Virus record (IMG/VR): IMGVR_UViG_3300043788_000078
Location: 1 to 64,000 of that record
DNA length: 64,000 nucleotides
Direction: 5' to 3' (one strand)
From: a virus
In this document: piece by piece, positions 1 to 64,000 of the stretch
Layout: each line of letters starts with the position of its first letter
Position numbering within the stretch: the stretch's first letter is position 1
The notes under the pieces: generated by a model
Databases searched by the model: none
Seen by the model: the letters and a program-made list of their open reading frames with translations, nothing else
Told to the model about the DNA's origin: nothing
Program-made: the position numbers and the translations under genes

Positions 1-92
1 ACCAGTTCTTCGAAGAGCAGGATAGAGCTGTGATCGCGTACGGGGGCAATGAGGGGTTCAGCGGCGGCGGCGGCGGCGGGAAAGGGCACTGA
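1..92 (+). CDS. C-terminal fragment of an unknown protein with glycine-rich end
   Basis: A reading frame open from the window edge (first full codon at base 3) ends with TGA at 90-92. The visible 29 residues include VIAYGGNEGFSGG followed by a glycine run and KGH. The stop overlaps the ATG of the next gene (TGATG), so it looks like the upstream member of the same operon. Bases 30-67 are identical, in inverted orientation, to part of the glycine-rich tail gene at 16451-16488, in the same reading frame. Function cannot be told from the fragment. Confidence 0.5.
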   Translation, partial: QFFEEQDRAVIAYGGNEGFSGGGGGGKGH

Positions 93-199
93 TGGCAGGT
101 CACGTTCACGATTACCGGAAGCAGGGAGAGTATACCGACAGGCAAGGCGTGCGCCATGTTCACTACAAGTGCGCCTGCGGGTCGGAGTACTGGACCTGA
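92..199 (+). CDS. Small hypothetical protein with CxC motif (35 aa)
   Basis: A 35-residue frame starting MAGHVHDYRK and ending CACGSEYWT. Its ATG overlaps the stop of the preceding frame (TGATG at 90-94), and its TGA (197-199) overlaps the ATG of the resolvase gene in the same way. The CACG near the end could be half of a metal-binding site. The overlap on both sides and its place in the operon are the main support; no family is recognised. Confidence 0.5.
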   Translation: MAGHVHDYRKQGEYTDRQGVRHVHYKCACGSEYWT

Positions 200-684
200 T
201 GCTTCCTCCTGTCGTCATGTGGGTGGACCCGGGAAAGCAGACCGGGAATGCCGTCCTGGGCATGAATGACCATTACGGGTTCCTGGAATTCGGGGCACGG
301 GAGGACCCGTTCTTCATTGCCTGCGAGCTGATCGAGGCAGTGGCGTCGTCAAACCGCATGGGCCTGGCCATCGGCTGGGAGAGGTTTGACATCAACGCCG
401 GCACGCACAAGATGACCCGCGAGGGCATCAATGACGCGCTGCATGTCATCGGGGTGTGCCGGTACATCGCGGCCAAGTACGGCTGCCGCGTCCTGGAGCC
501 GGCCCAGCAGCACACGCCGGACCCGGCCGAGCGGACGCAGCTCAAGAAGCTGGGATGGTGGGTGCCGGGGAAGGACGACGCCCAGAGCGCGGCCTGCCAC
601 ATGCTGCGCTGGCTCATCCGGGAGAACGAGCTGACGCCGTTGCAGCGCGCGGTCGTGTATGGTGATGACAGACCGCAGCAGTAG
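199..684 (+). CDS. RuvC-like Holliday junction resolvase
   Basis: A 161-residue RuvC/RNase H-fold nuclease. The first strand carries WVDPGKQTG (Asp10), the second acidic residue is Glu61 in GWERFD, and the C-terminal helix holds KDDAQSAACH (Asp126/Asp127 and His134), the usual spacing of RuvC catalytic acids. Family members cut branched DNA during recombination or before packaging. The start at 199 is preferred to an in-frame upstream ATG at 49 because it forms a TGATG overlap with the preceding small gene and the RuvC fold begins there. It lies upstream of Lsr2-like and helicase genes. Confidence 0.7.
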   Translation: MLPPVVMWVDPGKQTGNAVLGMNDHYGFLEFGAREDPFFIACELIEAVASSNRMGLAIGWERFDINAGTHKMTREGINDALHVIGVCRYIAAKYGCRVLEPAQQHTPDPAERTQLKKLGWWVPGKDDAQSAACHMLRWLIRENELTPLQRAVVYGDDRPQQ

Positions 685-688
685 ACAG

Positions 689-700
689 TCCGCATGCGGA
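689..700 (+). promoter_or_regulatory. Perfect palindrome before a ribosome binding site
   Basis: TCCGCATGCGGA is a perfect 12-base palindrome between the resolvase stop and the AAGGGAGAAGATG start region of the next gene. It follows the pattern seen elsewhere in this genome of a small hairpin placed just before the GGGAGAAGAT box. It could fold in the mRNA leader or bind a dimeric protein. Confidence 0.4.
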
Positions 701-710
701 AAGGGAGAAG

Positions 711-1058
711 ATGAAAGAAGACAAGAGGGCAAGGGATTTCCTGTCCCGCATCCCGGAAGATCAGCTGGCCTGCCGGGCGCAGGGTCACAGCTGGCCGAAG
801 ATCCGCCCTGACCGAGAGCTGCCCCGTGGCACCTCGGCGGCCCGCCAGCGGGACGGCGCGTTCCAGGTCCGCGAGACCTGCGCGGTATGCGGTACCGTGC
901 GCACCTGGACCACCCTGCCGGGCGGCGCGTTCAACATGGACGTGCAGTACCGGTACGAGCACCCGCAGGACTGGGTGACCAGGGAACAGGATCTCGCTGT
1001 CTACGGGCGCGACTACAAGGCCGAGCTGTGGGGCCTCGTGTCCGCGAGGCTGTCATGA
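711..1058 (+). CDS. Hypothetical protein with zinc-finger-like cysteines (115 aa)
   Basis: A 115-residue protein beginning MKEDKRARDF. It contains CRAQGHSWP and, about 40 residues later, CAVCGTVRTW, a C-H...CxxC arrangement that could bind one zinc ion. The RBS AAGGGAG sits just before the start. Its stop overlaps the ATG of the Lsr2-like gene (ATGA at 1055-1058), so the two are probably translationally coupled. No specific family is recognised; zinc binding is inferred from the cysteine pattern. Confidence 0.7.
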   Translation: MKEDKRARDFLSRIPEDQLACRAQGHSWPKIRPDRELPRGTSAARQRDGAFQVRETCAVCGTVRTWTTLPGGAFNMDVQYRYEHPQDWVTREQDLAVYGRDYKAELWGLVSARLS

Positions 1059-1405
1059 AGAAGCTCGTCAGCTTCGATGACCTGGACGGGGGACCGGCGG
1101 ACGCGACCGCGTACCTCGGCCTCGGCGGCACGTGGTACGAGATAGACCTGACCAGCGAGCACTACACGGAACTGCACTCGCTCCTGGACAAGTGGGTCGC
1201 GGCCGGGCGCGTCATCGACAACGTGCCCAGCGCCGGCCGGGGGCTCGACATCCGCCGGGAGTTCCGCGACTGGGCGGACGGTCAGGAGGGCGTAACCTAC
1301 GTCACGCCGGGCGGCAACTACAGCTACAAGCGCAAGGACGTGCGCCGGTTCCTGAAGGAAACGAGGCGGGAGGAGAGCGAATGGCCTGGGCAGCCGTTGA
1401 CCTAG
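1055..1405 (+). CDS. Lsr2-like nucleoid-associated protein
   Basis: A 116-residue protein, close to the 112 aa of Mycobacterium Lsr2. The N-terminal half, with FDDLDGGPADATAYLGLGG and YEIDLTSEH, matches the Lsr2 dimerisation domain. The C-terminal half (REFRDWADGQ, then a basic YKRKDVRRFLKE helix) is the expected position of the DNA-binding domain, but I do not see the canonical RGR AT-hook-like core. Lsr2 coats AT-rich DNA and silences foreign genes in actinobacteria. The phage copy may compact phage DNA or compete with host Lsr2. It overlaps the helicase gene by 25 bases. Confidence 0.75.
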   Translation: MKKLVSFDDLDGGPADATAYLGLGGTWYEIDLTSEHYTELHSLLDKWVAAGRVIDNVPSAGRGLDIRREFRDWADGQEGVTYVTPGGNYSYKRKDVRRFLKETRREESEWPGQPLT

Positions 1406-3249
1406 ACCCCGGGGGGACCGGCGGCCCGTGGCTCGCCGTCGGGTGCGACCGGTCCGAGTACCACCTGTGCCAGCAGGTCCCGGGGATGAACTTCCGGAAG
1501 TCAGACGGCATCTGGCGCGCGCCGCTTACCTGGGCCGCGTGGGTATCGTTGGTGACCGTGTGGGGCAGCCAGCCGCTCGACGTCCGGGACCCGCTGGCAG
1601 CGTGGGCGTCCGCGCAGTGGGACTGGGTGAAGATGCGATACAGCTTGCGCTCGGCCCTGGACGCGGGCAGCGCCGGGTTCCGCGCGGTGCTGGACGGCCT
1701 TGACCGCGAGACCGGGAAGCAGATGTACCCGTTCCAGCGCGGCGGGGTCCCGTGGCTCGCGGGCAGCGAGCGCGTTCTCCTCGGCGACCCGCAGGGGAAC
1801 GGGAAGACACCGCAGCTCATCCGGGGCATCCAGGCGGTACGCAAGGACGGGTGCGACGGCCCGTGGCTGGTGGTGGCACCGGCGTCCGCGCTGTACAACT
1901 GGAAGCGCGAGCTGGCCGCGTGGGCACCGGAGCTGTCCGTCCGGGTGATCGACGGCACCGCGCTCAAGCGCCGCAGGCAGATCATGGACGAGGGCGAGGC
2001 GGACGTCTACGTGATCGGCTGGCAGACCCTGCGGCTCCACACCCGGTTGGCCAGGTACCCGGGCAGGGAGTTCACCCGCTGCGACGAGCACGGAGGCTCG
2101 ACCGGCAAGACCGCCGCCCAGTGCGAAGTGCACGAAAAAGAGCTGAACGACATCCGCTGGGCGGGCGTCATCGCCGACGAGGCGCACCGGATGAAGGACG
2201 CCGGGTCCAAGCAGACGCGCGCCGTCTGGCATCTCGCGCACGGCGCGCGCTGCTTCTGGCCGGCCACGGGCACGCCGCTGGCGGACAGCATCGCCGACCT
2301 GTGGCCGGTCCTGCACGGGATCGACCCGCGCGCCTTCCCGTCCAAGTCCAGGTTCCTGGACCTGTACGCGGTCAAGATGATGGCCTGGAGCCACGGCACC
2401 GAGTACCTCGGCCTGCGGCCGGAGAACGAGAAGGCGTTCCATGCCAGCGTGCAGCCCTACATCCGGCGCATCCCCAAGGAGATCGCCCGGGAGGGGATGC
2501 CGGAGCGCCTTCCCGTGATGTTCCGGTACCCGGAGATGACGCCCGGCCAGGCCCGCGTGTACCGGCAGCTGAAGAAGACGATGCTCGGCGAGCTGGACTC
2601 CGCAGACATCAGCGCCGCGAACACGGCAGTCCTGTTCGGCCGCCTGTGCCAGGTGTCCGTGGCGTCCCTGGAGGTGCGCGACGGCGAGGACAGCGACGGG
2701 TTCACCAGGCAGGACGTCCGCATGGCCATGCCGTCATCCAAGGCCGACGACCTGCTGGACTTCCTGGACGACAACCCGGGCCAGCTGGTGGTGAGCGTCA
2801 ACAGCCCGCAGCTGCTGAGGCTGTGCGCCGGGAAGCTGGACGCGCGCAAGATCACGAGCTGCTCGATCCAGGGAGGGCAGAGCCCGGTCGAGCGCGACCA
2901 GGCCGTCCAGTGGTTCCAGTCCGGGGACTGCCGGGTGATACTGCTGTCGGCGGGAACGGGCGGCGAGGCGATCACGCTGACCGCGTCCGACACCCTGCTG
3001 TTCCTCCAGCCCAATCCGTCACACCAGGTTACCGAGCAGATGATCGGGCGCGTCGACCGGATCGGGCAGGAGAATCCCGTCCGCGTCGTCTACTCGATCA
3101 CGCCGGGAACCGTCGAAGAGCGCCTGTACCAGCTCTCCCGGGACAAGCACGCCCGTGCCGGCCAGGTGACGCGGGACCCTGACCTGCTCCGGTGGATGGT
3201 TACCGGGGATGCTGCCGTGGCTGCCGGCAGCGATGACACGCAGTCGTAA
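1381..3249 (+). CDS. SNF2-family DNA helicase/translocase
   Basis: A 622-residue superfamily-2 ATPase. Motif I is GDPQGNGKT (residues 135-143; an unusual form of the usual GxGKT loop), motif II is DEAH (266-269), motif III is ATGTP (295-299) and motif VI is QMIGRVDRIGQ (553-563), the SNF2 hallmark. Between motifs I and II lies a CxxH-x10-CxxH insert (234-251) that may bind zinc. Such proteins move along duplex DNA or remodel replication forks. The start at 1381 follows GGAGGAGAGCGA inside the end of the Lsr2 gene; the frame extends upstream to 1132 only as overlap with that gene. Confidence 0.85.
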   Translation: MAWAAVDLDPGGTGGPWLAVGCDRSEYHLCQQVPGMNFRKSDGIWRAPLTWAAWVSLVTVWGSQPLDVRDPLAAWASAQWDWVKMRYSLRSALDAGSAGFRAVLDGLDRETGKQMYPFQRGGVPWLAGSERVLLGDPQGNGKTPQLIRGIQAVRKDGCDGPWLVVAPASALYNWKRELAAWAPELSVRVIDGTALKRRRQIMDEGEADVYVIGWQTLRLHTRLARYPGREFTRCDEHGGSTGKTAAQCEVHEKELNDIRWAGVIADEAHRMKDAGSKQTRAVWHLAHGARCFWPATGTPLADSIADLWPVLHGIDPRAFPSKSRFLDLYAVKMMAWSHGTEYLGLRPENEKAFHASVQPYIRRIPKEIAREGMPERLPVMFRYPEMTPGQARVYRQLKKTMLGELDSADISAANTAVLFGRLCQVSVASLEVRDGEDSDGFTRQDVRMAMPSSKADDLLDFLDDNPGQLVVSVNSPQLLRLCAGKLDARKITSCSIQGGQSPVERDQAVQWFQSGDCRVILLSAGTGGEAITLTASDTLLFLQPNPSHQVTEQMIGRVDRIGQENPVRVVYSITPGTVEERLYQLSRDKHARAGQVTRDPDLLRWMVTGDAAVAAGSDDTQS

Positions 3250-4545
3250 GTGACCTAACACATCCGCCCGGTCCTGGCCTCCTGACATGCCCATCCTGTC
3301 CAGTCCAGCCCAGCCGTGCGCATCCCTGCCCTGCCTGACATCCCGTCGCGAGCCATGCCGACATGCCCTTCTACTACTGCACCCCGGCTGACTTACCCGA
3401 TCTTCCCGCGTCCGCTCCTGTCCCGCATGACTTAACCAGCCTCCTCCGGCCCGTCCGGCCCCGGCAGACAGACCTGAACGTACCCGCCATAGCCCCGCCC
3501 CCCGCTGTCCAGCCCTGTGACATACCTGCCCCAGCCTCCCCCCGGCATACTGACGTGCCCATCCCGCCCGCGCCTGTACTCACCGTGCCGACGAACCGAT
3601 CCCCGCCGCCATGACAAGCCGCGCCGCCCTAGGACTGTCCGTTCCGCGCCGACATGCCTCGCCACGCCCGTACCCTCCGGCTGACAAATCAAGCCGTGCC
3701 ATCCTGACCACCCTAGCCAAGCCTCTCCCGAACTCCGGCCGACGAACCGGTCCCTTCCTGGCCCAACCCTGCCGACAAGCCTCTCCTTTCCCTTCCGCTC
3801 CCTGCCGACAAGCCGCTCCCTGCCCATCCGTCCCTGTCCTTTGCCGACTCACCATCCCCGTGCACTCCCCGTCTGACCTGCCGACTCACCTCATCTTTTC
3901 TGACCTGCTCCCGTCCTCGCCGACAAACCACGCCCATCCCCGGCTGACTAGCCCAGCCTGACTTGCACGGGCCACCCTGACATACCCAGCTGAGCCAAAC
4001 TCGTTCCGACTTGCCCGCCCTGCACGGCCCACCGGCTTTACCGACTTACCCGTCTTGGTCCTTCCGCATCCGGCCGTGCCGACTTGCCCGTCCTACTCTG
4101 ACCACTGCGTGCCGACAAACCGCACCAATGCATTACAGGCCCTTCCGCTCCCCTCCCCGTCCAGGACGACGAACTGATCCGAACCTCACCCGTACGCGCC
4201 TGCCCGACCTCGCCCAGCCACGCCGACTAGCCAAACCTGACCCCTCCTCTATGACAGGCCAACCCACGGCACCCCTGCGCATTCCTGCGCCCCCGACACA
4301 CCATCCCAGGGCATTCCCCGCGTGACGTCCCCGCCCGAGGCGCGCCGCATATCCCGACCGGCCGATCCTTGACCGATACGACACATCTCACCTTTCCGGC
4401 CTTTCCTGACAAACCAAACCACCCCCTTCCGGCCCGACATGCCATGCCAGCGCGCACCAATCCGCCCCCTTCCGACCTGACAAGCCGCCACGCGCCGGAC
4501 CCCGTACTGACAAGCCGCCACTAGCCCATATCGGACGACTATCCC
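3250..4545 (+). repeat. 1.3 kb non-coding array of about 40 short same-direction motifs
   Basis: No convincing gene. The forward strand is strongly G-poor and C-rich, and carries about 40 degenerate copies of a core (C/T)GAC(A/T)(A/T)(A/G)CC. Examples are CCGACAAGCC at 3771 and 3804, CTGACAAGCC at 4477 and 4507, and CCGACTTGCCC at 4006 and 4078. All point the same way, spaced irregularly at about 15-60 bases with unrelated pyrimidine-rich DNA between. It ends just before the promoter of the recombination operon. Possible roles are an iteron-like replication, partition or packaging site, or primase/lagging-strand start sites (the other strand shows GTC). Confidence 0.75.
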
Positions 4546-4551
4546 TTTGCT

Positions 4552-4603
4552 TTGTGGTATACAGGAAGTCCGCAGGGAGAAGATCACGAAATCGAGGAGA
4601 CAC
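4552..4603 (+). promoter_or_regulatory. Probable promoter and leader of the recombination operon
   Basis: TGGTATACA at 4555-4563 is a good extended -10 element (TGn plus TATACA); no clear -35 is visible. It is followed by a leader with GGGAGAAGATC and then GAGGAGA as the Shine-Dalgarno sequence for the ATG at 4604. It lies at the downstream edge of the motif array, so the array could act as an upstream regulatory region. Confidence 0.5.
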
Positions 4604-5428
4604 ATGTCACTCCCGTTCGAGAAGTACCAGGCAAAAGCGTGGCCGTTCCGGTACCGCGCCAGCATCCTCGTCGAGCAGCTCAACGGCGGCGTGCCCGCCC
4701 AGGAGAAGACCGCCGAGGCGTGGATACGGGCCAAGCTGAAGGACCTGCGCAGTCCCGCCGAGGTGCAGCAGCTCGTCGACCAGACCAAGGCCGAGCTGCG
4801 CGAGTCGCATGCCGCTGCGCGCGGCCAGGCGGAAGTCGCCGAGGATTTCCAGAGAGAGCTGGGCGAGCGCGGTGACGTCACCGTCCTTACCCCGATCGAG
4901 CTGGGCGACGATGAGCTGAACAACCTGGCGATTGCCAAGGCCGCGCAGGACATGGCCGGGCTCAACATGTTCAAGCGCACGCCGGCGGGCGTGCTGTACG
5001 TTGAGGGCCGCCAGGTCAAGGCGGCGCTCAAGGAGGCCGTGTCCGTCGCGGCCAACGCCGGCAAGGTCAGCACCAAGGGCTGGGGCAACCCGGACAACGC
5101 CGCGTACAAGAAGCAGCTCAAGGGCTGGTTCCCGGAGCACGTGTTCGTGCCGGAGAAGACCCTCCCGCTGTCCCGGGAGGACGGCAGCGAGGTCACCGAC
5201 CCCGACGGAATCCTCCAGAAGTTCGTGCACACGCACCGGGGCGACGCGATCGGGTACGAGGAGTACGTGGAGAACGCGGTCGTCCGGTTCACCGTCAAGA
5301 CCGATGTCGAGATCTCGGACAAGGACTGGGCGATGATCTGGCTGACCGGCCAGGAACAGGGCATCGGCGCTAGCCGCAGCCAGGGGTTCGGCACGTACAC
5401 GGTCACGGAATGGGAAAAGGCCCGGTAG
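4604..5428 (+). CDS. RAMP-superfamily (Cas7-like) protein, orphan phage form
   Basis: A 274-residue protein. Near the C-terminus is GIGASRSQGFGTY, which fits the glycine-rich loop pattern GxGxxRxxGxG of RAMP-fold RNA-binding proteins such as Cas7. The segment VEGRQVKAALKEA is typical of the fold's first conserved helix. A helical insert of about 60 residues (30-90) is charged. It is followed at once by a Cas4-like nuclease, a Sak4-like ATPase and a ssDNA-binding protein, so a role in recombination or nucleic-acid binding is likely. No CRISPR array or effector genes are present. The assignment rests on motifs only. Confidence 0.5.
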   Translation: MSLPFEKYQAKAWPFRYRASILVEQLNGGVPAQEKTAEAWIRAKLKDLRSPAEVQQLVDQTKAELRESHAAARGQAEVAEDFQRELGERGDVTVLTPIELGDDELNNLAIAKAAQDMAGLNMFKRTPAGVLYVEGRQVKAALKEAVSVAANAGKVSTKGWGNPDNAAYKKQLKGWFPEHVFVPEKTLPLSREDGSEVTDPDGILQKFVHTHRGDAIGYEEYVENAVVRFTVKTDVEISDKDWAMIWLTGQEQGIGASRSQGFGTYTVTEWEKAR

Positions 5429-6414
5429 TGAGCAGCGGAACAGTGGCGATCTCCAATTCGGAAATATCCACTTTCGATAGATGCCGCCGGAAATGGTATT
5501 TGGCATACTACCTGGGGATGGTGCCGTCGGACGATCCGCCCGTCGGCAACGCGATCCTGGGGACGCGGGTGCACGCGGCACTGGAAGGTTATTACGGATA
5601 CCAGCTCGACCCGTCCGACGTCCTGAACGTGCTGTACGCGCTTGAGGCTGACGCCAGCCCGGACTGGAAGACAGAGCTGATGGCCGAGCGCGAGATAGCC
5701 GTGACCATGGTGACCGGGTACCTGGAATGGGTCGCCGAGACCGGGGAGGACGCGAACCTGCGCGTGGTCGCGGTCGAGCAGGACGCAGAGGTCCCGCTGC
5801 CGGGGATGCCCGGGGTCCTGCTCAAGGCCCGGATGGACCAGGTGGTTTACAGCGAGGAGACCGGCATGCTGTCCTTCCTGGACCACAAGACTGCCGCGAC
5901 CTTCGATTCGCACGACATCATGGACCTGAACCCCCAGTTCAAGTTCTACGCGATAGTCCAGCGGCTGCTGGCCGGCCCGGACGGCCCCCCGGTGTCCGGC
6001 GGCATCATCAACACGCTGCGCCGCGTCAAGCGCACGGAGAGGTCGAAACCGCCGTACTACCGGCGCGACGGCTTCCGGTACAACGACGTTCAGCTCATCG
6101 CGGCCCTGGAGAGGGTCACCGCCATCGCAGGGCAGATCCGGCAGGCCCGCGCGATGCTCGATGACACGTACCAGCGCGCGGGCGGGGACCTGCACGCGGT
6201 CAACGCGCTCCAGCGGCGCGAGCTGTACCCGTCTCCCATCGCGACGCTGTGCCGGTGGGACTGCCCGTTCGTGGCGGTCTGCCCGGCGATGGACGACGGG
6301 TCGGACTGGCCCGGAATCATGACCAGGTCCGGTAAGTACCGCCAGGACAACCCTTACCGGTATTACAGGAACGACCCGCTGCGTGCCGTCCGGGATGCGC
6401 TCGGCAAGGGGTAG
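5428..6414 (+). CDS. Cas4/RecB-like PD-(D/E)XK exonuclease with Fe-S cysteines
   Basis: About 328 residues. The N-terminus has SNSEISTFDRCRRKW, the RecB/Cas4 opening motif with the first cluster cysteine. Then come GTRVHAALEGYY, ARMDQV and FLDHKTA (catalytic Asp and DxK), and a C-terminal CRWDCPFVAVC triplet. Four cysteines in this arrangement suit a 4Fe-4S cluster as in Cas4/AddB. It probably resects DNA ends for single-strand annealing. The GTG at 5428 overlaps the upstream stop (TAGTG); an in-frame ATG at 5410 is the alternative start. Confidence 0.75.
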   Translation: MSSGTVAISNSEISTFDRCRRKWYLAYYLGMVPSDDPPVGNAILGTRVHAALEGYYGYQLDPSDVLNVLYALEADASPDWKTELMAEREIAVTMVTGYLEWVAETGEDANLRVVAVEQDAEVPLPGMPGVLLKARMDQVVYSEETGMLSFLDHKTAATFDSHDIMDLNPQFKFYAIVQRLLAGPDGPPVSGGIINTLRRVKRTERSKPPYYRRDGFRYNDVQLIAALERVTAIAGQIRQARAMLDDTYQRAGGDLHAVNALQRRELYPSPIATLCRWDCPFVAVCPAMDDGSDWPGIMTRSGKYRQDNPYRYYRNDPLRAVRDALGKG

Positions 6415-6444
6415 TGTGGGGACCCTGGAAGAGGGAGCTGATAG

Positions 6445-7254
6445 ATGTCACAGCCTGCGGTAGCTATCGGCCAGGCACACCCTGCGCGTGCCCGGCAGCG
6501 AAAGCAGGGCCTGTCCTTCCTGCTTCACGCGCCGGCCAAGGCCGGCAAGTCGAGCCTGGCGGACAGCGGGCCGGCCCCGCGCCTGATCATGGATATCGAG
6601 GGGACGTCGTGGCTGACGCCCAGCAGGAAAGCGTACTGGGACCCGATGCGCGAGCCGCCGCCGCAGCAGGAGAGGCACCTGACGGCCGGGTACGGGCAGC
6701 CGAGCGTCACGGTGGCGTGGGAGTCGTGCATCGTGCTCATCCGCGCGGCGCGCGAGATCGACCGCGTGTACCAGGTGCTCAACTCCGGGCGTCACCCGTT
6801 CAACGCCCTGTCGGTCGACTCTGTCACCGAGATGCAGCAGCGCGTGATAGACGAGCTGTCACCGGGCACCGGGAAGGTAGACCGCGACCAGTGGGGCATC
6901 CTGCTCCGCAAGATCAACAGCATGGTCCGCGCATACCGGGACCTGCTGACACACCCCTCCAGGCCACTGTGGTCGGTGGTGTTCGTAGCCGGGACCACCG
7001 AGCACAACGGCAAGTGGCGGCCGATGGTGCAGGGCCAGGCCAGGGACTCCCTGCCCTATTACGTCGACATTCTCGGCTACCTGCACGCCAACGCCGACAA
7101 CACCCGCGACCTGCTCATCGGGCCGCATCCCAGCTTCGAGACCGGGGAGCGCGTCGGCGGCAGGCTGCCGTACTCGCTGCGGATCGGTTATCCCGGCCGC
7201 GTTCAGGGCTGGACGATCGAGGACATGCTCAAGCAGGTACTCAAGGAAGGATGA
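6445..7254 (+). CDS. Sak4-like RecA-fold ATPase (single-strand annealing helper)
   Basis: A 269-residue P-loop ATPase. Walker A is APAKAGKSS (residues 29-37) and a Walker-B-like strand ALSVDSVTEM follows at about 118. Sak4 proteins are short RecA-core ATPases that promote annealing with phage SSBs. The neighbours fit: a nuclease upstream and a ssDNA-binding protein directly downstream. Start ATG at 6445 follows GAGGGAGCTGATAG. The stop TGA overlaps an ATG (ATGA) six bases before the chosen start of the next gene. Confidence 0.65.
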   Translation: MSQPAVAIGQAHPARARQRKQGLSFLLHAPAKAGKSSLADSGPAPRLIMDIEGTSWLTPSRKAYWDPMREPPPQQERHLTAGYGQPSVTVAWESCIVLIRAAREIDRVYQVLNSGRHPFNALSVDSVTEMQQRVIDELSPGTGKVDRDQWGILLRKINSMVRAYRDLLTHPSRPLWSVVFVAGTTEHNGKWRPMVQGQARDSLPYYVDILGYLHANADNTRDLLIGPHPSFETGERVGGRLPYSLRIGYPGRVQGWTIEDMLKQVLKEG

Positions 7255-7256
7255 TC

Positions 7257-8276
7257 ATGTCAGCTGAATACGATTTCAACGCACTGTACGGGCGGGCGGA
7301 CCTGTCCGGGTTCACGGTCCTGCCGAAAGGCAATTACGACGCGGTAGTCACCAAGTCGGAATGGGGCAGGACCAAGGACGGAACCAAGGGCATGTGGACG
7401 GTCGAGACCGTCATCACGACCGGCGAGCACGCCGGCACCAAGCGCACGGGCAACATCACTGTGTCGCTGACCAAGAATGACGGGTCATCCAACGAGAAGG
7501 GCCTGGGCATGATGTTCAGGCAGCTCAGCTCCCTAGGCGTGCCGGTGCCTCCTGATCAGCAGCCGTTCTGGCAGCTTGGCTGGACCGAGCAGCAGGTAGC
7601 GCAGTCCATGGTCGGCAAGCCGGTCATGCTCAGGATCACCGTCCGCGAGGCCGAGGGCGACTATCCCGAGCGCGACCAGATCCGGGACTTCCTCCCGCCG
7701 CGCCCGGGAGCCCCGCTCCAGGTGCAGCAGAAGCCAGGCTACGGTGCCGCGATGGGGTACGAGCAGAACTTCGCCGCTCCGCCTCAGCAGCCGCAGTTCC
7801 AGCCGTACCAGCAGCAGGGACAGGACCCGTACGCGCAGCAGCAGCCCGCCGCGTACGGCCAGCAGCCGCAGAACGGTTACCCGCAGCAGCCTCCGCAGGG
7901 AGGGCCGGCCGGGTACGGTGGTCAGCAGGGTACGGGTCAGACTGCCCCTGGGCCGTGGCAGAACGCGCAGCAGCCGGCAGCCGGGCAGCAGCAGGTACCG
8001 GGTGCGCCATCGTGGGCGCAGCCGCCGCAGCCTGGCCAGGGGGGCACGGGCGAGTTCACGCCCCAGGGGCAGTCCCAGCAGCCGTCCTTCATGCCGCCGG
8101 GTGGCCAGCAGCCGCCGCAGCAGAATCAGTGGCAGCCGCCGCAGTACCAGCCGCCGCAGGCGCAGTTCCAGTCTCCGCTGGGGCAGCCGCCCCAGCAGCC
8201 GAACGGGTACCAGCAGCAGCCGCAGCCGCAGCAGCAGCAGCAGGGTGCCCCGGAACTTCCGCCGTGGGCGCAGTAA
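7257..8276 (+). CDS. DUF669-like ssDNA-binding protein with long Q/P-rich tail
   Basis: A 339-residue protein. The first 150 residues (VLPKGNYDAVVTKSE, GMWTVETVITTGEHAG) match the DUF669-type OB-fold proteins that phages use as SSB. Residues from about 155 to the end form a disordered tail very rich in Gln, Pro and Gly, ending ELPPWAQ instead of the usual acidic SSB tip. Such tails often mediate condensation or partner binding. The ATG at 7257 has AAGGAAGG seven bases upstream; ATG at 7251 overlaps the previous stop and is an alternative. Confidence 0.65.
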   Translation: MSAEYDFNALYGRADLSGFTVLPKGNYDAVVTKSEWGRTKDGTKGMWTVETVITTGEHAGTKRTGNITVSLTKNDGSSNEKGLGMMFRQLSSLGVPVPPDQQPFWQLGWTEQQVAQSMVGKPVMLRITVREAEGDYPERDQIRDFLPPRPGAPLQVQQKPGYGAAMGYEQNFAAPPQQPQFQPYQQQGQDPYAQQQPAAYGQQPQNGYPQQPPQGGPAGYGGQQGTGQTAPGPWQNAQQPAAGQQQVPGAPSWAQPPQPGQGGTGEFTPQGQSQQPSFMPPGGQQPPQQNQWQPPQYQPPQAQFQSPLGQPPQQPNGYQQQPQPQQQQQGAPELPPWAQ

Positions 8277-8289
8277 GCCCGTGACGGTG

Positions 8290-8382
8290 GGAGGGGATTC
8301 CCGCAGCAGGGCCTTCTGTCGCTTTGACCTGCGCGTGCCCGCGAAGCCGAGCGACGTCACCGGGCACGCGGGAATCCCCTCC
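8290..8382. repeat. Nested inverted repeat between the SSB and DUF932-like genes
   Basis: A 15-base arm at 8290-8304 (GGAGGGGATTCCCGC) has its exact reverse complement at 8368-8382. Inside it a second pair, CGCGTGCCCG at 8332-8341 and CGGGCACGCG at 8361-8370, is also exact; the two right arms share three bases, so both stems cannot be full length at once. The structure could be a cruciform, a binding site or a small structured RNA. It lies 10 bases upstream of a promoter. Confidence 0.6.
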
Positions 8383-8392
8383 GAATTTTCCC

Positions 8393-8422
8393 TTGACGGG
8401 AATGGGCACGGCCCCTTAAGGT
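8393..8422 (+). promoter_or_regulatory. Sigma-70-like promoter for the DUF932-like gene
   Basis: TTGACG at 8393-8398 and TAAGGT at 8417-8422 with an 18-base spacer fit the actinobacterial TTGACn / TAnnnT pattern. It stands directly before leader element copy 1 and after the nested inverted repeat. Confidence 0.5.
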
Positions 8423-8480
8423 GTTGATAGAAGTACAGGGCACCGAGAAGCCCCGGATGTCATACCTGAGGGAGAAGATT
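8421..8480 (+). promoter_or_regulatory. Conserved leader element, copy 1
   Basis: GTGTTGATAGAAGTACAGG at 8421-8439 is followed by a small stem (GGGC...GCCC, 8438-8454) and GGGAGAAGATT. Nearly the same 19-mer occurs at 10124, 11185 and 12471, each followed by a hairpin and the same Shine-Dalgarno box. The repeated architecture suggests a common transcription start or post-transcriptional control point. Confidence 0.6.
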
Positions 8481-8486
8481 CTGGAC

Positions 8487-9728
8487 ATGAGTGTTCAACT
8501 GGAAGCACGCAACGCGAGCGCGCAGGACCTGGTCGCGATCCTCAACGACCAGAAAGCGCGCAAGATCGACCTGGTGGCCCCCGCGAGGAACGTGTGGGCC
8601 AGGGACGGGCAGATCGTCGTCCGGGGCGCGGAAGCGCAGATCGACGACGACGGCGTCACCCCCGTCGACGGCACGTACCGCCCGACCGCCGTGTTCGACG
8701 ACGGCCTGAGCGACAAGCTGGTCATCCCGCGCAACTACGTCCGCCGGCTCCGCGAGAGCCGTCCGGACATCCTGGACGCCAACGTCAACGGCTGGCTGCA
8801 CGGCCGGTCGCTGCGCGCGTCCGACGGCACGAAGACCGAGATCCACAAGCCCGACGAGCGCGCGTTCCTGCTCCGGCTGTTCCGGGGCGACGACGGCGGG
8901 AACGGCGTGGCCAGGGCCATGCTGTCCGACAAGTACGGCCTGTCCATGGACAACCTGGACATCCTGACCGCCGTCATGACCGGCATCCGCGACAGCGGCG
9001 CGCACGTCATCACGCGCGTCACCAACCTGTCCGAGCGCGGCATGCGGGTCCGGTTCGAGGCCCCCGACATCTTCGCGGAGGCCCCCGGTCTCCTGGAGGG
9101 GTACAAGAGCCCGTTCGACGGGCGCGGTGCCAGCAGGGCCGGGCTGTTCGACGAGCTGCGCCAGCAGTACGGCCAGCACCACATCTTCGAGGAGAAGGAC
9201 GCCCCCCTGGCGTTCATCGGCTTCGACCTGTGCAACAGCGAGACCGGCGGCGGCGCGTACACGCTTACCCCCGTGGTCGAGATGGTCCGGTGCACGAACG
9301 GCTGGGTCGAGCGCAAGGAGGGCGTGCGCAAGGTGCACCTCGGCGCGCGGCTGGGCGAGGGACTGGTCAAGCCGTCCCTGATCACGCTGCGCAAGGCCGG
9401 CGACCTGGTCGCCTCCGAGACCCGCGACGCGGTCACGCAGTGGCTGGACAAGGGCTACCTGGAGCGGCTGATCGAACGGCACACGCGCGACGCGCAGACG
9501 CCGGTCGCCAGCCCGACGGAGACCGTGCCGGCCGTGTGCGCCTCGCTGGGGTTCACGCCGGACGAGCAGAAGGGCGTGCTGGACCTGTTCATCCTGAGCG
9601 GCCAGCCGACCGCAGGCGGCCTGGCCAACGCGGTCAGTGCCTACGCGCAGACGGTCGAGGACGTCGACAGGGCGTACGAGATCGAGCTGCGCACCGTGGA
9701 GGCCCTGGAAGCCGCTGCGGCGAAGTAA
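8487..9728 (+). CDS. DUF932-like phage/plasmid protein
   Basis: A 413-residue protein resembling the DUF932 / phage-plasmid-like family. It has the conserved stretch RAMLSDKYGLSMDNLDILTA near residue 150 and a GGGAYTLTPVVEMVRCTNGW segment near 260. The molecular function of the family is not established; it is common on plasmids and phages. The start at 8487 is chosen over upstream in-frame codons because those would translate the conserved leader element, and GGGAGAAG is suitably placed. A terminator follows. Confidence 0.6.
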   Translation: MSVQLEARNASAQDLVAILNDQKARKIDLVAPARNVWARDGQIVVRGAEAQIDDDGVTPVDGTYRPTAVFDDGLSDKLVIPRNYVRRLRESRPDILDANVNGWLHGRSLRASDGTKTEIHKPDERAFLLRLFRGDDGGNGVARAMLSDKYGLSMDNLDILTAVMTGIRDSGAHVITRVTNLSERGMRVRFEAPDIFAEAPGLLEGYKSPFDGRGASRAGLFDELRQQYGQHHIFEEKDAPLAFIGFDLCNSETGGGAYTLTPVVEMVRCTNGWVERKEGVRKVHLGARLGEGLVKPSLITLRKAGDLVASETRDAVTQWLDKGYLERLIERHTRDAQTPVASPTETVPAVCASLGFTPDEQKGVLDLFILSGQPTAGGLANAVSAYAQTVEDVDRAYEIELRTVEALEAAAAK

Positions 9729-9744
9729 AGGGGGGAATCAGACG

Positions 9745-9792
9745 TGAGGACCCGGCCGGAGTTCCCGCTCCCTGGCCGGGCTCTCACCTTTT
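9745..9792 (+). terminator. Rho-independent terminator
   Basis: GTGAGGACCCGGCC pairs, with two interruptions, with GGCCGGGCTCTCAC across a 17-base loop, and is followed by CTTTTCT. It closes the DUF932-like transcript. Confidence 0.7.
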
Positions 9793-9810
9793 CTACTGGA
9801 GAGCACTGAA

Positions 9811-10122
9811 GTGCAGCAGACTATACCTACGCCCGGGGGAGAAGCAGGATACGCGGTCCTGGCCAGGCTCATCACCGCCTATTTTGCGGTAAACCCGCCG
9901 GTAGACCCGCGCCAGGTCTACTCCTGGCACCACCGCGAGACGAAGAACAGGGACGGCGAGCCGTTCCCGGGACCGGTGTCCACGGACACGGCCACGCTGC
10001 GCACGCAGCCCCGCTACCTGTTCTCCGTTACCGCCGTGCTGGACTGGTACGGCAAGGGAGTGCCGGACAGGAAATCCAACCAGCACAAGACCCGCTGGAA
10101 GGGGAATGGATCGGCACCGTGA
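9811..10122 (+). CDS. Small putative DNA-binding protein (103 aa)
   Basis: A 103-residue basic protein starting at GTG 9811 with GGAG nine bases upstream. The segment PRQVYSWHHRETKNRDGEPF resembles the recognition-helix and wing region of winged-helix proteins of the AlpA/MerR type, but the match is loose. It follows directly on a terminator and precedes leader element copy 2, so it may form its own short transcript. DNA binding is inferred. Confidence 0.55.
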   Translation: MQQTIPTPGGEAGYAVLARLITAYFAVNPPVDPRQVYSWHHRETKNRDGEPFPGPVSTDTATLRTQPRYLFSVTAVLDWYGKGVPDRKSNQHKTRWKGNGSAP

Positions 10123-10123
10123 G

Positions 10124-10171
10124 GTGTTGATAGAAACTGTAGGGCTCACAGGGAGCCCGAGGGAGATGATG
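10124..10171 (+). promoter_or_regulatory. Conserved leader element, copy 2
   Basis: GTGTTGATAGAAACTGTAGG starts at 10124 (the last third differs from the other copies), then a perfect hairpin GGGCTC-ACAG-GGAGCC-type stem (10142-10159), then GAGGGAGATGATG before the ATG at 10172. Confidence 0.55.
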
Positions 10172-10546
10172 ATGAGCAGGACATCTGAAGACAGGATCCG
10201 CAAGGTCAGCCTGGAGCAGGCCGTGCGGTACCTGGCCGGCCGGTCACGGTACACGGACGAGCAGGCCAGGGAGGCGATACTGGACCTGGACTACGACTGG
10301 AACAGCGGCGGTCAGACCCTGGCGACCGCACTGGGCGCGTACGTCACGCGGACCAGGGACGGGTACATCGTCCGGTACTCCGCCGTGCGCGAGCGCCGCG
10401 AGGAAGAGGCCGTGGACGAGCACTGGTGCCCCGAGTGCAACGCCGCTCCGGGCGTCGGGTGCTGCATGATAAGAGGCCACGGCACGCCCCGCCCGAAGAC
10501 GAAGCACCCCCACGCCGGCCGTGTCAGGGAGGCCACGCGATCATGA
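10172..10546 (+). CDS. Hypothetical protein with C-terminal CPxC zinc motif (124 aa)
   Basis: A 124-residue protein. The N-terminal half is helical (VSLEQAVRYLAGRSRYTDEQ). The C-terminus carries WCPECNAAPGVGCCMIRG followed by KTKHPHAGR, a CPxC-x6-C-...-H pattern found again in the protein at 11794. The shared module probably binds zinc and may target nucleic acid. The start at 10172 is chosen from three consecutive ATGs because it gives the standard spacing to GAGGGAG. The stop overlaps the next start (ATGA). Confidence 0.65.
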   Translation: MSRTSEDRIRKVSLEQAVRYLAGRSRYTDEQAREAILDLDYDWNSGGQTLATALGAYVTRTRDGYIVRYSAVRERREEEAVDEHWCPECNAAPGVGCCMIRGHGTPRPKTKHPHAGRVREATRS

Positions 10547-10938
10547 GGCCGATGGAGGCAGTGCAGCTGGCCGGGAACCTGACGTTCCGGCCGGGGTGGA
10601 CGATTCAGGCCAGCGTCCTGGACGACCGCCGTGTCTACGTCGACTTCACGGTCAACACGGTCGACACCAGCTACCCGTCTGAGAACGGGACGTACGGCAA
10701 GACCATCACGCTCATGCCGGATTTCACGGTGGACGTGAGCGGCATGGACGCTGACCAGTTCCTGTACGAGGTCCTGCGCAAGGCGATCGAGGCCGACACG
10801 CACGAGGCCCGCGAGTTCCTGCGGGTAAAGCAGGCAGACGGCAGCTGGAAAGCGCCGTTTCACCCGCATAACGACGACGGCAATGTCAAATGGGAGATGG
10901 CCAGGCTGAATCACCTGGCCAGGAAACTGGGAGTGTGA
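10543..10938 (+). CDS. Hypothetical protein (131 aa)
   Basis: A 131-residue acidic protein starting at an ATG that overlaps the previous stop (ATGA). It contains LTFRPGWTIQASVLDDRRVYVDFTV-like beta-rich sequence in the first half and a helical second half. No motif points to a function. High third-position GC and tight coupling to both neighbours support it as a real gene of the early operon. Confidence 0.65.
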   Translation: MRPMEAVQLAGNLTFRPGWTIQASVLDDRRVYVDFTVNTVDTSYPSENGTYGKTITLMPDFTVDVSGMDADQFLYEVLRKAIEADTHEAREFLRVKQADGSWKAPFHPHNDDGNVKWEMARLNHLARKLGV

Positions 10939-10939
10939 G

Positions 10940-11170
10940 ATGAGGGTCTGGGACACCGAGAGCGGCAGGACGCTCGACGTGAGCCCCGTCTCGGCGGCGG
11001 CGGGCATGCTCAGGTATGCCCGCCGCTACCCGGCGGGAGGACCGGAGCGCAGCCTGTTCGAGCACGACGCGCTGGATATCCTGCGGGACGCGGCGACCGC
11101 GTGCGAGCATTGCGGGGCGTACGGAAGCCAGCCGCACGCGCCCTGGTGCCGGATAGCCGCCCAGGAATAA
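10940..11170 (+). CDS. Small hypothetical protein with CxHCG motif (76 aa)
   Basis: A 76-residue protein starting one base after the preceding stop. The C-terminal third has CEHCGAYGSQPHAPWCR, a candidate zinc-binding knuckle (CxxC-x10-C). It ends the cistron group before leader element copy 3. Function unknown. Confidence 0.6.
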   Translation: MRVWDTESGRTLDVSPVSAAAGMLRYARRYPAGGPERSLFEHDALDILRDAATACEHCGAYGSQPHAPWCRIAAQE

Positions 11171-11184
11171 CCGCACCGGACATG

Positions 11185-11231
11185 GTGTTGATAGAAGTAC
11201 AGGCGCAGGGAGCGCCCCGAGGGAGAAGATC
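11185..11231 (+). promoter_or_regulatory. Conserved leader element, copy 3
   Basis: GTGTTGATAGAAGTACAGG at 11185-11203 is identical to copies 1 and 4. It is followed by the stem GGCGC/GCGCC (11202-11216) and CGAGGGAGAAGATC directly before the ATG at 11232. Confidence 0.6.
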
Positions 11232-11573
11232 ATGAGCACGAGGTGCAGCGTCCATTTCACGGACGAGGGCAGCGACAGGGTGCAGGCGAACGTCTACCGG
11301 CACTACGACGGCTACCCGGAGACCGCGCAGGCCGACCTGGCGCAGTTCTTCCGGGACGTGCAGGCCCAGACACCGGACACGCGGTTCAGTGACGCGAGCT
11401 ACCTGGCGGCGAAGTACGTCGTCTGGCAGGCCGGGCAGTACGCGCGGGTTCCGGGGGAACTGGAGTTCACAGGGGTCGGAGTGCAGGTTAATGACCCGCT
11501 GGACATCGACTACGTCCACACCGTGGAATGCCGTGCCGAGGGACTGCCGATCGTCACGAGCCGGGAGGCGTAG
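11232..11573 (+). CDS. Conserved hypothetical protein (113 aa)
   Basis: A 113-residue protein with sequence features I recall from a conserved but unnamed phage/bacterial family: MSTRCSVHFTD at the start, VYRHYDGYPET, TRFSDASYLAAKYVVWQAGQ, and a C-terminal HTVECRAEGLPIV. No catalytic residues are evident. It is the first gene after leader element copy 3 and has the standard GGGAGAAGATC ribosome site. Confidence 0.65.
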   Translation: MSTRCSVHFTDEGSDRVQANVYRHYDGYPETAQADLAQFFRDVQAQTPDTRFSDASYLAAKYVVWQAGQYARVPGELEFTGVGVQVNDPLDIDYVHTVECRAEGLPIVTSREA

Positions 11574-11575
11574 GC

Positions 11576-11797
11576 ATGAGACTCGGCGGGAGCATCGGCC
11601 CGCGCCTGCTGCGCCTGAGCTGGACATACTGGCGCAGCAGGCCGCGCCCGCGCGGAAAGTCATACCACGGTACGCTGCGCGACAGCCAGGGCAGGATCTA
11701 CTGGACGTGCCCGCATGACCACCGGCGGCCGGACACGGCCGACGCGTGCGCGGTGCGGGAGCAGAATCGCAGGGCTAACACAGGGAGAAGATCATGA
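11576..11797 (+). CDS. Small basic hypothetical protein (73 aa)
   Basis: A 73-residue arginine-rich protein (RLLRLSWTYWRSRPRPRGKS) with a WTCPHDHRR segment. Its stop overlaps the next start (ATGA at 11794-11797), and that gene's Shine-Dalgarno box GGGAGAAGATC lies inside its last codons. Possible nucleic-acid binding is suggested only by charge. Confidence 0.55.
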   Translation: MRLGGSIGPRLLRLSWTYWRSRPRPRGKSYHGTLRDSQGRIYWTCPHDHRRPDTADACAVREQNRRANTGRRS

Positions 11798-12354
11798 GCA
11801 GGATTTACCGGCCGGCGTCCAAAGAGGAGTCCGGCACCGAGTTCACGCACGAGAGCATCGAGCACGCCCTGATCAGCCACAAGGAAGCAGGCCTGATCCG
11901 GAGCTGGTGGCGCGACCCGCGCACGCAAGGGGCATCGGGCACGCGGACGGTCCCGCTGTACTGGGTGATGTCCTCAGACGGCAAGCCGATCGGCCTGGCG
12001 AACGTCTGGGAGGCCAGGGCGCTGCTGTTCGGCCTGTCCAGCGCCCGGCAGGAGCAGGAGCGCAGGGCGAACGCCGAGGCCAGGGCCCGTGAGGCGGACG
12101 CGGCCGAGCGCGAGCAGCGGCTCGCGGCCGAGCGCGCCGAGGACGAGCGCGTTACTGCCGCCGCCGGGTGCCCAGGGTGCGGCGCGCAGCCGGGCCAGCG
12201 GTGCACCCGCGACGTCCGCGACGACACGCCGTACGCGGCGCACCCGCACGCAGCCCGGCGCGACCGCGCGCGGACCAATACCCCGGACGACATCCGGGAG
12301 CTGGGCAGCCAGGTCAGCGCCGTCCGGGCCGCGTTCGAGCGGCACTTCGGATGA
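11794..12354 (+). CDS. Coiled-coil protein with CPxC zinc module (186 aa)
   Basis: A 186-residue protein in three parts. Residues 1-85 include VPLYWVMSSDGKPIGLANVW. A charged coiled coil rich in Glu, Arg and Ala runs from about 88 to 125. Then comes CPGCGAQPGQRCTRDVRDD with HPHAARR, the same CPxCxAxPGxxC...HPHA module as in the protein at 10172. Stop and next start overlap (ATGA). The repeated module suggests duplicated or swapped domains among small early proteins. Confidence 0.65.
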   Translation: MSRIYRPASKEESGTEFTHESIEHALISHKEAGLIRSWWRDPRTQGASGTRTVPLYWVMSSDGKPIGLANVWEARALLFGLSSARQEQERRANAEARAREADAAEREQRLAAERAEDERVTAAAGCPGCGAQPGQRCTRDVRDDTPYAAHPHAARRDRARTNTPDDIRELGSQVSAVRAAFERHFG

Positions 12355-12560
12355 TCAGCGCGAGGGAGTACATGGAGGCGTCCGCCGACCACCGCCGTCT
12401 CACGGCCGAGGAGGCGGCGGACGCCCGTGCCGGGAACACGGACCTGGAGGGAATGATATCCGTGCCCGTGGTGTTGATAGAAGTACAGGGCGCGGGAAGG
12501 ACCCGGGGCCCAGAGGGAGCAGATAATGGACCTGGTAGACCGGCTCACCGGCCTCGATGA
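12351..12560 (+). CDS. Possible small protein reading into leader element (69 aa)
   Basis: A frame starting at an ATG that overlaps the previous stop, with a good helical opening (ISAREYMEASADHRRLTAEE). Its last third translates leader element copy 4 (VLIEVQG) and runs 35 bases into the next gene. The overlap with a repeated control element makes the C-terminal part doubtful. Either the gene is real and the element doubles as code, or translation is only local. Confidence 0.4.
   Translation: MISAREYMEASADHRRLTAEEAADARAGNTDLEGMISVPVVLIEVQGAGRTRGPEGADNGPGRPAHRPR
12471..12525 (+). promoter_or_regulatory. Conserved leader element, copy 4
   Basis: GTGTTGATAGAAGTACAGG at 12471-12489, identical to copies 1 and 3, followed by GC-rich hairpin sequence (GGGC...GCCC) and CAGAGGGAGCAGATA before the ATG at 12526. 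Confidence 0.6.
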
Positions 12561-12696
12561 GGGCACGCTGAGCGAAGACGAAGAGACCGAGCTGTTCCAG
12601 CACCTGGTCGACACCGGCCTGGCCTGGAAGCTTCAGGGCAGCATCGGCCGCCAGGCGGCCGACATGATCGACGCGGGCCTGATCAGGCCCGCGTGA
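12526..12696 (+). CDS. Small acidic hypothetical protein (56 aa)
   Basis: A 56-residue protein (MDLVDRLTGLDEGTLSEDEE start, GRQAADMIDAGLIRPA end) that resembles a small conserved family I recall from actinophages; function unknown. It has the genome's standard ribosome site GGGAGCAGATA. Its last codons form a 24-base perfect palindrome. Confidence 0.65.
   Translation: MDLVDRLTGLDEGTLSEDEETELFQHLVDTGLAWKLQGSIGRQAADMIDAGLIRPA
12671..12694. repeat. 24-base perfect palindrome at a stop codon
   Basis: ACGCGGGCCTGA and its exact reverse complement follow each other with no loop, ending on the T of the stop codon. GAGGGAGAAGATA and the next ATG come at once. It may be a dimer binding site or fold as an intercistronic hairpin. 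Confidence 0.6.
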
Positions 12697-12707
12697 GGGA
12701 GAAGATA

Positions 12708-12950
12708 ATGACTGAATTCAGGCCGCTCCGCGTGATCGCGGAAGACATCCGCGACCACTGGGCCAACGTGTATTTCGGCGCGGAGCCCTACATCCGGGCC
12801 ATGAGCCAATTGGACACGGCCAATGACAAATACGGGCACGACGATGCCAGGGACATCGTGACCCGGTTCCTGATCAACGCCAGCGGATGGCGCGGCGAGG
12901 ATGCCCGGCGCATCAAGGCCGAGCTTAAGCGGATCGCGGGAACCAGGTGA
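12708..12950 (+). CDS. Hypothetical protein (80 aa)
   Basis: An 80-residue protein beginning MTEFRPLRVIAEDI, mostly helical by composition and ending in a basic helix (IKAELKRIAGT). The ATG is placed by GAGGGAGAAGATA. The stop overlaps the GTG of the next gene (GTGA). No family is recognised. Confidence 0.6.
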   Translation: MTEFRPLRVIAEDIRDHWANVYFGAEPYIRAMSQLDTANDKYGHDDARDIVTRFLINASGWRGEDARRIKAELKRIAGTR

Positions 12951-13150
12951 CCCGGGGGACGCAAGCAGGGCGGGACGCGCTGGTGGCAGAGATCACCAGC
13001 GCCCGCGACCACGCCATATCGGCAGCCGCGTTCGGCGTCATCGACAGGGCCGAGTACCGCCAGGTCGTGGCCGCGCTGAACATCGCCAAGAAGACCCTGA
13101 CCGGGGAAGAAGCCCCGGTCACCCGGAAGGAGACAGCATCTCGTGGATGA
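12947..13150 (+). CDS. Small helical hypothetical protein (67 aa)
   Basis: A 67-residue protein starting at GTG 12947 in a GTGA overlap. It is helical, with DALVAEITSARDHAISAAAF and RQVVAALNIAKKTL. Operon position and codon use support it. It overlaps the next start by eight bases. Confidence 0.55.
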   Translation: MTRGTQAGRDALVAEITSARDHAISAAAFGVIDRAEYRQVVAALNIAKKTLTGEEAPVTRKETASRG

Positions 13151-13385
13151 GGACAGCACCGGGCAGGCGCGCCGCGACATGATCGCGAGCGGCCAGCCGC
13201 AGAAGGACCTCGCGGAGGCGCGGGACACCTGGACGACCGCCGAGCTGACGGAGGACTTCGATGTCCTCCAGTTCGCCGCCCCGTTCGTGCTCGCCCGCCG
13301 CAAGGACGACGGGAAGACGGGCATCCTGGAGTTTGCGCGCGGGGATGACGGTGTCCGCCGATACTTCGGGTGGAAGGAATCATGA
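13143..13385 (+). CDS. Hypothetical protein (80 aa)
   Basis: An 80-residue protein starting at GTG 13143. The second half, FDVLQFAAPFVLARRKDDGK and GILEFARG, looks like a small beta sheet domain. Its TGA overlaps the ATG of the next gene. Function unknown. Confidence 0.6.
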   Translation: MDEDSTGQARRDMIASGQPQKDLAEARDTWTTAELTEDFDVLQFAAPFVLARRKDDGKTGILEFARGDDGVRRYFGWKES

Positions 13386-13801
13386 AATACGACATAGCGA
13401 AATCCTGGCAGGCCGGCCCGCGCGTGCGGGTGGAGGTCGACACGACCGGGACCCTGCTGATCGCGGTGACAGGGTCGCCTGCCGGGGGCAAGGACAGGTA
13501 CATCAGAGCCGACCTGCCGGGCGTCCTGGATAATGTGATCCTCAAGGCCAGGGCCTGGTCCGGGGAGGTGTTCCCCGGCGCGGAGCCCGGCCGTGAGGAC
13601 CTGGCGTGGACATGGCGGGAGCGGGCCGAGGCATGGGACGCCCTGTACTTCGCGTACAAGCTGCCCGGGCCCCCGTCCGATGGATCGCGGGTCAGCGAAT
13701 TCCTGCACGACTGGAGTGAAGTCCGGCGGCTGGCTAAAGACGGGCACCGGCCGGAGCAGACGATCAAGGAGTACGCGAGGGAGTGGGAGCGATGGTGGTA
13801 G
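13382..13801 (+). CDS. Hypothetical protein (139 aa)
   Basis: A 139-residue protein starting at an ATG in an ATGA overlap. It has a beta-rich N-terminus and a tryptophan-rich helical C-terminus (DLAWTWRERAEAWDALYFAY, EYAREWERWW). No motif indicates a function. It overlaps the following small membrane protein by ten bases. Confidence 0.6.
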   Translation: MKYDIAKSWQAGPRVRVEVDTTGTLLIAVTGSPAGGKDRYIRADLPGVLDNVILKARAWSGEVFPGAEPGREDLAWTWRERAEAWDALYFAYKLPGPPSDGSRVSEFLHDWSEVRRLAKDGHRPEQTIKEYAREWERWW

Positions 13802-13986
13802 TAAGGGCCTGGACGCTGGCGGCGCTTTCTGCCCTGGTGTTCGTCGTCCTGGCGGACACGCAGCACGATGCCTGGTACCTGGCGGGCGTAGCGTGGTGTG
13901 CAGGGATCGGGTACCTGAACTGGCATCTCCTGCGGCGGAATACGGCTATGCGCCGTGCGTGCCGCCGGGATGATCCAGAGCGGTAA
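13792..13986 (+). CDS. Small two-helix membrane protein (64 aa)
   Basis: A 64-residue protein with two hydrophobic segments (TLAALSALVFVVLA and YLAGVAWCAGIGYLNWHLL) and a basic cytoplasmic-type tail. It is the last forward gene of the left arm, and its 3' end overlaps the convergent reverse gene by 41 bases, with no terminator hairpin visible. A holin-like role is possible from size and topology, but it lies outside the lysis region's strand. Confidence 0.55.
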   Translation: MVVVRAWTLAALSALVFVVLADTQHDAWYLAGVAWCAGIGYLNWHLLRRNTAMRRACRRDDPER

Positions 13987-14251
13987 CCGGCTTGCACCCG
14001 GTCAGAGGGTCCAGCGACGGGTCCGTTTCCGTCGCCGGGCCCTGCTGCATGTGCACTGCGGGGTTGCGGTGGTACTCCGGGTCGTGGCTCCACATGCCGC
14101 GCGGGTTGAGCAGGTCGAGCACGTGCGCTACGGACACGACCGCACCGGGGCCGGCGCTGCGCTGGTAGGACTGGAGCAGAACGGTCACGCGCTCGACCGT
14201 CTCCGTGTCGGCGGACTGCTGGTCCGGGCGCTTCGGGGACCCGAATCTCAC
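13946..14251 (-). CDS. Hypothetical protein after the endolysin (101 aa)
   Basis: A 101-residue protein whose GTG start overlaps the endolysin stop (GTGA). The middle (TVERVTVLLQSYQRSAGPGA) is helical, with VAHVLDLLNPRGMW after it. It is the last gene of the reverse-strand structural operon and ends inside the convergent forward gene. It may take part in lysis by position, but no transmembrane helix is present. Confidence 0.55.
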   Translation of the reverse strand: MRFGSPKRPDQQSADTETVERVTVLLQSYQRSAGPGAVVSVAHVLDLLNPRGMWSHDPEYHRNPAVHMQQGPATETDPSLDPLTGCKPVTALDHPGGTHGA

Positions 14252-15087
14252 GAGTGCTCGAACGGGACTGAGTAGTTCCAGGTCCCCAGCTCGTGGGTGC
14301 CCCCGGCAGCGCACTTGCCCGCGCCGTGGACGAGGCCCTGGCACTTGGCGCACCAGTGCCATCCGGATTGCGTGCCCGTGACGGGCTTGCCCTCGGCGGG
14401 CGGGGTGGTTGTCACTGTTCCTCCGTATGCCAGCTCGGCCAGTTCCGTGATGGTGCCGTGGTAGACCGAGCAGTCCGCCGTGCCGACGCCGGGGACATCG
14501 TAATCATCGGTGAACTGCCAGAGTATGTGGGGACTGGCGGGCTCGGCCGTGGAATAGTCCGCCAGCCACTGGACGGGAAGCGCGCCGGCCGCCGAGCCGA
14601 AGTTCAGCCCGGTGTACGTCCACAGGTACTGGTCCCTGACGCCCAGCGTGATCATCTCGTTGTACCAGGCGGTGAGCATGGCGTGCTGGCCTTCCTCGAA
14701 GTCAGCGGTGATCACCTCGCCCTTCTCCAGGCCGCCCAGCAGCTTCATCAGCGCCTCGGCCTGCTCCTGGCCGCTCTGCCCGCTCACCAGGTACTGGTAG
14801 ATGTTCAGGAACTGCGCGCCCCCGCTGTGCAGGTCCGCGCGCCGCGCTCCCCCGTACCAGGCCCCGTCGTCCTCGGCACCGCCGTACATGGCGCGGATGC
14901 TGATGCCCTTGCTCCACTCCAGGTATGCCGCGTCCGCGATGTCCGGCTGGAATTCGCTGATGTCCGCCAGGAGGGTGTACGTGCCCGTGAACGCCGGGGT
15001 CGCGGCCTCGGGGGCCGGCTGGGACGCTGCCGGGCTGCCGTCGCGGAACGGTGTCACGCCCGCCGGAATGACCGAGCTTGTACTCAT
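14248..15087 (-). CDS. Endolysin, GH25 muramidase with Cys-rich wall-binding domain
   Basis: A 279-residue lysin. After a Pro/Ala-rich N-terminal stretch of about 35 residues comes a GH25 (Chalaropsis-type) muramidase core: LLADISEFQPDI with the catalytic-site Asp, SIRAMYGG, and ITADFEEGQ with the acidic pair. It continues to DYDVPGVGTADCSVYHG. The C-terminal 40 residues (WHWCAKCQGLVHG, CAAGGTHE) look like a small zinc-ribbon-type wall-binding module. The enzyme cuts peptidoglycan glycan strands at lysis. It sits after the minor tail genes, the usual place. Confidence 0.8.
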   Translation of the reverse strand: MSTSSVIPAGVTPFRDGSPAASQPAPEAATPAFTGTYTLLADISEFQPDIADAAYLEWSKGISIRAMYGGAEDDGAWYGGARRADLHSGGAQFLNIYQYLVSGQSGQEQAEALMKLLGGLEKGEVITADFEEGQHAMLTAWYNEMITLGVRDQYLWTYTGLNFGSAAGALPVQWLADYSTAEPASPHILWQFTDDYDVPGVGTADCSVYHGTITELAELAYGGTVTTTPPAEGKPVTGTQSGWHWCAKCQGLVHGAGKCAAGGTHELGTWNYSVPFEHS

Positions 15088-15103
15088 GGGACCAGGGTAG
15101 ACC

Positions 15104-15403
15104 CTACTGGCCCGCCCAGTACTGCGAGAGCTGCTGGTCGAAGTTGTACTCAGTACCCTGGCTGGCCGTGCCGAAGTACACGCCGGCCACGGTATTGAGG
15201 TATGCGATCGCGTTCACGGCGGTCGTGGCGTCGGCCGAGTCGTACGGGTCCGGCAGGCCCTCCAGGTATGTTTCCCCGCTTCCCTGCCCGTTGACCTGCA
15301 TAGACAGGTTGACCACGGCCTGCATGACGTTGCGCATGCTGACCGTTAGCTGGGATATCAGCTGGTCTACCTGCGTCTTGCTGGACTGCTGCCCCACTGT
15401 CAT
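15104..15403 (-). CDS. Hypothetical protein between tail fibre and endolysin (99 aa)
   Basis: A 99-residue protein whose ATG overlaps the stop of the glycine-rich tail gene (ATGA). The N-terminal half is helical (VDQLISQLTVSMRNVMQAVV); the rest is polar (NTVAGVYFGTASQGTEYNFD). It has no transmembrane helix, so it is not an obvious holin. A small tail-tip or fibre-attachment role is inferred from position. Confidence 0.6.
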   Translation of the reverse strand: MTVGQQSSKTQVDQLISQLTVSMRNVMQAVVNLSMQVNGQGSGETYLEGLPDPYDSADATTAVNAIAYLNTVAGVYFGTASQGTEYNFDQQLSQYWAGQ

Positions 15404-17559
15404 GGCCCGCTCCTCGTGAACTTGCTGCCGTAACCGCTGACGGTCTGGCTGGTAACTGATGCACTCCACGTGCTGCTGATTGTAATCGTGTTGGATGCCG
15501 AGGAGTTGAACGCCTGGCCGGCGTTAACCCCGGAGAGGTACGAGGCGTTGCTGTTCGAGCCCGATGACCTCGTACCCGATATCCCGATGCCGCCGTTCAG
15601 GAAGAAATTGGCGGTTCCGGACACGCCGAGCGTGACCACGGCCAGCTTCCCGGTGACTGTCCCGTTGAAGTTCGTTGACGCAGGGAAGAATGCGCCGCCG
15701 ACGACCGCGTTGGCCAGGAGGCTTCCCCCTCCTGCCCCGTTGACGCTGATGCCGAACGTAAGGGTCGCCGTGCCTGCCGATTCCCACAGTCCCGAGTACG
15801 GTACCTCTATCTCGTATATGGTCCCTGCCTGTGCGTTCCCGGCCGGGATCGTCCAGGTGGCGCTGACTACCATCGTGCCGCCGTTGGCGTTGGTGTGCGT
15901 GGCCGTGTCCGTCTGCACGACGGGGTAGTTCCCGGTCATCCCGGTGGAATGTGCCGCCTGCACCTGCCCGTACGTGCCGCCGGTTAGCGTGGTCGCGCCG
16001 CTGGTCCCCCCGTAGACCGTGTACCCGGCGCTCACCGGCTGCCCGAGCAGCGGGTCCGTGGTCGCGTACGGGCAGTCGGAGGAGATCAGCTCGAAGACGT
16101 ACGTGGTGACGATGCCCTGGCCCTGCGCTCCGGCCCCGCCGCTGGTCCCGATGCCGGAGAATCCCTCGCCGCCGCCGCCGCCGGCCCCGTATATGCTCCC
16201 GGCGGCCCCGTTCCCGCCGCCGCTGGCCCCGGTGCCGCCCTGCCCGCCCCCTGCCGTCCCGCCGGCCCCGCCGGCTCCCGCTACCGTGCTGCTGGGCAGG
16301 CCGCCGTTCGCGCCGTTGCTGGTGCTGCCCGCTCCTCCTCCTCCTCCTCCGCCGTTCGGGGTAGACGAACTTCCGCCGCTTCCGCCGGCAAACGAGATCG
16401 TGTTGGAGCTGGCCGCGCCGCCCTGCCCGTCTGAGCCGGTACCCGAGTTGCCGCCGCTGAACCCCTCATTGCCCCCGTACGCGATCACGAATGTCTCGGC
16501 TCCCAGGGCGAACGTGGCATTCTGCCCGGATGTCCCCGGCGTGCCGCCGCCGGTGCCGGGTGCCCCTCCCGCGCCGCCGGGCGGTACGACAACCTGGTAC
16601 GTGGTGCTCCCGGTAATTGCCAGGGCGGGCTCCTCGGCGTACCCGCCTGCCCCGCCGCCGTTCGCCCCGCCGTCTGAGTTGTTCGTCCAGCCGCCTCCGC
16701 CTCCCGCGCCGGACGCGTACATCTGGACGCGGGCCACGGTCGCTGCCGGGGGCGATGTCCAGTTATTGCTCCCGGTCGAAGTGAATACCGACACGGTCGG
16801 GGTGACCGAGTACTTGTACACCCCGTCCCCGGTATTACGGAGGATGACCTGGCCGCCCTGGATCTGCCCGTCGTAGATCGTGGACGCGGACAGGGTGGAC
16901 GTGCCGATGCTGACGGCGCTTATCGCCTGGCCGTCCAGTGCGCCGAACTGGATCAGGTCGGCAGTGATCGAGCCTAGCTCGATCGCCGACCCGGGCAGTC
17001 CGCCGGCCGGGATGGTGGCCGCCGTGGCGACCGGGGTGGCCGTGGCGTACGCGCTCGGGGCGCTGGAGTTTCCCGACTCGTTGACCGCGACCAGGGCGAA
17101 GTAGTACTCGATGCCGGCCGTCAGGTTGCCGATGACGGCGATGCCGGTCTTGGCCAGCGTGGTCTGGAGGGTGGCGCTGCTGGGCGTGAAGCCCGCCTCG
17201 GCCGAGCAGTGAACCTCGGTGTCGGAGAAGTCCGACAGCGGGAAGCTGCCGTCCGCCATGGTGCCGTCCCAGTACACCCATGCGGACAGGGCGCTCGCTC
17301 CTGCCAGGGGCGCGGACGGGGCCACGGGGACGGTGCTGACCGATGACGTCACGGTGTACGTGCCGTCTCCCTGGATGCCCACCACCAGTGCCGGGGACCC
17401 CGTGGCGTCATTGACGGTGAGGGTCCCGTTCTCGATGGACGTGTTGCCCATCTGCGAGGTGCGCTGGGCACGCTGGATCGCGGTGATCTGCGTCTGGAGG
17501 GTGACCAGCTGCCTTTGCAGCTGAGCCATCGCCGGGCCGACGGACGGGGATACCGCCAT
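15400..17559 (-). CDS. Glycine-rich minor tail protein with fibronectin-III domain
   Basis: A 719-residue protein. A short N-terminal coiled coil (MAQLQRQLVTLQTQITAIQR) is followed near residues 85-170 by an FN3-like domain (AGIEYYFALVAVNESGNSS). A tail-fibre-like beta region comes next, and a very Gly-rich segment lies at about 285-460. The C-terminal 200 residues are beta-rich and may bind the receptor. The start overlaps the upstream stop (TAATG). It contains the 38-base stretch shared with bases 30-67. Confidence 0.75.
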   Translation of the reverse strand: MAVSPSVGPAMAQLQRQLVTLQTQITAIQRAQRTSQMGNTSIENGTLTVNDATGSPALVVGIQGDGTYTVTSSVSTVPVAPSAPLAGASALSAWVYWDGTMADGSFPLSDFSDTEVHCSAEAGFTPSSATLQTTLAKTGIAVIGNLTAGIEYYFALVAVNESGNSSAPSAYATATPVATAATIPAGGLPGSAIELGSITADLIQFGALDGQAISAVSIGTSTLSASTIYDGQIQGGQVILRNTGDGVYKYSVTPTVSVFTSTGSNNWTSPPAATVARVQMYASGAGGGGGWTNNSDGGANGGGAGGYAEEPALAITGSTTYQVVVPPGGAGGAPGTGGGTPGTSGQNATFALGAETFVIAYGGNEGFSGGNSGTGSDGQGGAASSNTISFAGGSGGSSSTPNGGGGGGGAGSTSNGANGGLPSSTVAGAGGAGGTAGGGQGGTGASGGGNGAAGSIYGAGGGGGEGFSGIGTSGGAGAQGQGIVTTYVFELISSDCPYATTDPLLGQPVSAGYTVYGGTSGATTLTGGTYGQVQAAHSTGMTGNYPVVQTDTATHTNANGGTMVVSATWTIPAGNAQAGTIYEIEVPYSGLWESAGTATLTFGISVNGAGGGSLLANAVVGGAFFPASTNFNGTVTGKLAVVTLGVSGTANFFLNGGIGISGTRSSGSNSNASYLSGVNAGQAFNSSASNTITISSTWSASVTSQTVSGYGSKFTRSGP

Positions 17560-20459
17560 TACAGTGTCCCCGCCTCTCCCGATTCGGCCATGTAGGAGTA
17601 GGAGTCCGAGCGTGCCAGGGTGAGCGTGGCGATGTCCGTGGTCGGGTCCTGGGCGATCGACACGACGCGGCACCAGATTACGGTGTTCCGCCACCCGGTG
17701 CACATGGTGACGGGGATGTCGTCACCGCACATGAAGGAGCCGAACGGGGCGTTCGCGTGGTTCTTGACGGTGACCTGCTGCGGCGCGTCGATGTTCTGCA
17801 CCGACGCCAGGAACTTGGCGGCCTTGGACTGGAGACGTGCCTGGGTGAGTACCGTCTGGTCCGTGTAGACCTGGGTCCTGCTCAGCCGCTGCCCGGACAG
17901 TGCCGAGGCGCTCGCGCGCAGCTCGGCGCTGCCCGACCCCGCGCCGAGCGCGATGATGTTGTCCGCGAACGTCGACCCGTCGTCCACCACCTGGACGGGC
18001 TGGATGATGTTCTCGCCCTCGGCGAACCGCAGGTCTGAGCGCCGGGTGCCGATGCGCGGCACGCCGAAGTGCAGGTAGTGCTCTACGTCGGTCTTAGCGG
18101 CGTTGCTCCATACGTGCTGCTCGTGCCAGTCGAACGGGATCTCCTGCTGGATAGACTGGATCTCCTGCCCGCAGTCGGTTGTGTTGTACCAGAGCAGCTG
18201 GAACGGGGTGGGCGCGAGGACTATCTGCTCCCCGGCCGCGTGCGCCTCGTTCAGCCCGGAGGACAGGATAAGCTCACCGGTCGGCGTGCCCGCGCTGTTC
18301 GTCGGCACGGAGCTTACCGTGTACGGCACGGTGCCGATCAGGATCACCTGGCCGGTCGCGAACCCGGCCGCGTCCCAGACGTAGATGGCGGCAGCACCGC
18401 TCGCCGCCGCCCTGGCCAGGGTTGTCCAGGTCTGCACCTGGAGTACGTCCTCCCCGGCGTTGTGCGTCTCGTTCAGGTTGGTGCCGAGGTTAAGCTCCCC
18501 GGTAGCCGTGCCGGAGGAGTTGGTCATCACCGTCTTGATCGTGTAGGCGATCCCGTTGACCGTGATCCGCATGCCGTTCGACAGCGACGCGGCATTCCAC
18601 ACCCATATGTACGGCTGGCCGGACGCGGCACTGCGCGCGAGCTGCGTGGATGCCAGGCTGGTCAGGCCGGCCCCGACGTCGGCCCCGGCCTTGGCCGTGT
18701 CGAGCTGGAGCCCGAGGTGCGTCTCGACGCTGGCCTGTATCCAGCCCCAGATGAAGCGCACCGCGTCCAGGGCATCCAGGTTGTACGCGGTGTAGTTCGC
18801 GCCGGTGTACGGCGTGCCCGACGGGTACCCGGCCCAGCCGGTCGCGGTGAGCGTCCACTGCGGTCCGTTGAACTGGCTCTCGGTGACGATCCCGCCGAAG
18901 TTGATGGTGTCGTTCTCCTCCAGGTAGACCGCGTCGCGCCAGGAGCGCACGAACGGGTTCCCGGTGGAGTCGAGCATGTCCGCGCGCGGCGGGCTCAGCG
19001 TGCACTGGAACGTGTCCGGGTTGTTGAGGTTCCAGGTGATGGTGGGGGACGTGATCCCCTGCACGTCCCGGTGGTACCACTGCTTGGTTATGAGGTTCTG
19101 GATGTGCATGCGCGGCATCTGCGACTTGATGAACGCGGGACTCGCGATGGGGGCGGTCAGCGGCTGCTGGGCGGTCACCAGGATGGAGGTGGCCTCGAAT
19201 ACGTCGTCGGCTACCGCGCTGCTAACGTGCGGGATGAAGGACAGGGCGGAAGACGGGACGGACGTCCCGCCGGGAACCGCGTACGGGACCTGCACCCACA
19301 GGCCGGGCGGCACGCTGATCGTCACCGACGACGTAGAGAGGAACGTCGCGCCGTCATACCAGTCGAAGCACATCTGTATGCTGCCCGAGGTGCTCTTGAC
19401 CCACGCCGTGATCAGGTACCCTATGCCACTGGCCAGCGGGGACGCGGCGGTCGCGTAGATGCCGCCGGGCACCGTCCCGTTGTTCGCGTACTGGGCGGCG
19501 TACGCCTGGCCGGGCAGGCTGCCGGCCTGCGCGTTGGCCGGCGTCCAGTCCATCAGGATGACGCCCCAGGATCCGGTGCCCATGCCCGTGGCCGCGTATC
19601 CCGTGAGACCGTCCGTGGCCGCAGTCTGCCAGGCCACGTTCTTGCTGTACCCGCCGCCGCTGGTGGACGTCACCGATGCCCAGCCGGCAGGGGTGGCACC
19701 GCTCGCGGCCGGGCTGAATGACACGGCCAGGAGAGTATCCCCGGCGGCCTCGGGGGTAATCCATGCCGAGGCCGTAGACCCGTTCCCGCTGCTGGCGACG
19801 GCTGCCTGGGCCAGGCGGCCGAGATAGCCCGTCGCGCCCCATGCCGATGACGCGAAGCTGCCGTTCGCGCTCGATGTTACCGTGACGTAGTCCGCCGCGC
19901 CCATCGCCTGGCAGTTGTAGGCCGCGAACAGGTACTCGAACATGGTCCCGGCCTGGTTGGGGGCCACGGCCACCAGGCTGTAGGAGTTGCCCGCCGTGTC
20001 CTTCACGCCGGTAATGCTCTTGGTCGCGGACGATACCTGGACGAGCGCGGTGTCTCCTTGCAGGATCACCTCGGCCCCGTTGTTGGCGGGGATGGTCCAG
20101 CTGGTCCCGCTCCCGGGATCGGCGTACCCGAACTGGTAGAACGCGCCGGGCGGCGTGATCGCCTGGCTCGTGATAGTGCCGTTCTTCGCCTGCCAGCCTG
20201 TCAGGCTCCCTCCGGCCATGTACGGGTTGGCATTGAGCACCTGGAGCCCTGCCTGCCCCGGCACCTGCGGGATCAGGTACTTGACCACTGCCAGGCGGTC
20301 GGCTGCCGCCGCGTTCTCCGCCAGGGCCGCAGGGATCGTCACCCCTACGGTCAGCGCGTCCGTGGCCCCGGCGGTCTCGGCTGCCGACTGCGTGAGGGTG
20401 GGCGTGACGGAGAGGGAGTCAGTCTCCCCGGCCGCGTCGGGGAAGTGCGGAGTGGTCAC
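17559..20459 (-). CDS. Large minor tail protein (tail hub/baseplate region)
   Basis: A 966-residue protein. The N-terminal 430 residues form a beta-rich, carbohydrate-binding-like part (GGSLTGWQAKNGTITSQAI). The second half starts PRMHIQNLITKQWYHRD and contains NNPDTFQCTLSPPRADM and AVYLEENDTINFGGIVTE, typical of actinophage tail-hub proteins. Between about residues 605 and 740 a segment of about 70 residues is duplicated (ARSAASGQPYIWVWNAASL versus ARAAASGAAAIYVWDAAGF). GTG start. Confidence 0.75.
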   Translation of the reverse strand: MTTPHFPDAAGETDSLSVTPTLTQSAAETAGATDALTVGVTIPAALAENAAAADRLAVVKYLIPQVPGQAGLQVLNANPYMAGGSLTGWQAKNGTITSQAITPPGAFYQFGYADPGSGTSWTIPANNGAEVILQGDTALVQVSSATKSITGVKDTAGNSYSLVAVAPNQAGTMFEYLFAAYNCQAMGAADYVTVTSSANGSFASSAWGATGYLGRLAQAAVASSGNGSTASAWITPEAAGDTLLAVSFSPAASGATPAGWASVTSTSGGGYSKNVAWQTAATDGLTGYAATGMGTGSWGVILMDWTPANAQAGSLPGQAYAAQYANNGTVPGGIYATAASPLASGIGYLITAWVKSTSGSIQMCFDWYDGATFLSTSSVTISVPPGLWVQVPYAVPGGTSVPSSALSFIPHVSSAVADDVFEATSILVTAQQPLTAPIASPAFIKSQMPRMHIQNLITKQWYHRDVQGITSPTITWNLNNPDTFQCTLSPPRADMLDSTGNPFVRSWRDAVYLEENDTINFGGIVTESQFNGPQWTLTATGWAGYPSGTPYTGANYTAYNLDALDAVRFIWGWIQASVETHLGLQLDTAKAGADVGAGLTSLASTQLARSAASGQPYIWVWNAASLSNGMRITVNGIAYTIKTVMTNSSGTATGELNLGTNLNETHNAGEDVLQVQTWTTLARAAASGAAAIYVWDAAGFATGQVILIGTVPYTVSSVPTNSAGTPTGELILSSGLNEAHAAGEQIVLAPTPFQLLWYNTTDCGQEIQSIQQEIPFDWHEQHVWSNAAKTDVEHYLHFGVPRIGTRRSDLRFAEGENIIQPVQVVDDGSTFADNIIALGAGSGSAELRASASALSGQRLSRTQVYTDQTVLTQARLQSKAAKFLASVQNIDAPQQVTVKNHANAPFGSFMCGDDIPVTMCTGWRNTVIWCRVVSIAQDPTTDIATLTLARSDSYSYMAESGEAGTL

Positions 20460-20462
20460 CGG

Positions 20463-21113
20463 CTACCCCACGGTGCCGGACCCGGTGGGCACCCCGAATG
20501 TCATGATCTCGGTCGCGGCCCAGATCTGGCCTGACAGCTTGGTCCCCTGCGCCGATATCCCGTGGTTGACGAAAATGACGTTCGAGAGCGATTGCGTGGT
20601 CGCGCCGCTCGCGCTGTAGTTGTCCGTCCCGAACTCGTTCCACGCGAAGTTGGCGACGCCCGTCCCGAAGGACGCGGTGAATGTCAGGGTGGGCGGCGTG
20701 GACGCGGTGGCGATAGCGGGAGCGGCCCCGCACAGCATGTAGTAGCTGGTGGTGCTGCCGGACCCGGTGTCGCCGCCCAGCTTGGTGTCCGAGTAGGCCG
20801 CCGCCGTGGAGACGGTGCCCACGCCGATGCGCCCGTACGTAGCGGAGAACTTGTTGGTGACCGACGTGCCCGCGATGCCGCCGAGCAGGGCGACCCATCC
20901 GGCCTGCACGAGCATGTTGCAGTTGACGTCGTGGGTCACTTTGTACGGCGCGACGCCGTGCCGGGCGAAGTCCCCCGGGGACAGCGTGACGTTGTCCTGC
21001 TGATGCCAGCGCCCGGGGATCCCCATCCGGCCCAGGGTCCAGTCGACCTGGTCGGCGTCCCAGCGTTCCACGTGAAACGTGGTCTGGACCGCCATGACGT
21101 CGTGATTCTCCAT
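20463..21113 (-). CDS. Minor tail protein (216 aa)
   Basis: A 216-residue beta-rich protein with GRIGVGTVSTAAAYSDTKLG, a pattern seen in small phage tail or fibre proteins, and a C-terminal EIMTFGVPTGSG. The ATG at 21113 follows GGGGAGAC; an in-frame ATG at 21095 has better Shine-Dalgarno spacing and could be the true start. It lies within a run of tail-tip genes. Confidence 0.65.
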   Translation of the reverse strand: MENHDVMAVQTTFHVERWDADQVDWTLGRMGIPGRWHQQDNVTLSPGDFARHGVAPYKVTHDVNCNMLVQAGWVALLGGIAGTSVTNKFSATYGRIGVGTVSTAAAYSDTKLGGDTGSGSTTSYYMLCGAAPAIATASTPPTLTFTASFGTGVANFAWNEFGTDNYSASGATTQSLSNVIFVNHGISAQGTKLSGQIWAATEIMTFGVPTGSGTVG

Positions 21114-21120
21114 GTCTCCC

Positions 21121-22104
21121 CTACGTCAGCGATGCGTTGCCCTGGAACTCCAGCAGCAGGGCCACCTGGCTGCCCTCGTCGACCTGCTCGATGCCTGTCT
21201 GGGTGCCGTCGGTATTCTGCGCGAACTGGAGCGTCTGCGTGGTGCCGCGCAGGGACGGGCCTACCGACGCCTGCGCGAACCCGGAGACCGAGTGCCGCGA
21301 CCCTATCGACGTTACCGACGTGCTGACCGAGGTAAGCGTAGCGGGGAACGAGAGATTGGGGGCAGTGACCGAGGACCCGAACACGGGCCACAGGTCGCCG
21401 CGCGCCCAGTTGGTGCCCCCGCCCTGGAACAGCATGTCGTTGATCTGCCACATCATCACCGCCGTGGTAGCCCAGGAGGGCACCTGGACGGAGAAAGACG
21501 CCCCGGGAGGCCAGGCGTGCGCCGTGGTGCTGACCGTCCACGACGTGGCCGTCCCCGGGCCGCCGGTGCCCATCGCCTGCATCTGCCGCTGCGGCTGGCT
21601 GACCGTCCGCAGGTCATGGATGTAGGACTGGGCGACGGTGGACGTGGACGCGGGCATGTCGATGCGGGCCAGGGCTATGCAGGAGCCGGAGCCGGACGGC
21701 GGGGACGTGGAGCCCGCCGCCACCCCCTGGATGACACGGGGGTAGACAATCTGCCCGGACGCGGGGCCTGCCCACGGGCTGCCGCTCCACGTGGGGTCCT
21801 CCGCCCTCGCCACGACCATGTCCGAGCGCACGGACCCGCTGGTGGCCGCGATCGACAGGGACGTGTCGTTGCCGACGTTATACCCGTAGTAGCTGCCCTG
21901 GTAGCTGGTTTCCGTGCCCGCGATCACGACCGCGCCGGGGCCCACGATGATCCCTGACGTCGCCGGGCTGTTGGCCGACACGATGCAGTCCAGGAACCCC
22001 ACGACGCCGGAGCTGCCCATGGTCGCGGACTGGAGCATCAGGCGCAGGAAGTTGCCGTTCTCGCTGTTCCCATCTACGGCATACGCTGCCGTCTGGAAGG
22101 TCAC
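21121..22104 (-). CDS. Minor tail protein (327 aa)
   Basis: A 327-residue protein starting at GTG directly after the upstream stop. The first half (GSSGVVGFLDCIVSANSPAT, GAVVIAGTETSYQGSYY, ALARIDMPASTSTV) resembles the baseplate/tail-tip family that forms the upper collar of fibres. The second half is a beta-rich domain ending QVALLLEFQGNASLT. The exact structural role is not determined. Confidence 0.65.
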   Translation of the reverse strand: MTFQTAAYAVDGNSENGNFLRLMLQSATMGSSGVVGFLDCIVSANSPATSGIIVGPGAVVIAGTETSYQGSYYGYNVGNDTSLSIAATSGSVRSDMVVARAEDPTWSGSPWAGPASGQIVYPRVIQGVAAGSTSPPSGSGSCIALARIDMPASTSTVAQSYIHDLRTVSQPQRQMQAMGTGGPGTATSWTVSTTAHAWPPGASFSVQVPSWATTAVMMWQINDMLFQGGGTNWARGDLWPVFGSSVTAPNLSFPATLTSVSTSVTSIGSRHSVSGFAQASVGPSLRGTTQTLQFAQNTDGTQTGIEQVDEGSQVALLLEFQGNASLT

Positions 22105-23028
22105 TTAGTAGCTCCCGCCTATGGACTGGGTGGCGTTCCGCCACGTGATGACGCACTGGGACTTGCCGGTGGGGTCCTGGCCCGTGTAGTGAACCAGGGT
22201 GGACCCTGTCTGGAGCTGCATGGCGATCAGCGCCGACCCGTTATAGCTCCCGGCCGCGCTGGTGCCGTTGAGCAGGACGGTACGCGCCCACGGCCGGGTG
22301 TCTATCACCAGCGTGTCCGCCACGCCGAGCGATCCCGTGTACCCGGCGGACACCGGCGTGTTGACGAACGTCAGGCCAGGGTTGGTGACCGGCCCCTTGA
22401 ACGTGAACACCGGCCAGGTGGGCAGGGAACCGCTGTTGACCAGGATGTTCTGCTGGTAGTTGTTGGTCGCGCTCAGCTGGTACGGCGGGGTCAGGGGCGG
22501 GGTCAGGGTGCCGAAGAAGGAGGGGGCCAGGCCGAGCGTCAGCGTGTTCTGCGCGTCCTCGTACCAGGTGTTGTCCGCGCACTGGAACGCGGCGGTGAAC
22601 GGTACCAGGCCCTGGAACACAGACCCCATGGTGGGCATGATCTGCCTGCCCCGGCCGTAGGCCCGGCGGACCACGTTGCTGCCCGTGTACCAGGCGCGGA
22701 GCACCTGCACCACGCCGTCCGTCAGGCGGATGGTCGGGTCGTTCCAGATGCCCGCCAGGGCCGAGTACGCGTCCATGGCCGCGTCTCCCTGGCCGGGCTC
22801 GGTGTAGGCGATGCCGGTATACGTGATCACCATGCCCGGAAGCGTGTCGACGCCGAACACCAGGCCGTCATGCCCGACTACCGGCTGGTCCTGGACGTTG
22901 ATGGTGCCGGTGTCTATCGCCGTATTCTGCACGTACAGGCTGTTGGCACCGGACCCGAAGATGATGGCGTTCACGCCGCCGTCATGCCCGATGCTGTACT
23001 GCCCGCTCATGAGCGTGGGATCAGGCAT
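22105..23028 (-). CDS. Distal tail (Dit-like) / siphovirus tail component protein
   Basis: A 307-residue protein placed directly after the tape measure, the normal site of the distal tail protein. It has VQVLRAWYTGSNVVRRAYGRGRQ-type N-terminal domain sequence, then the FTAAFQCADNTWYED and LPTWPVFTFKGPVTNPGLTF segments characteristic of phage tail component domains. It would form the hexameric ring at the tail end. It overlaps the tape measure by eight bases. Confidence 0.75.
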   Translation of the reverse strand: MPDPTLMSGQYSIGHDGGVNAIIFGSGANSLYVQNTAIDTGTINVQDQPVVGHDGLVFGVDTLPGMVITYTGIAYTEPGQGDAAMDAYSALAGIWNDPTIRLTDGVVQVLRAWYTGSNVVRRAYGRGRQIMPTMGSVFQGLVPFTAAFQCADNTWYEDAQNTLTLGLAPSFFGTLTPPLTPPYQLSATNNYQQNILVNSGSLPTWPVFTFKGPVTNPGLTFVNTPVSAGYTGSLGVADTLVIDTRPWARTVLLNGTSAAGSYNGSALIAMQLQTGSTLVHYTGQDPTGKSQCVITWRNATQSIGGSY

Positions 23029-26000
23029 TGCTCGCGCTCCAGTACTGCCGCTGCCCCTCGATGCGCATCCGCCAGGCCATCGCCTGCATTGTCTGCGCCA
23101 GGGTAGCCCCTTCCGGCATGGTAATGCTGCCCACGTTGATCTGCTGGCCGGACGGGCCGCCGGACTGCCTGTTCGCGCCGATCGCGGCCAGCCGCGACAT
23201 GGGCGTTACTACCTCGGCCTCGCGTTCGGCCAGCGTGTATATCCTGCCGCTGTTGGTGCCGTACCCGATGACGGGCTCGGTGATCACCCCGCCGTTGGCG
23301 TACCCGACGTAATTGCCGGACAGCAGGCCGGGAATGGCGAACGGCGTGACGTAGGTGGCGGCGATGTACCGGATGGCCGCGATCAGCTCCGCGACCGGGT
23401 TCCACAGTGACCCGCCCAGGCTGTACTGGGCGAACGTGGACGGCAGCATCTGCGCGACGCCCTCGGCGTGCTCGCCGTCCACAGAGATCGGGTCAATTGC
23501 CCTCGGGTTCCCCCCGGATTCCTTGCCCACCAGGGTGAGAAGAGGGGACAGCCAGGTTAGCGGCTTGGCCGCGATCTTCAGCGCCTGCTGTATCCAGGAG
23601 GACACGGTGCCCGACGTGCCGCCCGGGATGGCAGCCCCCGCCCCGGCCGTGTTGCCGATGAGGTAGCTGACGATGTCCTTGACGACCGTCTTGGGGTAGT
23701 CGGTCAGCACCTGGTCGAGCAGGCCCTTCGCCCCGGTGGCCGCGCCCTTGCTCGTCAGGCTGGCGAACGCGTTGTCCAGTGCCGTGGCGTTGCCCGTCGC
23801 GATCGCCGCCATGATGCGGGTGATGTCCCATCCCTTGGACAGGATGCCCGCGACCGGGTTCGACGCCGCCTGCCCGGGGGTGGTGGGGAACAGGCCGCCG
23901 CCGAGGTTCGCTCCCGGCAGGCCGCCCTTGGCGAACCCGGGCACCCCCATCATCTGGAACAGCCAGGCGTACTTCTTCGTCCTGTCCTTGTCGATCACGG
24001 CCTCGCCGCGCTCGATCAGCGCGGGCACCACGTCGCCGCCGCCGTATCCGGGGACCCTGCCGCCGGAGGACATGCGGGAGATCTTGACCGGCTTGCCGAG
24101 CCCCACGGCGTTGGTGATGGCGTCGAACACGTTGGCCAGGGGAATGAACACGTTGTCGACGAGGGAGGCGACGGGCTGGCGGACGATGCTCTCGACCCTG
24201 GACCAGGTCTGCTTGATGTAGTTGACCGCAGTGTCGAACCAGCCGGGCAGCTGCTGTGTGAGCAGCTGCTCGAACGGGTCCCAGATATCCCTGACCACGA
24301 AATCCCACATGGCCGTCAGGCCGTTCTGGTACGGGTCGATGAAGTACCGTTCCAGGAAGCTGTACGCGTCGGAGAACCATCCTGGCATCAGCTGCGTGAA
24401 CAGGCGCTCCATCGGCTGCCAGATGTCACTGTCCAGCAGGTGCCAGGCGTCCATCGTCGTGCCGTAGATAGCCGACCAGATAGCGGACCAGTGCTGGTAC
24501 AGCTCGATAGCCCCGAGGGCGATAACCCCGACCGGCCCGAGCAGGGGCAGAAGGTACTTCCCGAACCCGTTCCAGATGAAATTCCAGGCGTCCTCGGCGG
24601 CGGACTTGATGAACCCCCATACCTGCCGCCAGTGGACGACCAGCTCGGCGGCTGCGGCTACCAGCAGCCCGATGCCGATTATCACCAGCGTGAACGGGTC
24701 GGTGGCGTCCAGGATGCCCTGGATGATCGCCAGCAGCTTCATGGCCCCGACGATCGCGAGTATCCCTGTGACGATCCCGGCCAGGACCTTGGGCGGAATC
24801 GCGTTGATGATCTCGGCCAGCACGGTGGCCACGGCGGATATCGCGCTTACCAGGGCACCGGTGAAGATGCCCGCGAGGGTGACCAGCAGCGGGAGCACGG
24901 CGGGCAGTATCTTGGCCAGGGTGCCCAGGACCGCCACCGCCAGCTTGGTCATCGGCGGGAGCAGCTGCGTGATGGCCTGCACCAGGCCGCCCGCGATCAC
25001 CGTCGACAGCTGGATGATGGCGTTCAGGATGGGGGGTATCACGGGCAGCAGCCCGCCGAGCAGCGCGTTTATCAGCACGCCCAGCGGCTTCACGAGATCC
25101 TCGATCACGTCGGCGAGGGTGTCGAAGACCGCGTAGTTCTCCATTACGTTGAAGACCTGCGCGAGCACCGCCGCGAACTTGTCAAGGCTGGGCGCGACGG
25201 ACTTGAGCACCCCGACAAGGGCGACCAGGATGGAGACGACGTCGCCCAGGATGGTGTTGGCCAGTTCCGCCCCGATGGTGCCGATCAGTGACAGGAACGG
25301 CAGGAGGCTCTTGATCAGCCCGGCAAGCTGGCCGATGACCGGCGCGAGCATCTCCGCGAATACGTCGGCCAGCTTTGCCACGTCGGGCAGCAGGGAGCCG
25401 ATCACGGAGAACAGCGCGCCGAGCACGGTCATGGACGCCTTGACGGCCGGGGCCATGTCCCCGAACAGCGCCCCGATATCGCCGCCCAGCTGCCCCATGA
25501 TGCCCTCGAACTGCTTCATCACGGGCACCACGGCAGCGGTGATGGAGACCAGGCCCGGGAAGAGACTGGAAACCAGCTTCTCCAGCGACTCGATGAACGG
25601 CCCGAACGCGGGAGCCGCCGCCTTCATCAGGTCGATGACCCCGGACAGGATGGGACGGAGGCCGTTGAACACGCCCATCAGCTGAGGCGCGACGGTCTTG
25701 AATATCCCGGCCAGGGGTGCCTGGAGGGTCTTGAGCAGGCCGGGAACCTGGGCGATGACGGCGGACAGCGCGGGCACGATGGGCCCGGCCGCTGCCTTGA
25801 TCACCGCCTCGGCGTCGCCGCCGAGCGCGCTGAACTGCTTCTTGAGCTTAGGACTGGTGGCGACGACCCCGGCGATGGCCCCGCCGATCAGCGCGGTCCC
25901 CAGGCCCGCGCCGATCACGCCGCCGAGCGCGGGCAGGGCGGCCAGGGCAGTGCCGACCGCGCCGACGATCGCGGTGGCCTTGGTCGACATGCCGAACAGG

Positions 26001-26683
26001 TTCGCGCCCGCTCCGCCCGCGATGTTCCCGGCCAGGCCGGCCGCTCCGCCCCCGGCGTTCTCCGCGCCCTTCTTCCCGCCGGCCTCGCCCCCGGCGGCAC
26101 CGCCGAGCAGGCCCCCGAGGCCGCCCGCCGCGCTGCTCAGGGACGCCCCGATCCCGCCGAGCAGCCCGGTGAACCAGCCGCCCTTCTTCTTCGCCTCTGA
26201 CGTGGCCGCGTCACTGGCCGCGTCGGCCGCGTCCTTGCCCGCCTTGGCCCCGGCCTCCCTGGCGCTCGTGTCGCTGACGCCGATGACCTTGTTGATCGTG
26301 TCTTTCTGCTCGGTGCGCGTCGAGCCGATGCCGCCGCCCTGGTTGGACACCATCTTGCCGAGCAGGCCCTGCTGGGCCGCCTGGCTGGCGGACGGGGCAC
26401 CGGTCACCGAGTGCGGGGAGAACAGGGCGTTCAGGCTGCCGAGCACGGATCCCTGCGGGCTGGACCGCAGGCGGTTCATCGCGTCCTTGGAGATCGCGTT
26501 GTCCAGCGCGGCGAAGTCCGCCCGTGCCTTGGCCACGGACGAGTTGTCGAAGACGGCGGAGATCTTGATCTTGTGGCCGTCGTCCTCGAACGCCTTGACC
26601 TCGGCCCGGAACCTGTCCAGGTCCTTCTTGGCCTGGCTGGTATCAACGGAGAGGCGGGCCTCTATCGTGCCGGCGTCGAACAC
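23021..26683 (-). CDS. Tape measure protein with lytic transglycosylase domain
   Basis: A 1,220-residue protein. The N-terminus is helical (DTSQAKKDLDRFRAEVKAFE); a Gly/Ala-rich region follows, then long hydrophobic membrane-type segments at about 230-730. Near residues 1080-1150, KESGGNPRAIDPISVDGEHA and EGVAQMLPSTFAQYS mark an SLT-type transglycosylase that could open the wall during DNA entry. A length of about 1,220 residues implies a tail near 180 nm if the usual 0.15 nm per residue holds. GTG start with GGGAGG upstream. Confidence 0.9.
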   Translation of the reverse strand: MFDAGTIEARLSVDTSQAKKDLDRFRAEVKAFEDDGHKIKISAVFDNSSVAKARADFAALDNAISKDAMNRLRSSPQGSVLGSLNALFSPHSVTGAPSASQAAQQGLLGKMVSNQGGGIGSTRTEQKDTINKVIGVSDTSAREAGAKAGKDAADAASDAATSEAKKKGGWFTGLLGGIGASLSSAAGGLGGLLGGAAGGEAGGKKGAENAGGGAAGLAGNIAGGAGANLFGMSTKATAIVGAVGTALAALPALGGVIGAGLGTALIGGAIAGVVATSPKLKKQFSALGGDAEAVIKAAAGPIVPALSAVIAQVPGLLKTLQAPLAGIFKTVAPQLMGVFNGLRPILSGVIDLMKAAAPAFGPFIESLEKLVSSLFPGLVSITAAVVPVMKQFEGIMGQLGGDIGALFGDMAPAVKASMTVLGALFSVIGSLLPDVAKLADVFAEMLAPVIGQLAGLIKSLLPFLSLIGTIGAELANTILGDVVSILVALVGVLKSVAPSLDKFAAVLAQVFNVMENYAVFDTLADVIEDLVKPLGVLINALLGGLLPVIPPILNAIIQLSTVIAGGLVQAITQLLPPMTKLAVAVLGTLAKILPAVLPLLVTLAGIFTGALVSAISAVATVLAEIINAIPPKVLAGIVTGILAIVGAMKLLAIIQGILDATDPFTLVIIGIGLLVAAAAELVVHWRQVWGFIKSAAEDAWNFIWNGFGKYLLPLLGPVGVIALGAIELYQHWSAIWSAIYGTTMDAWHLLDSDIWQPMERLFTQLMPGWFSDAYSFLERYFIDPYQNGLTAMWDFVVRDIWDPFEQLLTQQLPGWFDTAVNYIKQTWSRVESIVRQPVASLVDNVFIPLANVFDAITNAVGLGKPVKISRMSSGGRVPGYGGGDVVPALIERGEAVIDKDRTKKYAWLFQMMGVPGFAKGGLPGANLGGGLFPTTPGQAASNPVAGILSKGWDITRIMAAIATGNATALDNAFASLTSKGAATGAKGLLDQVLTDYPKTVVKDIVSYLIGNTAGAGAAIPGGTSGTVSSWIQQALKIAAKPLTWLSPLLTLVGKESGGNPRAIDPISVDGEHAEGVAQMLPSTFAQYSLGGSLWNPVAELIAAIRYIAATYVTPFAIPGLLSGNYVGYANGGVITEPVIGYGTNSGRIYTLAEREAEVVTPMSRLAAIGANRQSGGPSGQQINVGSITMPEGATLAQTMQAMAWRMRIEGQRQYWSASNA

Positions 26684-26701
26684 GTACTCGCCTCCCTTAC
26701 C

Positions 26702-27030
26702 TCACCACTGGCGATGAGACCTGGGGTCTTTATCCAGCTCCTCGCGCATCTTGTTCAGGTCGATCACCTTGACTCCCGCGTCGACGCCGGTCCTGACAGT
26801 CGGGCCCTGCACTCCCGGTGTCGGGCCGCCGCTTGCGGAAGCATCCTTCCTGACGCTGAACGGGATGTCTTCTTCCTCGGACATCCCTTCCAGGTACGTC
26901 TGCTGGGTGTCCCAGCTAAGCTCGTCCCACTCTTCCCGGCTGATATTGAGCCAGCGCTTGACGGCATACAGGATTACCCGGCGGCTTTGCGTGGCATTGT
27001 CACTACCTGCGCGTTCCCACCGCCGGGCAC
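26702..27030 (-). CDS. Tail assembly chaperone, frameshifted C-terminal part
   Basis: Reading frame downstream of the first chaperone ORF, lacking a convincing start codon of its own. From about RRVILYAVKRWLNISREEW it continues to LDKDPRSHRQW. The frame relation to the upstream gene is -1, as in the classical G/G-T chaperone arrangement, so it is expected as a fused product with residues 1 to about 135 of the preceding gene. The 5' coordinate given is approximate. Candidate slip points lie around GGTGGGAAC (27012-27020) and CGCAAAGCC; I could not decide between them. Confidence 0.7.
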
Positions 27031-27411
27031 GGCTTCCGGGCTCATCACCTCCTGCTGGAGCCATCCGTAGAAAATGACGCGGACGCGGATGGGAAGTTCC
27101 AGGAGATCTTCCCTGCTCGGGTCTCCCGAGCACAGGACGGCGAAGAGCCCGGCCATCGACGCGTGGAAGTCGATGACCGTCTCAGGATCGAGATCCTCCA
27201 CGGCAGTCAGGAGCTGCGCGACGTCGGCGTTCTGGTCGCCGACCAGTTCCGGCGGCAGCTTGCCCTGGAGGGTCTTCGTGACCGTCTTGATGCCGGCCAG
27301 GAAGTCGCCGATCTGCCGGTCGTTCGGCTCCTTGATCGTGCCGTGCTTCCGCGTATGCGGCTCGAACGTGTAGTCGAGAGGCTCGACTACCTTTCCTGCG
27401 TCGAATCCCAT
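26974..27411 (-). CDS. Tail assembly chaperone (upstream ORF)
   Basis: A 145-residue protein located between the major tail protein and the tape measure, the invariant place for tail chaperones. Features include IGDFLAGIKTVTKTLQGKL, a helical core and RVRVIFYGWLQQEV. It is expected to coat the tape measure during tail assembly. A fraction of ribosomes should shift to the -1 frame before its stop to make the longer form. Confidence 0.75.
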   Translation of the reverse strand: MGFDAGKVVEPLDYTFEPHTRKHGTIKEPNDRQIGDFLAGIKTVTKTLQGKLPPELVGDQNADVAQLLTAVEDLDPETVIDFHASMAGLFAVLCSGDPSREDLLELPIRVRVIFYGWLQQEVMSPEAVPGGGNAQVVTMPRKAAG

Positions 27412-27441
27412 CTGGTGTTCCCCTTCCTGATGGGCGCTGCC

Positions 27442-28047
27442 TTACGAGGTGGCGACCGCCGTCAGGTCCGTCCAGGTGATGGAGTTGAACGGGCAGATGG
27501 CGGACAGGGTCAGCGGGTAGAGCCGCTGCTGGGCGGCACGCCGGAACGCGGTCTGCACCTGGCCGGCCGACACGACGTCCGGGATGTACAGCACGCGGGC
27601 GTAGCCGAGCTGGTTTTGGCCGATCAGCGCGACCTGGAGGCTCTGGAAGTTCGTCGACAGGGTCAGCACCGACTTGCCGGGCTGCCCCGCTCCGGCCGGC
27701 GTGACCGCCGTCGTAGCGCCGTTTCCCCAGGCCAGGTTGATGTTGGTCAGCGTCTCTTCCGAGAGATTGCACGTGATCTGGAGGTCAGCGGTGCTCACCG
27801 CGACGCCGACCGGCGTCGGCTGCTCCTCGATCGCGATGTTCTGGACTGTCGGGTTGAAGGTCAGCGTGACGCCGGCCTCGGTGGACCCGATATAGCTCCA
27901 CCCGGCAGTCAGCCAGGCGGTGCCGACGCCGAGGTTCGCGTCGGACGGCACCGACACCCCCACGGTCGGCGCGGTCATGACGATGCTCACGCCGTACAGC
28001 ACGTTGGTCGTGGTGTACGCCGGGGGAGTGTACGGCAGCGATGGCAC
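27442..28047 (-). CDS. Major tail (tube) protein
   Basis: A 201-residue protein with VGTAWLTAGWSYIGSTEAGV and TFNPTVQNIAIEEQPTPVG near the N-terminus, a pattern common to actinophage tube proteins. A beta-rich middle and RLYPLTLSAICPFNSITW follow towards the end. Position just upstream of the chaperones supports it. It should polymerise into the tail tube. GTG start. Confidence 0.8.
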   Translation of the reverse strand: MPSLPYTPPAYTTTNVLYGVSIVMTAPTVGVSVPSDANLGVGTAWLTAGWSYIGSTEAGVTLTFNPTVQNIAIEEQPTPVGVAVSTADLQITCNLSEETLTNINLAWGNGATTAVTPAGAGQPGKSVLTLSTNFQSLQVALIGQNQLGYARVLYIPDVVSAGQVQTAFRRAAQQRLYPLTLSAICPFNSITWTDLTAVATS

Positions 28048-28054
28048 GGCCCCT

Positions 28055-28390
28055 TTACCCTTCCGTTGTCAGTTCGACCCCGGCGTTACTGGCGGCCCCC
28101 TGGAGGCTCGCCAGGCGGTCGGCGGGGATTGGCGTGAAGTCGTTGCCCACGGACAGGCCGCCGAAGTGAAGCTCGCTGTGCGGCGGCTCGACCTTGACGT
28201 TGACGGTCCGGATGCCGCCGGCGAGGGCATCCAGCGCCGCCGCCTCGCGGCGCAGTTCCGCCGCGCGGGCGCGCTTGTCCGCGTCACTCTCCGGGGGCAC
28301 CGGGCTGTCCGGTGCCGGCCGCAGGACGGGCGCGGGAGACGGGACGGCCTTCTGCTCGGCCGCCGGGGACGCTGGTGTCTCGTCTGCCAT
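28055..28390 (-). CDS. Hypothetical protein between tail genes (111 aa)
   Basis: A 111-residue protein. The first 50 residues are Pro/Ala/Glu-rich and probably disordered, then a helix (DADKRARAAELRREAAALDA) and a short conserved-looking end (ADRLASLQGAASNAGVEL). It sits immediately upstream of the tube gene. Function unknown. Confidence 0.6.
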   Translation of the reverse strand: MADETPASPAAEQKAVPSPAPVLRPAPDSPVPPESDADKRARAAELRREAAALDALAGGIRTVNVKVEPPHSELHFGGLSVGNDFTPIPADRLASLQGAASNAGVELTTEG

Positions 28391-28404
28391 GTTTCAAGAT
28401 CCTC

Positions 28405-28899
28405 TCACGGCTGGATGGAAGAGAAGGTGTAGGCGCGCACGGAGAGGTACGTGGTGGTAGTGAACGCCACCGCGTAGCAGCCGATGGCCGCCGTCGGCCA
28501 GGAGGCGATCGTGGGGCTGCCCGCGATGCCGGAATGGACCAGCGACGTGTTCTTGATGTTGTACGTCGCCGGGCTGAACGGGCCGAGCCAGCCCGATTCC
28601 GAGACAGCGATCGTCTTCGCCGTCGCTGCCGTGATCAGGGAGCCTGCGACGACCTCTCCGACAAGCACCTGCGCGATGCCGGCCGCCCCGGTGCTGCCGT
28701 TGTAGTACCACAGCATCGTGTTGCCCGAGGTATTCGGGACAAGCAGCACGTTGTTGGAGCCCCAGGCAGTGCCGAACGCCGTGCCGGTGCCCGCCGCGTC
28801 GATGCCCGCCGATGGCAAGGCTCCCGTGAAGTGGGTGCCGGTCAGCGGTGCCTGGTTGAAGTTGACCGCCACGAGCGGGGTTGTGAGCAATCCGGCCAT
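28405..28899 (-). CDS. Putative structural protein near the tube gene (164 aa)
   Basis: A 164-residue beta-rich protein (LLTTPLVAVNFNQAPLTGTH, YLSVRAYTFSSIQP). The ATG at 28899 is six bases after the previous gene. It lacks charged helices, resembling small decoration or fibre-base proteins. The role is inferred from the location between neck and tail-tube genes. Confidence 0.6.
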   Translation of the reverse strand: MAGLLTTPLVAVNFNQAPLTGTHFTGALPSAGIDAAGTGTAFGTAWGSNNVLLVPNTSGNTMLWYYNGSTGAAGIAQVLVGEVVAGSLITAATAKTIAVSESGWLGPFSPATYNIKNTSLVHSGIAGSPTIASWPTAAIGCYAVAFTTTTYLSVRAYTFSSIQP

Positions 28900-28904
28900 C
28901 TCTG

Positions 28905-29342
28905 CTACTCCAGTCCGGTGGTGATCAGGTAGGTGCAGGCGTACTCGAACCTGCGGTCTTCGGGGTTGAGGGGCAGCGGGGCGGGAGGGCCGCCGGAGCG
29001 CCCGGCGACCGCTATCACCACGCCGTCCACAGCCTGTGGATACGGGCCGTTGAGGATGAGGACGTCTAGCTGCTGGGCGGCCAGCTGCGCGCCTACCGGG
29101 TCGTCGGCCGCGCCGCGCAGCAGGAACTGGAAACCCCAGCAGTCGAGCGCGGCTTCCTCGGTGACCCACCCGGGGCCGGACGTCGGGGTGAGGAAGACTG
29201 CCCGGTCTGGGCTGGTCAGGATCTCGGGGCCTGGGAACAGGGGGAACCCGGTCTCCTGGGTCACGTTCCAGCCCAGGCCGGAGATGAAGTCCATCAGGAC
29301 GGTGACCTTGGCGGTCGCGGGAACGGGCTGGGGGTACGTCAC
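28905..29342 (-). CDS. Putative tail terminator / minor capsid completion protein
   Basis: A 145-residue protein whose GTG overlaps the upstream stop (GTGA). VTVLMDFISGLGWNVTQETG at the start, WGFQFLLRGAADDPVGAQLA in the middle and FEYACTYLITTG at the end match the layout of tail-terminator (gpU-like) proteins: one domain with a helix that packs on a sheet. The order after HK97-gp10-like and gp6-like connectors supports this. Confidence 0.6.
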   Translation of the reverse strand: MTYPQPVPATAKVTVLMDFISGLGWNVTQETGFPLFPGPEILTSPDRAVFLTPTSGPGWVTEEAALDCWGFQFLLRGAADDPVGAQLAAQQLDVLILNGPYPQAVDGVVIAVAGRSGGPPAPLPLNPEDRRFEYACTYLITTGLE

Positions 29343-29863
29343 AGGCGTCCCCTCACCGGGTGAGGCTCGTTCTTGCCCGGGATGACCATCACCCTGCCGT
29401 TGCGCATGAAGTAGACCGTCAGGCCGGCCGCCAGGCGGGCGCGCAGTATGGCGCGGCTCTTGAGCCGCAGTTCGTCCCTGGACAGGCGCGCGGCCTTCGG
29501 CGGCCGGTCGTAGACCGTGTGGCCGTCCCGGGTGACGGACGGGTGCCCGGAGCGCATGAGGTCGCCCCACTCGCGCGGGGCGTGCAGCTCGACCTGGTCG
29601 CTCAGGTGCTCGGCCGCCTTCTTCAGGGCGGCGGTGCCGCCGTCATCGAGCACTCCCTGCGCGTACCAGGCCAGGTAGTCGCGGTAGTGGTCGTACAGCG
29701 GCTGCTCCAGGTACTTGGCGTGGCCGCCGCGCGGGTGGCGCATGTCCATCCGCTCGTGCTGGTAATGGGCGTACACCTGGTCGACGACAACGGACATGCC
29801 GGACCTGCTGATCCCGATCCGCTTCTCGAGATCGTCCATCCTGCCGGAGAACGTGCCGCTCAC
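29339..29863 (-). CDS. Head-tail connector protein (HK97 gp10-like)
   Basis: A 174-residue protein starting at GTG in a GTGA overlap. DQVYAHYQHERMDMRHPRGG and the long helix DYLAWYAQGVLDDGGTAALK are followed by a short hairpin (GLTVYFMRNGRVMVI), consistent with neck proteins of the gp10 type. The position between the gp6-like and terminator-like genes is the standard neck order. Confidence 0.55.
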   Translation of the reverse strand: MSGTFSGRMDDLEKRIGISRSGMSVVVDQVYAHYQHERMDMRHPRGGHAKYLEQPLYDHYRDYLAWYAQGVLDDGGTAALKKAAEHLSDQVELHAPREWGDLMRSGHPSVTRDGHTVYDRPPKAARLSRDELRLKSRAILRARLAAGLTVYFMRNGRVMVIPGKNEPHPVRGRL

Positions 29864-30402
29864 AGGTACTCGGCACCCCCGTCCAGGTCGTCCATGCGCG
29901 GTGCCCACATGCCGGGCGGCACGTCTGCCTCCAGCGTGCCGGTCAGCGGGCTGATCCTGGTGTTGGAGTCTTCCCCCGTGAACACGCGCGGGATCAGGTT
30001 GATAACCCGGCCCACTTCCTGGTTGATTCCGCCGGCCGCCGCCGGGTCCAGGCGGATCAGCCCGTCACGGGCGTCGTTCAGGATCTTCATGGCGTCGGTG
30101 TACGCCAGGTACGCCGGGTGGTCGCTGGGCATGGCCTTGCCTTTGAGGTACGTCCGCCAGGCGAAGAACGCGGCCAGGTCCAGGGTCAGGTCGTGGAACA
30201 GGGGCGGCGGGACCGCCTGGGCGTTGCTGCCGTCCATGATCGATCCGAAGAACGCCGATATCCGGTTGGAGGCAGACGTCAGCGCCAGCGTGAGCTGCTG
30301 GTCGTTCAGCTCCGCCGGGCTCCCGATGCCGGTGTCCGTGCCCTGGAGCACGAGCATCAGGTCATCGGTGGTGGCGTACAGGACCGGGGACGGCGTGGTC
30401 AT
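29860..30402 (-). CDS. Head-tail connector protein (gp6-like)
   Basis: A 180-residue, mainly helical protein: YATTDDLMLVLQGTD, LNDQQLTLALTSASNRISAF, FHDLTLDLAAFFAWRTYLKG. This is the pattern of phage head-tail connectors of the gp6 class, which form a ring under the portal. Its stop overlaps the next start. Confidence 0.65.
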   Translation of the reverse strand: MTTPSPVLYATTDDLMLVLQGTDTGIGSPAELNDQQLTLALTSASNRISAFFGSIMDGSNAQAVPPPLFHDLTLDLAAFFAWRTYLKGKAMPSDHPAYLAYTDAMKILNDARDGLIRLDPAAAGGINQEVGRVINLIPRVFTGEDSNTRISPLTGTLEADVPPGMWAPRMDDLDGGAEYL

Positions 30403-30405
30403 GGG

Positions 30406-30588
30406 TCAGGGCACCGTCCAGGACAGCGCCCAGCAGGCGAAACCGCCGAAGCCGAACGCCCACTCGGGAGCGCTGACGACGCCGCCCGCGCACAGCGCGG
30501 CAACGGCGAACAGGATGAAGGAGAGGAACAGGAGAACGCGCCGGAAGGACGGGTACGCGACCGCCGGGGCGGGTGCTGGCTGTGTCAT
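30406..30588 (-). CDS. Small membrane protein in the neck cluster (60 aa)
   Basis: A 60-residue protein with two hydrophobic stretches (VLLFLSFILFAVAALCAGGV and WAFGFGGFACWALSW). A membrane protein inside a head/neck operon is unusual, but small ones do occur there in actinophages. Start ATG at 30588, three bases after the upstream stop. Confidence 0.55.
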   Translation of the reverse strand: MTQPAPAPAVAYPSFRRVLLFLSFILFAVAALCAGGVVSAPEWAFGFGGFACWALSWTVP

Positions 30589-30590
30589 GC

Positions 30591-30887
30591 CTATCCCTCC
30601 TGCCCCGAGTTGTAGGGGTCGACACCCCCGCCCGCCTGCTGCGTCGCCAGGCTGGCGGGTGAAACGGAATCGGAGCTGCCGGGGACCTGCTGCTGCGCCG
30701 TCATCGCGGTGACGCGGGTGGACAGCGCCGCTGAGTTGCTCGTGGACCCGGGCGGCACGTACGTGGTCGCGCTCATCTGGGCCGACCCGGCGGGTACGTC
30801 GATGACCTGCCCACGGAGCAGGTTGGTCTTCACGCCGTCCCACACCATCGTGCAGTTAACGTTGACGACCTGGGGGTTGGCTGCCAT
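30591..30887 (-). CDS. Hypothetical head-region protein (98 aa)
   Basis: A 98-residue protein. The first half has VVNVNCTMVWDGVKTNLLRG and VIDVPAGSAQM, a small beta domain; the second half is Ser/Thr/Gln-rich and probably disordered. The small-domain pattern (value, then path to a polar tail) recurs in the next gene. Function unknown. Confidence 0.55.
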   Translation of the reverse strand: MAANPQVVNVNCTMVWDGVKTNLLRGQVIDVPAGSAQMSATTYVPPGSTSNSAALSTRVTAMTAQQQVPGSSDSVSPASLATQQAGGGVDPYNSGQEG

Positions 30888-30889
30888 GG

Positions 30890-31075
30890 TCAGTTCCCTT
30901 CCGTTGCGTGGTCCGCGTCGTCGCCGCTCTGCGTGGCGGCCAGCGGCACGAGGTTGTCGTAGCCGTACTCGCCGGCCAGCTCGCTCTCGGGATCGAGATC
31001 GATGACCGTCCCGGCGCGGATGTACTCCCCGCGCACCGTGACGGGCTGCTGGACGACGTACGGCCTGATGACCAC
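30890..31075 (-). CDS. Hypothetical head-region protein (61 aa)
   Basis: A 61-residue protein starting at GTG 31075 (VVIRPYVVQQPVTVRGEYI, RAGTVIDLDP). Small proteins with the theme of a short beta domain about V...G..y..GtvidL are common next to capsid genes. An acidic tail follows. Function unknown. Confidence 0.55.
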   Translation of the reverse strand: MVIRPYVVQQPVTVRGEYIRAGTVIDLDPESELAGEYGYDNLVPLAATQSGDDADHATEGN

Positions 31076-31077
31076 GG

Positions 31078-31683
31078 CTAGTTGGACACCCCCGTGCCCA
31101 GCGCGGAGACGCCCAGCGTGGCGTGCTGGGCGTACGGCAGGGCGGTGTACGGGTTCCACCCCGCGTACTCCGCCTGCGTGTTGCTGGCGTAGTAGCCGGG
31201 CGTGTAGGCCAGGTCAACGGGATCGATCCAGGCCCAGGTGGGCGCGGAGCTGTAGATCAGCGTGATCGAGCAGCCGGGCGGAAGCGGCCAGTTAGACGGG
31301 GATGCCAGGGGGGCTCCGGACAGGCCCGCCACCAGGGCGGTCCAGGTCCACGTGGGCGTGGCCACCGTGTAGGAGATGGCGATCGTCTGGCCGGCGGGGA
31401 CGACGTACGTCCCGGCCGCCGTGCCCGCGCTCACCCCGTTGATCGTGACGGCGCTGATCGTCGCGCCGTTCGCCGCGATCACGACCTCGACGGGGAACGC
31501 ATTGGAGTTGGTAGCCGCGACCGTGGTAGCGGGAACCGCAGGCGTGGTGACCGATGGCGTGTTCGGCGAGCCGATGAAAACGCTCTGGACGGTGCCGCCG
31601 GTGACAGTGACCGAGACGTTCTGCCCGGTCGGGTTGGGTACCGCTACTCCGCTGGTCGGGATGCTGGGTGCCGTGACTGCCAC
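31078..31683 (-). CDS. Beta-rich structural protein (201 aa)
   Basis: A 201-residue protein. The first 65 residues are an Ig-like beta segment (GQNVSVTVTGGTVQSVFIG); residues about 65-125 repeat the theme (PVEVVIAANGATISAVTING). A Trp/Tyr-rich end (SAPTWAWIDPVDLAYTPGYY) follows. A surface decoration role on the head is plausible but inferred. Confidence 0.55.
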   Translation of the reverse strand: MAVTAPSIPTSGVAVPNPTGQNVSVTVTGGTVQSVFIGSPNTPSVTTPAVPATTVAATNSNAFPVEVVIAANGATISAVTINGVSAGTAAGTYVVPAGQTIAISYTVATPTWTWTALVAGLSGAPLASPSNWPLPPGCSITLIYSSAPTWAWIDPVDLAYTPGYYASNTQAEYAGWNPYTALPYAQHATLGVSALGTGVSN

Positions 31684-31691
31684 GGGTCCTC

Positions 31692-31997
31692 CTAGTTGCT
31701 CAGGGCCGCGTGGCCCACGTCGTCCTGGCCGTCCACGAACGCGCGCAGGTTCGCGCCCGCCGCGACCAGTGCCTGGTAGAGCTGCTGCGCTCCGGTTGGG
31801 TTCTCACCCGGAGTGGACGAATCGGCGTAGATCACGGTCCCGGCGATGAACCCTGGCCCAATCTGCGGCATGCCGTCTGTCCACCCGTTCGCGCCAGTCC
31901 AAACGGCGCTCCCGTTCGGAACGGTGGTGCTGGCAGGTGCTTGCGTTCCCGGACTAAGATCGACGGTCGTCCCGATAACGAACCTGCTCAGTGCCAT
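31692..31997 (-). CDS. Hypothetical head-region protein (101 aa)
   Basis: A 101-residue protein beginning MALSRFVIGTTVDLSPGTQA and ending in a helix (GAQQLYQALVAAGANLRAFV). It belongs to a series of small genes downstream of the capsid gene. No family is recognised. Confidence 0.55.
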   Translation of the reverse strand: MALSRFVIGTTVDLSPGTQAPASTTVPNGSAVWTGANGWTDGMPQIGPGFIAGTVIYADSSTPGENPTGAQQLYQALVAAGANLRAFVDGQDDVGHAALSN

Positions 31998-32003
31998 CCC
32001 CTG

Positions 32004-32405
32004 TCACCTCACCGCAAGCCAGGCGGACATCGTAAACGACGTAACGGCACTCCCATTAGAAGCAGAGATGCCTGTGAGATCTAGCTGTATGTACCGGAAT
32101 GAGGGGGCACCGCCTGCTCCTGACAGCACAAGCACTGCCGTGCTCGGTTCTGTGGCGTTTCCAGATGATTCAGCAGATGGGGACGGTGATCCGCTGATCC
32201 CGTACCAGATGCTGTTATCCAGAGAGCCCATCACTGAGAATGTTCCAGCAACATTGCCCCATCCGTACCCCTCGACGTATGAGCAGGCTCCAAGAGCGCT
32301 GGTCACGATGGTGGTCGTGGTGTACCAGTCCTCCAGGTCGATGACGGGACCAGCACCAACGGCAGTTACGTCATTGAGTGCCTGAAATGGAAGTACGTTG
32401 GTCAT
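32004..32405 (-). CDS. Putative surface protein, lower-GC insert (133 aa)
   Basis: A 133-residue protein resembling jelly-roll or lectin-like domains (IDLEDWYTTTTIVTSALGAC, FRYIQLDLTGISASNG). Its DNA uses more A/T-ending codons than the flanking genes, suggesting more recent acquisition. The ATG overlaps the upstream stop (TGATG). A head-surface adhesin role is inferred from the pattern, not shown. Confidence 0.55.
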   Translation of the reverse strand: MTNVLPFQALNDVTAVGAGPVIDLEDWYTTTTIVTSALGACSYVEGYGWGNVAGTFSVMGSLDNSIWYGISGSPSPSAESSGNATEPSTAVLVLSGAGGAPSFRYIQLDLTGISASNGSAVTSFTMSAWLAVR

Positions 32406-32830
32406 CAGAACCCCCATCCGGGTGCGTTAGGCGGGCTCTCCTGCGCTGCCAGGGTCTCCGTGGCCACGGCTGCGGTCACCTGCTTGCCGGACCCGTGCGC
32501 GTTGGCGAACGGCGTTACCGGCACTGACGTGGCCGTCGGGGTCCCGTTCACCAGGACGGTTTCCGACAGCGTGGTGTCGGAGACGTACAGCAGCTGCCCG
32601 CTGGAGAACTGGGTGCCGCCGGACGCGAACGGCAGTGCCGTGCCCCCGGCGGTGACCGACGCGTTCGTGGACAGGGGCGAGCTGCCCGCTCCCATCGTCA
32701 GGGGCCACTCGCACCCGGAGCACGTGTAGTACAGGTCATCCCCGGTACCGACCATCAGCCTGCTCGCGTGGCATCGCGGGCACAGCACGAACGCGCTGAT
32801 CGGCTGGTCTGTCCCCGCGATGTACGCCAT
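32405..32830 (-). CDS. Zinc-ribbon protein in the head cluster (141 aa)
   Basis: A 141-residue protein. The N-terminus carries LCPRCHASRLM and YYTCSGCEWPL, a complete CxxC...CxxC zinc ribbon. The rest (FSSGQLLYVSDTTLSETVLV) is a small beta domain typical of accessory virion proteins. Located two genes downstream of the capsid gene. Confidence 0.65.
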   Translation of the reverse strand: MAYIAGTDQPISAFVLCPRCHASRLMVGTGDDLYYTCSGCEWPLTMGAGSSPLSTNASVTAGGTALPFASGGTQFSSGQLLYVSDTTLSETVLVNGTPTATSVPVTPFANAHGSGKQVTAAVATETLAAQESPPNAPGWGF

Positions 32831-32836
32831 CTGCTG

Positions 32837-33448
32837 CTACCTCCGGACGATCTGCGGTGCCTGGCTCTTGACCGCCGCGACCAGGTCCGCGTCCGCGCCC
32901 TGCCTGATCTCCTGCCGGGCCAGCTCACCGGTCCCGGGGGTGATGTCCAGCGCGTCCTCGGACCGGGAGGGCGGCGCGGGCTCGGACGATTCCGGTACCG
33001 GGCTCTGCTCGACGATCCGGGAGCTGCCTGCCGGATCCGGGCGCGCCAGGTCACTGCCGGGAGGCGGCGTGGTCGGCCGCAGGATCGGGCCGGACAGGAG
33101 GGAGGGGTGCGGGCGCGGCGGGTTGTTCGCGTCCACTTCGCTCTTGGCCCGTATGACCGCGACGCGGCGTCCGTCACGGTCGCCGTGCCGCAGGTACCTG
33201 GCGGCCTCCTCGTCGGTCAGGTAGACCGTCTCCCCGGCGAGCACCAGGTCCGTCTGCCGGTCCTTCGGGTCGAGCTGCACCCGGCGCGGCACCGACAGGT
33301 TCGTCAGCGCCACGTACGGCTTGCCGAGCTGTACGGCAGGGCCGTGCGCGTTGCCCGTGTTGGCCTTGGCCAGCAGCTTGTCCAGCTGCTTGGCCTCGGC
33401 CGGGGTCAATGCCGGCGTCTTCTCGGCGGCCTCTGCGGTCATGGTCAC
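32837..33448 (-). CDS. Hypothetical protein next to major capsid gene (203 aa)
   Basis: A 203-residue protein. The first 115 residues include LTPAEAKQLDKLLAKANTGN, and a small beta part (VYLTDEEAARYLRHGDRDGR). The rest is Pro/Ser-rich and probably disordered, with a final helix. The GTG start overlaps the capsid stop (GTGA). It could be a connector or a head-associated protein. Confidence 0.55.
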   Translation of the reverse strand: MTMTAEAAEKTPALTPAEAKQLDKLLAKANTGNAHGPAVQLGKPYVALTNLSVPRRVQLDPKDRQTDLVLAGETVYLTDEEAARYLRHGDRDGRRVAVIRAKSEVDANNPPRPHPSLLSGPILRPTTPPPGSDLARPDPAGSSRIVEQSPVPESSEPAPPSRSEDALDITPGTGELARQEIRQGADADLVAAVKSQAPQIVRR

Positions 33449-34356
33449 ACTCCCGAGAGCAGGCAGATAGAGTACGGCTGGTCAAGGCCGATGGCCGATG
33501 ACCTCTGGGTGTCAGACCGCCAGGTCTTGCGCGGCTCGTCGCGGTAGAGGGGGCCTGCCAGGAACGGCAGCTCGTCGGCGTAGAAGCCGGCGCGCTGGCG
33601 CTGCATGACGATGGCGTTGCCCGGCGGGACCTGCCGGGAGACGAGCACGTCCATGTTGAGGATCTTCTGCGGCAGCACGCCGGTGTACTGGAGGTTCTCC
33701 GACGCGATGTCGCCGATGTACGGGGCGGCGAACGAGCTGGACTGGAGCAGCGTGTTCTTGGTGCCGTGGTTGATGATGAGCGTGTCGGCCTCGAAGCCCA
33801 GCCACTGCGTGACGCCGGACGGGCTGACGACGTTGGCGTTCTCCACCAGGAACATTGCCTGGGCCAGGTCCGCGCGGGTGGTCGCGCTCGCGCTCGACCA
33901 CGGGTTGGCCACGGCCAGGGTCTGGATGGACGCGTTGGCGACGACGGCGCTGTAGAACGCCGTGTTCCAGCTATACACCATGGTGTTCTTCACCTGGAGC
34001 AGCTGGCGCGTCACCGGGTCGATGGCCTGGCGGCGGCGCATCTCGTCGGAGACCATGATCGCCATCGCGCGCTCATGGCTGAACACCACGCGCGGGTTTC
34101 CGATGGACGTCGGGACGACGGGAACCTCGCCGAACTCAGACCGGATCTCGGGGAAGTCGTCCGCGTACAGCGGCGTGCTTTCCGAGTACCGGACCGCGCC
34201 GCTCGGCGCGGCACCGCCCATGCGCAGCACCGAGTCCATGATGAACTCGTTCTGCGTGATGTCGAGAATCAGAGCTGGAATGACCAAAGGGTCCTTGAGC
34301 AGCTCGTTTACGGTTATCCGTGGTGCGTCCGAATAACCGCGTGCACCGACAGGCAT
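33445..34356 (-). CDS. Major capsid protein
   Basis: A 303-residue protein with the features of HK97-fold capsid proteins of this group: ITVNELLKDPLVIPALILDI at the N-terminus, VPVVPTSIGNPRVVFSHERA, and NAIVMQRQRAGFYADELPFL near the C-terminus. It sits between a decoration-type gene and the neck genes. It forms the head shell. ATG at 34356. Confidence 0.8.
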   Translation of the reverse strand: MPVGARGYSDAPRITVNELLKDPLVIPALILDITQNEFIMDSVLRMGGAAPSGAVRYSESTPLYADDFPEIRSEFGEVPVVPTSIGNPRVVFSHERAMAIMVSDEMRRRQAIDPVTRQLLQVKNTMVYSWNTAFYSAVVANASIQTLAVANPWSSASATTRADLAQAMFLVENANVVSPSGVTQWLGFEADTLIINHGTKNTLLQSSSFAAPYIGDIASENLQYTGVLPQKILNMDVLVSRQVPPGNAIVMQRQRAGFYADELPFLAGPLYRDEPRKTWRSDTQRSSAIGLDQPYSICLLSGV

Positions 34357-34377
34357 TGGTCACTCCCTCGCTTTCTG

Positions 34378-34878
34378 TTAGAGGACCCGGGCGCGGCCGA
34401 AGAAGTACGCCGCCGTGCCCAGGCCGCCGACGGACTGGGTGAGCATCGCCGACGACACGCCGCCGGGGTGCGTGCAGATGCCGACAACCTGGTCAGCAGC
34501 CGGCCCGGCACCGGCTCCGGTGACGGTGCCGTTGTTGTTCGCGCCGATGATCAGCTTCTGGCCCTCGATCGCTGCGCCCATGTACCAGACCCACATGTCG
34601 TAGCCGCCGGCGTAGACCGCGCAGTAGTCGGTCAGCACCGAGATGTCGATCAGCGGCTCGCCGTAGCTGTTCGGCGAGCCGCTCTGTGCGGTCAGCACGT
34701 TCGCGTCGTTGCCCGCGACGCCGAGGACGTGGGTAGACGCAGATTGCCCCAGGTTCACCGTGAGGTCCGTCGTACCCGCCGTCAGCGTGTTCGGCTGCAC
34801 GAATTGGCCGCCGAAAATGAGCGTGGCGACCTGCTTGTTCGCTGGCCCCATCTTGTAGTGCGGTATGGATGCCGACAT
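34378..34878 (-). CDS. Putative head decoration protein (166 aa)
   Basis: A 166-residue beta-rich protein directly upstream of the capsid gene. TTDLTVNLGQSASTHVLGVA and EGQKLIIGANNNGTVTGAGA look like strands of a small barrel, and it has few charged residues. Position between protease and capsid is the usual one for decoration proteins. Confidence 0.6.
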   Translation of the reverse strand: MSASIPHYKMGPANKQVATLIFGGQFVQPNTLTAGTTDLTVNLGQSASTHVLGVAGNDANVLTAQSGSPNSYGEPLIDISVLTDYCAVYAGGYDMWVWYMGAAIEGQKLIIGANNNGTVTGAGAGPAADQVVGICTHPGGVSSAMLTQSVGGLGTAAYFFGRARVL

Positions 34879-34891
34879 GCGTCAGGTCTCC

Positions 34892-35113
34892 TCAGCTTGA
34901 GTTGCTTACGCCGGCGGCCTCGCCGAGCGTGTCGTGGGTGGCACTGGCCGGTGCCGTGCCGTTGACGCCGACCGGTGCGCTGACCGCCCGGAGATTGGAC
35001 GCGCCGATCGCGGACACCTGCGACGCGGTCAGGGCGATCGTGGTTCCCTTCGGGACCCGCACGCCCATGTACGTGATCGCGGCTTCCGTTATGTACAGCG
35101 CGTTCGCGGCCAC
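34892..35113 (-). CDS. Small hypothetical head protein (73 aa)
   Basis: A 73-residue protein from GTG 35113 (ANALYITEAAITYMGVRVPK, then GTTIALTASQVSAIGASNLR). It lies between the protease and the decoration-type gene. Function unknown. Confidence 0.55.
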   Translation of the reverse strand: MAANALYITEAAITYMGVRVPKGTTIALTASQVSAIGASNLRAVSAPVGVNGTAPASATHDTLGEAAGVSNSS

Positions 35114-35116
35114 CGG

Positions 35117-36337
35117 TCAGATGCCGACCTGGCTGCGGAACCGGCTGACGACATCGTCGCGGGCCTGCTCCGCGTCCCGCCCTGTGTCCGGGGAGTCCAT
35201 GACCGTGCCCAGCTCGACGCTGTTCAGGTCCAGGCCGAGGCCGCTGGCCATCTTCCCGAACTCCTTCAGCACCCGGCGCATGACCAGGCCGCCGTCCACG
35301 TGGCCGCCGCCGTTCGCCAGCTCGAACGTGTGCCCGGTGCCCTCCAGCAGGGGGCGCGCCAGGTCCGCGATGTACGGCGGGATGCCCGCGCCGGACAGCT
35401 GGCGCTTCTCTCCCTCGAACGCCTGCCTGTCGTTCTGGGCCTGGAGAACGGCCAGCTGGCGCTGGGTCTCGCTCAGCTCGTAGTTGGTCAGCTCCAGGGC
35501 GTCGAACCCGTAGCCGTTGGACATCTCGGCACCGGCTCCCGCGTACTGCGGTTCCGCGTCCGCACCGGTCTCGTACTCGGCCTGGAGCTGGGCGAATTCC
35601 TCGTCGCTCATGCCCTCGATCAGCGCGGCAAGCTCGTCATCGGACAACGGGTCCTCCTCCTGCGGGCTTCCGCCGCCCGTGGTGTCGTTCATGTCCGCCA
35701 GGCCGTCGACCAGGGCGTCCAGCCTGGCCGGGTCCAGCTCCAGCAGCCTGGCCAGCCGGTCCTGCTGCTCCTGGGTGAGATCCGGCATGGTGATGCCGCC
35801 TTCCTGGTGGTCTTCGGCAAAGGTGAAGTTGGACAGGTCCACCACCAGGTCGGCAGAGTTGGACATCTGGACCGCCTTCTCCCACGGCCCGAGGCCGGTG
35901 ATGCGCGGGTCCAGGGTGCCGAGCACGTGCTGGATGGCGGCCGGGTAGTACTTGCCGTCGCTGCGGGCGTAGTCCTCCACGATCCGGGCGGACACGCCGA
36001 GGTTGGGGTTGGTCCTCAGCAGCGTGTCCCCCTCGGGAGTCACCTGCGCCGTGACCCACAGGCCGTCGTCCTTGACCTCCACGCCGGTCACCCATCCCCG
36101 CGTGCGCTCGGGGTCGTTGGTGTGCCGGTTGTCGGTGTCCGCGATCTGGAACGGCACCTGGTCGTACGCGCCGGCCCGGTAAGACTGCGCCAGCCCGTCC
36201 AGGTACCGCCGGTCGAACGTCAGCTTCTGGCCCTTGTAGTCGATCGTGCCGACGGGCAGCAGGCGCTTGCGCCAGGTGTTCGCGCCGGCCTGCTGCGCGG
36301 GCGTCCGGCTGAACGGGAGGCGGATCTCGGCGGGCAT
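35117..36337 (-). CDS. Capsid maturation protease fused to scaffold (Mu I-like)
   Basis: A 406-residue protein. Residues about 30-150 match the phage I-like protease family: PFQIADTDNRHTNDPERTRG, VTGVEVKDDGLWVTAQVTPE, PNLGVSARIVEDYARSDG. Residues about 180-330 are acidic and helical (LSDDELAALIEGMSDEEFAQ), as expected for a scaffold, with a coiled coil (ELSETQRQLAVLQAQNDRQA). It would guide head assembly and then be cleaved. Confidence 0.75.
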   Translation of the reverse strand: MPAEIRLPFSRTPAQQAGANTWRKRLLPVGTIDYKGQKLTFDRRYLDGLAQSYRAGAYDQVPFQIADTDNRHTNDPERTRGWVTGVEVKDDGLWVTAQVTPEGDTLLRTNPNLGVSARIVEDYARSDGKYYPAAIQHVLGTLDPRITGLGPWEKAVQMSNSADLVVDLSNFTFAEDHQEGGITMPDLTQEQQDRLARLLELDPARLDALVDGLADMNDTTGGGSPQEEDPLSDDELAALIEGMSDEEFAQLQAEYETGADAEPQYAGAGAEMSNGYGFDALELTNYELSETQRQLAVLQAQNDRQAFEGEKRQLSGAGIPPYIADLARPLLEGTGHTFELANGGGHVDGGLVMRRVLKEFGKMASGLGLDLNSVELGTVMDSPDTGRDAEQARDDVVSRFRSQVGI

Positions 36338-36340
36338 CGG

Positions 36341-37333
36341 CTAGCTGGCCTTGCTCGTGGACGTGCTGAACACGCCCGGCTTGGCATTCTCCGACCGCTT
36401 GGCGAACGCCATCGCGACCTTGGGGGACATGCCCTTGGCCAGCAGCTTCTTGTAGATCGACTGGCCCTTGGCGGACAGGCCCCTGGTGCTGCCGCCGTTG
36501 TTGTCGTCGTTGTCCGGCGTGTCGTCCGCTGCCAGGCGGATCGCCGGGACGCCGAACTGGCTCATGAGGGGCGTCTGCTGCGGCGCGGACTGGAGGGGCA
36601 TCGTGCCCTTGTTGTACGCGCCGACCATCGCCAGCAGCGCGGCGCGCGCGTTCTGCTGCGGCGGGAGCGCCTTGCCGTCCACGACGGGGACGACGCCGCC
36701 CGGTCCTTGCCGCAGGCTGCCGACCGTGCCGCCGCCCATCCGGTGCCGGATGACCGAGCTGCCGTCGGCCGCGCGGGAGGTGACCAGGTCCGTGGACTGC
36801 CGGACGGGCTGCCGCCGGGCCAGCTCCACTGACCGGCCGCGCCCGTTCGCCAGGCCCATGTTCCCTGATGCCGCCCCGCCGATGCCGAGCTGCTGGGAGC
36901 TGTAGCCGGTGCTGGACACGTTTCCCCCCGATGGCGTGCGCAGGTCGGACGTAGCGCTGTCGGAAGTGCCGGACGCGCCGCCGGAGACCTTGAAGTCCGC
37001 CGAGTCTGACCGGTACCCGCAATTCGGGCACTGGGTGTCGCCCATGTTCCGCATGTCGTCGATGTCGTTGTCACCGTCGTCAGCGAAGTCGTATCCGTTG
37101 GACAAGTTGCTCGCCGTCCCTACCTGAATGCTCGGGAACGCGCTCTTGACGGCGCTCCGGACCTTTGCCTTCTCAGCCGGGCTGCCGTTCTGGGCGATGC
37201 GCGAGAGCGCGTTCCGCGCGCGCCCGGCCGTGTCGACCGGGTACCGCTGGCCGGGCAGCGCGAACTTGCGTGCGGGGATGGGCTTACCCCCGGCCATGCG
37301 CCGGCCGTTCTTCTGGCTCAGCTTGCCGCCCAA
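36341..37333 (-). CDS. Capsid-associated protein with DUF6582-like N-terminus (330 aa)
   Basis: A 330-residue protein with RKFALPGQRYPVDTAGRARN and LSRIAQNGSPAEKAKVRSAV, a motif widespread in phage head proteins (DUF6582-like by recall). A DTQCPNCGYRSD zinc site follows. The middle is low-complexity and the C-terminus is basic (KKLLAKGMSPKVAMAFAKRS). Start uncertain: TTG at 37333 or ATG at 37297. Confidence 0.6.
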   Translation of the reverse strand: MGGKLSQKNGRRMAGGKPIPARKFALPGQRYPVDTAGRARNALSRIAQNGSPAEKAKVRSAVKSAFPSIQVGTASNLSNGYDFADDGDNDIDDMRNMGDTQCPNCGYRSDSADFKVSGGASGTSDSATSDLRTPSGGNVSSTGYSSQQLGIGGAASGNMGLANGRGRSVELARRQPVRQSTDLVTSRAADGSSVIRHRMGGGTVGSLRQGPGGVVPVVDGKALPPQQNARAALLAMVGAYNKGTMPLQSAPQQTPLMSQFGVPAIRLAADDTPDNDDNNGGSTRGLSAKGQSIYKKLLAKGMSPKVAMAFAKRSENAKPGVFSTSTSKAS

Positions 37334-37416
37334 GTAGACACCCGCCCGTTCAAGTACTGCGTATGAGCGACATCGTACGGCCCTGATCTGCCTGCCTGCC
37401 AGCGTGACGGGCGTCT

Positions 37417-37560
37417 CTAGCCGTTTTTCTCCGCGTGGTCAACAAGCAGCTTGGACGCCTTTTCCGCATCTTCCTCCGAACAGCCCCCCTGGACCATGGC
37501 CGTCCGGAGGATCTGCACGGCGTTATCGTGAGCCTCTTCAGGGCTCAGCGGCACGGACAT
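37417..37560 (-). CDS. Small helical protein (47 aa)
   Basis: A 47-residue frame, MSVPLSPEEAHDNAVQIL to HAEKNG, whose ATG overlaps the stop of the upstream gene (TGATG at 37560). It has a CSEEDAEKASKLL helix. Codon use is mixed, with lower GC than its neighbours. Function unknown; supported by the overlap and its compact helical pattern. Confidence 0.5.
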   Translation of the reverse strand: MSVPLSPEEAHDNAVQILRTAMVQGGCSEEDAEKASKLLVDHAEKNG

Positions 37561-38642
37561 CAGCTCACGTTCCTCGCGTAGTCGTGTATCACGTTGACGA
37601 GCGGCACGATTCCCGCCGCGATGGCCGCCGCGACCGGGGCCAGGCCCATTGATATGCCGCCGAGCGCTACGCCGACGCCCGCCATCGCGAACAGGTTGTT
37701 CATCACCAGGTGCGTCCTGGTGGTGCGCGCTTCCTGCTCGTTGTCGTTCTTGACGGCGCTGCGCATGTGGGCGATCAGCTTCTGCTGGGCCTTGTGCATC
37801 CCGGCCAGCTTCTTCTGGATGTCCTCCTGCTGCTGTGCCGTGATCTGCCCGACCTGCCGCGCTACCTCGGCCGCGACGCGGGCGTCGATGTAGCTCTTGA
37901 GCGCGGCCATGTCCGCGCCGGGAGTGGCCAGGCCTGCCAGGGCGTGGTCGCCTCCCGCCGCCGTGATGCCGGCTACCGACTTCGGCGCTGCCTCCGCGCC
38001 CGTTTCCGCGTACTGCGGCGTGCTCTGTGCCCGGAGCGCCTGACTGCTCGGGGACTGCGCGGCCATCCCGGCACGGGGAGTGCTCGGGGACTGCGCCCTG
38101 GCGGCGGCCCGCGCGGCCCTGGCCTGCTGGTCGTAGTGCGCCTGCACCATGGCCCGCTGCTCGGACGTCAGCACCCTCTTCTGGGCGCTGGTTACCGTCT
38201 CCTCCGGGTGCCGGGAGATCTCCTCCCGGGCGGCCTTCCTCTCCAGCTTCCGGTTATCCTCGTCGATCTTCCACTGGGGGTACGGGTCGCGGAGCTGCTT
38301 CCCGATCAGCGGAAGCCAGTCGTGCCGGTAGGTGTACGCGGTTCCCGGGATGTGGTGGCCGTGCAGCGCGGCCAGGTCTACCTGGGACGAGACCATGGAC
38401 AACTGGGCGGACAGAATAGGCCCTGAAATCGCGTTCCCGCTGTTCAGCGTGCCTGCCAGGCGGGACAGCATGGTGGCCGCGTCCTGGATCTCGCGCAGTT
38501 CCGCGCTGCCCGCCGGCGCTGCCGCCGCCAGCTCGTTGACCTTCTCCAGTGCCGCTACCGCGTCCTCCGGGTCCTGCCAGGCGGCGCGCATGATCGAGCG
38601 CGCCTGCGCCCCGGCCGCCGTGAGCTGCATTCCGTCGCTCAT
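37560..38642 (-). CDS. Coiled-coil protein with C-terminal membrane segments (360 aa)
   Basis: A 360-residue protein. Residues 1-110 are Ala-rich and helical. Residues about 125-190 are a charged coiled coil (DEDNRKLERKAAREEISRHP). A long helix lies near 240-300 (ARVAAEVARQVGQITAQQQE). The last 55 residues hold hydrophobic stretches (NNLFAMAGVGVALGGISMGL, VAAAIAAGIVPLV). It could be carried in the head and inserted in the host membrane on entry, but this is inference. Confidence 0.55.
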   Translation of the reverse strand: MSDGMQLTAAGAQARSIMRAAWQDPEDAVAALEKVNELAAAAPAGSAELREIQDAATMLSRLAGTLNSGNAISGPILSAQLSMVSSQVDLAALHGHHIPGTAYTYRHDWLPLIGKQLRDPYPQWKIDEDNRKLERKAAREEISRHPEETVTSAQKRVLTSEQRAMVQAHYDQQARAARAAARAQSPSTPRAGMAAQSPSSQALRAQSTPQYAETGAEAAPKSVAGITAAGGDHALAGLATPGADMAALKSYIDARVAAEVARQVGQITAQQQEDIQKKLAGMHKAQQKLIAHMRSAVKNDNEQEARTTRTHLVMNNLFAMAGVGVALGGISMGLAPVAAAIAAGIVPLVNVIHDYARNVS

Positions 38643-41203
38643 GCTGCCGTCCTTTCCGCTTGCAGCCGCTGCAAGGCAGACTGCGCCGCCTGCCGCGCTG
38701 CCTCGTGCGCCTGCTCTCCGACGCCGCTGCCCCAGTTGCCCAGGATCGCACTGGATGAAGCGTCAAGTATCCTCTGGGCCTGGACAGGGTCAGCGGGAAG
38801 CATGTCCCCTACCTCGATCATCGCCATGGTAAGCGGCTTGGCCCTGGTGCCGACAGCGTTGACCTCGTCGGCGATCCGCTGTATCTCAGCCAGGGTCTGC
38901 GGGTCGCTCTCCGGCCTGCCGGTGCGCATCTGCGCCGCTACCGACGCCCACGCGAACGCCTGGGACGTCTGCCGGGCGTAGTGCCCCCATGCGTCCCCGT
39001 TCCGGATACGGTCAGGGCTGTTCAGGCTCCCGGCCAGGTCGTGCATGGTGACCGTGTCCTCGCCGTACATGAACGGGTCCAGGCTGCGGTCCCCGACGCC
39101 GATCTTGTCGAAGTACTCGCCGGCGTGCTGGATGGTGCCCAGCTCGGTGAATCCCTCCTCGATGTCCGCGTGCGGGAGATCCTGATATGCCTGCATGTCG
39201 CCGTTGGTGCGCCGGGTCTCGCCCCTGGGCAGCACGGCGTGGATCATCTCGTGCAGCGGCACCGAGAAGTTCTCGGGACTGGGGATCTCGCTGTCCGGGT
39301 TGCTCACGGCCTCGCGGATGCCGTCGGCGACGGACTGCGCCATGTTCACGTGCCCGTCCCAGTCCACCTCGGCCAGCACGCCGGGACGTGCCGCATCATC
39401 GTACAGCGTGGGCAGCCTGCCGTCCCAGTCCAGGTGGTCGTCCGGGTTGAACATCAGCGGGACGGAAGCGGCGGTCTTCGTCACCAGGTCGCGCACGGGC
39501 CCGGCATCCGCGCCCGTGACCTGGCTGCCCGCACTGCCCCTGCCGCGCAGTGCCTGCTTCGCCCACGGGTGCTCGGCATCCCACTCCGCCTCGGGCACCC
39601 ACTCGCCGTGCGTCCCGCGCGGCTGGTCCCGCCAGGCTAGCTCGACGTACCCGAGCTGCGCCGCAATCCCGCCCTGATAGCGTCGCCGATCTTCGCTGCC
39701 TCGGCCAGGCGCTCGTCCTCGGGCATGTCCCAGTATCCCTCGGGAACCGCCGCGTGGACCTTCTGCGGGGTTGGCGAGCTGGTGGTCGATGATCCGTCCG
39801 CCACCGCTGCCTCCTGTGTTGATCGTGCTGAAATTCTGGAGGTCGAAGATACCGACCTGGTCCCGTGCCTTGCCCATCTGTTCTGCCGTGCTGCGGTCCT
39901 GGACGTTCTGGGACGGGTCCAGCCATAGTTTACCGTCCTCGACCCACCCGCCCAGGTACATGTCCTTGCCCTGGAACGACTCGCGCTCGGACATCAGCAT
40001 GTCGTCGATAGCCTTGTGCAGCCTGTCCGGGTCATCCAGGATCTCGGCCGGGTACCGGTGCGTGTGCCCGTCAAGCGCGACCATGTACCCGCTCTGCGGG
40101 GCGTCCCCGCTGTGCGGCGACACGGAGAAGCCCTCGCGCTCCTTCTCCATGACGCGCACGGCCTCGCCGACGCCCCCGAACCGCGTCCACCGTCCGCGCG
40201 AGTCGCGGGGCTCGGTGCGCCACCCGTCCCAGTGCCCGAAATCCATGACCTGGCTGCTGATGAGACTTGACGCGTCAAGCATCGTGGTGCCGGGGTACGT
40301 CGGGATCTCCTCGGCTTTCGCGGTCGCGCCCCACTGGTTCCATGCGTTCCTTATCATGGAAGCCCGGCCTTTGTTGAGCGCGGTTCCCGACGCCGCGTCT
40401 ATGGCCTCGTTCTCTCCCTGCTGCTGAAGCCAGGTAATCGCCTGGATCTGGTGCGGCGCGATCGGCGTGCCGTCCCGCTCGCTGATCCGCCGCGCCGCCT
40501 CGCGGTAGGCGTCGGCGACGTGCTGGTAGTACCTGTCGTTGCCGATCGGCGCTTTGTCGGCCTCCGTCTTCGGCAGCCGCTGCCCCATCGCCACCGTCAT
40601 GGCGTGCCTGTCCACGACGACGTCGCCCTGGGCGTCATCCGGGGAGTCGCCGCCGTTGCGGATCAGCCGGGCGAACGCCTTCGTCTTGGAGCTGGTGTTG
40701 GCCTCGTCTGCCTTCGCCCCGTCGATCGCCCGCTGGGCGTGTGCCTGCATGTCCTTCGTGATCATGCCCTCGCCGGGGCCGATCGCCCGGCCCAGTTCCA
40801 GCGCCCGCGCCGCGTTGAGCATGTTGGCCGGCCATCCGGTCTGCGGCGAGTACGCGGCCAGCACGCCCGCGCCCTTGTCCGCGTCACCGTGCGCCAGGGC
40901 CTTGGCGACCGTGTGCGCGTCCGCGTACCAGCGCATGCCCTGCTGCCTGGTCGCCGCGCCGGAGCGGTCGTAGCTGGCCATGACGTTCTCCGCGCTGACC
41001 GGGTGCACCTTGAAAAACGGGTGGTCAGCCGGGTCCGGCGGGCGTCCGCGCGGGTTGACCAGCCTGCCCTTGTCCGGGTCTTTATAGTCAGTGCCGGTGT
41101 CATGCCAGTACTCGGCATCGGACTCCCAGACGCCGAACCGGTTCCGGTGCTCATCCGGGTCATACCGGTAGCCGAGCGTGAGCACCTGCTCGCTGATCAG
41201 CAT
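38639..41203 (-). CDS. Multidomain virion-associated protein with zincin-like domain
   Basis: An uninterrupted 854-residue frame, probably not one simple gene. Residues 1-300 form a helical domain (MRWYADAHTVAKALAHGDAD, LAAYSPQTGWPANMLNAARA) of the type seen in actinophage head-region proteins. EPRDSRGRWTRFGG is a linker motif of such proteins. HEMIH near residue 650 with EEGFTELGT 30-35 residues later fits a zincin metallopeptidase (HExxH plus a third Glu). Between 39637 and 39804 codon use favours another frame that holds a nested small gene, so two cistrons or compensating shifts are possible. Confidence 0.55.
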   Translation of the reverse strand: MLISEQVLTLGYRYDPDEHRNRFGVWESDAEYWHDTGTDYKDPDKGRLVNPRGRPPDPADHPFFKVHPVSAENVMASYDRSGAATRQQGMRWYADAHTVAKALAHGDADKGAGVLAAYSPQTGWPANMLNAARALELGRAIGPGEGMITKDMQAHAQRAIDGAKADEANTSSKTKAFARLIRNGGDSPDDAQGDVVVDRHAMTVAMGQRLPKTEADKAPIGNDRYYQHVADAYREAARRISERDGTPIAPHQIQAITWLQQQGENEAIDAASGTALNKGRASMIRNAWNQWGATAKAEEIPTYPGTTMLDASSLISSQVMDFGHWDGWRTEPRDSRGRWTRFGGVGEAVRVMEKEREGFSVSPHSGDAPQSGYMVALDGHTHRYPAEILDDPDRLHKAIDDMLMSERESFQGKDMYLGGWVEDGKLWLDPSQNVQDRSTAEQMGKARDQVGIFDLQNFSTINTGGSGGGRIIDHQLANPAEGPRGGSRGILGHARGRAPGRGSEDRRRYQGGIAAQLGYVELAWRDQPRGTHGEWVPEAEWDAEHPWAKQALRGRGSAGSQVTGADAGPVRDLVTKTAASVPLMFNPDDHLDWDGRLPTLYDDAARPGVLAEVDWDGHVNMAQSVADGIREAVSNPDSEIPSPENFSVPLHEMIHAVLPRGETRRTNGDMQAYQDLPHADIEEGFTELGTIQHAGEYFDKIGVGDRSLDPFMYGEDTVTMHDLAGSLNSPDRIRNGDAWGHYARQTSQAFAWASVAAQMRTGRPESDPQTLAEIQRIADEVNAVGTRAKPLTMAMIEVGDMLPADPVQAQRILDASSSAILGNWGSGVGEQAHEAARQAAQSALQRLQAERTAA
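39637..39804 (-). CDS. Nested small protein inside the 854-residue frame (55 aa)
   Basis: A 55-residue frame (+1 relative to the long one) starting at GTG 39804 with AGGAGG five bases upstream, a strong ribosome site. It reads KVHAAVPEGYWDMPEDERLA and EAAKIGDAIRAGLRR, protein-like, with almost all codons ending in G or C. The long frame across the same bases is Arg/Gly-rich with many A/T third positions. Its stop (TAG, 39637-39639) is just where sensible coding resumes in the long frame. Confidence 0.55.
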   Translation of the reverse strand: MADGSSTTSSPTPQKVHAAVPEGYWDMPEDERLAEAAKIGDAIRAGLRRSSGTSS

Positions 41204-41530
41204 TCACTTGCTCCCGTGCGCTATTGCGCGCTTGGCCGCCCAGTCCGCGTTGGTGGCCGCCGATGCCGCGCGCACCTCAGGGTGCCTGGATGTTCGCGCC
41301 CACCGCGACGTGGCGGCCTTGGCCATGGCAATGGCACTCGATTCATCCTTGGCGCGGCCCTGCCGCAGGATGGCCTTAGCTATATTCCTGATGTACGGCG
41401 GCAGGCCCATGCCCTTGACATCCCAGAGCCCCGGCCCGTTCGGGTTCTTGCTCAGCGGCGTCGATATCGCCGCCAGTCTTCCCGTCTGAGCCGACAGCTC
41501 CAGTGAGCCCGGTCCCCCGGGCTTACCGAA
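41204..41530 (-). CDS. Head-morphogenesis C-terminal module, likely reached by +1 shift
   Basis: A 108-codon frame with no usable start before ATG 41410. From FGKPGGPGSLELSAQTGRLA through NPNGPGLWDVKGMGLPPYIR to HPEVRAASAATNADWAAKR it matches a C-terminal module I recall from actinophage head proteins, where it follows ELSAQTGR...P without a break. The upstream gene ends ELSAQTGRPITVVPHPFR. Moving to the +1 frame after its CCC codon joins the two exactly. If shifting does not occur, a 68-residue protein from ATG 41410 is the alternative. Confidence 0.6.
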   Translation of the reverse strand, partial: FGKPGGPGSLELSAQTGRLAAISTPLSKNPNGPGLWDVKGMGLPPYIRNIAKAILRQGRAKDESSAIAMAKAATSRWARTSRHPEVRAASAATNADWAAKRAIAHGSK

Positions 41531-41537
41531 AGGGGTG
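41523..41537 (-). other. Candidate +1 ribosomal frameshift site
   Basis: On the reverse strand the end of the 652-residue gene reads CAC CCC TTT CGG TAA. CCC followed by T is a known +1-slippery context (the tRNA can re-pair on CCT), and the zero-frame stop comes two codons later. Skipping one T (41531) gives TTC GGT AAG, which continues into the conserved GKPGGPG module. Confidence 0.45.
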
Positions 41538-43481
41538 CGGGACCACCGTGATCGGGCGTCCGGTCTGCGCGGACAGCTCTATTGCCCGGATACGCCGCGC
41601 CAGCTCGGCGTTCGCGCGGTTCTGGTTCGCCAGGCCGAGCTGCCCGCCCTGCCCGGCGGACCCGGCCATCTTTGCCACGCCCGCTCCCAGCTTGTTGATC
41701 GCGGACTGCTTGCCGGCGTCACCGGTCTGCTGGCTGGCCCGTGCCAGGTGCTGCATTGCCAGCTTGTGGTTGCCCATCTGCGCGGCGGCCCTGGCGCTCT
41801 TGATGTGGTTGTCGGCCTTCTCCTCGCTACTGCCGCCCTTGTCCGGCAGCGACGATCCGGTCTTGGAGTCGACGCTGGACCAGTACTCCTTGCTCGGGAG
41901 CCATGGCCCGGCCAGCTCCACGATCCTGCGGTACCCGTTCGGGTTCTCCACGGTCCCTCCGTTTGCTGCCTGGATGGTATGCGCTGCTCCGGATGCCACG
42001 CTGGGGTGCAGGAGGGCTCCTGCGGTGCGCATGCCGGGCATGGTGCCCCGCGCGCTGTAGTTGAGCGCCGCGTCCCGGACACTCGGCGTCATCTGCTGCG
42101 CCCTCGCCGCTGCCTGCGGGAAGTCGCGGCGCTCGGCCGCGCTCGGCACGTCTGACGGGCGGGACGGGTAGCTCTTGCTGGAGATGAACCTGTACGGGTC
42201 CTTGGGCCTGGGCTCGTGCTCGGGCTTCGGGGCAGGCGGCTTCGGGTAGTCCGCCGCGTTAATCCCGCCCTTGGCGTAGATAGACGGCCAGACGTGCGCC
42301 AGCTCCGGGTGCAGCGGGGCCTTCCCCGAGGCGATCCTGCCCTCGTCCTCACTGGCCTGCGCGGCACGCTGGCGGGTGACCATCTTCATCCGCTCGGCCG
42401 CCGCCGGGAAATCGTGTGCTTCCTTCGCGGTCGGATTCGACGTGCCCTCGGTCCGGAAGGTCTTCCTGGACATGAACTTGTACGGGTCGGCGTGACTCGT
42501 CCCGGGAGGGCTGGACGGCAGTCCCGGGCCGCCGACGTACCGCCAGCCGTGAACGAACCCCCTGGGCCCCACCAGGTCGATGACCTGGCGCGCAAGGACG
42601 TCGTTCGCGTTGTCCATCTGCCCGTACATCCCGCCGTGCTGTACAGGGCCGCCGTTCTTGTCCGGGATCTCCAGGTCGTCCTCGGCAGGCAGCTTCTCGC
42701 TGGTCACGTCATGCAGTGTCTGCCGCAGCCGGGCAAATGCGCCGTGCTTATGGTCGGTGTCAGCTGCCCCGGTCAGGTGGTCGGCCATGTGCGCGCCGGC
42801 TGAGTGCTCCAGGCCAGGGTGGCGGTCATTCATGTGGCCCGACAGCGCGGCATCCCCGCTGCCGACCTTGATCCACCCGTGTATGAACCCGTGCGGCCCG
42901 ACCAGCTCGATTGCGGTCGTCAGGTCGCCGCTGTTGGACGCCGCTACCTGCTTCGTCCTCGCCTCGCTGGTGATGGCCTGCGGCTTCGCCACATTCACGT
43001 CCGGTCCCCCGATGCGCATCTTGTCCGGCGCGTTCATCGCGCGGTTACCGCCCGGTGCGGTCGGCTTCACGGTAAGGTCGTCGTCCTTGTACGGCTCGTC
43101 CGACTCGGCATAGGGCAGCTGGCTGTTCTTCGCCTGGAGGTCCATGACGTCCTTGGTCAGCAGCAGGTGCCGGTGTATGGCGTCCATGGACTTCTTCGCC
43201 GCGTCATGCTGCTCGTCGGTCAGCAGGCCGTGCCGCCGCAGGGACTGCGGGGTCATGTTGCCGATTGCCGCGTTCAGGTGGCGGATCGCCGCCTCGGGCT
43301 GCCCGCGCTCCAGCGCCTTGGCCGCGTCGGTAACGTGCTCATGCGACCCCAGGAACGGGTGCCTGTCCTTCAGGTCGCCGCTCAGCTTGCGCATCGACGC
43401 CACGGCTGACTTGCGCATCGGCCCGACTGGCTTGTACGTCCCGACACGCGGCGGCCGGTAGCTGCCCGTCCTTCCCGGCAT
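41523..43481 (-). CDS. Repeat-containing head-region protein (652 aa)
   Basis: A 652-residue protein. A helical N-terminal domain (DRHPFLGSHEHVTDAAKALE) is followed by three copies of a short motif: IELVGPHGFIHGW (about 192), IDLVGPRGFVHGW (about 300) and IVELAGPWLPSKE (about 518). Two copies of a DPYKFMSRKTF / DPYRFISSKSY segment lead to FPAAAERMKM / FPQAAARAQQM helices. The end is RAIELSAQTGRPITVVPHPF. The repeats suggest a polyvalent head protein or cleavable cargo. It ends at a possible +1 frameshift site. Confidence 0.6.
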   Translation of the reverse strand: MPGRTGSYRPPRVGTYKPVGPMRKSAVASMRKLSGDLKDRHPFLGSHEHVTDAAKALERGQPEAAIRHLNAAIGNMTPQSLRRHGLLTDEQHDAAKKSMDAIHRHLLLTKDVMDLQAKNSQLPYAESDEPYKDDDLTVKPTAPGGNRAMNAPDKMRIGGPDVNVAKPQAITSEARTKQVAASNSGDLTTAIELVGPHGFIHGWIKVGSGDAALSGHMNDRHPGLEHSAGAHMADHLTGAADTDHKHGAFARLRQTLHDVTSEKLPAEDDLEIPDKNGGPVQHGGMYGQMDNANDVLARQVIDLVGPRGFVHGWRYVGGPGLPSSPPGTSHADPYKFMSRKTFRTEGTSNPTAKEAHDFPAAAERMKMVTRQRAAQASEDEGRIASGKAPLHPELAHVWPSIYAKGGINAADYPKPPAPKPEHEPRPKDPYRFISSKSYPSRPSDVPSAAERRDFPQAAARAQQMTPSVRDAALNYSARGTMPGMRTAGALLHPSVASGAAHTIQAANGGTVENPNGYRRIVELAGPWLPSKEYWSSVDSKTGSSLPDKGGSSEEKADNHIKSARAAAQMGNHKLAMQHLARASQQTGDAGKQSAINKLGAGVAKMAGSAGQGGQLGLANQNRANAELARRIRAIELSAQTGRPITVVPHPFR

Positions 43482-43493
43482 GGTCTTCTCCCC

Positions 43494-43826
43494 TCACACG
43501 TCCGTGATCAGCAGGCGGCCGTAGACGGCTGTCGACACGTTGTTGCTATCATCCAGCACGATGATCCGCCACCATTGCAGCCCCGGGTAGTCAGCGGCCG
43601 GTATCAGCCAGGTCAGCGTCCCGCCCGGCGCGCTGACGACGGTCAGGCCGCTGCCGGTCGTGTACGTCATCCCGTCACTGTCGGCCGATGTGGCGTTCGG
43701 CTTGAGGATCGCGGACACGCCGGCTACGCCCGCCAGGTCCAGTGCCGCCCCGCCGTACGTGAGGCTGATGTCGTACAGGAGGTCATCGCCGGACAGGCCG
43801 TAGAGGTTCTGCTGGACTGCGGTCAC
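43494..43826 (-). CDS. BppU-like upper baseplate/fibre-attachment protein (110 aa)
   Basis: A 110-residue protein starting at GTG 43826 in a GTGA overlap. YDISLTYGGAALDLAGVAGV, LTVVSAPGGTLTWLIPAADY and YGRLLITDV follow the pattern of the BppU N-terminal beta domain that anchors fibres. It lies directly downstream of the 724-residue repeat protein, so the pair may form a head or tail fibre. Confidence 0.65.
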   Translation of the reverse strand: MTAVQQNLYGLSGDDLLYDISLTYGGAALDLAGVAGVSAILKPNATSADSDGMTYTTGSGLTVVSAPGGTLTWLIPAADYPGLQWWRIIVLDDSNNVSTAVYGRLLITDV

Positions 43827-45997
43827 CCGGCGCTCCCTCCGTACGGCGTGTCCGGGACGGCAGATCCCGCATACGGTGTGCTGGCCGTCACGGCACCAGA
43901 ATAAGGCGAGGCAGGCAGAATGACGCCTGCATACGGCGTGTTTCCGGTAATTACGGCAGAGTACGGCGTCACGGGGGCGACCGCGCCGGACAGGAGGTCT
44001 TCCTCGATCCTGCCTCCTGAGTGCCCGGCCAGCGCTCCTGACCCGCTCAGCACCGCCGCTGCCGCCAGGGCGAGCAGGGCGGATGCCGTCAGCGACCCGC
44101 TGCCTGCCATCTGCCCGCTTCCGGGCAGAATCACCGCTCCGTCGCCGCCGATCGAGCCGGATCCGGACAGGGCCAGGGCGGCCGGGATGACCAGGAATCC
44201 GTGAGCGGCAAGGGACCCGCTGCCGGACAGCGCCGCTGTCCCCGCCTCGGCGGCCGAGGCCGCCATGCTGCCGGACCCGGACAGCGCCGCGCTCCCGGGC
44301 AGCATCTTGTGCCCCGCTGGCGTCAGCGTGCCGGACCCCGACAGGGCGGCGGTGCCCTGGTAAGACCAGGCGGCTGACAGGCTGCCCGACCCGGACAGGG
44401 CGGCGGTGCCCCCGTACGCTGCGGACCCCGCTGCCGCCAGTGAGCCCGTGCCGGACAGCGCCGCCGCGCCGAGGCCGCCGGGCGAGGAAGTCAGCGTGCC
44501 GGACCCCGACAACGGGACGGCTCCCGCGTACGCGGCGGTGCCCGCCGCCGCCAGGGTGCCGGTGCCGGACAGGGCGGACGCGCCGGCAAGGCGTCCGGTG
44601 CCGGACAGTGACCCGGACCCGGACAGGGCAGTGGTTCCCGCGTACGATGCCGTTCCGGTGCCGGACAGCGCGCCAGTGCCGGACAGGGCGGCAGACCCGG
44701 CCAGGTACGCGCCCGCCGACAGGGTGCCCTGGCCCGCGAGTGCGGCAGTTCCCGGGAGGTTCTCGTACCCGGATGCCGAGAGCAGCCCGGTGCCGGACAG
44801 GGCAGCCGAGCCTGCGAGCGTGCCGCCTGCGGTGATCGTCCCGGTGCCGGACAGGGACGCGGCGCGGCTGCGGGTATCGGCCGGGGCAGCCGCCAGGGTG
44901 CCGGTGCCGGATATGGCCGCTGTCCCTGCTAGCACCCCGGCCGCGCCGAGTGAGCCCGTCCCGGACAGGACAGCCGCTGCCGCCAGGGTGATCCCGCCTG
45001 CCGCGCCGAGCGTGCCGGTGCCCGACAGGAACGCCGTGCCTTCCAGCACTCCCGCTCCGGACAGGGTTCCGGAGCCCGCGAGCGCCGCCGTGCGCGCCCG
45101 TGCCGTGCTCTCCTGCGCGGCCATGGTGCCGGACCCGGACAGGGCCGCCAGTCCGGTCAGTGCCCCGGACGCGGTCAGGGTGCCAGTTCCCGCCAGGGCG
45201 GCGGAGGGCAGCCACAGGGTGCCGGCGCTGGCGGACGGGGTCATGACCGGGCTCTGGATACGGCGGTAACGCCTGCGGTACGCCCGGCCGCCCCGCTGCT
45301 GAGGCTGGTACGCGGCGGCAGCCGCAGGTCCTCCGCCCCCGGCCAGCTGGAACGCGCCGAGTATGACGGCCTCGCCGCCGGTCGCGCTCAGCGGGAACGA
45401 CGCGGTCTCCGTGCCGCCGGACGAGTTCTTGTAGCAGAACGCCAGGTCGGCGATGCTGCTCGTGTTGACGCTGTTCGGGTCGGCGGTGTACCCGGACGGT
45501 GCCGTCCAGGTGATGCCGTCGCCCTGGTCGCCGTAGACCGCCGCCAGGTACTCGTTCGCGGCGGTGCTGGCGTACGCGCCCGCCACGGCCGGGTTCACGT
45601 CGACCTGCACGGCTGACGGGGTGCCGTCCGCCATGGCCGTGGTGTTCCCGGCCAGCAGGCCGGAGACCTCCTGCACGAGGATCGTGGGAGACGCGCTGCC
45701 CGACCCGGTAGCCACCACGGTGAGCGTCGGCTTGATGCCGACGTCCCCGGCCGGGGTATCCATCGCGTACAGCACCAGGCCGGTGTTCGACCCTCCGACG
45801 GTCCCCGCCGCCGTCGCCAGCAGCGTCATGGTGTTGCTGGCCGCGTCGGCGACGCCGTTGATCGTGAATACGGACGACGCGCCCCAGGCCACGGCGGCGA
45901 TCAGCTTCGTCCCGGCCGTGCAGTTGTCCGGGAGGGTCACCGACAGCGGGAACGAGAATCCGCCGGCTGAACTGGACTGGAGGACAGACCAGGCCAC
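43823..45997 (-). CDS. Repetitive fibre-like protein (724 aa)
   Basis: A 724-residue protein. Residues 1-230 are a beta-rich head domain (FSFPLSVTLPDNCTAGTKLI). From about 262 to 655 there are some 20 imperfect copies of a repeat of about 18 residues with core AALSGSGTL, expected to form a beta-solenoid-like shaft. The C-terminus repeats TPYAG / SPYSG at about 11-residue spacing. GTG start with GGAGGA. At DNA level the shaft is a long minisatellite, so copy number may vary between strains. Confidence 0.7.
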   Translation of the reverse strand: MAWSVLQSSSAGGFSFPLSVTLPDNCTAGTKLIAAVAWGASSVFTINGVADAASNTMTLLATAAGTVGGSNTGLVLYAMDTPAGDVGIKPTLTVVATGSGSASPTILVQEVSGLLAGNTTAMADGTPSAVQVDVNPAVAGAYASTAANEYLAAVYGDQGDGITWTAPSGYTADPNSVNTSSIADLAFCYKNSSGGTETASFPLSATGGEAVILGAFQLAGGGGPAAAAAYQPQQRGGRAYRRRYRRIQSPVMTPSASAGTLWLPSAALAGTGTLTASGALTGLAALSGSGTMAAQESTARARTAALAGSGTLSGAGVLEGTAFLSGTGTLGAAGGITLAAAAVLSGTGSLGAAGVLAGTAAISGTGTLAAAPADTRSRAASLSGTGTITAGGTLAGSAALSGTGLLSASGYENLPGTAALAGQGTLSAGAYLAGSAALSGTGALSGTGTASYAGTTALSGSGSLSGTGRLAGASALSGTGTLAAAGTAAYAGAVPLSGSGTLTSSPGGLGAAALSGTGSLAAAGSAAYGGTAALSGSGSLSAAWSYQGTAALSGSGTLTPAGHKMLPGSAALSGSGSMAASAAEAGTAALSGSGSLAAHGFLVIPAALALSGSGSIGGDGAVILPGSGQMAGSGSLTASALLALAAAAVLSGSGALAGHSGGRIEEDLLSGAVAPVTPYSAVITGNTPYAGVILPASPYSGAVTASTPYAGSAVPDTPYGGSAG

Positions 45998-46029
45998 GCC
46001 TGTCCTCCCTTCCGGCTAAGAGGGCAGGC

Positions 46030-46350
46030 TCAGGAGAGCGGGCCGATGACGACCCGCTGGCTGGCGGCGTAGACGTAGTCGCTGGCGGGCTGCGGGTACG
46101 TGCCGGGCGGCTGGCCGGTCGTGTAGATCTGGTAGAGCGCGTTGGCGTCGGCGAACGCGGCGAACAGTGCCGTGGCACTGGCCGAGTCCATGCTGATGGG
46201 CGCGGCCTCCAGGTCGGCAGCGGCATACGCCGTCAGCCACAGGTAGAACTGCTCGCAGTCGATCAGCGCGTCGCGGAGCGCGGCCAGCTTCGACTGCGCA
46301 TTGTTGACTATGTACGCCTCGGTAATCCCTGCGGGGAATCCTACGGCCAT
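46030..46350 (-). CDS. Hypothetical protein in the fibre cluster (106 aa)
   Basis: A 106-residue, mostly helical protein (SKLAALRDALIDCEQFYLWL, SATALFAAFADANALYQIYT). The same fold-type of small helical protein often precedes fibre genes in actinophages, perhaps as an assembly helper. The family is not named. Confidence 0.55.
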   Translation of the reverse strand: MAVGFPAGITEAYIVNNAQSKLAALRDALIDCEQFYLWLTAYAAADLEAAPISMDSASATALFAAFADANALYQIYTTGQPPGTYPQPASDYVYAASQRVVIGPLS

Positions 46351-46351
46351 G

Positions 46352-46936
46352 TCAGTTCTCCAGGTAGACCTTGAATTGCTTGAGCGTGGTTGTATTGCTC
46401 GCAGAACTTGCAGACCACGTGCCGAATAGCTCCAGCCAGAGGTTTATCTCATTACTGAGTCCGGTAAGCGTGCTCTGGTTCATGAGAAGCTGCTTGGTGC
46501 CGGACGTCTGCCAGGTGTTCGTGGCTACAGTGCTGAGGTCTATCTCGCCGTCGATTTCCAGCGTCGTGCCGAGAGATCCGACAGCCTGGCACACGATGTC
46601 ATATTCCATCGTCCACAGGCACGTGATTGATGCCGTCGGGGTGACAGCAGGGGCCGTGAACAGCGTTGCCCCTCCTGTTCCGCCGATCGTTCCCGCTACC
46701 GCGTCAAGGCCGGCCGCGAAAACAAAGGTGGCCGCCGAGGTATTCGCTATCGTCCCGTTGGCCTCGAAATGAATAGACTTGCCGATAACGCTGAAATATT
46801 CGGCAGGAATCATGCAGCGCGGGATGGACGATGACGCAATGGCGGATATCGGGGCCTGTGTCGTGTACGTGTTCTTGGTGACCGCAGACGGGAGCGAGTA
46901 GTACAGCTCCGGCTGGGTCATCGTGTAGCCGGACAC
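46352..46936 (-). CDS. Lower-GC putative fibre/decoration protein (194 aa)
   Basis: A 194-residue beta-rich protein (RCMIPAEYFSVIGKSIHFEA, CLWTMEYDIVCQAVGSLGTT) resembling phage structural proteins with a jelly-roll. Its codons include many ending in A or T, clearly different from both neighbours, so it was probably acquired recently. Start GTG 46936 or ATG 46921; neither has a clear ribosome site. Confidence 0.6.
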   Translation of the reverse strand: MSGYTMTQPELYYSLPSAVTKNTYTTQAPISAIASSSIPRCMIPAEYFSVIGKSIHFEANGTIANTSAATFVFAAGLDAVAGTIGGTGGATLFTAPAVTPTASITCLWTMEYDIVCQAVGSLGTTLEIDGEIDLSTVATNTWQTSGTKQLLMNQSTLTGLSNEINLWLELFGTWSASSASNTTTLKQFKVYLEN

Positions 46937-46942
46937 GGCCGG

Positions 46943-47383
46943 CTACCAGGCGCTCGCGTTGGGGGCGATCGAGCTGGCCGCGAACTGGACGGTGTCGCCG
47001 CTGGCCGCGCCGGTGATGCTCGCGGACAGCGCGCCCTGGAGCCAGCGCAGCGGCGTGCCTGCGGAGTCCCAGATCTCGATGGCGGTGATGGCGGACCACG
47101 AGCTGCCCACCGACCACGACACGGCATTGGAGTTGCCGGTGCTGGTGGCCGTGCCCGTGCCGAACGCGGCGAACGTGGGACTGGACCCCATCGAGTTGCC
47201 GCCGGCCGTGTACCCGGTGCCCGTGAGCTGGGTGCCGTTGCTCCCGTTGACGTTGCCGTTCCCCGACCCCTGCGCGGTCAGCAGCCGCAGCATGTACGGC
47301 GTGGTGACCGTCATGATCGACCCGCCGGCGAACGCGAAGTTCAGGAACGTGGCCGCGCGGCCCGTGTCGGTCATGTACGTCAT
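46943..47383 (-). CDS. Tail-fibre-like protein (146 aa)
   Basis: A 146-residue protein: DTGRAATFLNFAFAGGSIMT, VTTPYMLRLLTAQGSGNGNV, GTQLTGTGYTAGGNSMG, ITAIEIWDSAGTPLRWLQGA. This layout is that of small phage fibre proteins found near baseplate genes. Here it is on the portal side of the capsid gene, so it may belong to a head fibre. The ATG overlaps the upstream stop (TGATG). Confidence 0.65.
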   Translation of the reverse strand: MTYMTDTGRAATFLNFAFAGGSIMTVTTPYMLRLLTAQGSGNGNVNGSNGTQLTGTGYTAGGNSMGSSPTFAAFGTGTATSTGNSNAVSWSVGSSWSAITAIEIWDSAGTPLRWLQGALSASITGAASGDTVQFAASSIAPNASAW

Positions 47384-47598
47384 CAGGAGGCGCTCCCGAT
47401 CGCGGGGACGACCACCGCGTTGGCGCTGATCGTGAGGGTACGGCAGGTCGGCCCCACGGTGGACCCGTCCGGCCCGGCGTGCGTGTGGTCGCTGCCGCAG
47501 CACCGGCAGCTCAGCGCGTCGTGGACGTTGGTTCCGTCCGTGACGACCGTGCGCTGGTGGCACGTGTCGCACTCGACCAGGTGCCCTGTCACGTTCAT
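47383..47598 (-). CDS. Small zinc-binding protein (71 aa)
   Basis: A 71-residue protein with HLVECDTCHQRTVV and LSCRCCGSDHTHAG, giving a CxxC...CxxC zinc ribbon. It lies between the MuF-like gene and the fibre-like gene, overlapping both by stop-start pairs. Confidence 0.65.
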   Translation of the reverse strand: MNVTGHLVECDTCHQRTVVTDGTNVHDALSCRCCGSDHTHAGPDGSTVGPTCRTLTISANAVVVPAIGSAS

Positions 47599-48260
47599 GC
47601 GGCCCTCCGGTATCTGCCCGCGCCGGGAACGGCGAGCATCGCAGCGCCGGGGAACGGCGGTCCCGGCCGGCAGCGGCAGTGCGGGTGCACTGCGCCCGGG
47701 TACCCGATCAGCGGCATGTGGTCAGCATAGAAGTTCTTCCCGTTCGCGGCCAGGCAATCGGCGCTCGTCCGCGCGTCGCGGACGGTGTGCCAGCCGAGCA
47801 GGTTCCCGTAGGACATGGCGGCGCTGTCGGCCGCCGCGCCCGCCTGGCTGCGCTGCCAGATCGCCATCAGGTGCTGGGCGTAGAAACGGCGCTCGCGCTG
47901 CACGGCTGCGGCCAGGGCCTGTGACAGCGGCTGCCCGGTGCTGTGCGCGCTCGCCAGGGCCTGTGCGATGCGCCTCGCGGCTGCCACGGTGAACTGGGCG
48001 CGGCGGAGCAGGTTCGAGCGCTCCATGGCCAGGGTGGCCGCGCCGTACGCGCCGGACTGGCCGGGCGGGAACGACATGACGATCTGGAGCGCGGCTCCCA
48101 TCGCGTACCCGCCGATCCCGCCTGTCAGCAGCCCGGCCGGGATCATCGTCAGGGCGATAGCGGGGCCGGTGGCCGACAGCAGCGCGGACCCGACGGCCGT
48201 CACCAGGGCCGCGTCCTGCCCGGTCGCGGGCTGCGGAGGCGGCTGCTGCGGCGTTGTCAC
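47595..48260 (-). CDS. MuF-like minor capsid protein
   Basis: A 221-residue protein. The C-terminus WHTVRDARTSADCLAANGKN, YADHMPLIGYPGAVHPHCRC is the Mu gpF/SPP1 gp7 signature with its conserved Cys/His ending. The N-terminal part has a hydrophobic stretch (AIALTMIPAGLLTGGIGGYA) and an alanine-rich helix. Such proteins sit inside the head near the portal. Three genes downstream of the portal gene. Confidence 0.75.
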   Translation of the reverse strand: MTTPQQPPPQPATGQDAALVTAVGSALLSATGPAIALTMIPAGLLTGGIGGYAMGAALQIVMSFPPGQSGAYGAATLAMERSNLLRRAQFTVAAARRIAQALASAHSTGQPLSQALAAAVQRERRFYAQHLMAIWQRSQAGAAADSAAMSYGNLLGWHTVRDARTSADCLAANGKNFYADHMPLIGYPGAVHPHCRCRPGPPFPGAAMLAVPGAGRYRRAA

Positions 48261-48622
48261 GGGAGAACGTCCGAGCAGTCGCGCAGTTTGTCGGTGGCGG
48301 CAACGTACCTGAGGTACCCGTTCGCGACTCTCACAGTCGCGGGTGGCGTGCTCCTGTTGATCAGGAGCCCGATGAAGTGGTTCCAGATCTGCGTCTGCCC
48401 GCTGCGGAAGCTATTGCCGGACTGGCACGACTCCACGTCCGACTGGTGCAGCCCGTAGATGACTCCCGCCATGATCAGGGCCAGGACTACCAGGGCCGCT
48501 ATCCAGCGGCGGTTAACCCGGTTGGCCCGGATCAGCTTGTTGACTTCCACGCGGGCCGCGACAACGAAATTTAGCTCCGGCTCCTCACCCTCGGTAACCG
48601 GCCTCTCGGGAATCTCGGTCAA
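48257..48622 (-). CDS. Single-pass membrane protein (121 aa)
   Basis: A 121-residue protein with one transmembrane segment (WIAALVVLALIMAGVIYGL, about 40-58). An outside domain follows with CQSGNSFRSGQTQIWNHFIG and a final Cys that may pair with the first. The TTG start overlaps the upstream stop (TTGA). Unusual in a head operon; it may form a pair with the next membrane protein. Confidence 0.55.
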   Translation of the reverse strand: MTEIPERPVTEGEEPELNFVVAARVEVNKLIRANRVNRRWIAALVVLALIMAGVIYGLHQSDVESCQSGNSFRSGQTQIWNHFIGLLINRSTPPATVRVANGYLRYVAATDKLRDCSDVLP

Positions 48623-49197
48623 CCTAACCTGCCCCCCTTGCCGCTAACCTTCTCCACGTCAAGCGTGCGGAGAAGGATCGCCGCCGCGATCTGCTCACCT
48701 GGGTACACGGGGAAGGTGAGATGCGAGACACCCGGCTCGTAGTCGCGGATTACGGCAAGGATATCGCGCAGCTCTGACTCTTGATCATGGGTGAGCCTGC
48801 CGTTCATGAACGATTCGAGCAGCGCGTCTATGTGCGCCCGGCGGGGGTCCGGGCTGTGGATGATCTTGGCTGCGTCCATGGCTACCGCTCTCCAGAAGAC
48901 CTCGGTCTTGGTCTCCAGCACTGCCACGCGGTCCAGGACAGCGCCGATTCGCTTATGCAGGTCACGCAGGTCTCCGGCGATCTGCTGCTGCTGCTCGGCC
49001 ACGCGCTTCAGCTCGGCGGTCAGCTCCGAGTGCTTCAGCGTGACCTCTGACAGGGCGTCCTTGATCAGCTGCCGGATGTGCTCGTCGCCGCTGCTGGCCA
49101 CCGTGGCCCTGCGACGCTCACGATACGCCAGGAAGGTCAGGATCAGGGATGCGAGGGCGACGATGACGCCGCCCGCGACCCAGGTCTCCTCGGGCAC
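48619..49197 (-). CDS. Membrane-anchored coiled-coil protein (192 aa)
   Basis: A 192-residue protein. An N-terminal anchor (WVAGGVIVALASLILTFLAY) is followed by a coiled coil (ELKRVAEQQQQIAGDLRDLH, IGAVLDRVAVLETKTEVFWR) and a soluble C-terminal domain. GTG start, nine bases after the portal stop. Its shape recalls spacer or lysis-timing proteins, but there is no firm assignment. Confidence 0.55.
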   Translation of the reverse strand: MPEETWVAGGVIVALASLILTFLAYRERRRATVASSGDEHIRQLIKDALSEVTLKHSELTAELKRVAEQQQQIAGDLRDLHKRIGAVLDRVAVLETKTEVFWRAVAMDAAKIIHSPDPRRAHIDALLESFMNGRLTHDQESELRDILAVIRDYEPGVSHLTFPVYPGEQIAAAILLRTLDVEKVSGKGGRLG

Positions 49198-49206
49198 GCT
49201 GCGGGC

Positions 49207-50895
49207 CTACCTGGTCAGCTTGCCTGGTACCGGGCTCATCGGCGGCGTGTTCGGCGGCGTGGGAGGCCCCTGGGCAGGAGGTGCCGGCGGCGCTGCGGGC
49301 CGCTGCGGCACGCCGGGAGCCCGCGCGCCCGGCGCGGGAGGCGGCCGGAGCCCGCTGTTGCTGCTCCCGTTGTTGGTCGCGCCCGCCTGCTGGGCGATGC
49401 CCATCGCGGCCGATGCCATGCCGTTCAGGCCGCCGATCGCGGCAGCGGCCTCGGGCGGCATGCCCGGCGGTGCCTGCCCGGCCAGCTGCTCGGCGCGCTG
49501 GCTGGCCGTGCTCGCCAGGGCCTGGGCGACCTGGTCCTCGTTCAGGTTGAGGATGTTCGCCATGCGCTCGCAGATCAGGTCGAATACCGGGATCGGGATG
49601 TTCATCGTGGGCGCGGCGGCCAGCTGCCCGAACAGCGTCAGCAGCTGCTGGCTGTCCGAGTCGTCCATCGGGCCGAACTTCCACTGGGGGAACGCCGCGC
49701 CGGACCCGAAGTTCATGATGATCATCGGCCGGATGACGTCGTAGCTCATCGCCTCGGCGATCTCGTCGGCGATAGTGGACCGGCTCGCCATGAAGTAGCT
49801 GGACTGGTCGGCCGACATGGCGTACGAGCCGCCCTTGCTGCTGCCCGACGCCCCGCCGCTGCTGGACCGGCTGCCGGAGCTGACAAGGTTCAGGAAGCCG
49901 GCCAGGACCGACATGACCTGCCACTCCTCCAGGAACGTCAGCGCGGCGGAGAAAAACGACCCGCCGTCACCGCTGGGCTCCAGGATGTCGAACGCCTTGC
50001 CGCCCTCGGGCGGGCGCTCCATGCCGACGACGCCCGATGACTTCAGCGCCGCGATGTTGTCGGCGCGGGTGTTCGCCTCGGGCTGGTCGTTGCCGTACAC
50101 GACGGTGCGCGGCAGGGCCTGGTTCTCCAGGAAGTGGTACCACAGGTAGAGCAGCTTCATCTTGGTCTGGTAGCACCAGTACGCGATATCCATCTCCGAC
50201 ACGCCGGTCATCGGCTCGCGGTACTTGCCGTGCGTGTAGATGAAGCTGCGCACCCTGGGGATGTCGACGTACCCGGGCACCTTCTGCTTGCGGTCGAGCA
50301 TCAGGTTGCCGCCGAACAGCCACACCTGCTGCCGGAACCCGTTGTTCTCGCCGGACCTGTCGTTGAAGCGCGCCTGGCAGGTGGCGGGCGGCCGGTACGC
50401 GATCTTGTCGTAGATGACCTTCTCGTCGCTCTCGCGGACCTTGAACGTCTTCTCGAAGAACGCCCGCCGGTACAGCTGGGCCGAGGTCACCTGGCCGATC
50501 AGCTCCTTGACCGGCGTTTTCATGCCGCCCTCGGTGTCCGGCGTCATCAGCACGGAGGTGATGAACTCGGCCTCGCCCTTGTCGCCCTTGGCCGGGTCGA
50601 TCTTGACGGGAGCGCCGCGTATCGGCAGGGTGAGCGCGGCGGCCAGGGCCGCCGACACGCCGTCCCGGCTGAACATGGTCTTCATGTCCCGGCTGTTCCA
50701 CTCGCCGTAGTCGAAGACGTCGCCCTCGCCGTAATAGGCGAACAGCCGCTGCCCCCAGTCGAACTGCGTGCCTATCTCCGGGCTCATCAGGCCCCTGCTC
50801 CCGCCGCTGAGCCGGCTGCTGCCGGGCGGCGCGAGATCCGGGAACTCCACGACGTTCCCGCCGCCCGGGATCCTGAAGCCCTTGCCAGTCGCCAC
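49207..50895 (-). CDS. Portal protein
   Basis: A 562-residue protein of the actinophage portal type. MKTMFSRDGVSAALAAALTL and YLWYHFLENQALPRTVVYGN lie in the wing/stem region, with SFFSAALTFLEEWQVMSVLA in the stem helix. A long Pro/Ala/Gly-rich tail follows. The GTG at 50895 has AGGAGG five bases upstream. The dodecameric portal is the DNA channel and motor docking site. It is followed by two membrane genes before the MuF-like gene. Confidence 0.85.
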   Translation of the reverse strand: MATGKGFRIPGGGNVVEFPDLAPPGSSRLSGGSRGLMSPEIGTQFDWGQRLFAYYGEGDVFDYGEWNSRDMKTMFSRDGVSAALAAALTLPIRGAPVKIDPAKGDKGEAEFITSVLMTPDTEGGMKTPVKELIGQVTSAQLYRRAFFEKTFKVRESDEKVIYDKIAYRPPATCQARFNDRSGENNGFRQQVWLFGGNLMLDRKQKVPGYVDIPRVRSFIYTHGKYREPMTGVSEMDIAYWCYQTKMKLLYLWYHFLENQALPRTVVYGNDQPEANTRADNIAALKSSGVVGMERPPEGGKAFDILEPSGDGGSFFSAALTFLEEWQVMSVLAGFLNLVSSGSRSSSGGASGSSKGGSYAMSADQSSYFMASRSTIADEIAEAMSYDVIRPMIIMNFGSGAAFPQWKFGPMDDSDSQQLLTLFGQLAAAPTMNIPIPVFDLICERMANILNLNEDQVAQALASTASQRAEQLAGQAPPGMPPEAAAAIGGLNGMASAAMGIAQQAGATNNGSSNSGLRPPPAPGARAPGVPQRPAAPPAPPAQGPPTPPNTPPMSPVPGKLTR

Positions 50896-50897
50896 GG

Positions 50898-51014
50898 TTA
50901 CCTCCTGGTCAGCAGAGTAGCCCTTGCGCACCAGGCGTCATAGCACCGGCGGCACAGGGCGTACGGCATCAGCAGTGTTTCCCACCTGCCGCACCGGTGG
51001 CAGTAGTTCTCCAC
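50898..51014 (-). CDS. Small zinc-ribbon protein between terminase and portal (38 aa)
   Basis: A 38-residue protein starting at GTG 51014 with AGGGGG upstream: MENYCHRCGRWETLLM, YALCRRCYDAWC. It has CxxC and CxxC pairs for one zinc ion. Its stop TAA lies inside the portal ribosome site. Tiny zinc proteins in this slot occur in related phages. Confidence 0.6.
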   Translation of the reverse strand: MENYCHRCGRWETLLMPYALCRRCYDAWCARATLLTRR

Positions 51015-51023
51015 GTCGCCCCC

Positions 51024-52721
51024 TCAGTGCCATTCGCGCACTGCGGCGCGCTGGCTCCTTTCCGGCGGCGCGTCGCCGTCCGGGATGACCGTGATGCCGT
51101 CACCGCCGAACATCGCCGCCGCGTCCCCGTCCCTCGGCGCGAACGACTCCAGGTCCGCGAACGGGTCCGCGCCGTCCAGCTGGCCGCCGTGCGCGCCGCG
51201 CAGCCGCTTCCGGGACTGCGCCTCCTGCCCCGCCCCGATGGCCTCCAGCTCGCGCGACGCCGCCCACTGCCGCACTCCCGCCGTGACCGGCTTATCGCTG
51301 AACGTGGCGTTCAGGAACGGCCAGCAGGCCCAGACCAGCGAGTCCAGGCGGTCCGGGCTGCGCTCGTCGGACGCGCCGGTGAACGTGGCCATCTGGTCTT
51401 CCAGCTCGGCCATCTTGACGATGTCACGGTGCCACTTCCTCGCGCCGGTCTCCGGATCGACGATCTGGTACGCCTGCCCGTCGTAGCAGTGCCGGACCAC
51501 GCCGCGCTCGTACAGCGCGGACGCGGGCTCGGCGCGGGTGCGCTTGCTCTTGCCCGCCCAGACCTTCTCCACGCCGGGTGCCTGGCCGTCGGGGAACTTG
51601 CCCTCATCGCGCATTACCTTGATTACCTGCGAGAACACCGTCTTCAGCCACTCGCCGCCGTGGTTCTTCTCCACGATGATCCGGGCATTCCAGGTCACCG
51701 CCTCCTTGAGCACGCGGCGCGCGAACTGGGCCGGCGGCTCCTGGCCGCCCCAGTTCTTAACGATGTAGAGCCTGCCCTGGTACATGCCCGCGATCGTGTA
51801 CGCCTGCTCGTCGCTGTTCTCCATGCCGTCGGACGGGTCGACGCCGATGACGGCCTGGTGCAGGTATGCCGGGCCGCCTTCCTGGCCGACCATCGGCACC
51901 TGGATGGCGTCGAGCTGGTCGCGCGTCCACAGCGCGTTCGCGACGTCGTCGAGAAGCTCTCCCTCAAGCTCCTGGCGCTCAAGCCGGGTGCCCTTGGCCG
52001 CGCCGACCACTGACCGGTAGAACGCGCTGGACAGGTTGGCGACGTTGTCGATAGTGCGCAGCTTGCGGACGATCACGCCGCCCTCGGCGGGCTCGTTGCG
52101 AATCAGCGAGCGCACCAGGGCGCGGGCCGGCCGGCTGGCCTTCGGCGTGCCGGTCGCGATGATCACGGACACGCCCTGCCGCACGGCGTACTTCAGCGAC
52201 TCGTTCCAGGTGGTGTCCCACTTGTCCCACAGCCCGATCTCGTCGCACCAGGCGGCGCGCAGGTTCCTGCCCTGGATGCGCAGGCCGCCCTCGGCCGCGC
52301 TGTCGGCGTAGATCACGGTGCCGCTGTGCAGGATCACCTGTCCGTAGGTCCGCCAGGCGCTGCGGACGGTCTTGGACTTGTGGTCCTTGATCTCGGACAT
52401 CGACGTGCCGAGGGCCTTCAGGATGCCGCTCTCGCCCTCCACGCACTTGGTCCAGGCGTCCGCGTACGTCGGCGCGACGATCGCGTACTCGCCGTCCGGC
52501 ACCGGGTCGGCCAGGACCAGGTCCGCCAGTCCCTGCGCGCCGGCCCTCGTCTTGCCGCTGCCGCGCCCGCCCTGGAGGTAGAACACGCGCCAGTCGCCGG
52601 TGCGCGGCGGCAGCAGCTGCTCGGGCCGGGCCGTCTCGCGCCAGGCCAGGCGCGGGTCGCCCGGGGCCTGCCGGATTCTCTTGTCCAGCAGGTCCAGGGC
52701 GGCAGCGTCGCGCCTTCGCAC
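51024..52721 (-). CDS. terL: Terminase large subunit
   Basis: A 565-residue packaging motor. Walker A is QGGRGSGKTRAG (about residue 50), Walker B is AAWCDEIGLW (about 158), and motif III is VSVIIATGTP. The nuclease half has VIGVDPSDGMEN, RIIVEKNHGGEW and SPDRLDSLVWACW, giving the three RNase-H-fold acidic sites. It cuts and pumps DNA into the head. GTG start. It follows the putative small subunit with one small gene between. Confidence 0.92.
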   Translation of the reverse strand: MRRRDAAALDLLDKRIRQAPGDPRLAWRETARPEQLLPPRTGDWRVFYLQGGRGSGKTRAGAQGLADLVLADPVPDGEYAIVAPTYADAWTKCVEGESGILKALGTSMSEIKDHKSKTVRSAWRTYGQVILHSGTVIYADSAAEGGLRIQGRNLRAAWCDEIGLWDKWDTTWNESLKYAVRQGVSVIIATGTPKASRPARALVRSLIRNEPAEGGVIVRKLRTIDNVANLSSAFYRSVVGAAKGTRLERQELEGELLDDVANALWTRDQLDAIQVPMVGQEGGPAYLHQAVIGVDPSDGMENSDEQAYTIAGMYQGRLYIVKNWGGQEPPAQFARRVLKEAVTWNARIIVEKNHGGEWLKTVFSQVIKVMRDEGKFPDGQAPGVEKVWAGKSKRTRAEPASALYERGVVRHCYDGQAYQIVDPETGARKWHRDIVKMAELEDQMATFTGASDERSPDRLDSLVWACWPFLNATFSDKPVTAGVRQWAASRELEAIGAGQEAQSRKRLRGAHGGQLDGADPFADLESFAPRDGDAAAMFGGDGITVIPDGDAPPERSQRAAVREWH

Positions 52722-52724
52722 CAG

Positions 52725-53039
52725 CTAGAAGCCGGTCTCCGCGTACGCCCAGGCGTCGCGGTACTTCTGCTCGTTGTCCTCCCAGGCCGGCAACGGGTCG
52801 CCGTGCGCCAGGCCGACGCCGCCGACGTGCTTCCGGTACCGCTCGTACGCGCGCTGGCCGGGCTCCTTGCCGGCTGCCTCGCTGATCAGGCGGCCGAGAT
52901 GGCCCCAGAATGGCCGCAGGTGCCCGACTTCCTCCACGACATCGATAGAGACAGGGCCGTACGTGACGTGGACGGTAATGCACTCGCCGTTCATCTTGGG
53001 GACGCCGGACTCGTCGCTGCGGTATGCGCTGAATGTCAT
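52725..53039 (-). CDS. Hypothetical protein between terminase genes (104 aa)
   Basis: A 104-residue protein. The N-terminal half has beta strands (CITVHVTYGPVSIDVVEEVG); the rest is helical (GQRAYERYRKHVGGVGLAHG). Common position for small accessory genes; no named family. ATG start overlapping the end of the upstream gene by four bases. Confidence 0.55.
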   Translation of the reverse strand: MTFSAYRSDESGVPKMNGECITVHVTYGPVSIDVVEEVGHLRPFWGHLGRLISEAAGKEPGQRAYERYRKHVGGVGLAHGDPLPAWEDNEQKYRDAWAYAETGF

Positions 53040-53764
53040 GCCAGTTCTCCCTGCACTACCTTGAGGTGACGCCGGAACGCCTTGCGCGCCCCGGTGATCC
53101 CGTCGATCCCGATGCCGGACTCCTCCAGCGCCGCGTCGAGCGCCGTCTCCAGCATGCGCGCCGTCTCCTCCTGCACGCCCGCCAGGCGGTCCTCGATCTT
53201 CAGCTTGGAGATGTCTATCAGGATCTTGGCGTACCGCTCGACCGCGCGCTCGTAGAGCAGGATCTCGATACGCAGCTGCTCGCCCACCTTAGAGTGCGCG
53301 TAGCGGATGCGGTCCTGGCTGAACAGCCGCGCCGCGATCATCCGCAGTACTTCCTTGACCGCGCGGATCTCGGCGGCCAGTGCGAGCAGCTCGGTCAGCG
53401 GGTCGCCGATCGGGTCCGGGTGCAGCAGCCGCTCGCCCTCGTCGCCCATGATCATCGCCAGGCGCTCGGCCATCTGCCCCTCGACCACGCGCCGCGTGCC
53501 TATGGCACGCTGGACGCTGCCCAGGTTCGCGCCGTGCTCGCTGCACTGCGGCGGGACGGTGCCCTCCGCCGCGTAACTGCGGCAGGCGTCCGGGGTGCCG
53601 AAGTTATTCCGGCACCGCCGGACGCCCGTGATGTCCTCGGCCTCGTCCAGCAGCTCGTCCGGGACATGCAGGACGCAGTACTCCAGTCCGTCGACCTCGA
53701 AGTTCCGGCACCCCCCGGGCCAGCGGCACCGGTTCTCGCCGAGCCCGTGCGCGAGGTTGCTCAC
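53036..53764 (-). CDS. Putative terminase small subunit
   Basis: A 242-residue protein. The N-terminus has cysteine pairs (NRCRWPGGCRNFEVDG, RRCRNNFGTPDACRSY, QCSEHG) suggesting two zinc sites. The second half is helical: DPLTELLALAAEIRAVKEVL, SKVGEQLRIEILLYERAVER, typical of the oligomerising core of small terminases. Two genes upstream of the large subunit. It would recognise the packaging site. Confidence 0.6.
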   Translation of the reverse strand: MSNLAHGLGENRCRWPGGCRNFEVDGLEYCVLHVPDELLDEAEDITGVRRCRNNFGTPDACRSYAAEGTVPPQCSEHGANLGSVQRAIGTRRVVEGQMAERLAMIMGDEGERLLHPDPIGDPLTELLALAAEIRAVKEVLRMIAARLFSQDRIRYAHSKVGEQLRIEILLYERAVERYAKILIDISKLKIEDRLAGVQEETARMLETALDAALEESGIGIDGITGARKAFRRHLKVVQGELA

Positions 53765-54048
53765 CGGCTGCCCCCGTCGATGTGGTCGGCGGTCAGCCCG
53801 GTGGTGAAGAAGCTGAACACGGAGGCGAACAGCGGCACCACCGTCAGCATCATGACCGCGCTGGTGACGTACCCGCCGGGCGTGCGCGGCGCGACGTCGC
53901 AGCCCACGGTCGTCGCGGTGCCCACCGCGCAGTACAGCCCGTGCGGCAGGGAGATCCGGTCGAACACGGCGTACAGGCTGCCCAGCACGGCGTCGAGCAC
54001 GAGCGTGCAGGCAAGGACGTACACCGCCCGCTTGTGGTGGATGTTCAT
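53761..54048 (-). CDS. Mini two-helix potassium-channel-like protein (95 aa)
   Basis: A 95-residue protein: TM1 about 8-28, a re-entrant pore segment, and TM2 about 58-83. LPHGLYCAVGTATTVGCDVA aligns with the potassium channel pore helix and filter (TTVGYGD...), but the filter reads TTVGCD: Tyr is replaced by Cys and one Gly is missing. The size is that of the chlorella virus Kcv channel (94 aa). It may depolarise the host or be a non-conducting relative. Overlaps both neighbours by stop-start pairs. Confidence 0.6.
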   Translation of the reverse strand: MNIHHKRAVYVLACTLVLDAVLGSLYAVFDRISLPHGLYCAVGTATTVGCDVAPRTPGGYVTSAVMMLTVVPLFASVFSFFTTGLTADHIDGGSR

Positions 54049-54434
54049 CCCCGGGCCTCGCGGACCGCCGTCAGCTCGGCCAGGATCAGCTCCAGCAGCT
54101 CGTTCTCGGTGCGCTCGGGCCGGGCCTTCTCATGGTGCACGTTGCACCACGGCGTGCCGTTGACCTTGTGCTTGCCGATCCGCAGGCATCCGGGCTCATG
54201 GCAGTTCACGTGATGCCAGGCACCTGTGACCAGGGAGATCAGGCCCACCACGGTCAGCGCCGGGACGAACCCCGACAGCAGCTGGTACGTCCACGGCGTC
54301 TGCGGCCCGGGGTACGGGTGCACGCCGATGCCGTACAGCACGCCCCACGTATGCCAGATGACGGCGTAGAGCATGGCTGCGAGGGCCAGGCAGAGGGTTC
54401 CGGTGATCACGCGCTTCACGGGACCAGTATGCAT
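54045..54434 (-). CDS. Membrane protein with Cys/His motif (129 aa)
   Basis: A 129-residue protein. Two transmembrane helices (VITGTLCLALAAMLYAVIW; FVPALTVVGLISLVTGAW) are followed by HHVNCHEPGCLRIGKHKVNG and CNVHHEK, a zinc-type site, and a final acidic helix (TENELLELILAELTAVREAR). It partners the channel-like gene downstream by ATGA-type overlap. The ATG lies inside the end of the 57-base repeat. Confidence 0.6.
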   Translation of the reverse strand: MHTGPVKRVITGTLCLALAAMLYAVIWHTWGVLYGIGVHPYPGPQTPWTYQLLSGFVPALTVVGLISLVTGAWHHVNCHEPGCLRIGKHKVNGTPWCNVHHEKARPERTENELLELILAELTAVREARG

Positions 54435-54490
54435 GAAAACGGCCCCCCTGCCGGGGAGGCAGGAGGGCCGCCGGGCACGCGCTTTTCAGG
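54434..54490 (-). terminator. 57-base direct repeat copy 1, hairpin terminator
   Basis: Contains a 12-pair stem (GGCCCCCCTGCC / GGCAGGAGGGCC, one mismatch, loop GGGGA) followed on the reverse strand by GTTTTCA. The whole 57 bases recur exactly at 54613-54669 on the other side of the tRNA. It is read after the tRNA and before the membrane gene. Confidence 0.6.
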
Positions 54491-54501
54491 TGAGCTGACA
54501 A

Positions 54502-54577
54502 TGGAGCCCCGGCCCCGGTTCGAACGGGGGACCTTCTCATTACGGGTGAGATGCTCTTCCGGCTGAGCTATCGGGGC
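54502..54577 (-). tRNA. tRNA-Thr (anticodon CGT), with C at position 33
   Basis: A 76-base cloverleaf with an encoded CCA: acceptor GCCCCGA / CCGGGGC (A7-C66 mismatch), D-arm GCTC...GAGC, anticodon stem TCTCA/TGAGA with loop CCCGTAA, and T-arm CCCCG TTCGAAC CGGGG. The anticodon CGT reads ACG (Thr). Position 33, nearly always U, is C here, so function may be reduced. Confidence 0.75.
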
Positions 54578-54579
54578 AA

Positions 54580-54613
54580 AAGGGGCCGATTCCATGTTCG
54601 GAATCGGCCCCTT
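54580..54613. terminator. Perfect 14-pair hairpin beside the tRNA
   Basis: AAGGGGCCGATTCC (54580-54593), a six-base loop, and its exact complement (54600-54613). On the reverse strand it ends CCCCTTTT right before the first base of the tRNA, so it could terminate the upstream transcript or guide tRNA 5' processing. Confidence 0.65.
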
Positions 54614-54669
54614 GAAAACGGCCCCCCTGCCGGGGAGGCAGGAGGGCCGCCGGGCACGCGCTTTTCAGG
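54613..54669 (-). terminator. 57-base direct repeat copy 2, hairpin terminator
   Basis: Identical to 54434-54490 (same hairpin, T-run on the reverse strand). It lies after the secreted protein gene in transcription order and ends that transcript. Between it and that gene's stop, 54670-54747, I see no gene. Confidence 0.6.
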
Positions 54670-54747
54670 GGAGCGGTGCCCTCATCGGGCTGCGGCGCTA
54701 CGGGGGGTGGTGCGCGCCGGATGGATCAGCCCGGGTAATTCAGCTGG

Positions 54748-55434
54748 CTAAACGTTCAGCTGCGTGGCAGTGAGCGTCGCGTTCTCCAGGTCATACGTTC
54801 CTGCTCCCGTGTCGGAGTCGTACCCGAATGCGTACACGTACAGGCTCGTAGGCCCGCTGACGGTGATCTGCTCAGCGCCGCTGAAATACGAGTCGTGACC
54901 GGTAGTCGCGGGTTCTATGGCCCCGGCTCCGAAGTTAGCCAGGTCTCCGGTGAAGTCCGCATTGGCTGCCTGGTCGTAGACGAAGAACTGCGGGAAGATG
55001 TCCGCTGTCGTGGACTCGTCGTTTCCCTTCGCCTTGGCGTTGAACGTGAGCAGGTACGTGCCCGCTGCCGGGAGGCTGACGGTACTGCCGATCTGGGTAG
55101 CGCCCGTAACGAAGCTGCCGCCAGTGGCGATTGACGTGTCGGTGCTAACGAGCGTAGCCGTCGGTGAGCTGACAACCGCGTTCGCCCCTGGCGCCCCTGG
55201 TGCCCCTGGTGCGGACAGCGACACCTCGAAGTCGCCCGACGGGCACTTCGCCAGTCCTGCCGGGTTCTCGTAGACGTCCACGAGCGCCCGGGTGCCGTCT
55301 GCGACGCAGCCGACCTTTGCCGGCGGCGGCGCGGACGTCGCGGCGGTGACGGCGAGCGCCGACCCGGTGCCGACGGCGGCGAGCAGGCATGCCGCCCCGC
55401 TGGCGGCCAGCGCGATGCGCCTGGTTATCCTCAT
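54748..55434 (-). CDS. Secreted protein with collagen-like stretch and C1q/jelly-roll-like domain
   Basis: A 228-residue protein with a clear signal peptide (RITRRIALAASGAACLLAAV, cleavage after ALA near 28). Then a short collagen-like APGAPGAPGA and a beta-rich domain (AGTYLLTFNAKAKGNDESTT, ISGPTSLYVYAFGYD-like end). The order Gly-X-Y plus jelly-roll recalls bacterial and phage C1q-like surface proteins. It may act on the host surface after secretion. RBS GGGAGAAAGATC. Confidence 0.65.
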   Translation of the reverse strand: MRITRRIALAASGAACLLAAVGTGSALAVTAATSAPPPAKVGCVADGTRALVDVYENPAGLAKCPSGDFEVSLSAPGAPGAPGANAVVSSPTATLVSTDTSIATGGSFVTGATQIGSTVSLPAAGTYLLTFNAKAKGNDESTTADIFPQFFVYDQAANADFTGDLANFGAGAIEPATTGHDSYFSGAEQITVSGPTSLYVYAFGYDSDTGAGTYDLENATLTATQLNV

Positions 55435-55472
55435 GATCTTTCTCCCTGTTCCCCTCGGTTATCCGGCCGGCC

Positions 55473-55805
55473 TCAGGATGAGGCCAGCTCGCGGATGTAC
55501 TGCCTGACGTCGGCGTTCATCGCCTCGATGAAGGACGCCGCGTCCTTTTCCGGGTCGTAGGGCACGAACCGCGTCCCGAAGAACGCGACCATCGCGTCGC
55601 CCTCGTCCGGCCAGGTGCTGTCTTCACCGATGGCACCCAGCTCCTCCTGCCACTGCTCCAGCTCGTCGTTCCACTCCTGCTGGTCGATCCGGTCCTCGGC
55701 CGCCTTCACGTTGCGCTCTACCCACACGGCGAGGATGACGACGGCGGCGATGACCGCGACGGTGGCGGGTATCCCGATGGCCGTTTCCAGTGACATTCCG
55801 AACAT
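55473..55805 (-). CDS. Membrane-anchored acidic protein (110 aa)
   Basis: A 110-residue protein with one N-terminal helix (AIGIPATVAVIAAVVILAVW) followed by a coiled, acidic cytoplasmic-type domain (DRIDQQEWNDELEQWQEELG) and a C-terminal helix. RBS AGGGAGAAGATA. It lies between two secreted proteins; possibly a lysis accessory. Confidence 0.6.
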   Translation of the reverse strand: MFGMSLETAIGIPATVAVIAAVVILAVWVERNVKAAEDRIDQQEWNDELEQWQEELGAIGEDSTWPDEGDAMVAFFGTRFVPYDPEKDAASFIEAMNADVRQYIRELASS

Positions 55806-55863
55806 CGTGCTATCTTCTCCCTCTTGACGTCCCCGACGCTACCACATGCCGGCCAGTGTTCTG

Positions 55864-56469
55864 TCAACACCCGTCATACGGGCTCCAGTTGTACTCTCCG
55901 CCCTGGGCCATCGCGTTGTCGAACACCTGCTCCTGCTCGGCCGCCGAGGCGTACCCGAAGCTGCCGGGACTGCCGCCGTACTCGGCCCAGGTGCCCGCGC
56001 TGAACTGGAACAGGCCCCAGTGGCCGCTGGCGTTCCACACGTCCGGGTCGCCGCCGGACTCGCGGCTGATCACGCACGCCTCGAACCCGCTGTCGCCCGC
56101 CGTGGACACGGTCCCGTACGAGGACTGCGCGGGCCCGGAGTAGCTGTCCTGCTGCTGCGCCGGTGCCGTGTAGCCGGTTACCTGCGCGGGCTGGCCGACG
56201 TCAGCCTGCGCGCAGGAGATCCGCAGCTGCTGGCCGGGCTCGATGAGGTTCGGGTTGCCGCCGATCACGGACTGGTTCGCGGCGTAGATGCCGGTCCAGT
56301 CCGAGGCGTTGCCGCAGTCGCGCTGGGCGATGGCGGAGAGCGTGTCACCGCTGTGCACGGTGGTGAACGCGAGGGCCCCGGCTATCGCGCCGACGGCCAT
56401 GACGGAGGACAGCGGGCGGCGGGCGATTGCCTCGAAGAATCTGCGTGACGCCGTGCGCAGTGCGTGCAT
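55864..56469 (-). CDS. Secreted LysM plus Rpf-like peptidoglycan hydrolase
   Basis: A 201-residue protein. An N-terminal signal/anchor (PLSSVMAVGAIAGALAF), a LysM domain (HSGDTLSAIAQRDCGNASDW, NLIEPGQQLRISC), a Gln/Pro/Ser linker and an Rpf-like transglycosylase fold (FEACVISRESGGDP with the catalytic Glu, ASGHWGLFQFSAGTWAEYGG). Rpf enzymes cut actinobacterial wall. It lies in the early arm, apart from the GH25 lysin, so its role may be wall modification or resuscitation rather than lysis. Confidence 0.7.
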   Translation of the reverse strand: MHALRTASRRFFEAIARRPLSSVMAVGAIAGALAFTTVHSGDTLSAIAQRDCGNASDWTGIYAANQSVIGGNPNLIEPGQQLRISCAQADVGQPAQVTGYTAPAQQQDSYSGPAQSSYGTVSTAGDSGFEACVISRESGGDPDVWNASGHWGLFQFSAGTWAEYGGSPGSFGYASAAEQEQVFDNAMAQGGEYNWSPYDGC

Positions 56470-56600
56470 GGATGTTCTATCCTTTGCTCGGGCAGTTTTT
56501 CCGGCGTACTGGGGCTACTTTGCCAGGAGCGGACCCCGGTGCCGGCACTACGACCACCGACGATAACAGCCCGGTCTCGGCCTGACCATCAATCGCGGCA

Positions 56601-56636
56601 GAAAGCCCGCCTGCGGGGTACCGCAAGCGGGCTTTC
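56601..56636 (-). terminator. Strong hairpin terminator
   Basis: GAAAGCCCGC-x-TGCGG, loop GGTA, CCGCA-x-GCGGGCTTTC gives about 15 pairs. On the reverse strand it ends in CTTTCTG after the lipoprotein gene. The stretch 56470-56681 has no other gene; only weak sequence for a promoter of the Rpf-like gene could lie there. Confidence 0.7.
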
Positions 56637-56681
56637 CGTGCATCTGGGAGGCGGTTTTCCGCGCCTCCGGTAACGATATGG

Positions 56682-57044
56682 TCAACCCCGGAACAGGACC
56701 CACGCCGGCGTCCTGGCCAGCACGTCCTGGCCAGCGCCGGGACCGTCCAGCCAGGCGGCCTCCGCAGACGGCGTGACGAACGTGTCGATCATGCCCGCCT
56801 GGCCGCGCCAGGTCACCGCCGCCGAGTCGGCCGCGTAGACGTCGCTCCCGTAGTCGCTGGTGACCGTCGCCCCGATCTGCGCCGCCGCCTGCCTGGCGGT
56901 CAGCGCGTCCCCGCTGCCGCCGTTCACGTACGTGACGGCGGCGGGCGTCGCCTTGTCGACGACCGTGTGGCTCGGGCTCGCGCACGCCGTGACGGCGATG
57001 CCGAGGCCCGCTGCGGCCAGGGCCGCCCTGGTGATATTCCTCAT
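56682..57044 (-). CDS. Putative lipoprotein (120 aa)
   Basis: A 120-residue protein with a type-II signal: RNITRAALAAAGLGIAVTAC, where Cys follows VTA as in a lipobox. The mature part is a small domain (ALTARQAAAQIGATVTSDYG, GMIDTFVTPSAEAAWLDG). Outer-face anchored phage proteins of this kind can block superinfection. Its ATG overlaps the upstream stop (ATGA). Confidence 0.6.
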   Translation of the reverse strand: MRNITRAALAAAGLGIAVTACASPSHTVVDKATPAAVTYVNGGSGDALTARQAAAQIGATVTSDYGSDVYAADSAAVTWRGQAGMIDTFVTPSAEAAWLDGPGAGQDVLARTPAWVLFRG

Positions 57045-57247
57045 GTGCTCTCACCTCCGCTCTTATTCTCCTTCGCCCATTCCCCGGGCATTTCCCCGCC
57101 GTGAGACAGCAGGCCGTCCAGCACCTGAAATCCGTCGGCTAGCCGCTGAACCGGGTTGAGGTAGCCCGGTGGCCCCATCGACCGTTTCCCGGCTTTCACG
57201 TACGGGAGGGCTTCCCGCGCCTGCCGCAGCGCTTCATCCGCTGTCAT
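57041..57247 (-). CDS. Small hypothetical protein (68 aa)
   Basis: A 68-residue helical protein (DEALRQAREALPYVKAGKRS, RLADGFQVLDGLL). It starts inside the end of the upstream gene. No family recognised. Confidence 0.55.
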   Translation of the reverse strand: MTADEALRQAREALPYVKAGKRSMGPPGYLNPVQRLADGFQVLDGLLSHGGEMPGEWAKENKSGGEST

Positions 57248-57746
57248 CGGTTCCCCTCTCCTCCGCCTGGCGCGCGGCCTCTACGGCATCGTCCACCACC
57301 CTGGCCAGGGCGTCGGGCATGGAGTACTCGCGTTCGATCCCGGCTATCTGCTCTCCCGCTCTCACGATGTCCCTCATGCACAGGCTGTACGTGCTGCGGA
57401 CACCCTCCGGCATGCCCGGCTGCATGACACGTACGAGGAACGCCTCCAGCTGCCCGGCTTTCCCGTTCTCGCGGACCAGGATCTTGCCAGTGCTGCCGTG
57501 CCGCCCGGTCGCCACTCCCTCTACCAGCTGCCGGCTGTAGCTGTCCCAGCGTATGTACGGCACCTCGACCCGTATCCTGCTGCGGCTGGTCTCGACCCGG
57601 CACGCCTCTTCCAGCTCACGGTACGATCTTCCGTGGACCGTCCTGCCCCACGGTGATACCGCCTTGAACCATCCCTTGCGGTCCACCGTGACGGCCCATT
57701 TAGTGCCGCTGGTGCTGACCGGTTCCAGGCTGTAGTCGTCTGGCAT
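57234..57746 (-). CDS. Hypothetical protein under operator-like palindrome (170 aa)
   Basis: A 170-residue protein (DYSLEPVSTSGTKWAVTVDR; RVEVPYIRWDSYSRQLVEGV; EGVRSTYSLCMRDIVRAGEQ). It has no known motif. The start at 57746 is fixed by GGGAGAAGATGAC. An inverted repeat lies 15 bases upstream of that start, suggesting regulation. Confidence 0.6.
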   Translation of the reverse strand: MPDDYSLEPVSTSGTKWAVTVDRKGWFKAVSPWGRTVHGRSYRELEEACRVETSRSRIRVEVPYIRWDSYSRQLVEGVATGRHGSTGKILVRENGKAGQLEAFLVRVMQPGMPEGVRSTYSLCMRDIVRAGEQIAGIEREYSMPDALARVVDDAVEAARQAEERGTDDSG

Positions 57747-57760
57747 GTCATCTTCTCCCT

Positions 57761-57794
57761 TGTAACGTGTAACCAATTCTGATTGCACGTTACA
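57761..57794. promoter_or_regulatory. Operator-like inverted repeat
   Basis: TGTAACGTG (57761-57769) and its exact reverse complement CACGTTACA (57786-57794), 16 bases apart, or about 2.5 helical turns centre to centre. It covers the stop of the upstream gene and the leader of the downstream gene. Confidence 0.6.
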
Positions 57795-58176
57795 GGACAA
57801 CCGGTTCCCAGTGCCCGTTATTCCGGACCAGCTCGATGTCCGCCTGCGGCACCTGCACGCGGTCCCCGTCCCGGGCGTCGCCGACGGACGCCAGGGCCTC
57901 CTCCAGGTACTTCTCGCCGGGCACGATGAACACCCGGTGCCCTTGCAGCTCCGCGATATTGCGCCGCAGCGCCGCGTTCTCGGCGAGCATGCGCCGCAGC
58001 GCCGCGTTCTCGGCGAGAACGCGGCCGGCTTCCCCGCCCATCTCGGCGAACACGGCCCTGGCGCGGTGGACCATGGCGTGCGCCACCGGGTCGCGCAGGA
58101 TCTCCGGCCTCAGCCTCTCCAGCTCGCTCAGCCAGGCCGTGCGGGCCGGGTACCTGTCATCCTCCGGGACTTTCAT
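57790..58176 (-). CDS. Coiled-coil protein with internal tandem duplication (128 aa)
   Basis: A 128-residue protein. Its coiled coil contains VLAENAALRRMLAENAALRR, an exact peptide duplication caused by a 30-base tandem repeat at 57961-58020. The C-terminal part (EKYLEEALASVGDARDGDRV) is a small domain. ATG at 58176. Function unknown. Confidence 0.6.
   Translation of the reverse strand: MKVPEDDRYPARTAWLSELERLRPEILRDPVAHAMVHRARAVFAEMGGEAGRVLAENAALRRMLAENAALRRNIAELQGHRVFIVPGEKYLEEALASVGDARDGDRVQVPQADIELVRNNGHWEPVVL
57961..58020. repeat. 30-base tandem duplication within a coding region
   Basis: Two adjacent 30-base units starting GCGCCGCAGCGCCGCGTTCT differ only near their 3' ends. They encode the repeated LAENAALRR of the coiled-coil protein. 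The near identity suggests a recent event. Confidence 0.7.
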
Positions 58177-58177
58177 G

Positions 58178-58387
58178 TCACGTCATTCCCTTCCATGTCT
58201 CGCGGCGTGCGCTGATCAGGGTGTCGCCGTTAACGGTGAAGCCGAGATTCGCGGCCCTCTGGGCGGCGCGGGCAATCGCCGTGTTCCTGTCCTTCGCCTT
58301 CAGGCCGGCGTACCTGATATTCGCCCAGCCGGTGCCAGAGCACAGGAACCACATCGATACGCGCCATTCCTGGACGCCGGCGCTCAC
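58178..58387 (-). CDS. Small hypothetical protein (69 aa)
   Basis: A 69-residue protein starting at GTG 58387 in a GTGA overlap with the upstream gene. MWFLCSGTGWANIRYAGLKA and DRNTAIARAAQRAANLGFTV read like a small alpha/beta domain. No family. Confidence 0.55.
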   Translation of the reverse strand: MSAGVQEWRVSMWFLCSGTGWANIRYAGLKAKDRNTAIARAAQRAANLGFTVNGDTLISARRETWKGMT

Positions 58388-58569
58388 GGCTTCACCGGCG
58401 GCACCATCTGCGGCGCGGACGGCACCACGTGGATGCCGATGGTCGCCAGCACCGCCAGGGCGATCGGGATCGCCGTCAGGTGCGGGTAGTACGCGTACGC
58501 GGCCGACAGGCCGGCGATAACGCCGGTCAGCGCGTACCGCGCGATCGTGAGCCATGTGCCCGTCTTCAT
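58384..58569 (-). CDS. Small two-helix membrane protein (61 aa)
   Basis: A 61-residue protein with two membrane helices (WLTIARYALTGVIAGLSAAY; IPIALAVLATIGIHVV) and a short C-terminal tail ending VKP. RBS GGGAGAAGATC. The holin-like topology is suggestive but not diagnostic. Its start faces the single forward gene. Confidence 0.6.
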   Translation of the reverse strand: MKTGTWLTIARYALTGVIAGLSAAYAYYPHLTAIPIALAVLATIGIHVVPSAPQMVPPVKP

Positions 58570-58598
58570 GATCTTCTCCCTGGCCTACCGTGGTGCGT

Positions 58599-58865
58599 AT
58601 GACTACACCTTACGTGCCCGTTCTCATGACCGCGCTGACCGAGCTTCAGCAGACGGCGTGGTCGGGCCGCCTGCCCGACGTCGCGCCGGGCCAGCCGTTC
58701 TGGTGCAAGCAGTCCGACGTCACGCCGCTGATCAACGCCGGCTACGCGCGGGAATGGACGGAGGGCGACCCGGCCGCTCCCCCTCCCGAGCCGCCGTACA
58801 CGGCGCACGGGATCCCCGGGATCGCGGCCGGGACGTCCAACGCGTCTCCCGGCGGGACGTACTAG
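58599..58865 (+). CDS. Lone forward-strand hypothetical protein (88 aa)
   Basis: An 88-residue protein (TTPYVPVLMTALTELQQTAW; LINAGYAREWTEGDP) with almost all third codon positions G or C, so it is likely real although every neighbour runs the other way. A TACCGT box ends eleven bases before the ATG, compatible with a leaderless or near-leaderless start. The stop overlaps that of the convergent gene (CTAG). Confidence 0.6.
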   Translation: MTTPYVPVLMTALTELQQTAWSGRLPDVAPGQPFWCKQSDVTPLINAGYAREWTEGDPAAPPPEPPYTAHGIPGIAAGTSNASPGGTY

Positions 58866-59254
58866 GGGCGCTCGACCGAGCCGAGCGCGGACTTCAGGTC
58901 GGTGGCCGCGCCCTGCCCGATGTGCGGGTTGCGCGCGAACCAGTTCTCCACGGTGGCCAGCACGTCCCTCAGCCGCACCTGGATGCTGGGGTGCGTGTCG
59001 GTGCTGTGCGGGCCGGGAGAATCCGGCGCGCTGTCCTCCGCTTCCGCCGCGTCATCGAGCGCCTCGTCACGCTTCTCCCCGAGCGTGCCGGGCTCGTCGG
59101 CGCGGGACGGACCGGGCTGGCCCTCCTGGTTCGCGTCGCCGGGGTCAGGCTCAGGCTCGGGCTGCGCGGCCGGCGTCACGGGCTCGGCCGTGGTGGTCGT
59201 GGTCACCTGGACGCCCTGCTCGCCGGTGACGGGCTCGGGCTGGCTCTCGGTCAT
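58862..59254 (-). CDS. Acidic, partly disordered hypothetical protein (130 aa)
   Basis: A 130-residue protein. The first 85 residues are Glu/Pro/Thr/Asp-rich and probably disordered. The last 40 (SIQVRLRDVLATVENWFARN, GAATDLKSALGSVERP) form helices. RBS GGGAGCAGATC. Stretch 59255-59332 upstream of it holds no gene. Confidence 0.55.
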   Translation of the reverse strand: MTESQPEPVTGEQGVQVTTTTTAEPVTPAAQPEPEPDPGDANQEGQPGPSRADEPGTLGEKRDEALDDAAEAEDSAPDSPGPHSTDTHPSIQVRLRDVLATVENWFARNPHIGQGAATDLKSALGSVERP

Positions 59255-59332
59255 GATCTGCTCCCTCGGTCGGGATTACCGTCGTCTCAGGCTTGCAGGA
59301 TAACGCGCCGGGAACGTATCCGCCGTGGACGG

Positions 59333-59665
59333 TCACGTCTTCGCCAGGCCGCTGCCGACCGCGAGCGAGGTGAACGTGATGCCGGAGAGGTGCTTCCAGC
59401 AGCACTCGACCAGCGCGCCGTTCAGGTTCGGCGACACACCATAGGCGACAGCGACCTGCGGCGGGCTGATGCCCTCGGCGAACTTCCTCAGGTCGATGAA
59501 CGGCCTGCCCTTGCCCGCCTCGGCGTCGCTGATCGCCGCGACGGCCCCGGGCCTGGCCAGGACGGCGGCCTTCCAGACGCCCGCGCAGACGGTGCAGAAG
59601 TGCTCGCCCTCGGGCGGGAGCGGTCCCGTGACGGTGATGTCGCGGACGGCGGCAAGCTGGCTCAT
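59333..59665 (-). CDS. Hypothetical protein with cysteine motif (110 aa)
   Basis: A 110-residue protein with HFCTVCAGVWKAAVL near residue 25 and LVECCWKHLSG near 90, possibly a zinc site. GISPPQVAVAYGVSPNLNGA resembles a helix-turn-helix stretch. The ATG overlaps the upstream stop (ATGA). Confidence 0.55.
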   Translation of the reverse strand: MSQLAAVRDITVTGPLPPEGEHFCTVCAGVWKAAVLARPGAVAAISDAEAGKGRPFIDLRKFAEGISPPQVAVAYGVSPNLNGALVECCWKHLSGITFTSLAVGSGLAKT

Positions 59666-60063
59666 GCGGTTTCCTCCGGTTTCTCGGTCCTGATCACTTT
59701 CGCGTCGCTGACCTGGCACGTCTTATCCCAGCAGCGCCCGCAGTGCAGCGTCATCCTCGCGGTGCGCTCCGCGTGCTCGGCGCACATGCCGGACTTGTCG
59801 ACGTGCTCGCCCGTGGTGCACCCTATCCACACGTTCACGGCGGCCGGGCGCTCGCAGCGGCGGTCGCCGGAGAACACCACGCACCCGCCGTCCTGCTCCT
59901 TGCGCTCGTCCTGGTTCAGCCACACAGGCGGCGGGCAGCCGATGAGGCGCTGGAGCGGATCCGCAGGGGGCACGGGACGCGCGGCGAGCCGCTGCGCGTC
60001 CCGTTTCGTCCCGTAGCCCTCCGGGGGAGCGAGCGGGTCCGGGCGCTCGCTTATGTGCGACAC
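59662..60063 (-). CDS. Zinc-binding hypothetical protein (133 aa)
   Basis: A 133-residue protein with GCVVFSGDRRCERPAAVNVW, GCTTGEHVDKSGMCAEHAER and TLHCGRCWDKTC, altogether eight cysteines, enough for two zinc sites. GTG start. Phage small proteins of this type often bind host factors; unknown here. Confidence 0.55.
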   Translation of the reverse strand: MSHISERPDPLAPPEGYGTKRDAQRLAARPVPPADPLQRLIGCPPPVWLNQDERKEQDGGCVVFSGDRRCERPAAVNVWIGCTTGEHVDKSGMCAEHAERTARMTLHCGRCWDKTCQVSDAKVIRTEKPEETA

Positions 60064-60106
60064 ATCTCCCGGCTCACGGGCACGCGGGCCTCACTCATGG
60101 GGGACG

Positions 60107-60535
60107 TCAGGCATCCGGTTTGCCTCCCAGGTCCCGGACCAGGTCACCGGACGGGGTGGCCAGGATCACCGGGTCGCGGTCGAGGCCCTCTCCATGGAAG
60201 GTTCCTTTCGGCATCCGCTCGGTGATCAGCATGCGGTCAACGCGGTCGGTCTCGGCCGCGCACAGCGCCCCGGCCTTGGCGAGCTGGTCGAGTACCTCGG
60301 GCCAGCCCGCCTCGCCGTCCAGCATGCCCGCCATGAGCGCTACCAGCCGGTGCGCGGCCTCGGCGATCAGCCAGCCGTTCTCGTGCCGGTCGTCGTGCCG
60401 TGCGTCATAGCAGAGCTTCTCGGCCTGCTCGCGCCGCTCGCGCAGGATGCCCGCGACACCGTCCAGCATGCCGTGCGCGGCCAGCCAGTCCAGGTCGGCG
60501 TGCGCGGCATCCGCTGCCGGGTGATCAGGTTCCAC
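60107..60535 (-). CDS. Helical hypothetical protein, paralog of the 60752 gene (142 aa)
   Basis: A 142-residue protein with LDWLAAHGMLDGVAGILRER and KLCYDARHDD, matching LTWLANNGGLDSAASALAGM and ELEYDPSADG in the protein at 60752-61081. The rest (AEAAHRLVALMAGMLDGEAG) is helical. GTG start. The two genes probably arose by duplication. Confidence 0.6.
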   Translation of the reverse strand: MEPDHPAADAAHADLDWLAAHGMLDGVAGILRERREQAEKLCYDARHDDRHENGWLIAEAAHRLVALMAGMLDGEAGWPEVLDQLAKAGALCAAETDRVDRMLITERMPKGTFHGEGLDRDPVILATPSGDLVRDLGGKPDA

Positions 60536-60755
60536 TGGTTTCCTCCTCGGCTGCGCCGGTTTCCTCTTCGGCGGTAGTCACGATGTACATCATCTTGCTG
60601 ATGGGCATGGCCCTGCCGTCCTGCCTGACGATGCCGACGGCGCTGTGCCCGTCATACGGGATGCGCAGCAGGATCATCAGCTCGGCAAGGCTGACGAAGT
60701 ACGTGCGCGTGTGCTTGTCCTTGTCAGGCACCCGGGTACGGCTAACCCCCGTCAT
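60525..60755 (-). CDS. Small hypothetical protein (76 aa)
   Basis: A 76-residue protein (TYFVSLAELMILLRIPYDGH, ISKMMYIVTTAEEE) with an acidic tail. The ATG overlaps the upstream stop (ATGA). It sits between the two paralogs. Function unknown. Confidence 0.55.
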   Translation of the reverse strand: MTGVSRTRVPDKDKHTRTYFVSLAELMILLRIPYDGHSAVGIVRQDGRAMPISKMMYIVTTAEEETGAAEEETSGT

Positions 60756-61081
60756 TCCTGCCTCCTCTCGCGCCACCAGGCGCACAGCGCCCTGTGCGCC
60801 TCGCCGCTGTTGATCCAGTCGCCGTAGCACTGGACGAGCCGGGGCTGATGGCGGCTGAACACCAGCTCCAGGACCATCCCTCCCGTGGTGCTGTACGCCG
60901 CCACGCACGGCGGGCCGTCCGCAGACGGGTCGTATTCCAGTTCCTGAATGCGCTTCTCGCGCATCCCGGCCAGGGCGCTGGCCGCGCTGTCCAGGCCGCC
61001 GTTGTTGGCGAGCCACGTCAGGTCATGCTCGGCCTGCACGAACGCGGTCTCGTTCTTCTTGTCTTTCGCCCGCGCGGTCAC
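60752..61081 (-). CDS. Helical hypothetical protein, paralog of the 60107 gene (109 aa)
   Basis: A 109-residue protein starting at GTG 61081 in a GTGA overlap. The first 65 residues share the LxWLAxxGxLDxxAxxL pattern with the protein at 60107. The C-terminal half (MVLELVFSRHQPRLVQCYGD) differs. Confidence 0.6.
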   Translation of the reverse strand: MTARAKDKKNETAFVQAEHDLTWLANNGGLDSAASALAGMREKRIQELEYDPSADGPPCVAAYSTTGGMVLELVFSRHQPRLVQCYGDWINSGEAHRALCAWWRERRQE

Positions 61082-61317
61082 AGGACGCGCCCGTCCGGCG
61101 TGATGAACACGCCGCCGTGGATGTCGCAGCCGGCCTGCGCGGGCTGCCCGGGGCGGCTGCGGTCCGGCCACGGGCTGCACGTGCACGTGACGGCGGCGAA
61201 GCGCAGCTGCTGCTCGCGTGCCGTGGTGATGATCTCGTTCTCCAGCTCGCGCAGGTGCGCGGCCCCGGCGATCACCGCCGCGATATCCGGCGGCATTCCG
61301 CCTGTTACTTCCTTCAT
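61078..61317 (-). CDS. Small hypothetical protein with Cys cluster (79 aa)
   Basis: A 79-residue protein: a helix (AAHLRELENEIITTAREQQL), then VTCTCSPWP and AGCDIHGGV. RBS GGGAGCAG overlapping the ATG region. Function unknown. Confidence 0.55.
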   Translation of the reverse strand: MKEVTGGMPPDIAAVIAGAAHLRELENEIITTAREQQLRFAAVTCTCSPWPDRSRPGQPAQAGCDIHGGVFITPDGRVL

Positions 61318-61357
61318 CTGCTCCCTTTCCCGTGCTTACGGGGTCTTTCCCGTGATC

Positions 61358-61564
61358 CTACAAGACGCTCCGTGCCTGCCCGGCGTGCCAGCGCCGGTAT
61401 TCCTCGCGTCCCTCGCCGGGCTGCCAGCAGCCTCGCGAGGCTATGACCTGCTGCGTTCCCGCCAGGCAGTTGCACGACACCGTCAGCATGCGCGACTTCG
61501 ACGCGCGCAGCACGATCTGGTGCGGCAGCGAGGGATCCTCCAGGGGACTGTCAGGCGGCGGCAT
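61358..61564 (-). CDS. Small hypothetical protein (68 aa)
   Basis: A 68-residue protein (HQIVLRASKSRMLTVSCNCL, EEYRRWHAGQARSVL) with several cysteines. Its start lies 14 bases inside the end of the HTH gene, which suggests coupling. Confidence 0.55.
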   Translation of the reverse strand: MPPPDSPLEDPSLPHQIVLRASKSRMLTVSCNCLAGTQQVIASRGCWQPGEGREEYRRWHAGQARSVL

Positions 61565-61790
61565 CGCCGGTGACCACCCTGCGTATCTCGCCCGCCGGGA
61601 TCAGCCAGTGGCCGCCGGGCGTCAGCGTGCCCTCGATGCGCCCGGCGCGGAGCCAGTTCGCGATCGTCTTCTTGTCGCACCCGGCCAGGATCGCGGCCTG
61701 CGGCGTCGTCAGGGGGAGCCCGTTCAGCAGCCGGCGCTTGGCTATCTGCGCCAGCTCGTCCGGGTCCCTGGTCTCCCTGGTGTGCGCCAC
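61551..61790 (-). CDS. Excisionase/AlpA-like helix-turn-helix protein (79 aa)
   Basis: A 79-residue protein. LTTPQAAILAGCDKKTIANW is a helix-turn-helix, and LRAGRIEGTLTPGGHWLIP supplies the wing, the pattern of MerR/AlpA/Xis winged-helix proteins. GTG start. A promoter and a perfect palindrome lie upstream, so autoregulation is likely. Without an integrase in view it is more probably a transcription regulator than an excisionase. Confidence 0.65.
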   Translation of the reverse strand: MAHTRETRDPDELAQIAKRRLLNGLPLTTPQAAILAGCDKKTIANWLRAGRIEGTLTPGGHWLIPAGEIRRVVTGDAAA

Positions 61791-61817
61791 GGTCTCCTCC
61801 TGTCACGCGCTGCGCTC

Positions 61818-61846
61818 ACGATAGCCCGCGCGCGGCGCTGTGTCAC
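61818..61846 (-). promoter_or_regulatory. Promoter of the HTH gene
   Basis: On the reverse strand GTGACA (61846-61841), 17 bases, TATCGT (61823-61818), a good sigma-70 match. The start codon of the HTH gene is 28 bases further on. Confidence 0.55.
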
Positions 61847-61855
61847 CTGGCGGCA

Positions 61856-61877
61856 CTTGCTACCGCACGGTAGCAAG
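61856..61877. promoter_or_regulatory. 22-base palindrome upstream of the HTH promoter
   Basis: CTTGCTACCG, two bases, CGGTAGCAAG. It ends ten bases before the -35 box and covers the stop codon of the upstream gene. Likely operator of the HTH protein or another regulator. Confidence 0.6.
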
Positions 61878-62102
61878 CCAGGCGACGAACGCTCCCAGCG
61901 CGCATACCAGGGCGAGCGTGACGATGGCCTGGACGGCGTCCAGGGCCGTCCTGCGCGCTGCGGACGCCCTCCCGGCGTGGAATGCCAGGCGCGCGATGTC
62001 CTGCTGGTCCGTGCGGCCCGCGAAGGGCGTCGTGACCAGCCAGGCGCTGAAGTCGCCGTCGGCAGTGCGCGGTGCCGGGCGCTGCCTGCCCGTCCCGCTC
62101 AT
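61860..62102 (-). CDS. Small protein with C-terminal membrane helix (80 aa)
   Basis: An 80-residue protein with one C-terminal transmembrane helix (AIVTLALVCALGAFVAWLA) and an N-terminal soluble part (DFSAWLVTTPFAGRTDQQDI). The ATG overlaps the upstream stop (ATGA). Confidence 0.6.
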   Translation of the reverse strand: MSGTGRQRPAPRTADGDFSAWLVTTPFAGRTDQQDIARLAFHAGRASAARRTALDAVQAIVTLALVCALGAFVAWLATVR

Positions 62103-62755
62103 CCGGGGATCTCCTCGCGGTCCGGGAAGCCGGACAGGGAGAACAGCGCGGGCCAGTCGACCGGCGCGTCGGCGGCAGCGGCGGCCTGCCCGTCCGCGAG
62201 CGCGGCGATCCTGGCCTCAATCCGCGCCAGGCGCTCTTCCAGCCGGTCGAACCGCTCCTGCGGCCAGCCGGTGTACCTGCCGGCGGGGGCCGGGGCCGGG
62301 TCGTTATCCCCGCCAGGGGGAAACGTCCCTCCCTCCGCAGCGGGGGCCGTGCGCGGGCCCGGGGTCTTCTGCTGGGGCAGCGGGATGACGTCGGTGGGCT
62401 CCGCGTCAGGGATGAGGCTCCCGGCCCGGAATTCCTGAGCGCCGGGAGCGCCGGGCATCGGGAAGTCCGGGGGAAGCGCGCCGTTCGCCTTGGCGATCTC
62501 GATCGAGCTGACCTGGTGATACTCCTTCACTGCCAGGCCGAAGCCGGACAGCGCGGCGGCTATCGCTACTTTGGCCTGCTCATCGTCACCCTCGTTGTGA
62601 TCCTTGCTCAGTTGTTCGAGATGTCGCTTGATACCTGTGACGGAGCTGATGCGCCCCGGCGTGGCGGCCTCCCAGTATCGCGATATGTAGCCGATAGCAT
62701 CCTCTCTGTTTCCTTGACGCTTCAACCACATGGAAAACGTTGTCATTTTCATCAT
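62099..62755 (-). CDS. YozE-like domain protein with coiled-coil tail (218 aa)
   Basis: A 218-residue protein. FSMWLKRQGNREDAIGYISR near the start resembles the YozE SAM-like domain. A Pro-rich linker leads to QERFDRLEERLARIEARIAA, a short coiled coil. ATG at 62755, 62752 or 62746. It is the first gene downstream of the repeat-rich candidate origin and may bind it. Confidence 0.55.
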   Translation of the reverse strand: MMKMTTFSMWLKRQGNREDAIGYISRYWEAATPGRISSVTGIKRHLEQLSKDHNEGDDEQAKVAIAAALSGFGLAVKEYHQVSSIEIAKANGALPPDFPMPGAPGAQEFRAGSLIPDAEPTDVIPLPQQKTPGPRTAPAAEGGTFPPGGDNDPAPAPAGRYTGWPQERFDRLEERLARIEARIAALADGQAAAAADAPVDWPALFSLSGFPDREEIPG

Positions 62756-63243
62756 CTCCCTACGGTCATCTGCCTGCCTGCTCGGTCATCTGCCTGCCTG
62801 CCTGCCCGGTAAACCTGCCTGCCTGCCTGCCTGCCTTCTTCCCCGCATCCTACCCTCCCGTCCGCGCGACCGCCCGCGAGAGAGCAGAACAGGCATCATC
62901 TGACAGGCTCTTTGGAACTTTGGAACTTGGAACTTTCATTCCCAAGAGGGCCCGTGTGCGCGTGTGTGCGGGCGCGTGCGGGCGCGCATGACGCGTAAGT
63001 TACCATTATTACTTCCAATGGTTCCAAAGTTCCAAACAAAGTATATAACCCCAGGTCAGCATGGTTGCAGCCATGTGGAACTTTCCCGGAAGTTTGGAAC
63101 TTACAACAGGCAGTACTCTCATCTGCCTGCCTGCCTGCCTGCCTGCCTGATTCCTACGGTGTGTAGTGGTCAGGCAGATTGGGCAGATTTAACATATCTG
63201 CCTGCTGCCCGGAACATTACTTCCACGGGAAAGTTCCAGGGGA
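62756..63243. other. Gene-free repeat region, candidate replication origin
   Basis: Contains two CTGC/CCTG tandem tracts (62769-62836 and 63121-63149). There are repeated GGAACTTT boxes: three in a row at 62911-62936, two inverted at 63020-63036, two at 63077-63102 and one inverted at 63228-63238. An alternating purine-pyrimidine tract lies at 62953-62995 and an AT-rich island at 62996-63050. It lies between the helicase/primase gene and the YozE-like gene. A reverse-strand TATACT (about 63045) could be a promoter -10. Confidence 0.6.
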
Positions 63244-64000
63244 TCAGGACGTGGCCGCAAGTCCCGTGAACCGGTACCCGTTGGACTTGATAACGGCGTA
63301 CTTGCGCCCGATGACGGAGGAGAAGACCTTGCGCCCGGCCGGCCTCACGCCCGCGTCCTCGCACCAGGCGCGGTACCACCGGTACAGCGGCGTCACCTGG
63401 ACGCAGCGGTAGACGGGCATCTCGCTGCTCTCGCGCAGCCTGCCCTCGTCTATCCACTCGCTGACGAATTCCAGCGCGTCCTCGGTCTGCACGGCCATCC
63501 GCTCGCGCTCGGCGATCACCGACAGCGGGAGATCGGGGACGTGCCCGAGGCGGTGCTCGCGCTCGGCGCAGGAGACCAGCAGGCGCAGGATGCCGTCGCG
63601 CTCGGCCTTCAGGCGGTCCAGCAGGTGCGGGTCCGGGACCGCGTAGCGCCGCTCGAACCGGACGGCCTCGTGCCGCGACATGAACGCGTCGTCCCCGGTG
63701 TTGAAGCGGACGGGCGAGTTGCTGCCCAGGAACGGGGTGCACTGCGGCTGCCACTCCACCGGCTTCTCGTACTTGCCCGCCGTGCGCTGGCGGTCGCGGC
63801 CGGTGAGCGCCTTCATGAAGGACACGTCGTACAGCGCGCCCTGGTTGGGCTCGTGCGTGTAGACGAACCGCGCGCCCATCAGCTCGTGCTGGCGGAACCC
63901 GGAGTCCCCGGCGTGCTTGGCCAGGAACGTCTCCACGGGCACGGCGCGCGCGTAGTCCCCGGCCAGGTACGCGATCAGCTCGGTGAACGTCGACTTGCCG
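63244..64000 (-). CDS. Superfamily-3 helicase/primase, D5/P4-like (C-terminal part)
   Basis: Incomplete at its N-terminus: the frame runs off the right edge at the Walker A (GKSTFTELIAYLAGDYARAV). It continues with FVYTHEPNQGALYDVSFMKA (Walker B/C region), LTGRDRQRTAGKYEKPVEWQ and TPFLGSNSPVRFNTGDDAF, the pattern of D5/P4-type replicative helicases. About 250 residues are visible, ending GYRFTGLAATS. It should unwind the origin; the adjacent repeats fit. Confidence 0.8.
   Translation of the reverse strand, partial: GKSTFTELIAYLAGDYARAVPVETFLAKHAGDSGFRQHELMGARFVYTHEPNQGALYDVSFMKALTGRDRQRTAGKYEKPVEWQPQCTPFLGSNSPVRFNTGDDAFMSRHEAVRFERRYAVPDPHLLDRLKAERDGILRLLVSCAEREHRLGHVPDLPLSVIAERERMAVQTEDALEFVSEWIDEGRLRESSEMPVYRCVQVTPLYRWYRAWCEDAGVRPAGRKVFSSVIGRKYAVIKSNGYRFTGLAATS

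Follow-up and report, generated by a model that had tools for sequence, protein, structure and literature searches.

Pentanucleotide arrays and an adjoining RAMP-like protein form a widespread two-part system in phages

The array and its gene neighbourhood

The window, the whole stretch of 64,000 nucleotides analysed here, comes from the 71 kb virus record IMGVR_UViG_3300043788_000078 and carries a C-rich, G-poor array of 5-nt units at positions 3252–4548 of the + strand. The array starts 2 nt past the stop codon of a gene for an SNF2-type helicase (1132–3249, + strand; Pfam SNF2, 7e-29), and 55 nt beyond its end lies the ATG of a gene for a RAMP-like protein of the Cas7/Csm3 type (4604–5428, + strand; 274 aa), which on fold, profile and neighbourhood is Vipr-like and the predicted partner of the array RNA. 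A Cas4-like PD-(D/E)XK exonuclease (5410–6414, + strand; Pfam PDDEXK_1, 5e-23) in a replication/recombination cluster and a Sak4-like recombinase (6445–7254, + strand; phrog_124, 3e-18) follow; both are context only, as is the helicase, which lies outside the system. The nearest relative, L002, keeps the same helicase-Cas4-Sak4-SSB cluster with neither the array nor the RAMP, so the two form a cassette; a short gene that by eye looks to be of the NADAR/YbiA type stands in their place (L002 3822–4307).

The initial annotation had reported about 40 GAC-core motifs, all in one direction, in a gene-free, G-poor stretch of 1.3 kb, and the counts bear this out. Between positions 3250 and 4545, the forward strand has 51 copies of GAC, compared with 19 on the reverse strand and 20 ± 4 in shuffles. 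YGACWWRCC is present at 20 forward sites and at no reverse one (expected, 0.1), and there are 606 C to 256 G; within the whole record, YGACNNRCC is concentrated at the array. The GAC core is real but supplies only the punctuation, the 5-nt period of NNNMC units having been missed. Autocorrelation of C reveals this period (z = 7.9 at lag 5 and 6.4 at lag 10), and the GAC-GAC distances modulo 5 cluster at 3 (19 of 50) and 4 (17 of 50). The stretch parses as a chain of NNN(C/A)C units in which a 3-nt GAC unit, one of about 40, recurs roughly every six units, after C or T and with WWRCC preferred in the unit that follows; the motif as originally described is GAC-WWR-CC, a phase-setting 3-nt unit plus the first NNNMC unit. 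A model of this grammar scores 186.6 on the window; dinucleotide shuffles reach no more than 50, and shuffling only the gaps, with all GACs kept, gives no more than 78.

The stretch had been judged neither coding nor CRISPR, and both judgements stand. No convincing coding sequence was found in it, and a class 1 CRISPR-Cas locus was rejected on account of the short (3–5 nt), degenerate repeats and the lack of direct repeats, spacers and any other Cas effector gene. An Rfam scan of the array stretch returned no convincing family. Folding energies indicate little structure in the sense RNA (−21 kcal per 120 nt, vs −41 for the antisense strand and −48 for a coding control).

Searches of Pfam, PHROGs and NCBIfam with the RAMP of the window gave no family at threshold, and PADLOC gave only a weak match to Cas6_IIIa (E = 0.003). 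An AF2 model (pLDDT 86.7) places the protein with class 1 CRISPR-Cas backbone proteins (Cas7, Csm3 and Csm5 of types III and VII), with type VII Cas7 and type III Csm3 chains as the best Foldseek matches (E = 1e-6; probability, 1.0; TM on target, ~0.5), and its matches in BFVD are mostly unnamed viral proteins, one of them labelled a RAMP protein. Two segments resemble class 1 proteins by eye, LYIEGRQLKAALKE being similar to IPGSSLKGALR and GIGASRSQGFG to the glycine loop, whereas the 5-nt period of the array differs from the 6 nt of those systems. At its presumed position, the catalytic Asp of Csm3 is not conserved in the RAMP family alignment.

Recurrence, anatomy and turnover of the arrays

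The pairing of array and RAMP is genuine and widespread, a two-part system that recurs in dozens of unrelated phages. In a search of 50,697 phage records the sole relative of the RAMP belongs to ‘Microcystis phage Mae-JY09’ (29%), where a 400-bp stretch with the NNNMC/GAC grammar lies directly behind the RAMP gene. This region (PP395641.1 37713–38976, L022) has ~70% GC and its RAMP and array are actinophage-like; the host label looks doubtful. A profile search added marine contigs (L024–L028) with the RAMP adjoining an array, such that the grammar is present in three unrelated lineages. When IMG/VR was scanned with the DNA grammar alone and no protein query, 59 stretches were returned, most of them real arrays (~45 array-bearing), and members of the RAMP family (E down to 1e-72) lie beside them. 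The RAMP-like gene that had been noted next door in the window recurs, one per record, in 28 of the 35 array-bearing records, in one case (G021) in two pieces split by a frame break. The array-bearing records without it are fragments of 5–28 kb, G011, in which the array is cut by the contig end, and G031, which has weak arrays only; none of three array-less relatives has a RAMP. A pattern scan of a bacterial genome collection gave 63 matches, nearly all due to chance, with only three scoring >40; the chance-level matches lack a RAMP, whereas it is present with each of the three strong arrays, which lie in prophages of Nonomuraea wenchangensis, N. basaltis and Streptacidiphilus carbonis. The link between array and RAMP is near-obligate.

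Loci L050 and L034 hold the most divergent RAMPs (23–24% identity) with arrays still nearby, and A predominates at unit position 4 in L034, as it does in the marine loci. The longest candidate array, a possible 4.5 kb (L055 7281–11841), adjoins a RAMP gene that is interrupted by an N or a frame break.

Across a set of 49 arrays (39.5 kb; 1035 GAC units), 6786 of ~7290 units are exactly 5 nt long. Unit positions 1–3 are near-random, while C makes up 71% of position 4 and 96% of position 5, and the commonest block between GACs has six units (33 nt). The arrays are continuous over 0.3–1.9 kb and run in the direction of the adjacent RAMP gene in 28 of 33 cases (28:5), with some lying downstream of, or opposite to, genes. 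In most loci a gene for a helical protein, B (or C in one clade), adjoins the RAMP or array, with no recognisable counterpart in the window; loci with B are ordered B-array-RAMP or B-RAMP-array with gaps of a few nucleotides. Gene B (L036:4858–5370, L069:275–790 and L024:5466–5972) weakly matches phrog_4604, and its AF2 model (pLDDT 87) found no fold match in the PDB. The helical family C replaces it in the Nonomuraea/L041 clade (L086:5956–6384).

A phage of 90.8 kb, G001 (IMGVR_UViG_3300037258_000549; L163–L167), carries nine arrays on both strands, three of them antisense between structural genes. A −10-like hexamer lies 25–62 nt upstream on the C-rich side in all nine arrays and on the opposite side in none, compared with a background of 10% in random 100-nt windows, and several of the arrays are preceded by a GCC...GGC leader hairpin and followed by stable hairpins. 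No shared 3′ tail was seen in the nine flanks, although hairpins follow several arrays. Because the promoter-like signals sit on the C-rich side, it is this strand that is probably transcribed, with a C-rich RNA as the product.

Random drift of the motif among related phages is not seen, and C and GAC are strongly conserved in sister phages. In four sister-phage comparisons these positions differ by 0–2% and the NNN positions by 10–17% (Fisher p, 1e-3 to 1e-8), counts that were taken from alignable blocks only, which favours conservation; the fixed positions are under selection. The sister arrays differ by the gain or loss of whole blocks and by steps of 5, 10 and 15 nt. Among L041, L045 and L086, NNN changes by 10–14%, vs 25–37% at four-fold sites of the RAMP gene, and since the triplets are slower than the four-fold sites they may be constrained there. 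Between L024 and L028, NNN divergence (17%, vs 7–20% at four-fold sites) is close to the silent-site rate, as would be the case if NNN merely filled space.

Relation to known RNA-guided systems

The initial annotation could name no phage element of this type, but one of the same kind with a different repeat has been published in VIPR, the Viral Interference Programmable Repeat (PMC13142463; bioRxiv 2026.04.26.720920). In VIPR as described there, a phage RAMP acts with RNAs of tandem YNNGG repeats (vrRNAs; ~100 nt, 9–16 repeats, structured 3′ tail), the NN pair with DNA, each unit passing over one target base, and competing phages are repressed by the complex. The present loci have in common with VIPR a single small phage-encoded RAMP with a glycine loop, long non-coding arrays of tandem pentanucleotides in the intergenic DNA next to it, an alternation of conserved and hypervariable bases and, in many loci, a short adjoining gene that is a candidate accessory gene. 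The RAMP also has remote homology to the SUSP1, Trine, Pipp and LESphi2 proteins: in hhalign, a profile of these aligned with the RAMP (A3) globally over 186 columns (E = 1e-4; score, 36.1; probability, 57%), the best of 30 column-shuffled controls scoring 18.8, about half as much, and single sequences giving a weaker relation than the profiles. On this alignment the array-linked RAMP is a remote homologue of Vipr.

There are also differences from VIPR, in that the sense unit of the present arrays is NNN(C/A)C, not YNNGG (GGY/NN), GAC punctuates them every ~6 units, and they are continuous over their whole length as compared with the ~100-nt vrRNAs, with no 3′ tail recognised. On these grounds we call the array and RAMP a VIPR-like variant with a different repeat; as there are seven published VIPR types and ‘a related consensus’ is allowed among them (PMC13142463), the system is possibly one of the published types. 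The array of Gordonia phage Trine reads NNGGC on the vipr strand, its complement being mostly NNGCC. A reading of the present arrays as the complement of YNNGG was rejected; it needs a purine at unit position 3, which is seen in ~49% of units, and the promoter-like signals are on the C-rich side.

TIGR-Tas (PMC12045711) likewise combines a compact, phage-borne guide array with one protein, and its natural targets have also been hard to find. Its Tas proteins have a Nop domain and its arrays consist of 8–12-nt dual repeats with 9-nt spacers (PMC12045711), and membership was rejected, the present protein being a RAMP without a Nop domain and the arrays being without dual 8–12-nt repeats.

Candidate function and its meaning

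By analogy with VIPR, it is likely that the array RNA and the RAMP form a programmable, VIPR-like RNA-guided complex that binds nucleic acid. The array would be transcribed into a C-rich, largely unstructured non-coding RNA of tandem NNN(C/A)C units, which GAC would divide into blocks of ~33 nt. Most likely the Cas7/Vipr-type RAMP would polymerise along this RNA so that each 5-nt unit takes one subunit; the GACWWRCC start and the invariant C's would serve as protein contacts, and the variable bases would stay available for pairing. The complex would then bind, without cutting, what is probably the DNA of competing phages or prophages. The RNA binding, register, guiding and target in this scheme are ones that we infer. 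A further proposal, tentative and of a little less than even weight, is that the system uses a separate RNA-guide code, in which a Cas7/Vipr-like protein reads NNN(C/A)C while leaving three bases of each unit free and GAC is an in-line guide boundary, allowing one transcript of 1–2 kb to give dozens of short guides; this would be a VIPR-like lineage with an alphabet and decoding rule unlike GGY/NN.

Targets were sought under several readings. Blocks from the arrays (n = 197) searched against their own genomes in 5-nt-collinear fashion, triplet-masked and in full, gave no target, as did 536 blocks searched against 1.07 Mb of kindred phage DNA with 5-nt-collinear and VIPR-like readings, twelve NN/NNN-plus-skip readings per block and exact words of eight units, including words across GAC. 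Five blocks searched against the host genomes of three prophages, resident prophages included, found only themselves and a 2-mismatch match in an ABC-transporter region that was judged to be chance. One block gave no target in 343 genomes of the family of N. wenchangensis, and four blocks or patterns in IMG/VR found only their own arrays or nothing. As no reading tried yielded a target, the guide function is one that we infer.

The empty searches count towards the main rival, in which the array RNA does no guiding but acts as a scaffold or sponge, seeding a RAMP filament or titrating out a host factor, with NNN serving as spacing only. The near-random composition of NNN and its near-silent divergence between L024 and L028 agree with such a role, but the slower change of the triplets among L041, L045 and L086 suggests constraint, unless arrays were recently exchanged, and VIPR, with the same architecture, has been shown to be guide-based (PMC13142463); overall, a scaffold or sponge is considered unlikely.

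A regulatory RNA was rightly listed among the possible roles initially suggested; the other suggestions, an iteron array, lagging-strand priming from GTC or a partition site, fared poorly, as the element travels with a protein of the Cas7-like, RNA-binding type and not with a replication origin. The position within a phage replication/recombination cluster, the strand asymmetry and the nine copies on both strands of G001 would suit an element acting as DNA (iteron origin, primase template, partition or recombination site). L002, however, has the same cluster without an array, the partner has the fold of a Cas7-type RNA-backbone protein, and iterons do not resemble the arrays in 5-nt grammar or block turnover. 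We know of no reason for such a grammar in primase or iteron biology. Since the C-rich strand carries promoter-like and leader signals, and stand-alone copies carry them on a single strand, these roles are unsupported and an element acting as DNA is very improbable. More improbable still is a leader or Rho-utilisation site causing Rho-dependent termination before the Cas4/Sak4/SSB operon; the sense RNA is suitably C-rich, G-poor and unstructured, but Rho sites require neither a strict 5-nt phase, GAC punctuation and 0.3–1.9 kb of length nor a RAMP, and arrays also occur downstream of, or opposite to, genes.

With the VIPR-like reading preferred, an unexplained phage repeat stretch becomes tied to a Cas7-like protein, and dozens of loci join the most recent class of RNA-guided systems known, one proposed to precede CRISPR. 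The bare DNA grammar serves as a finder in its own right, having recovered the array and RAMP system with no protein as query. If reading of the C-rich code differs from that of GGY/NN, comparison of the two would separate the features of non-contiguous guide reading that the protein fixes from those that can change.
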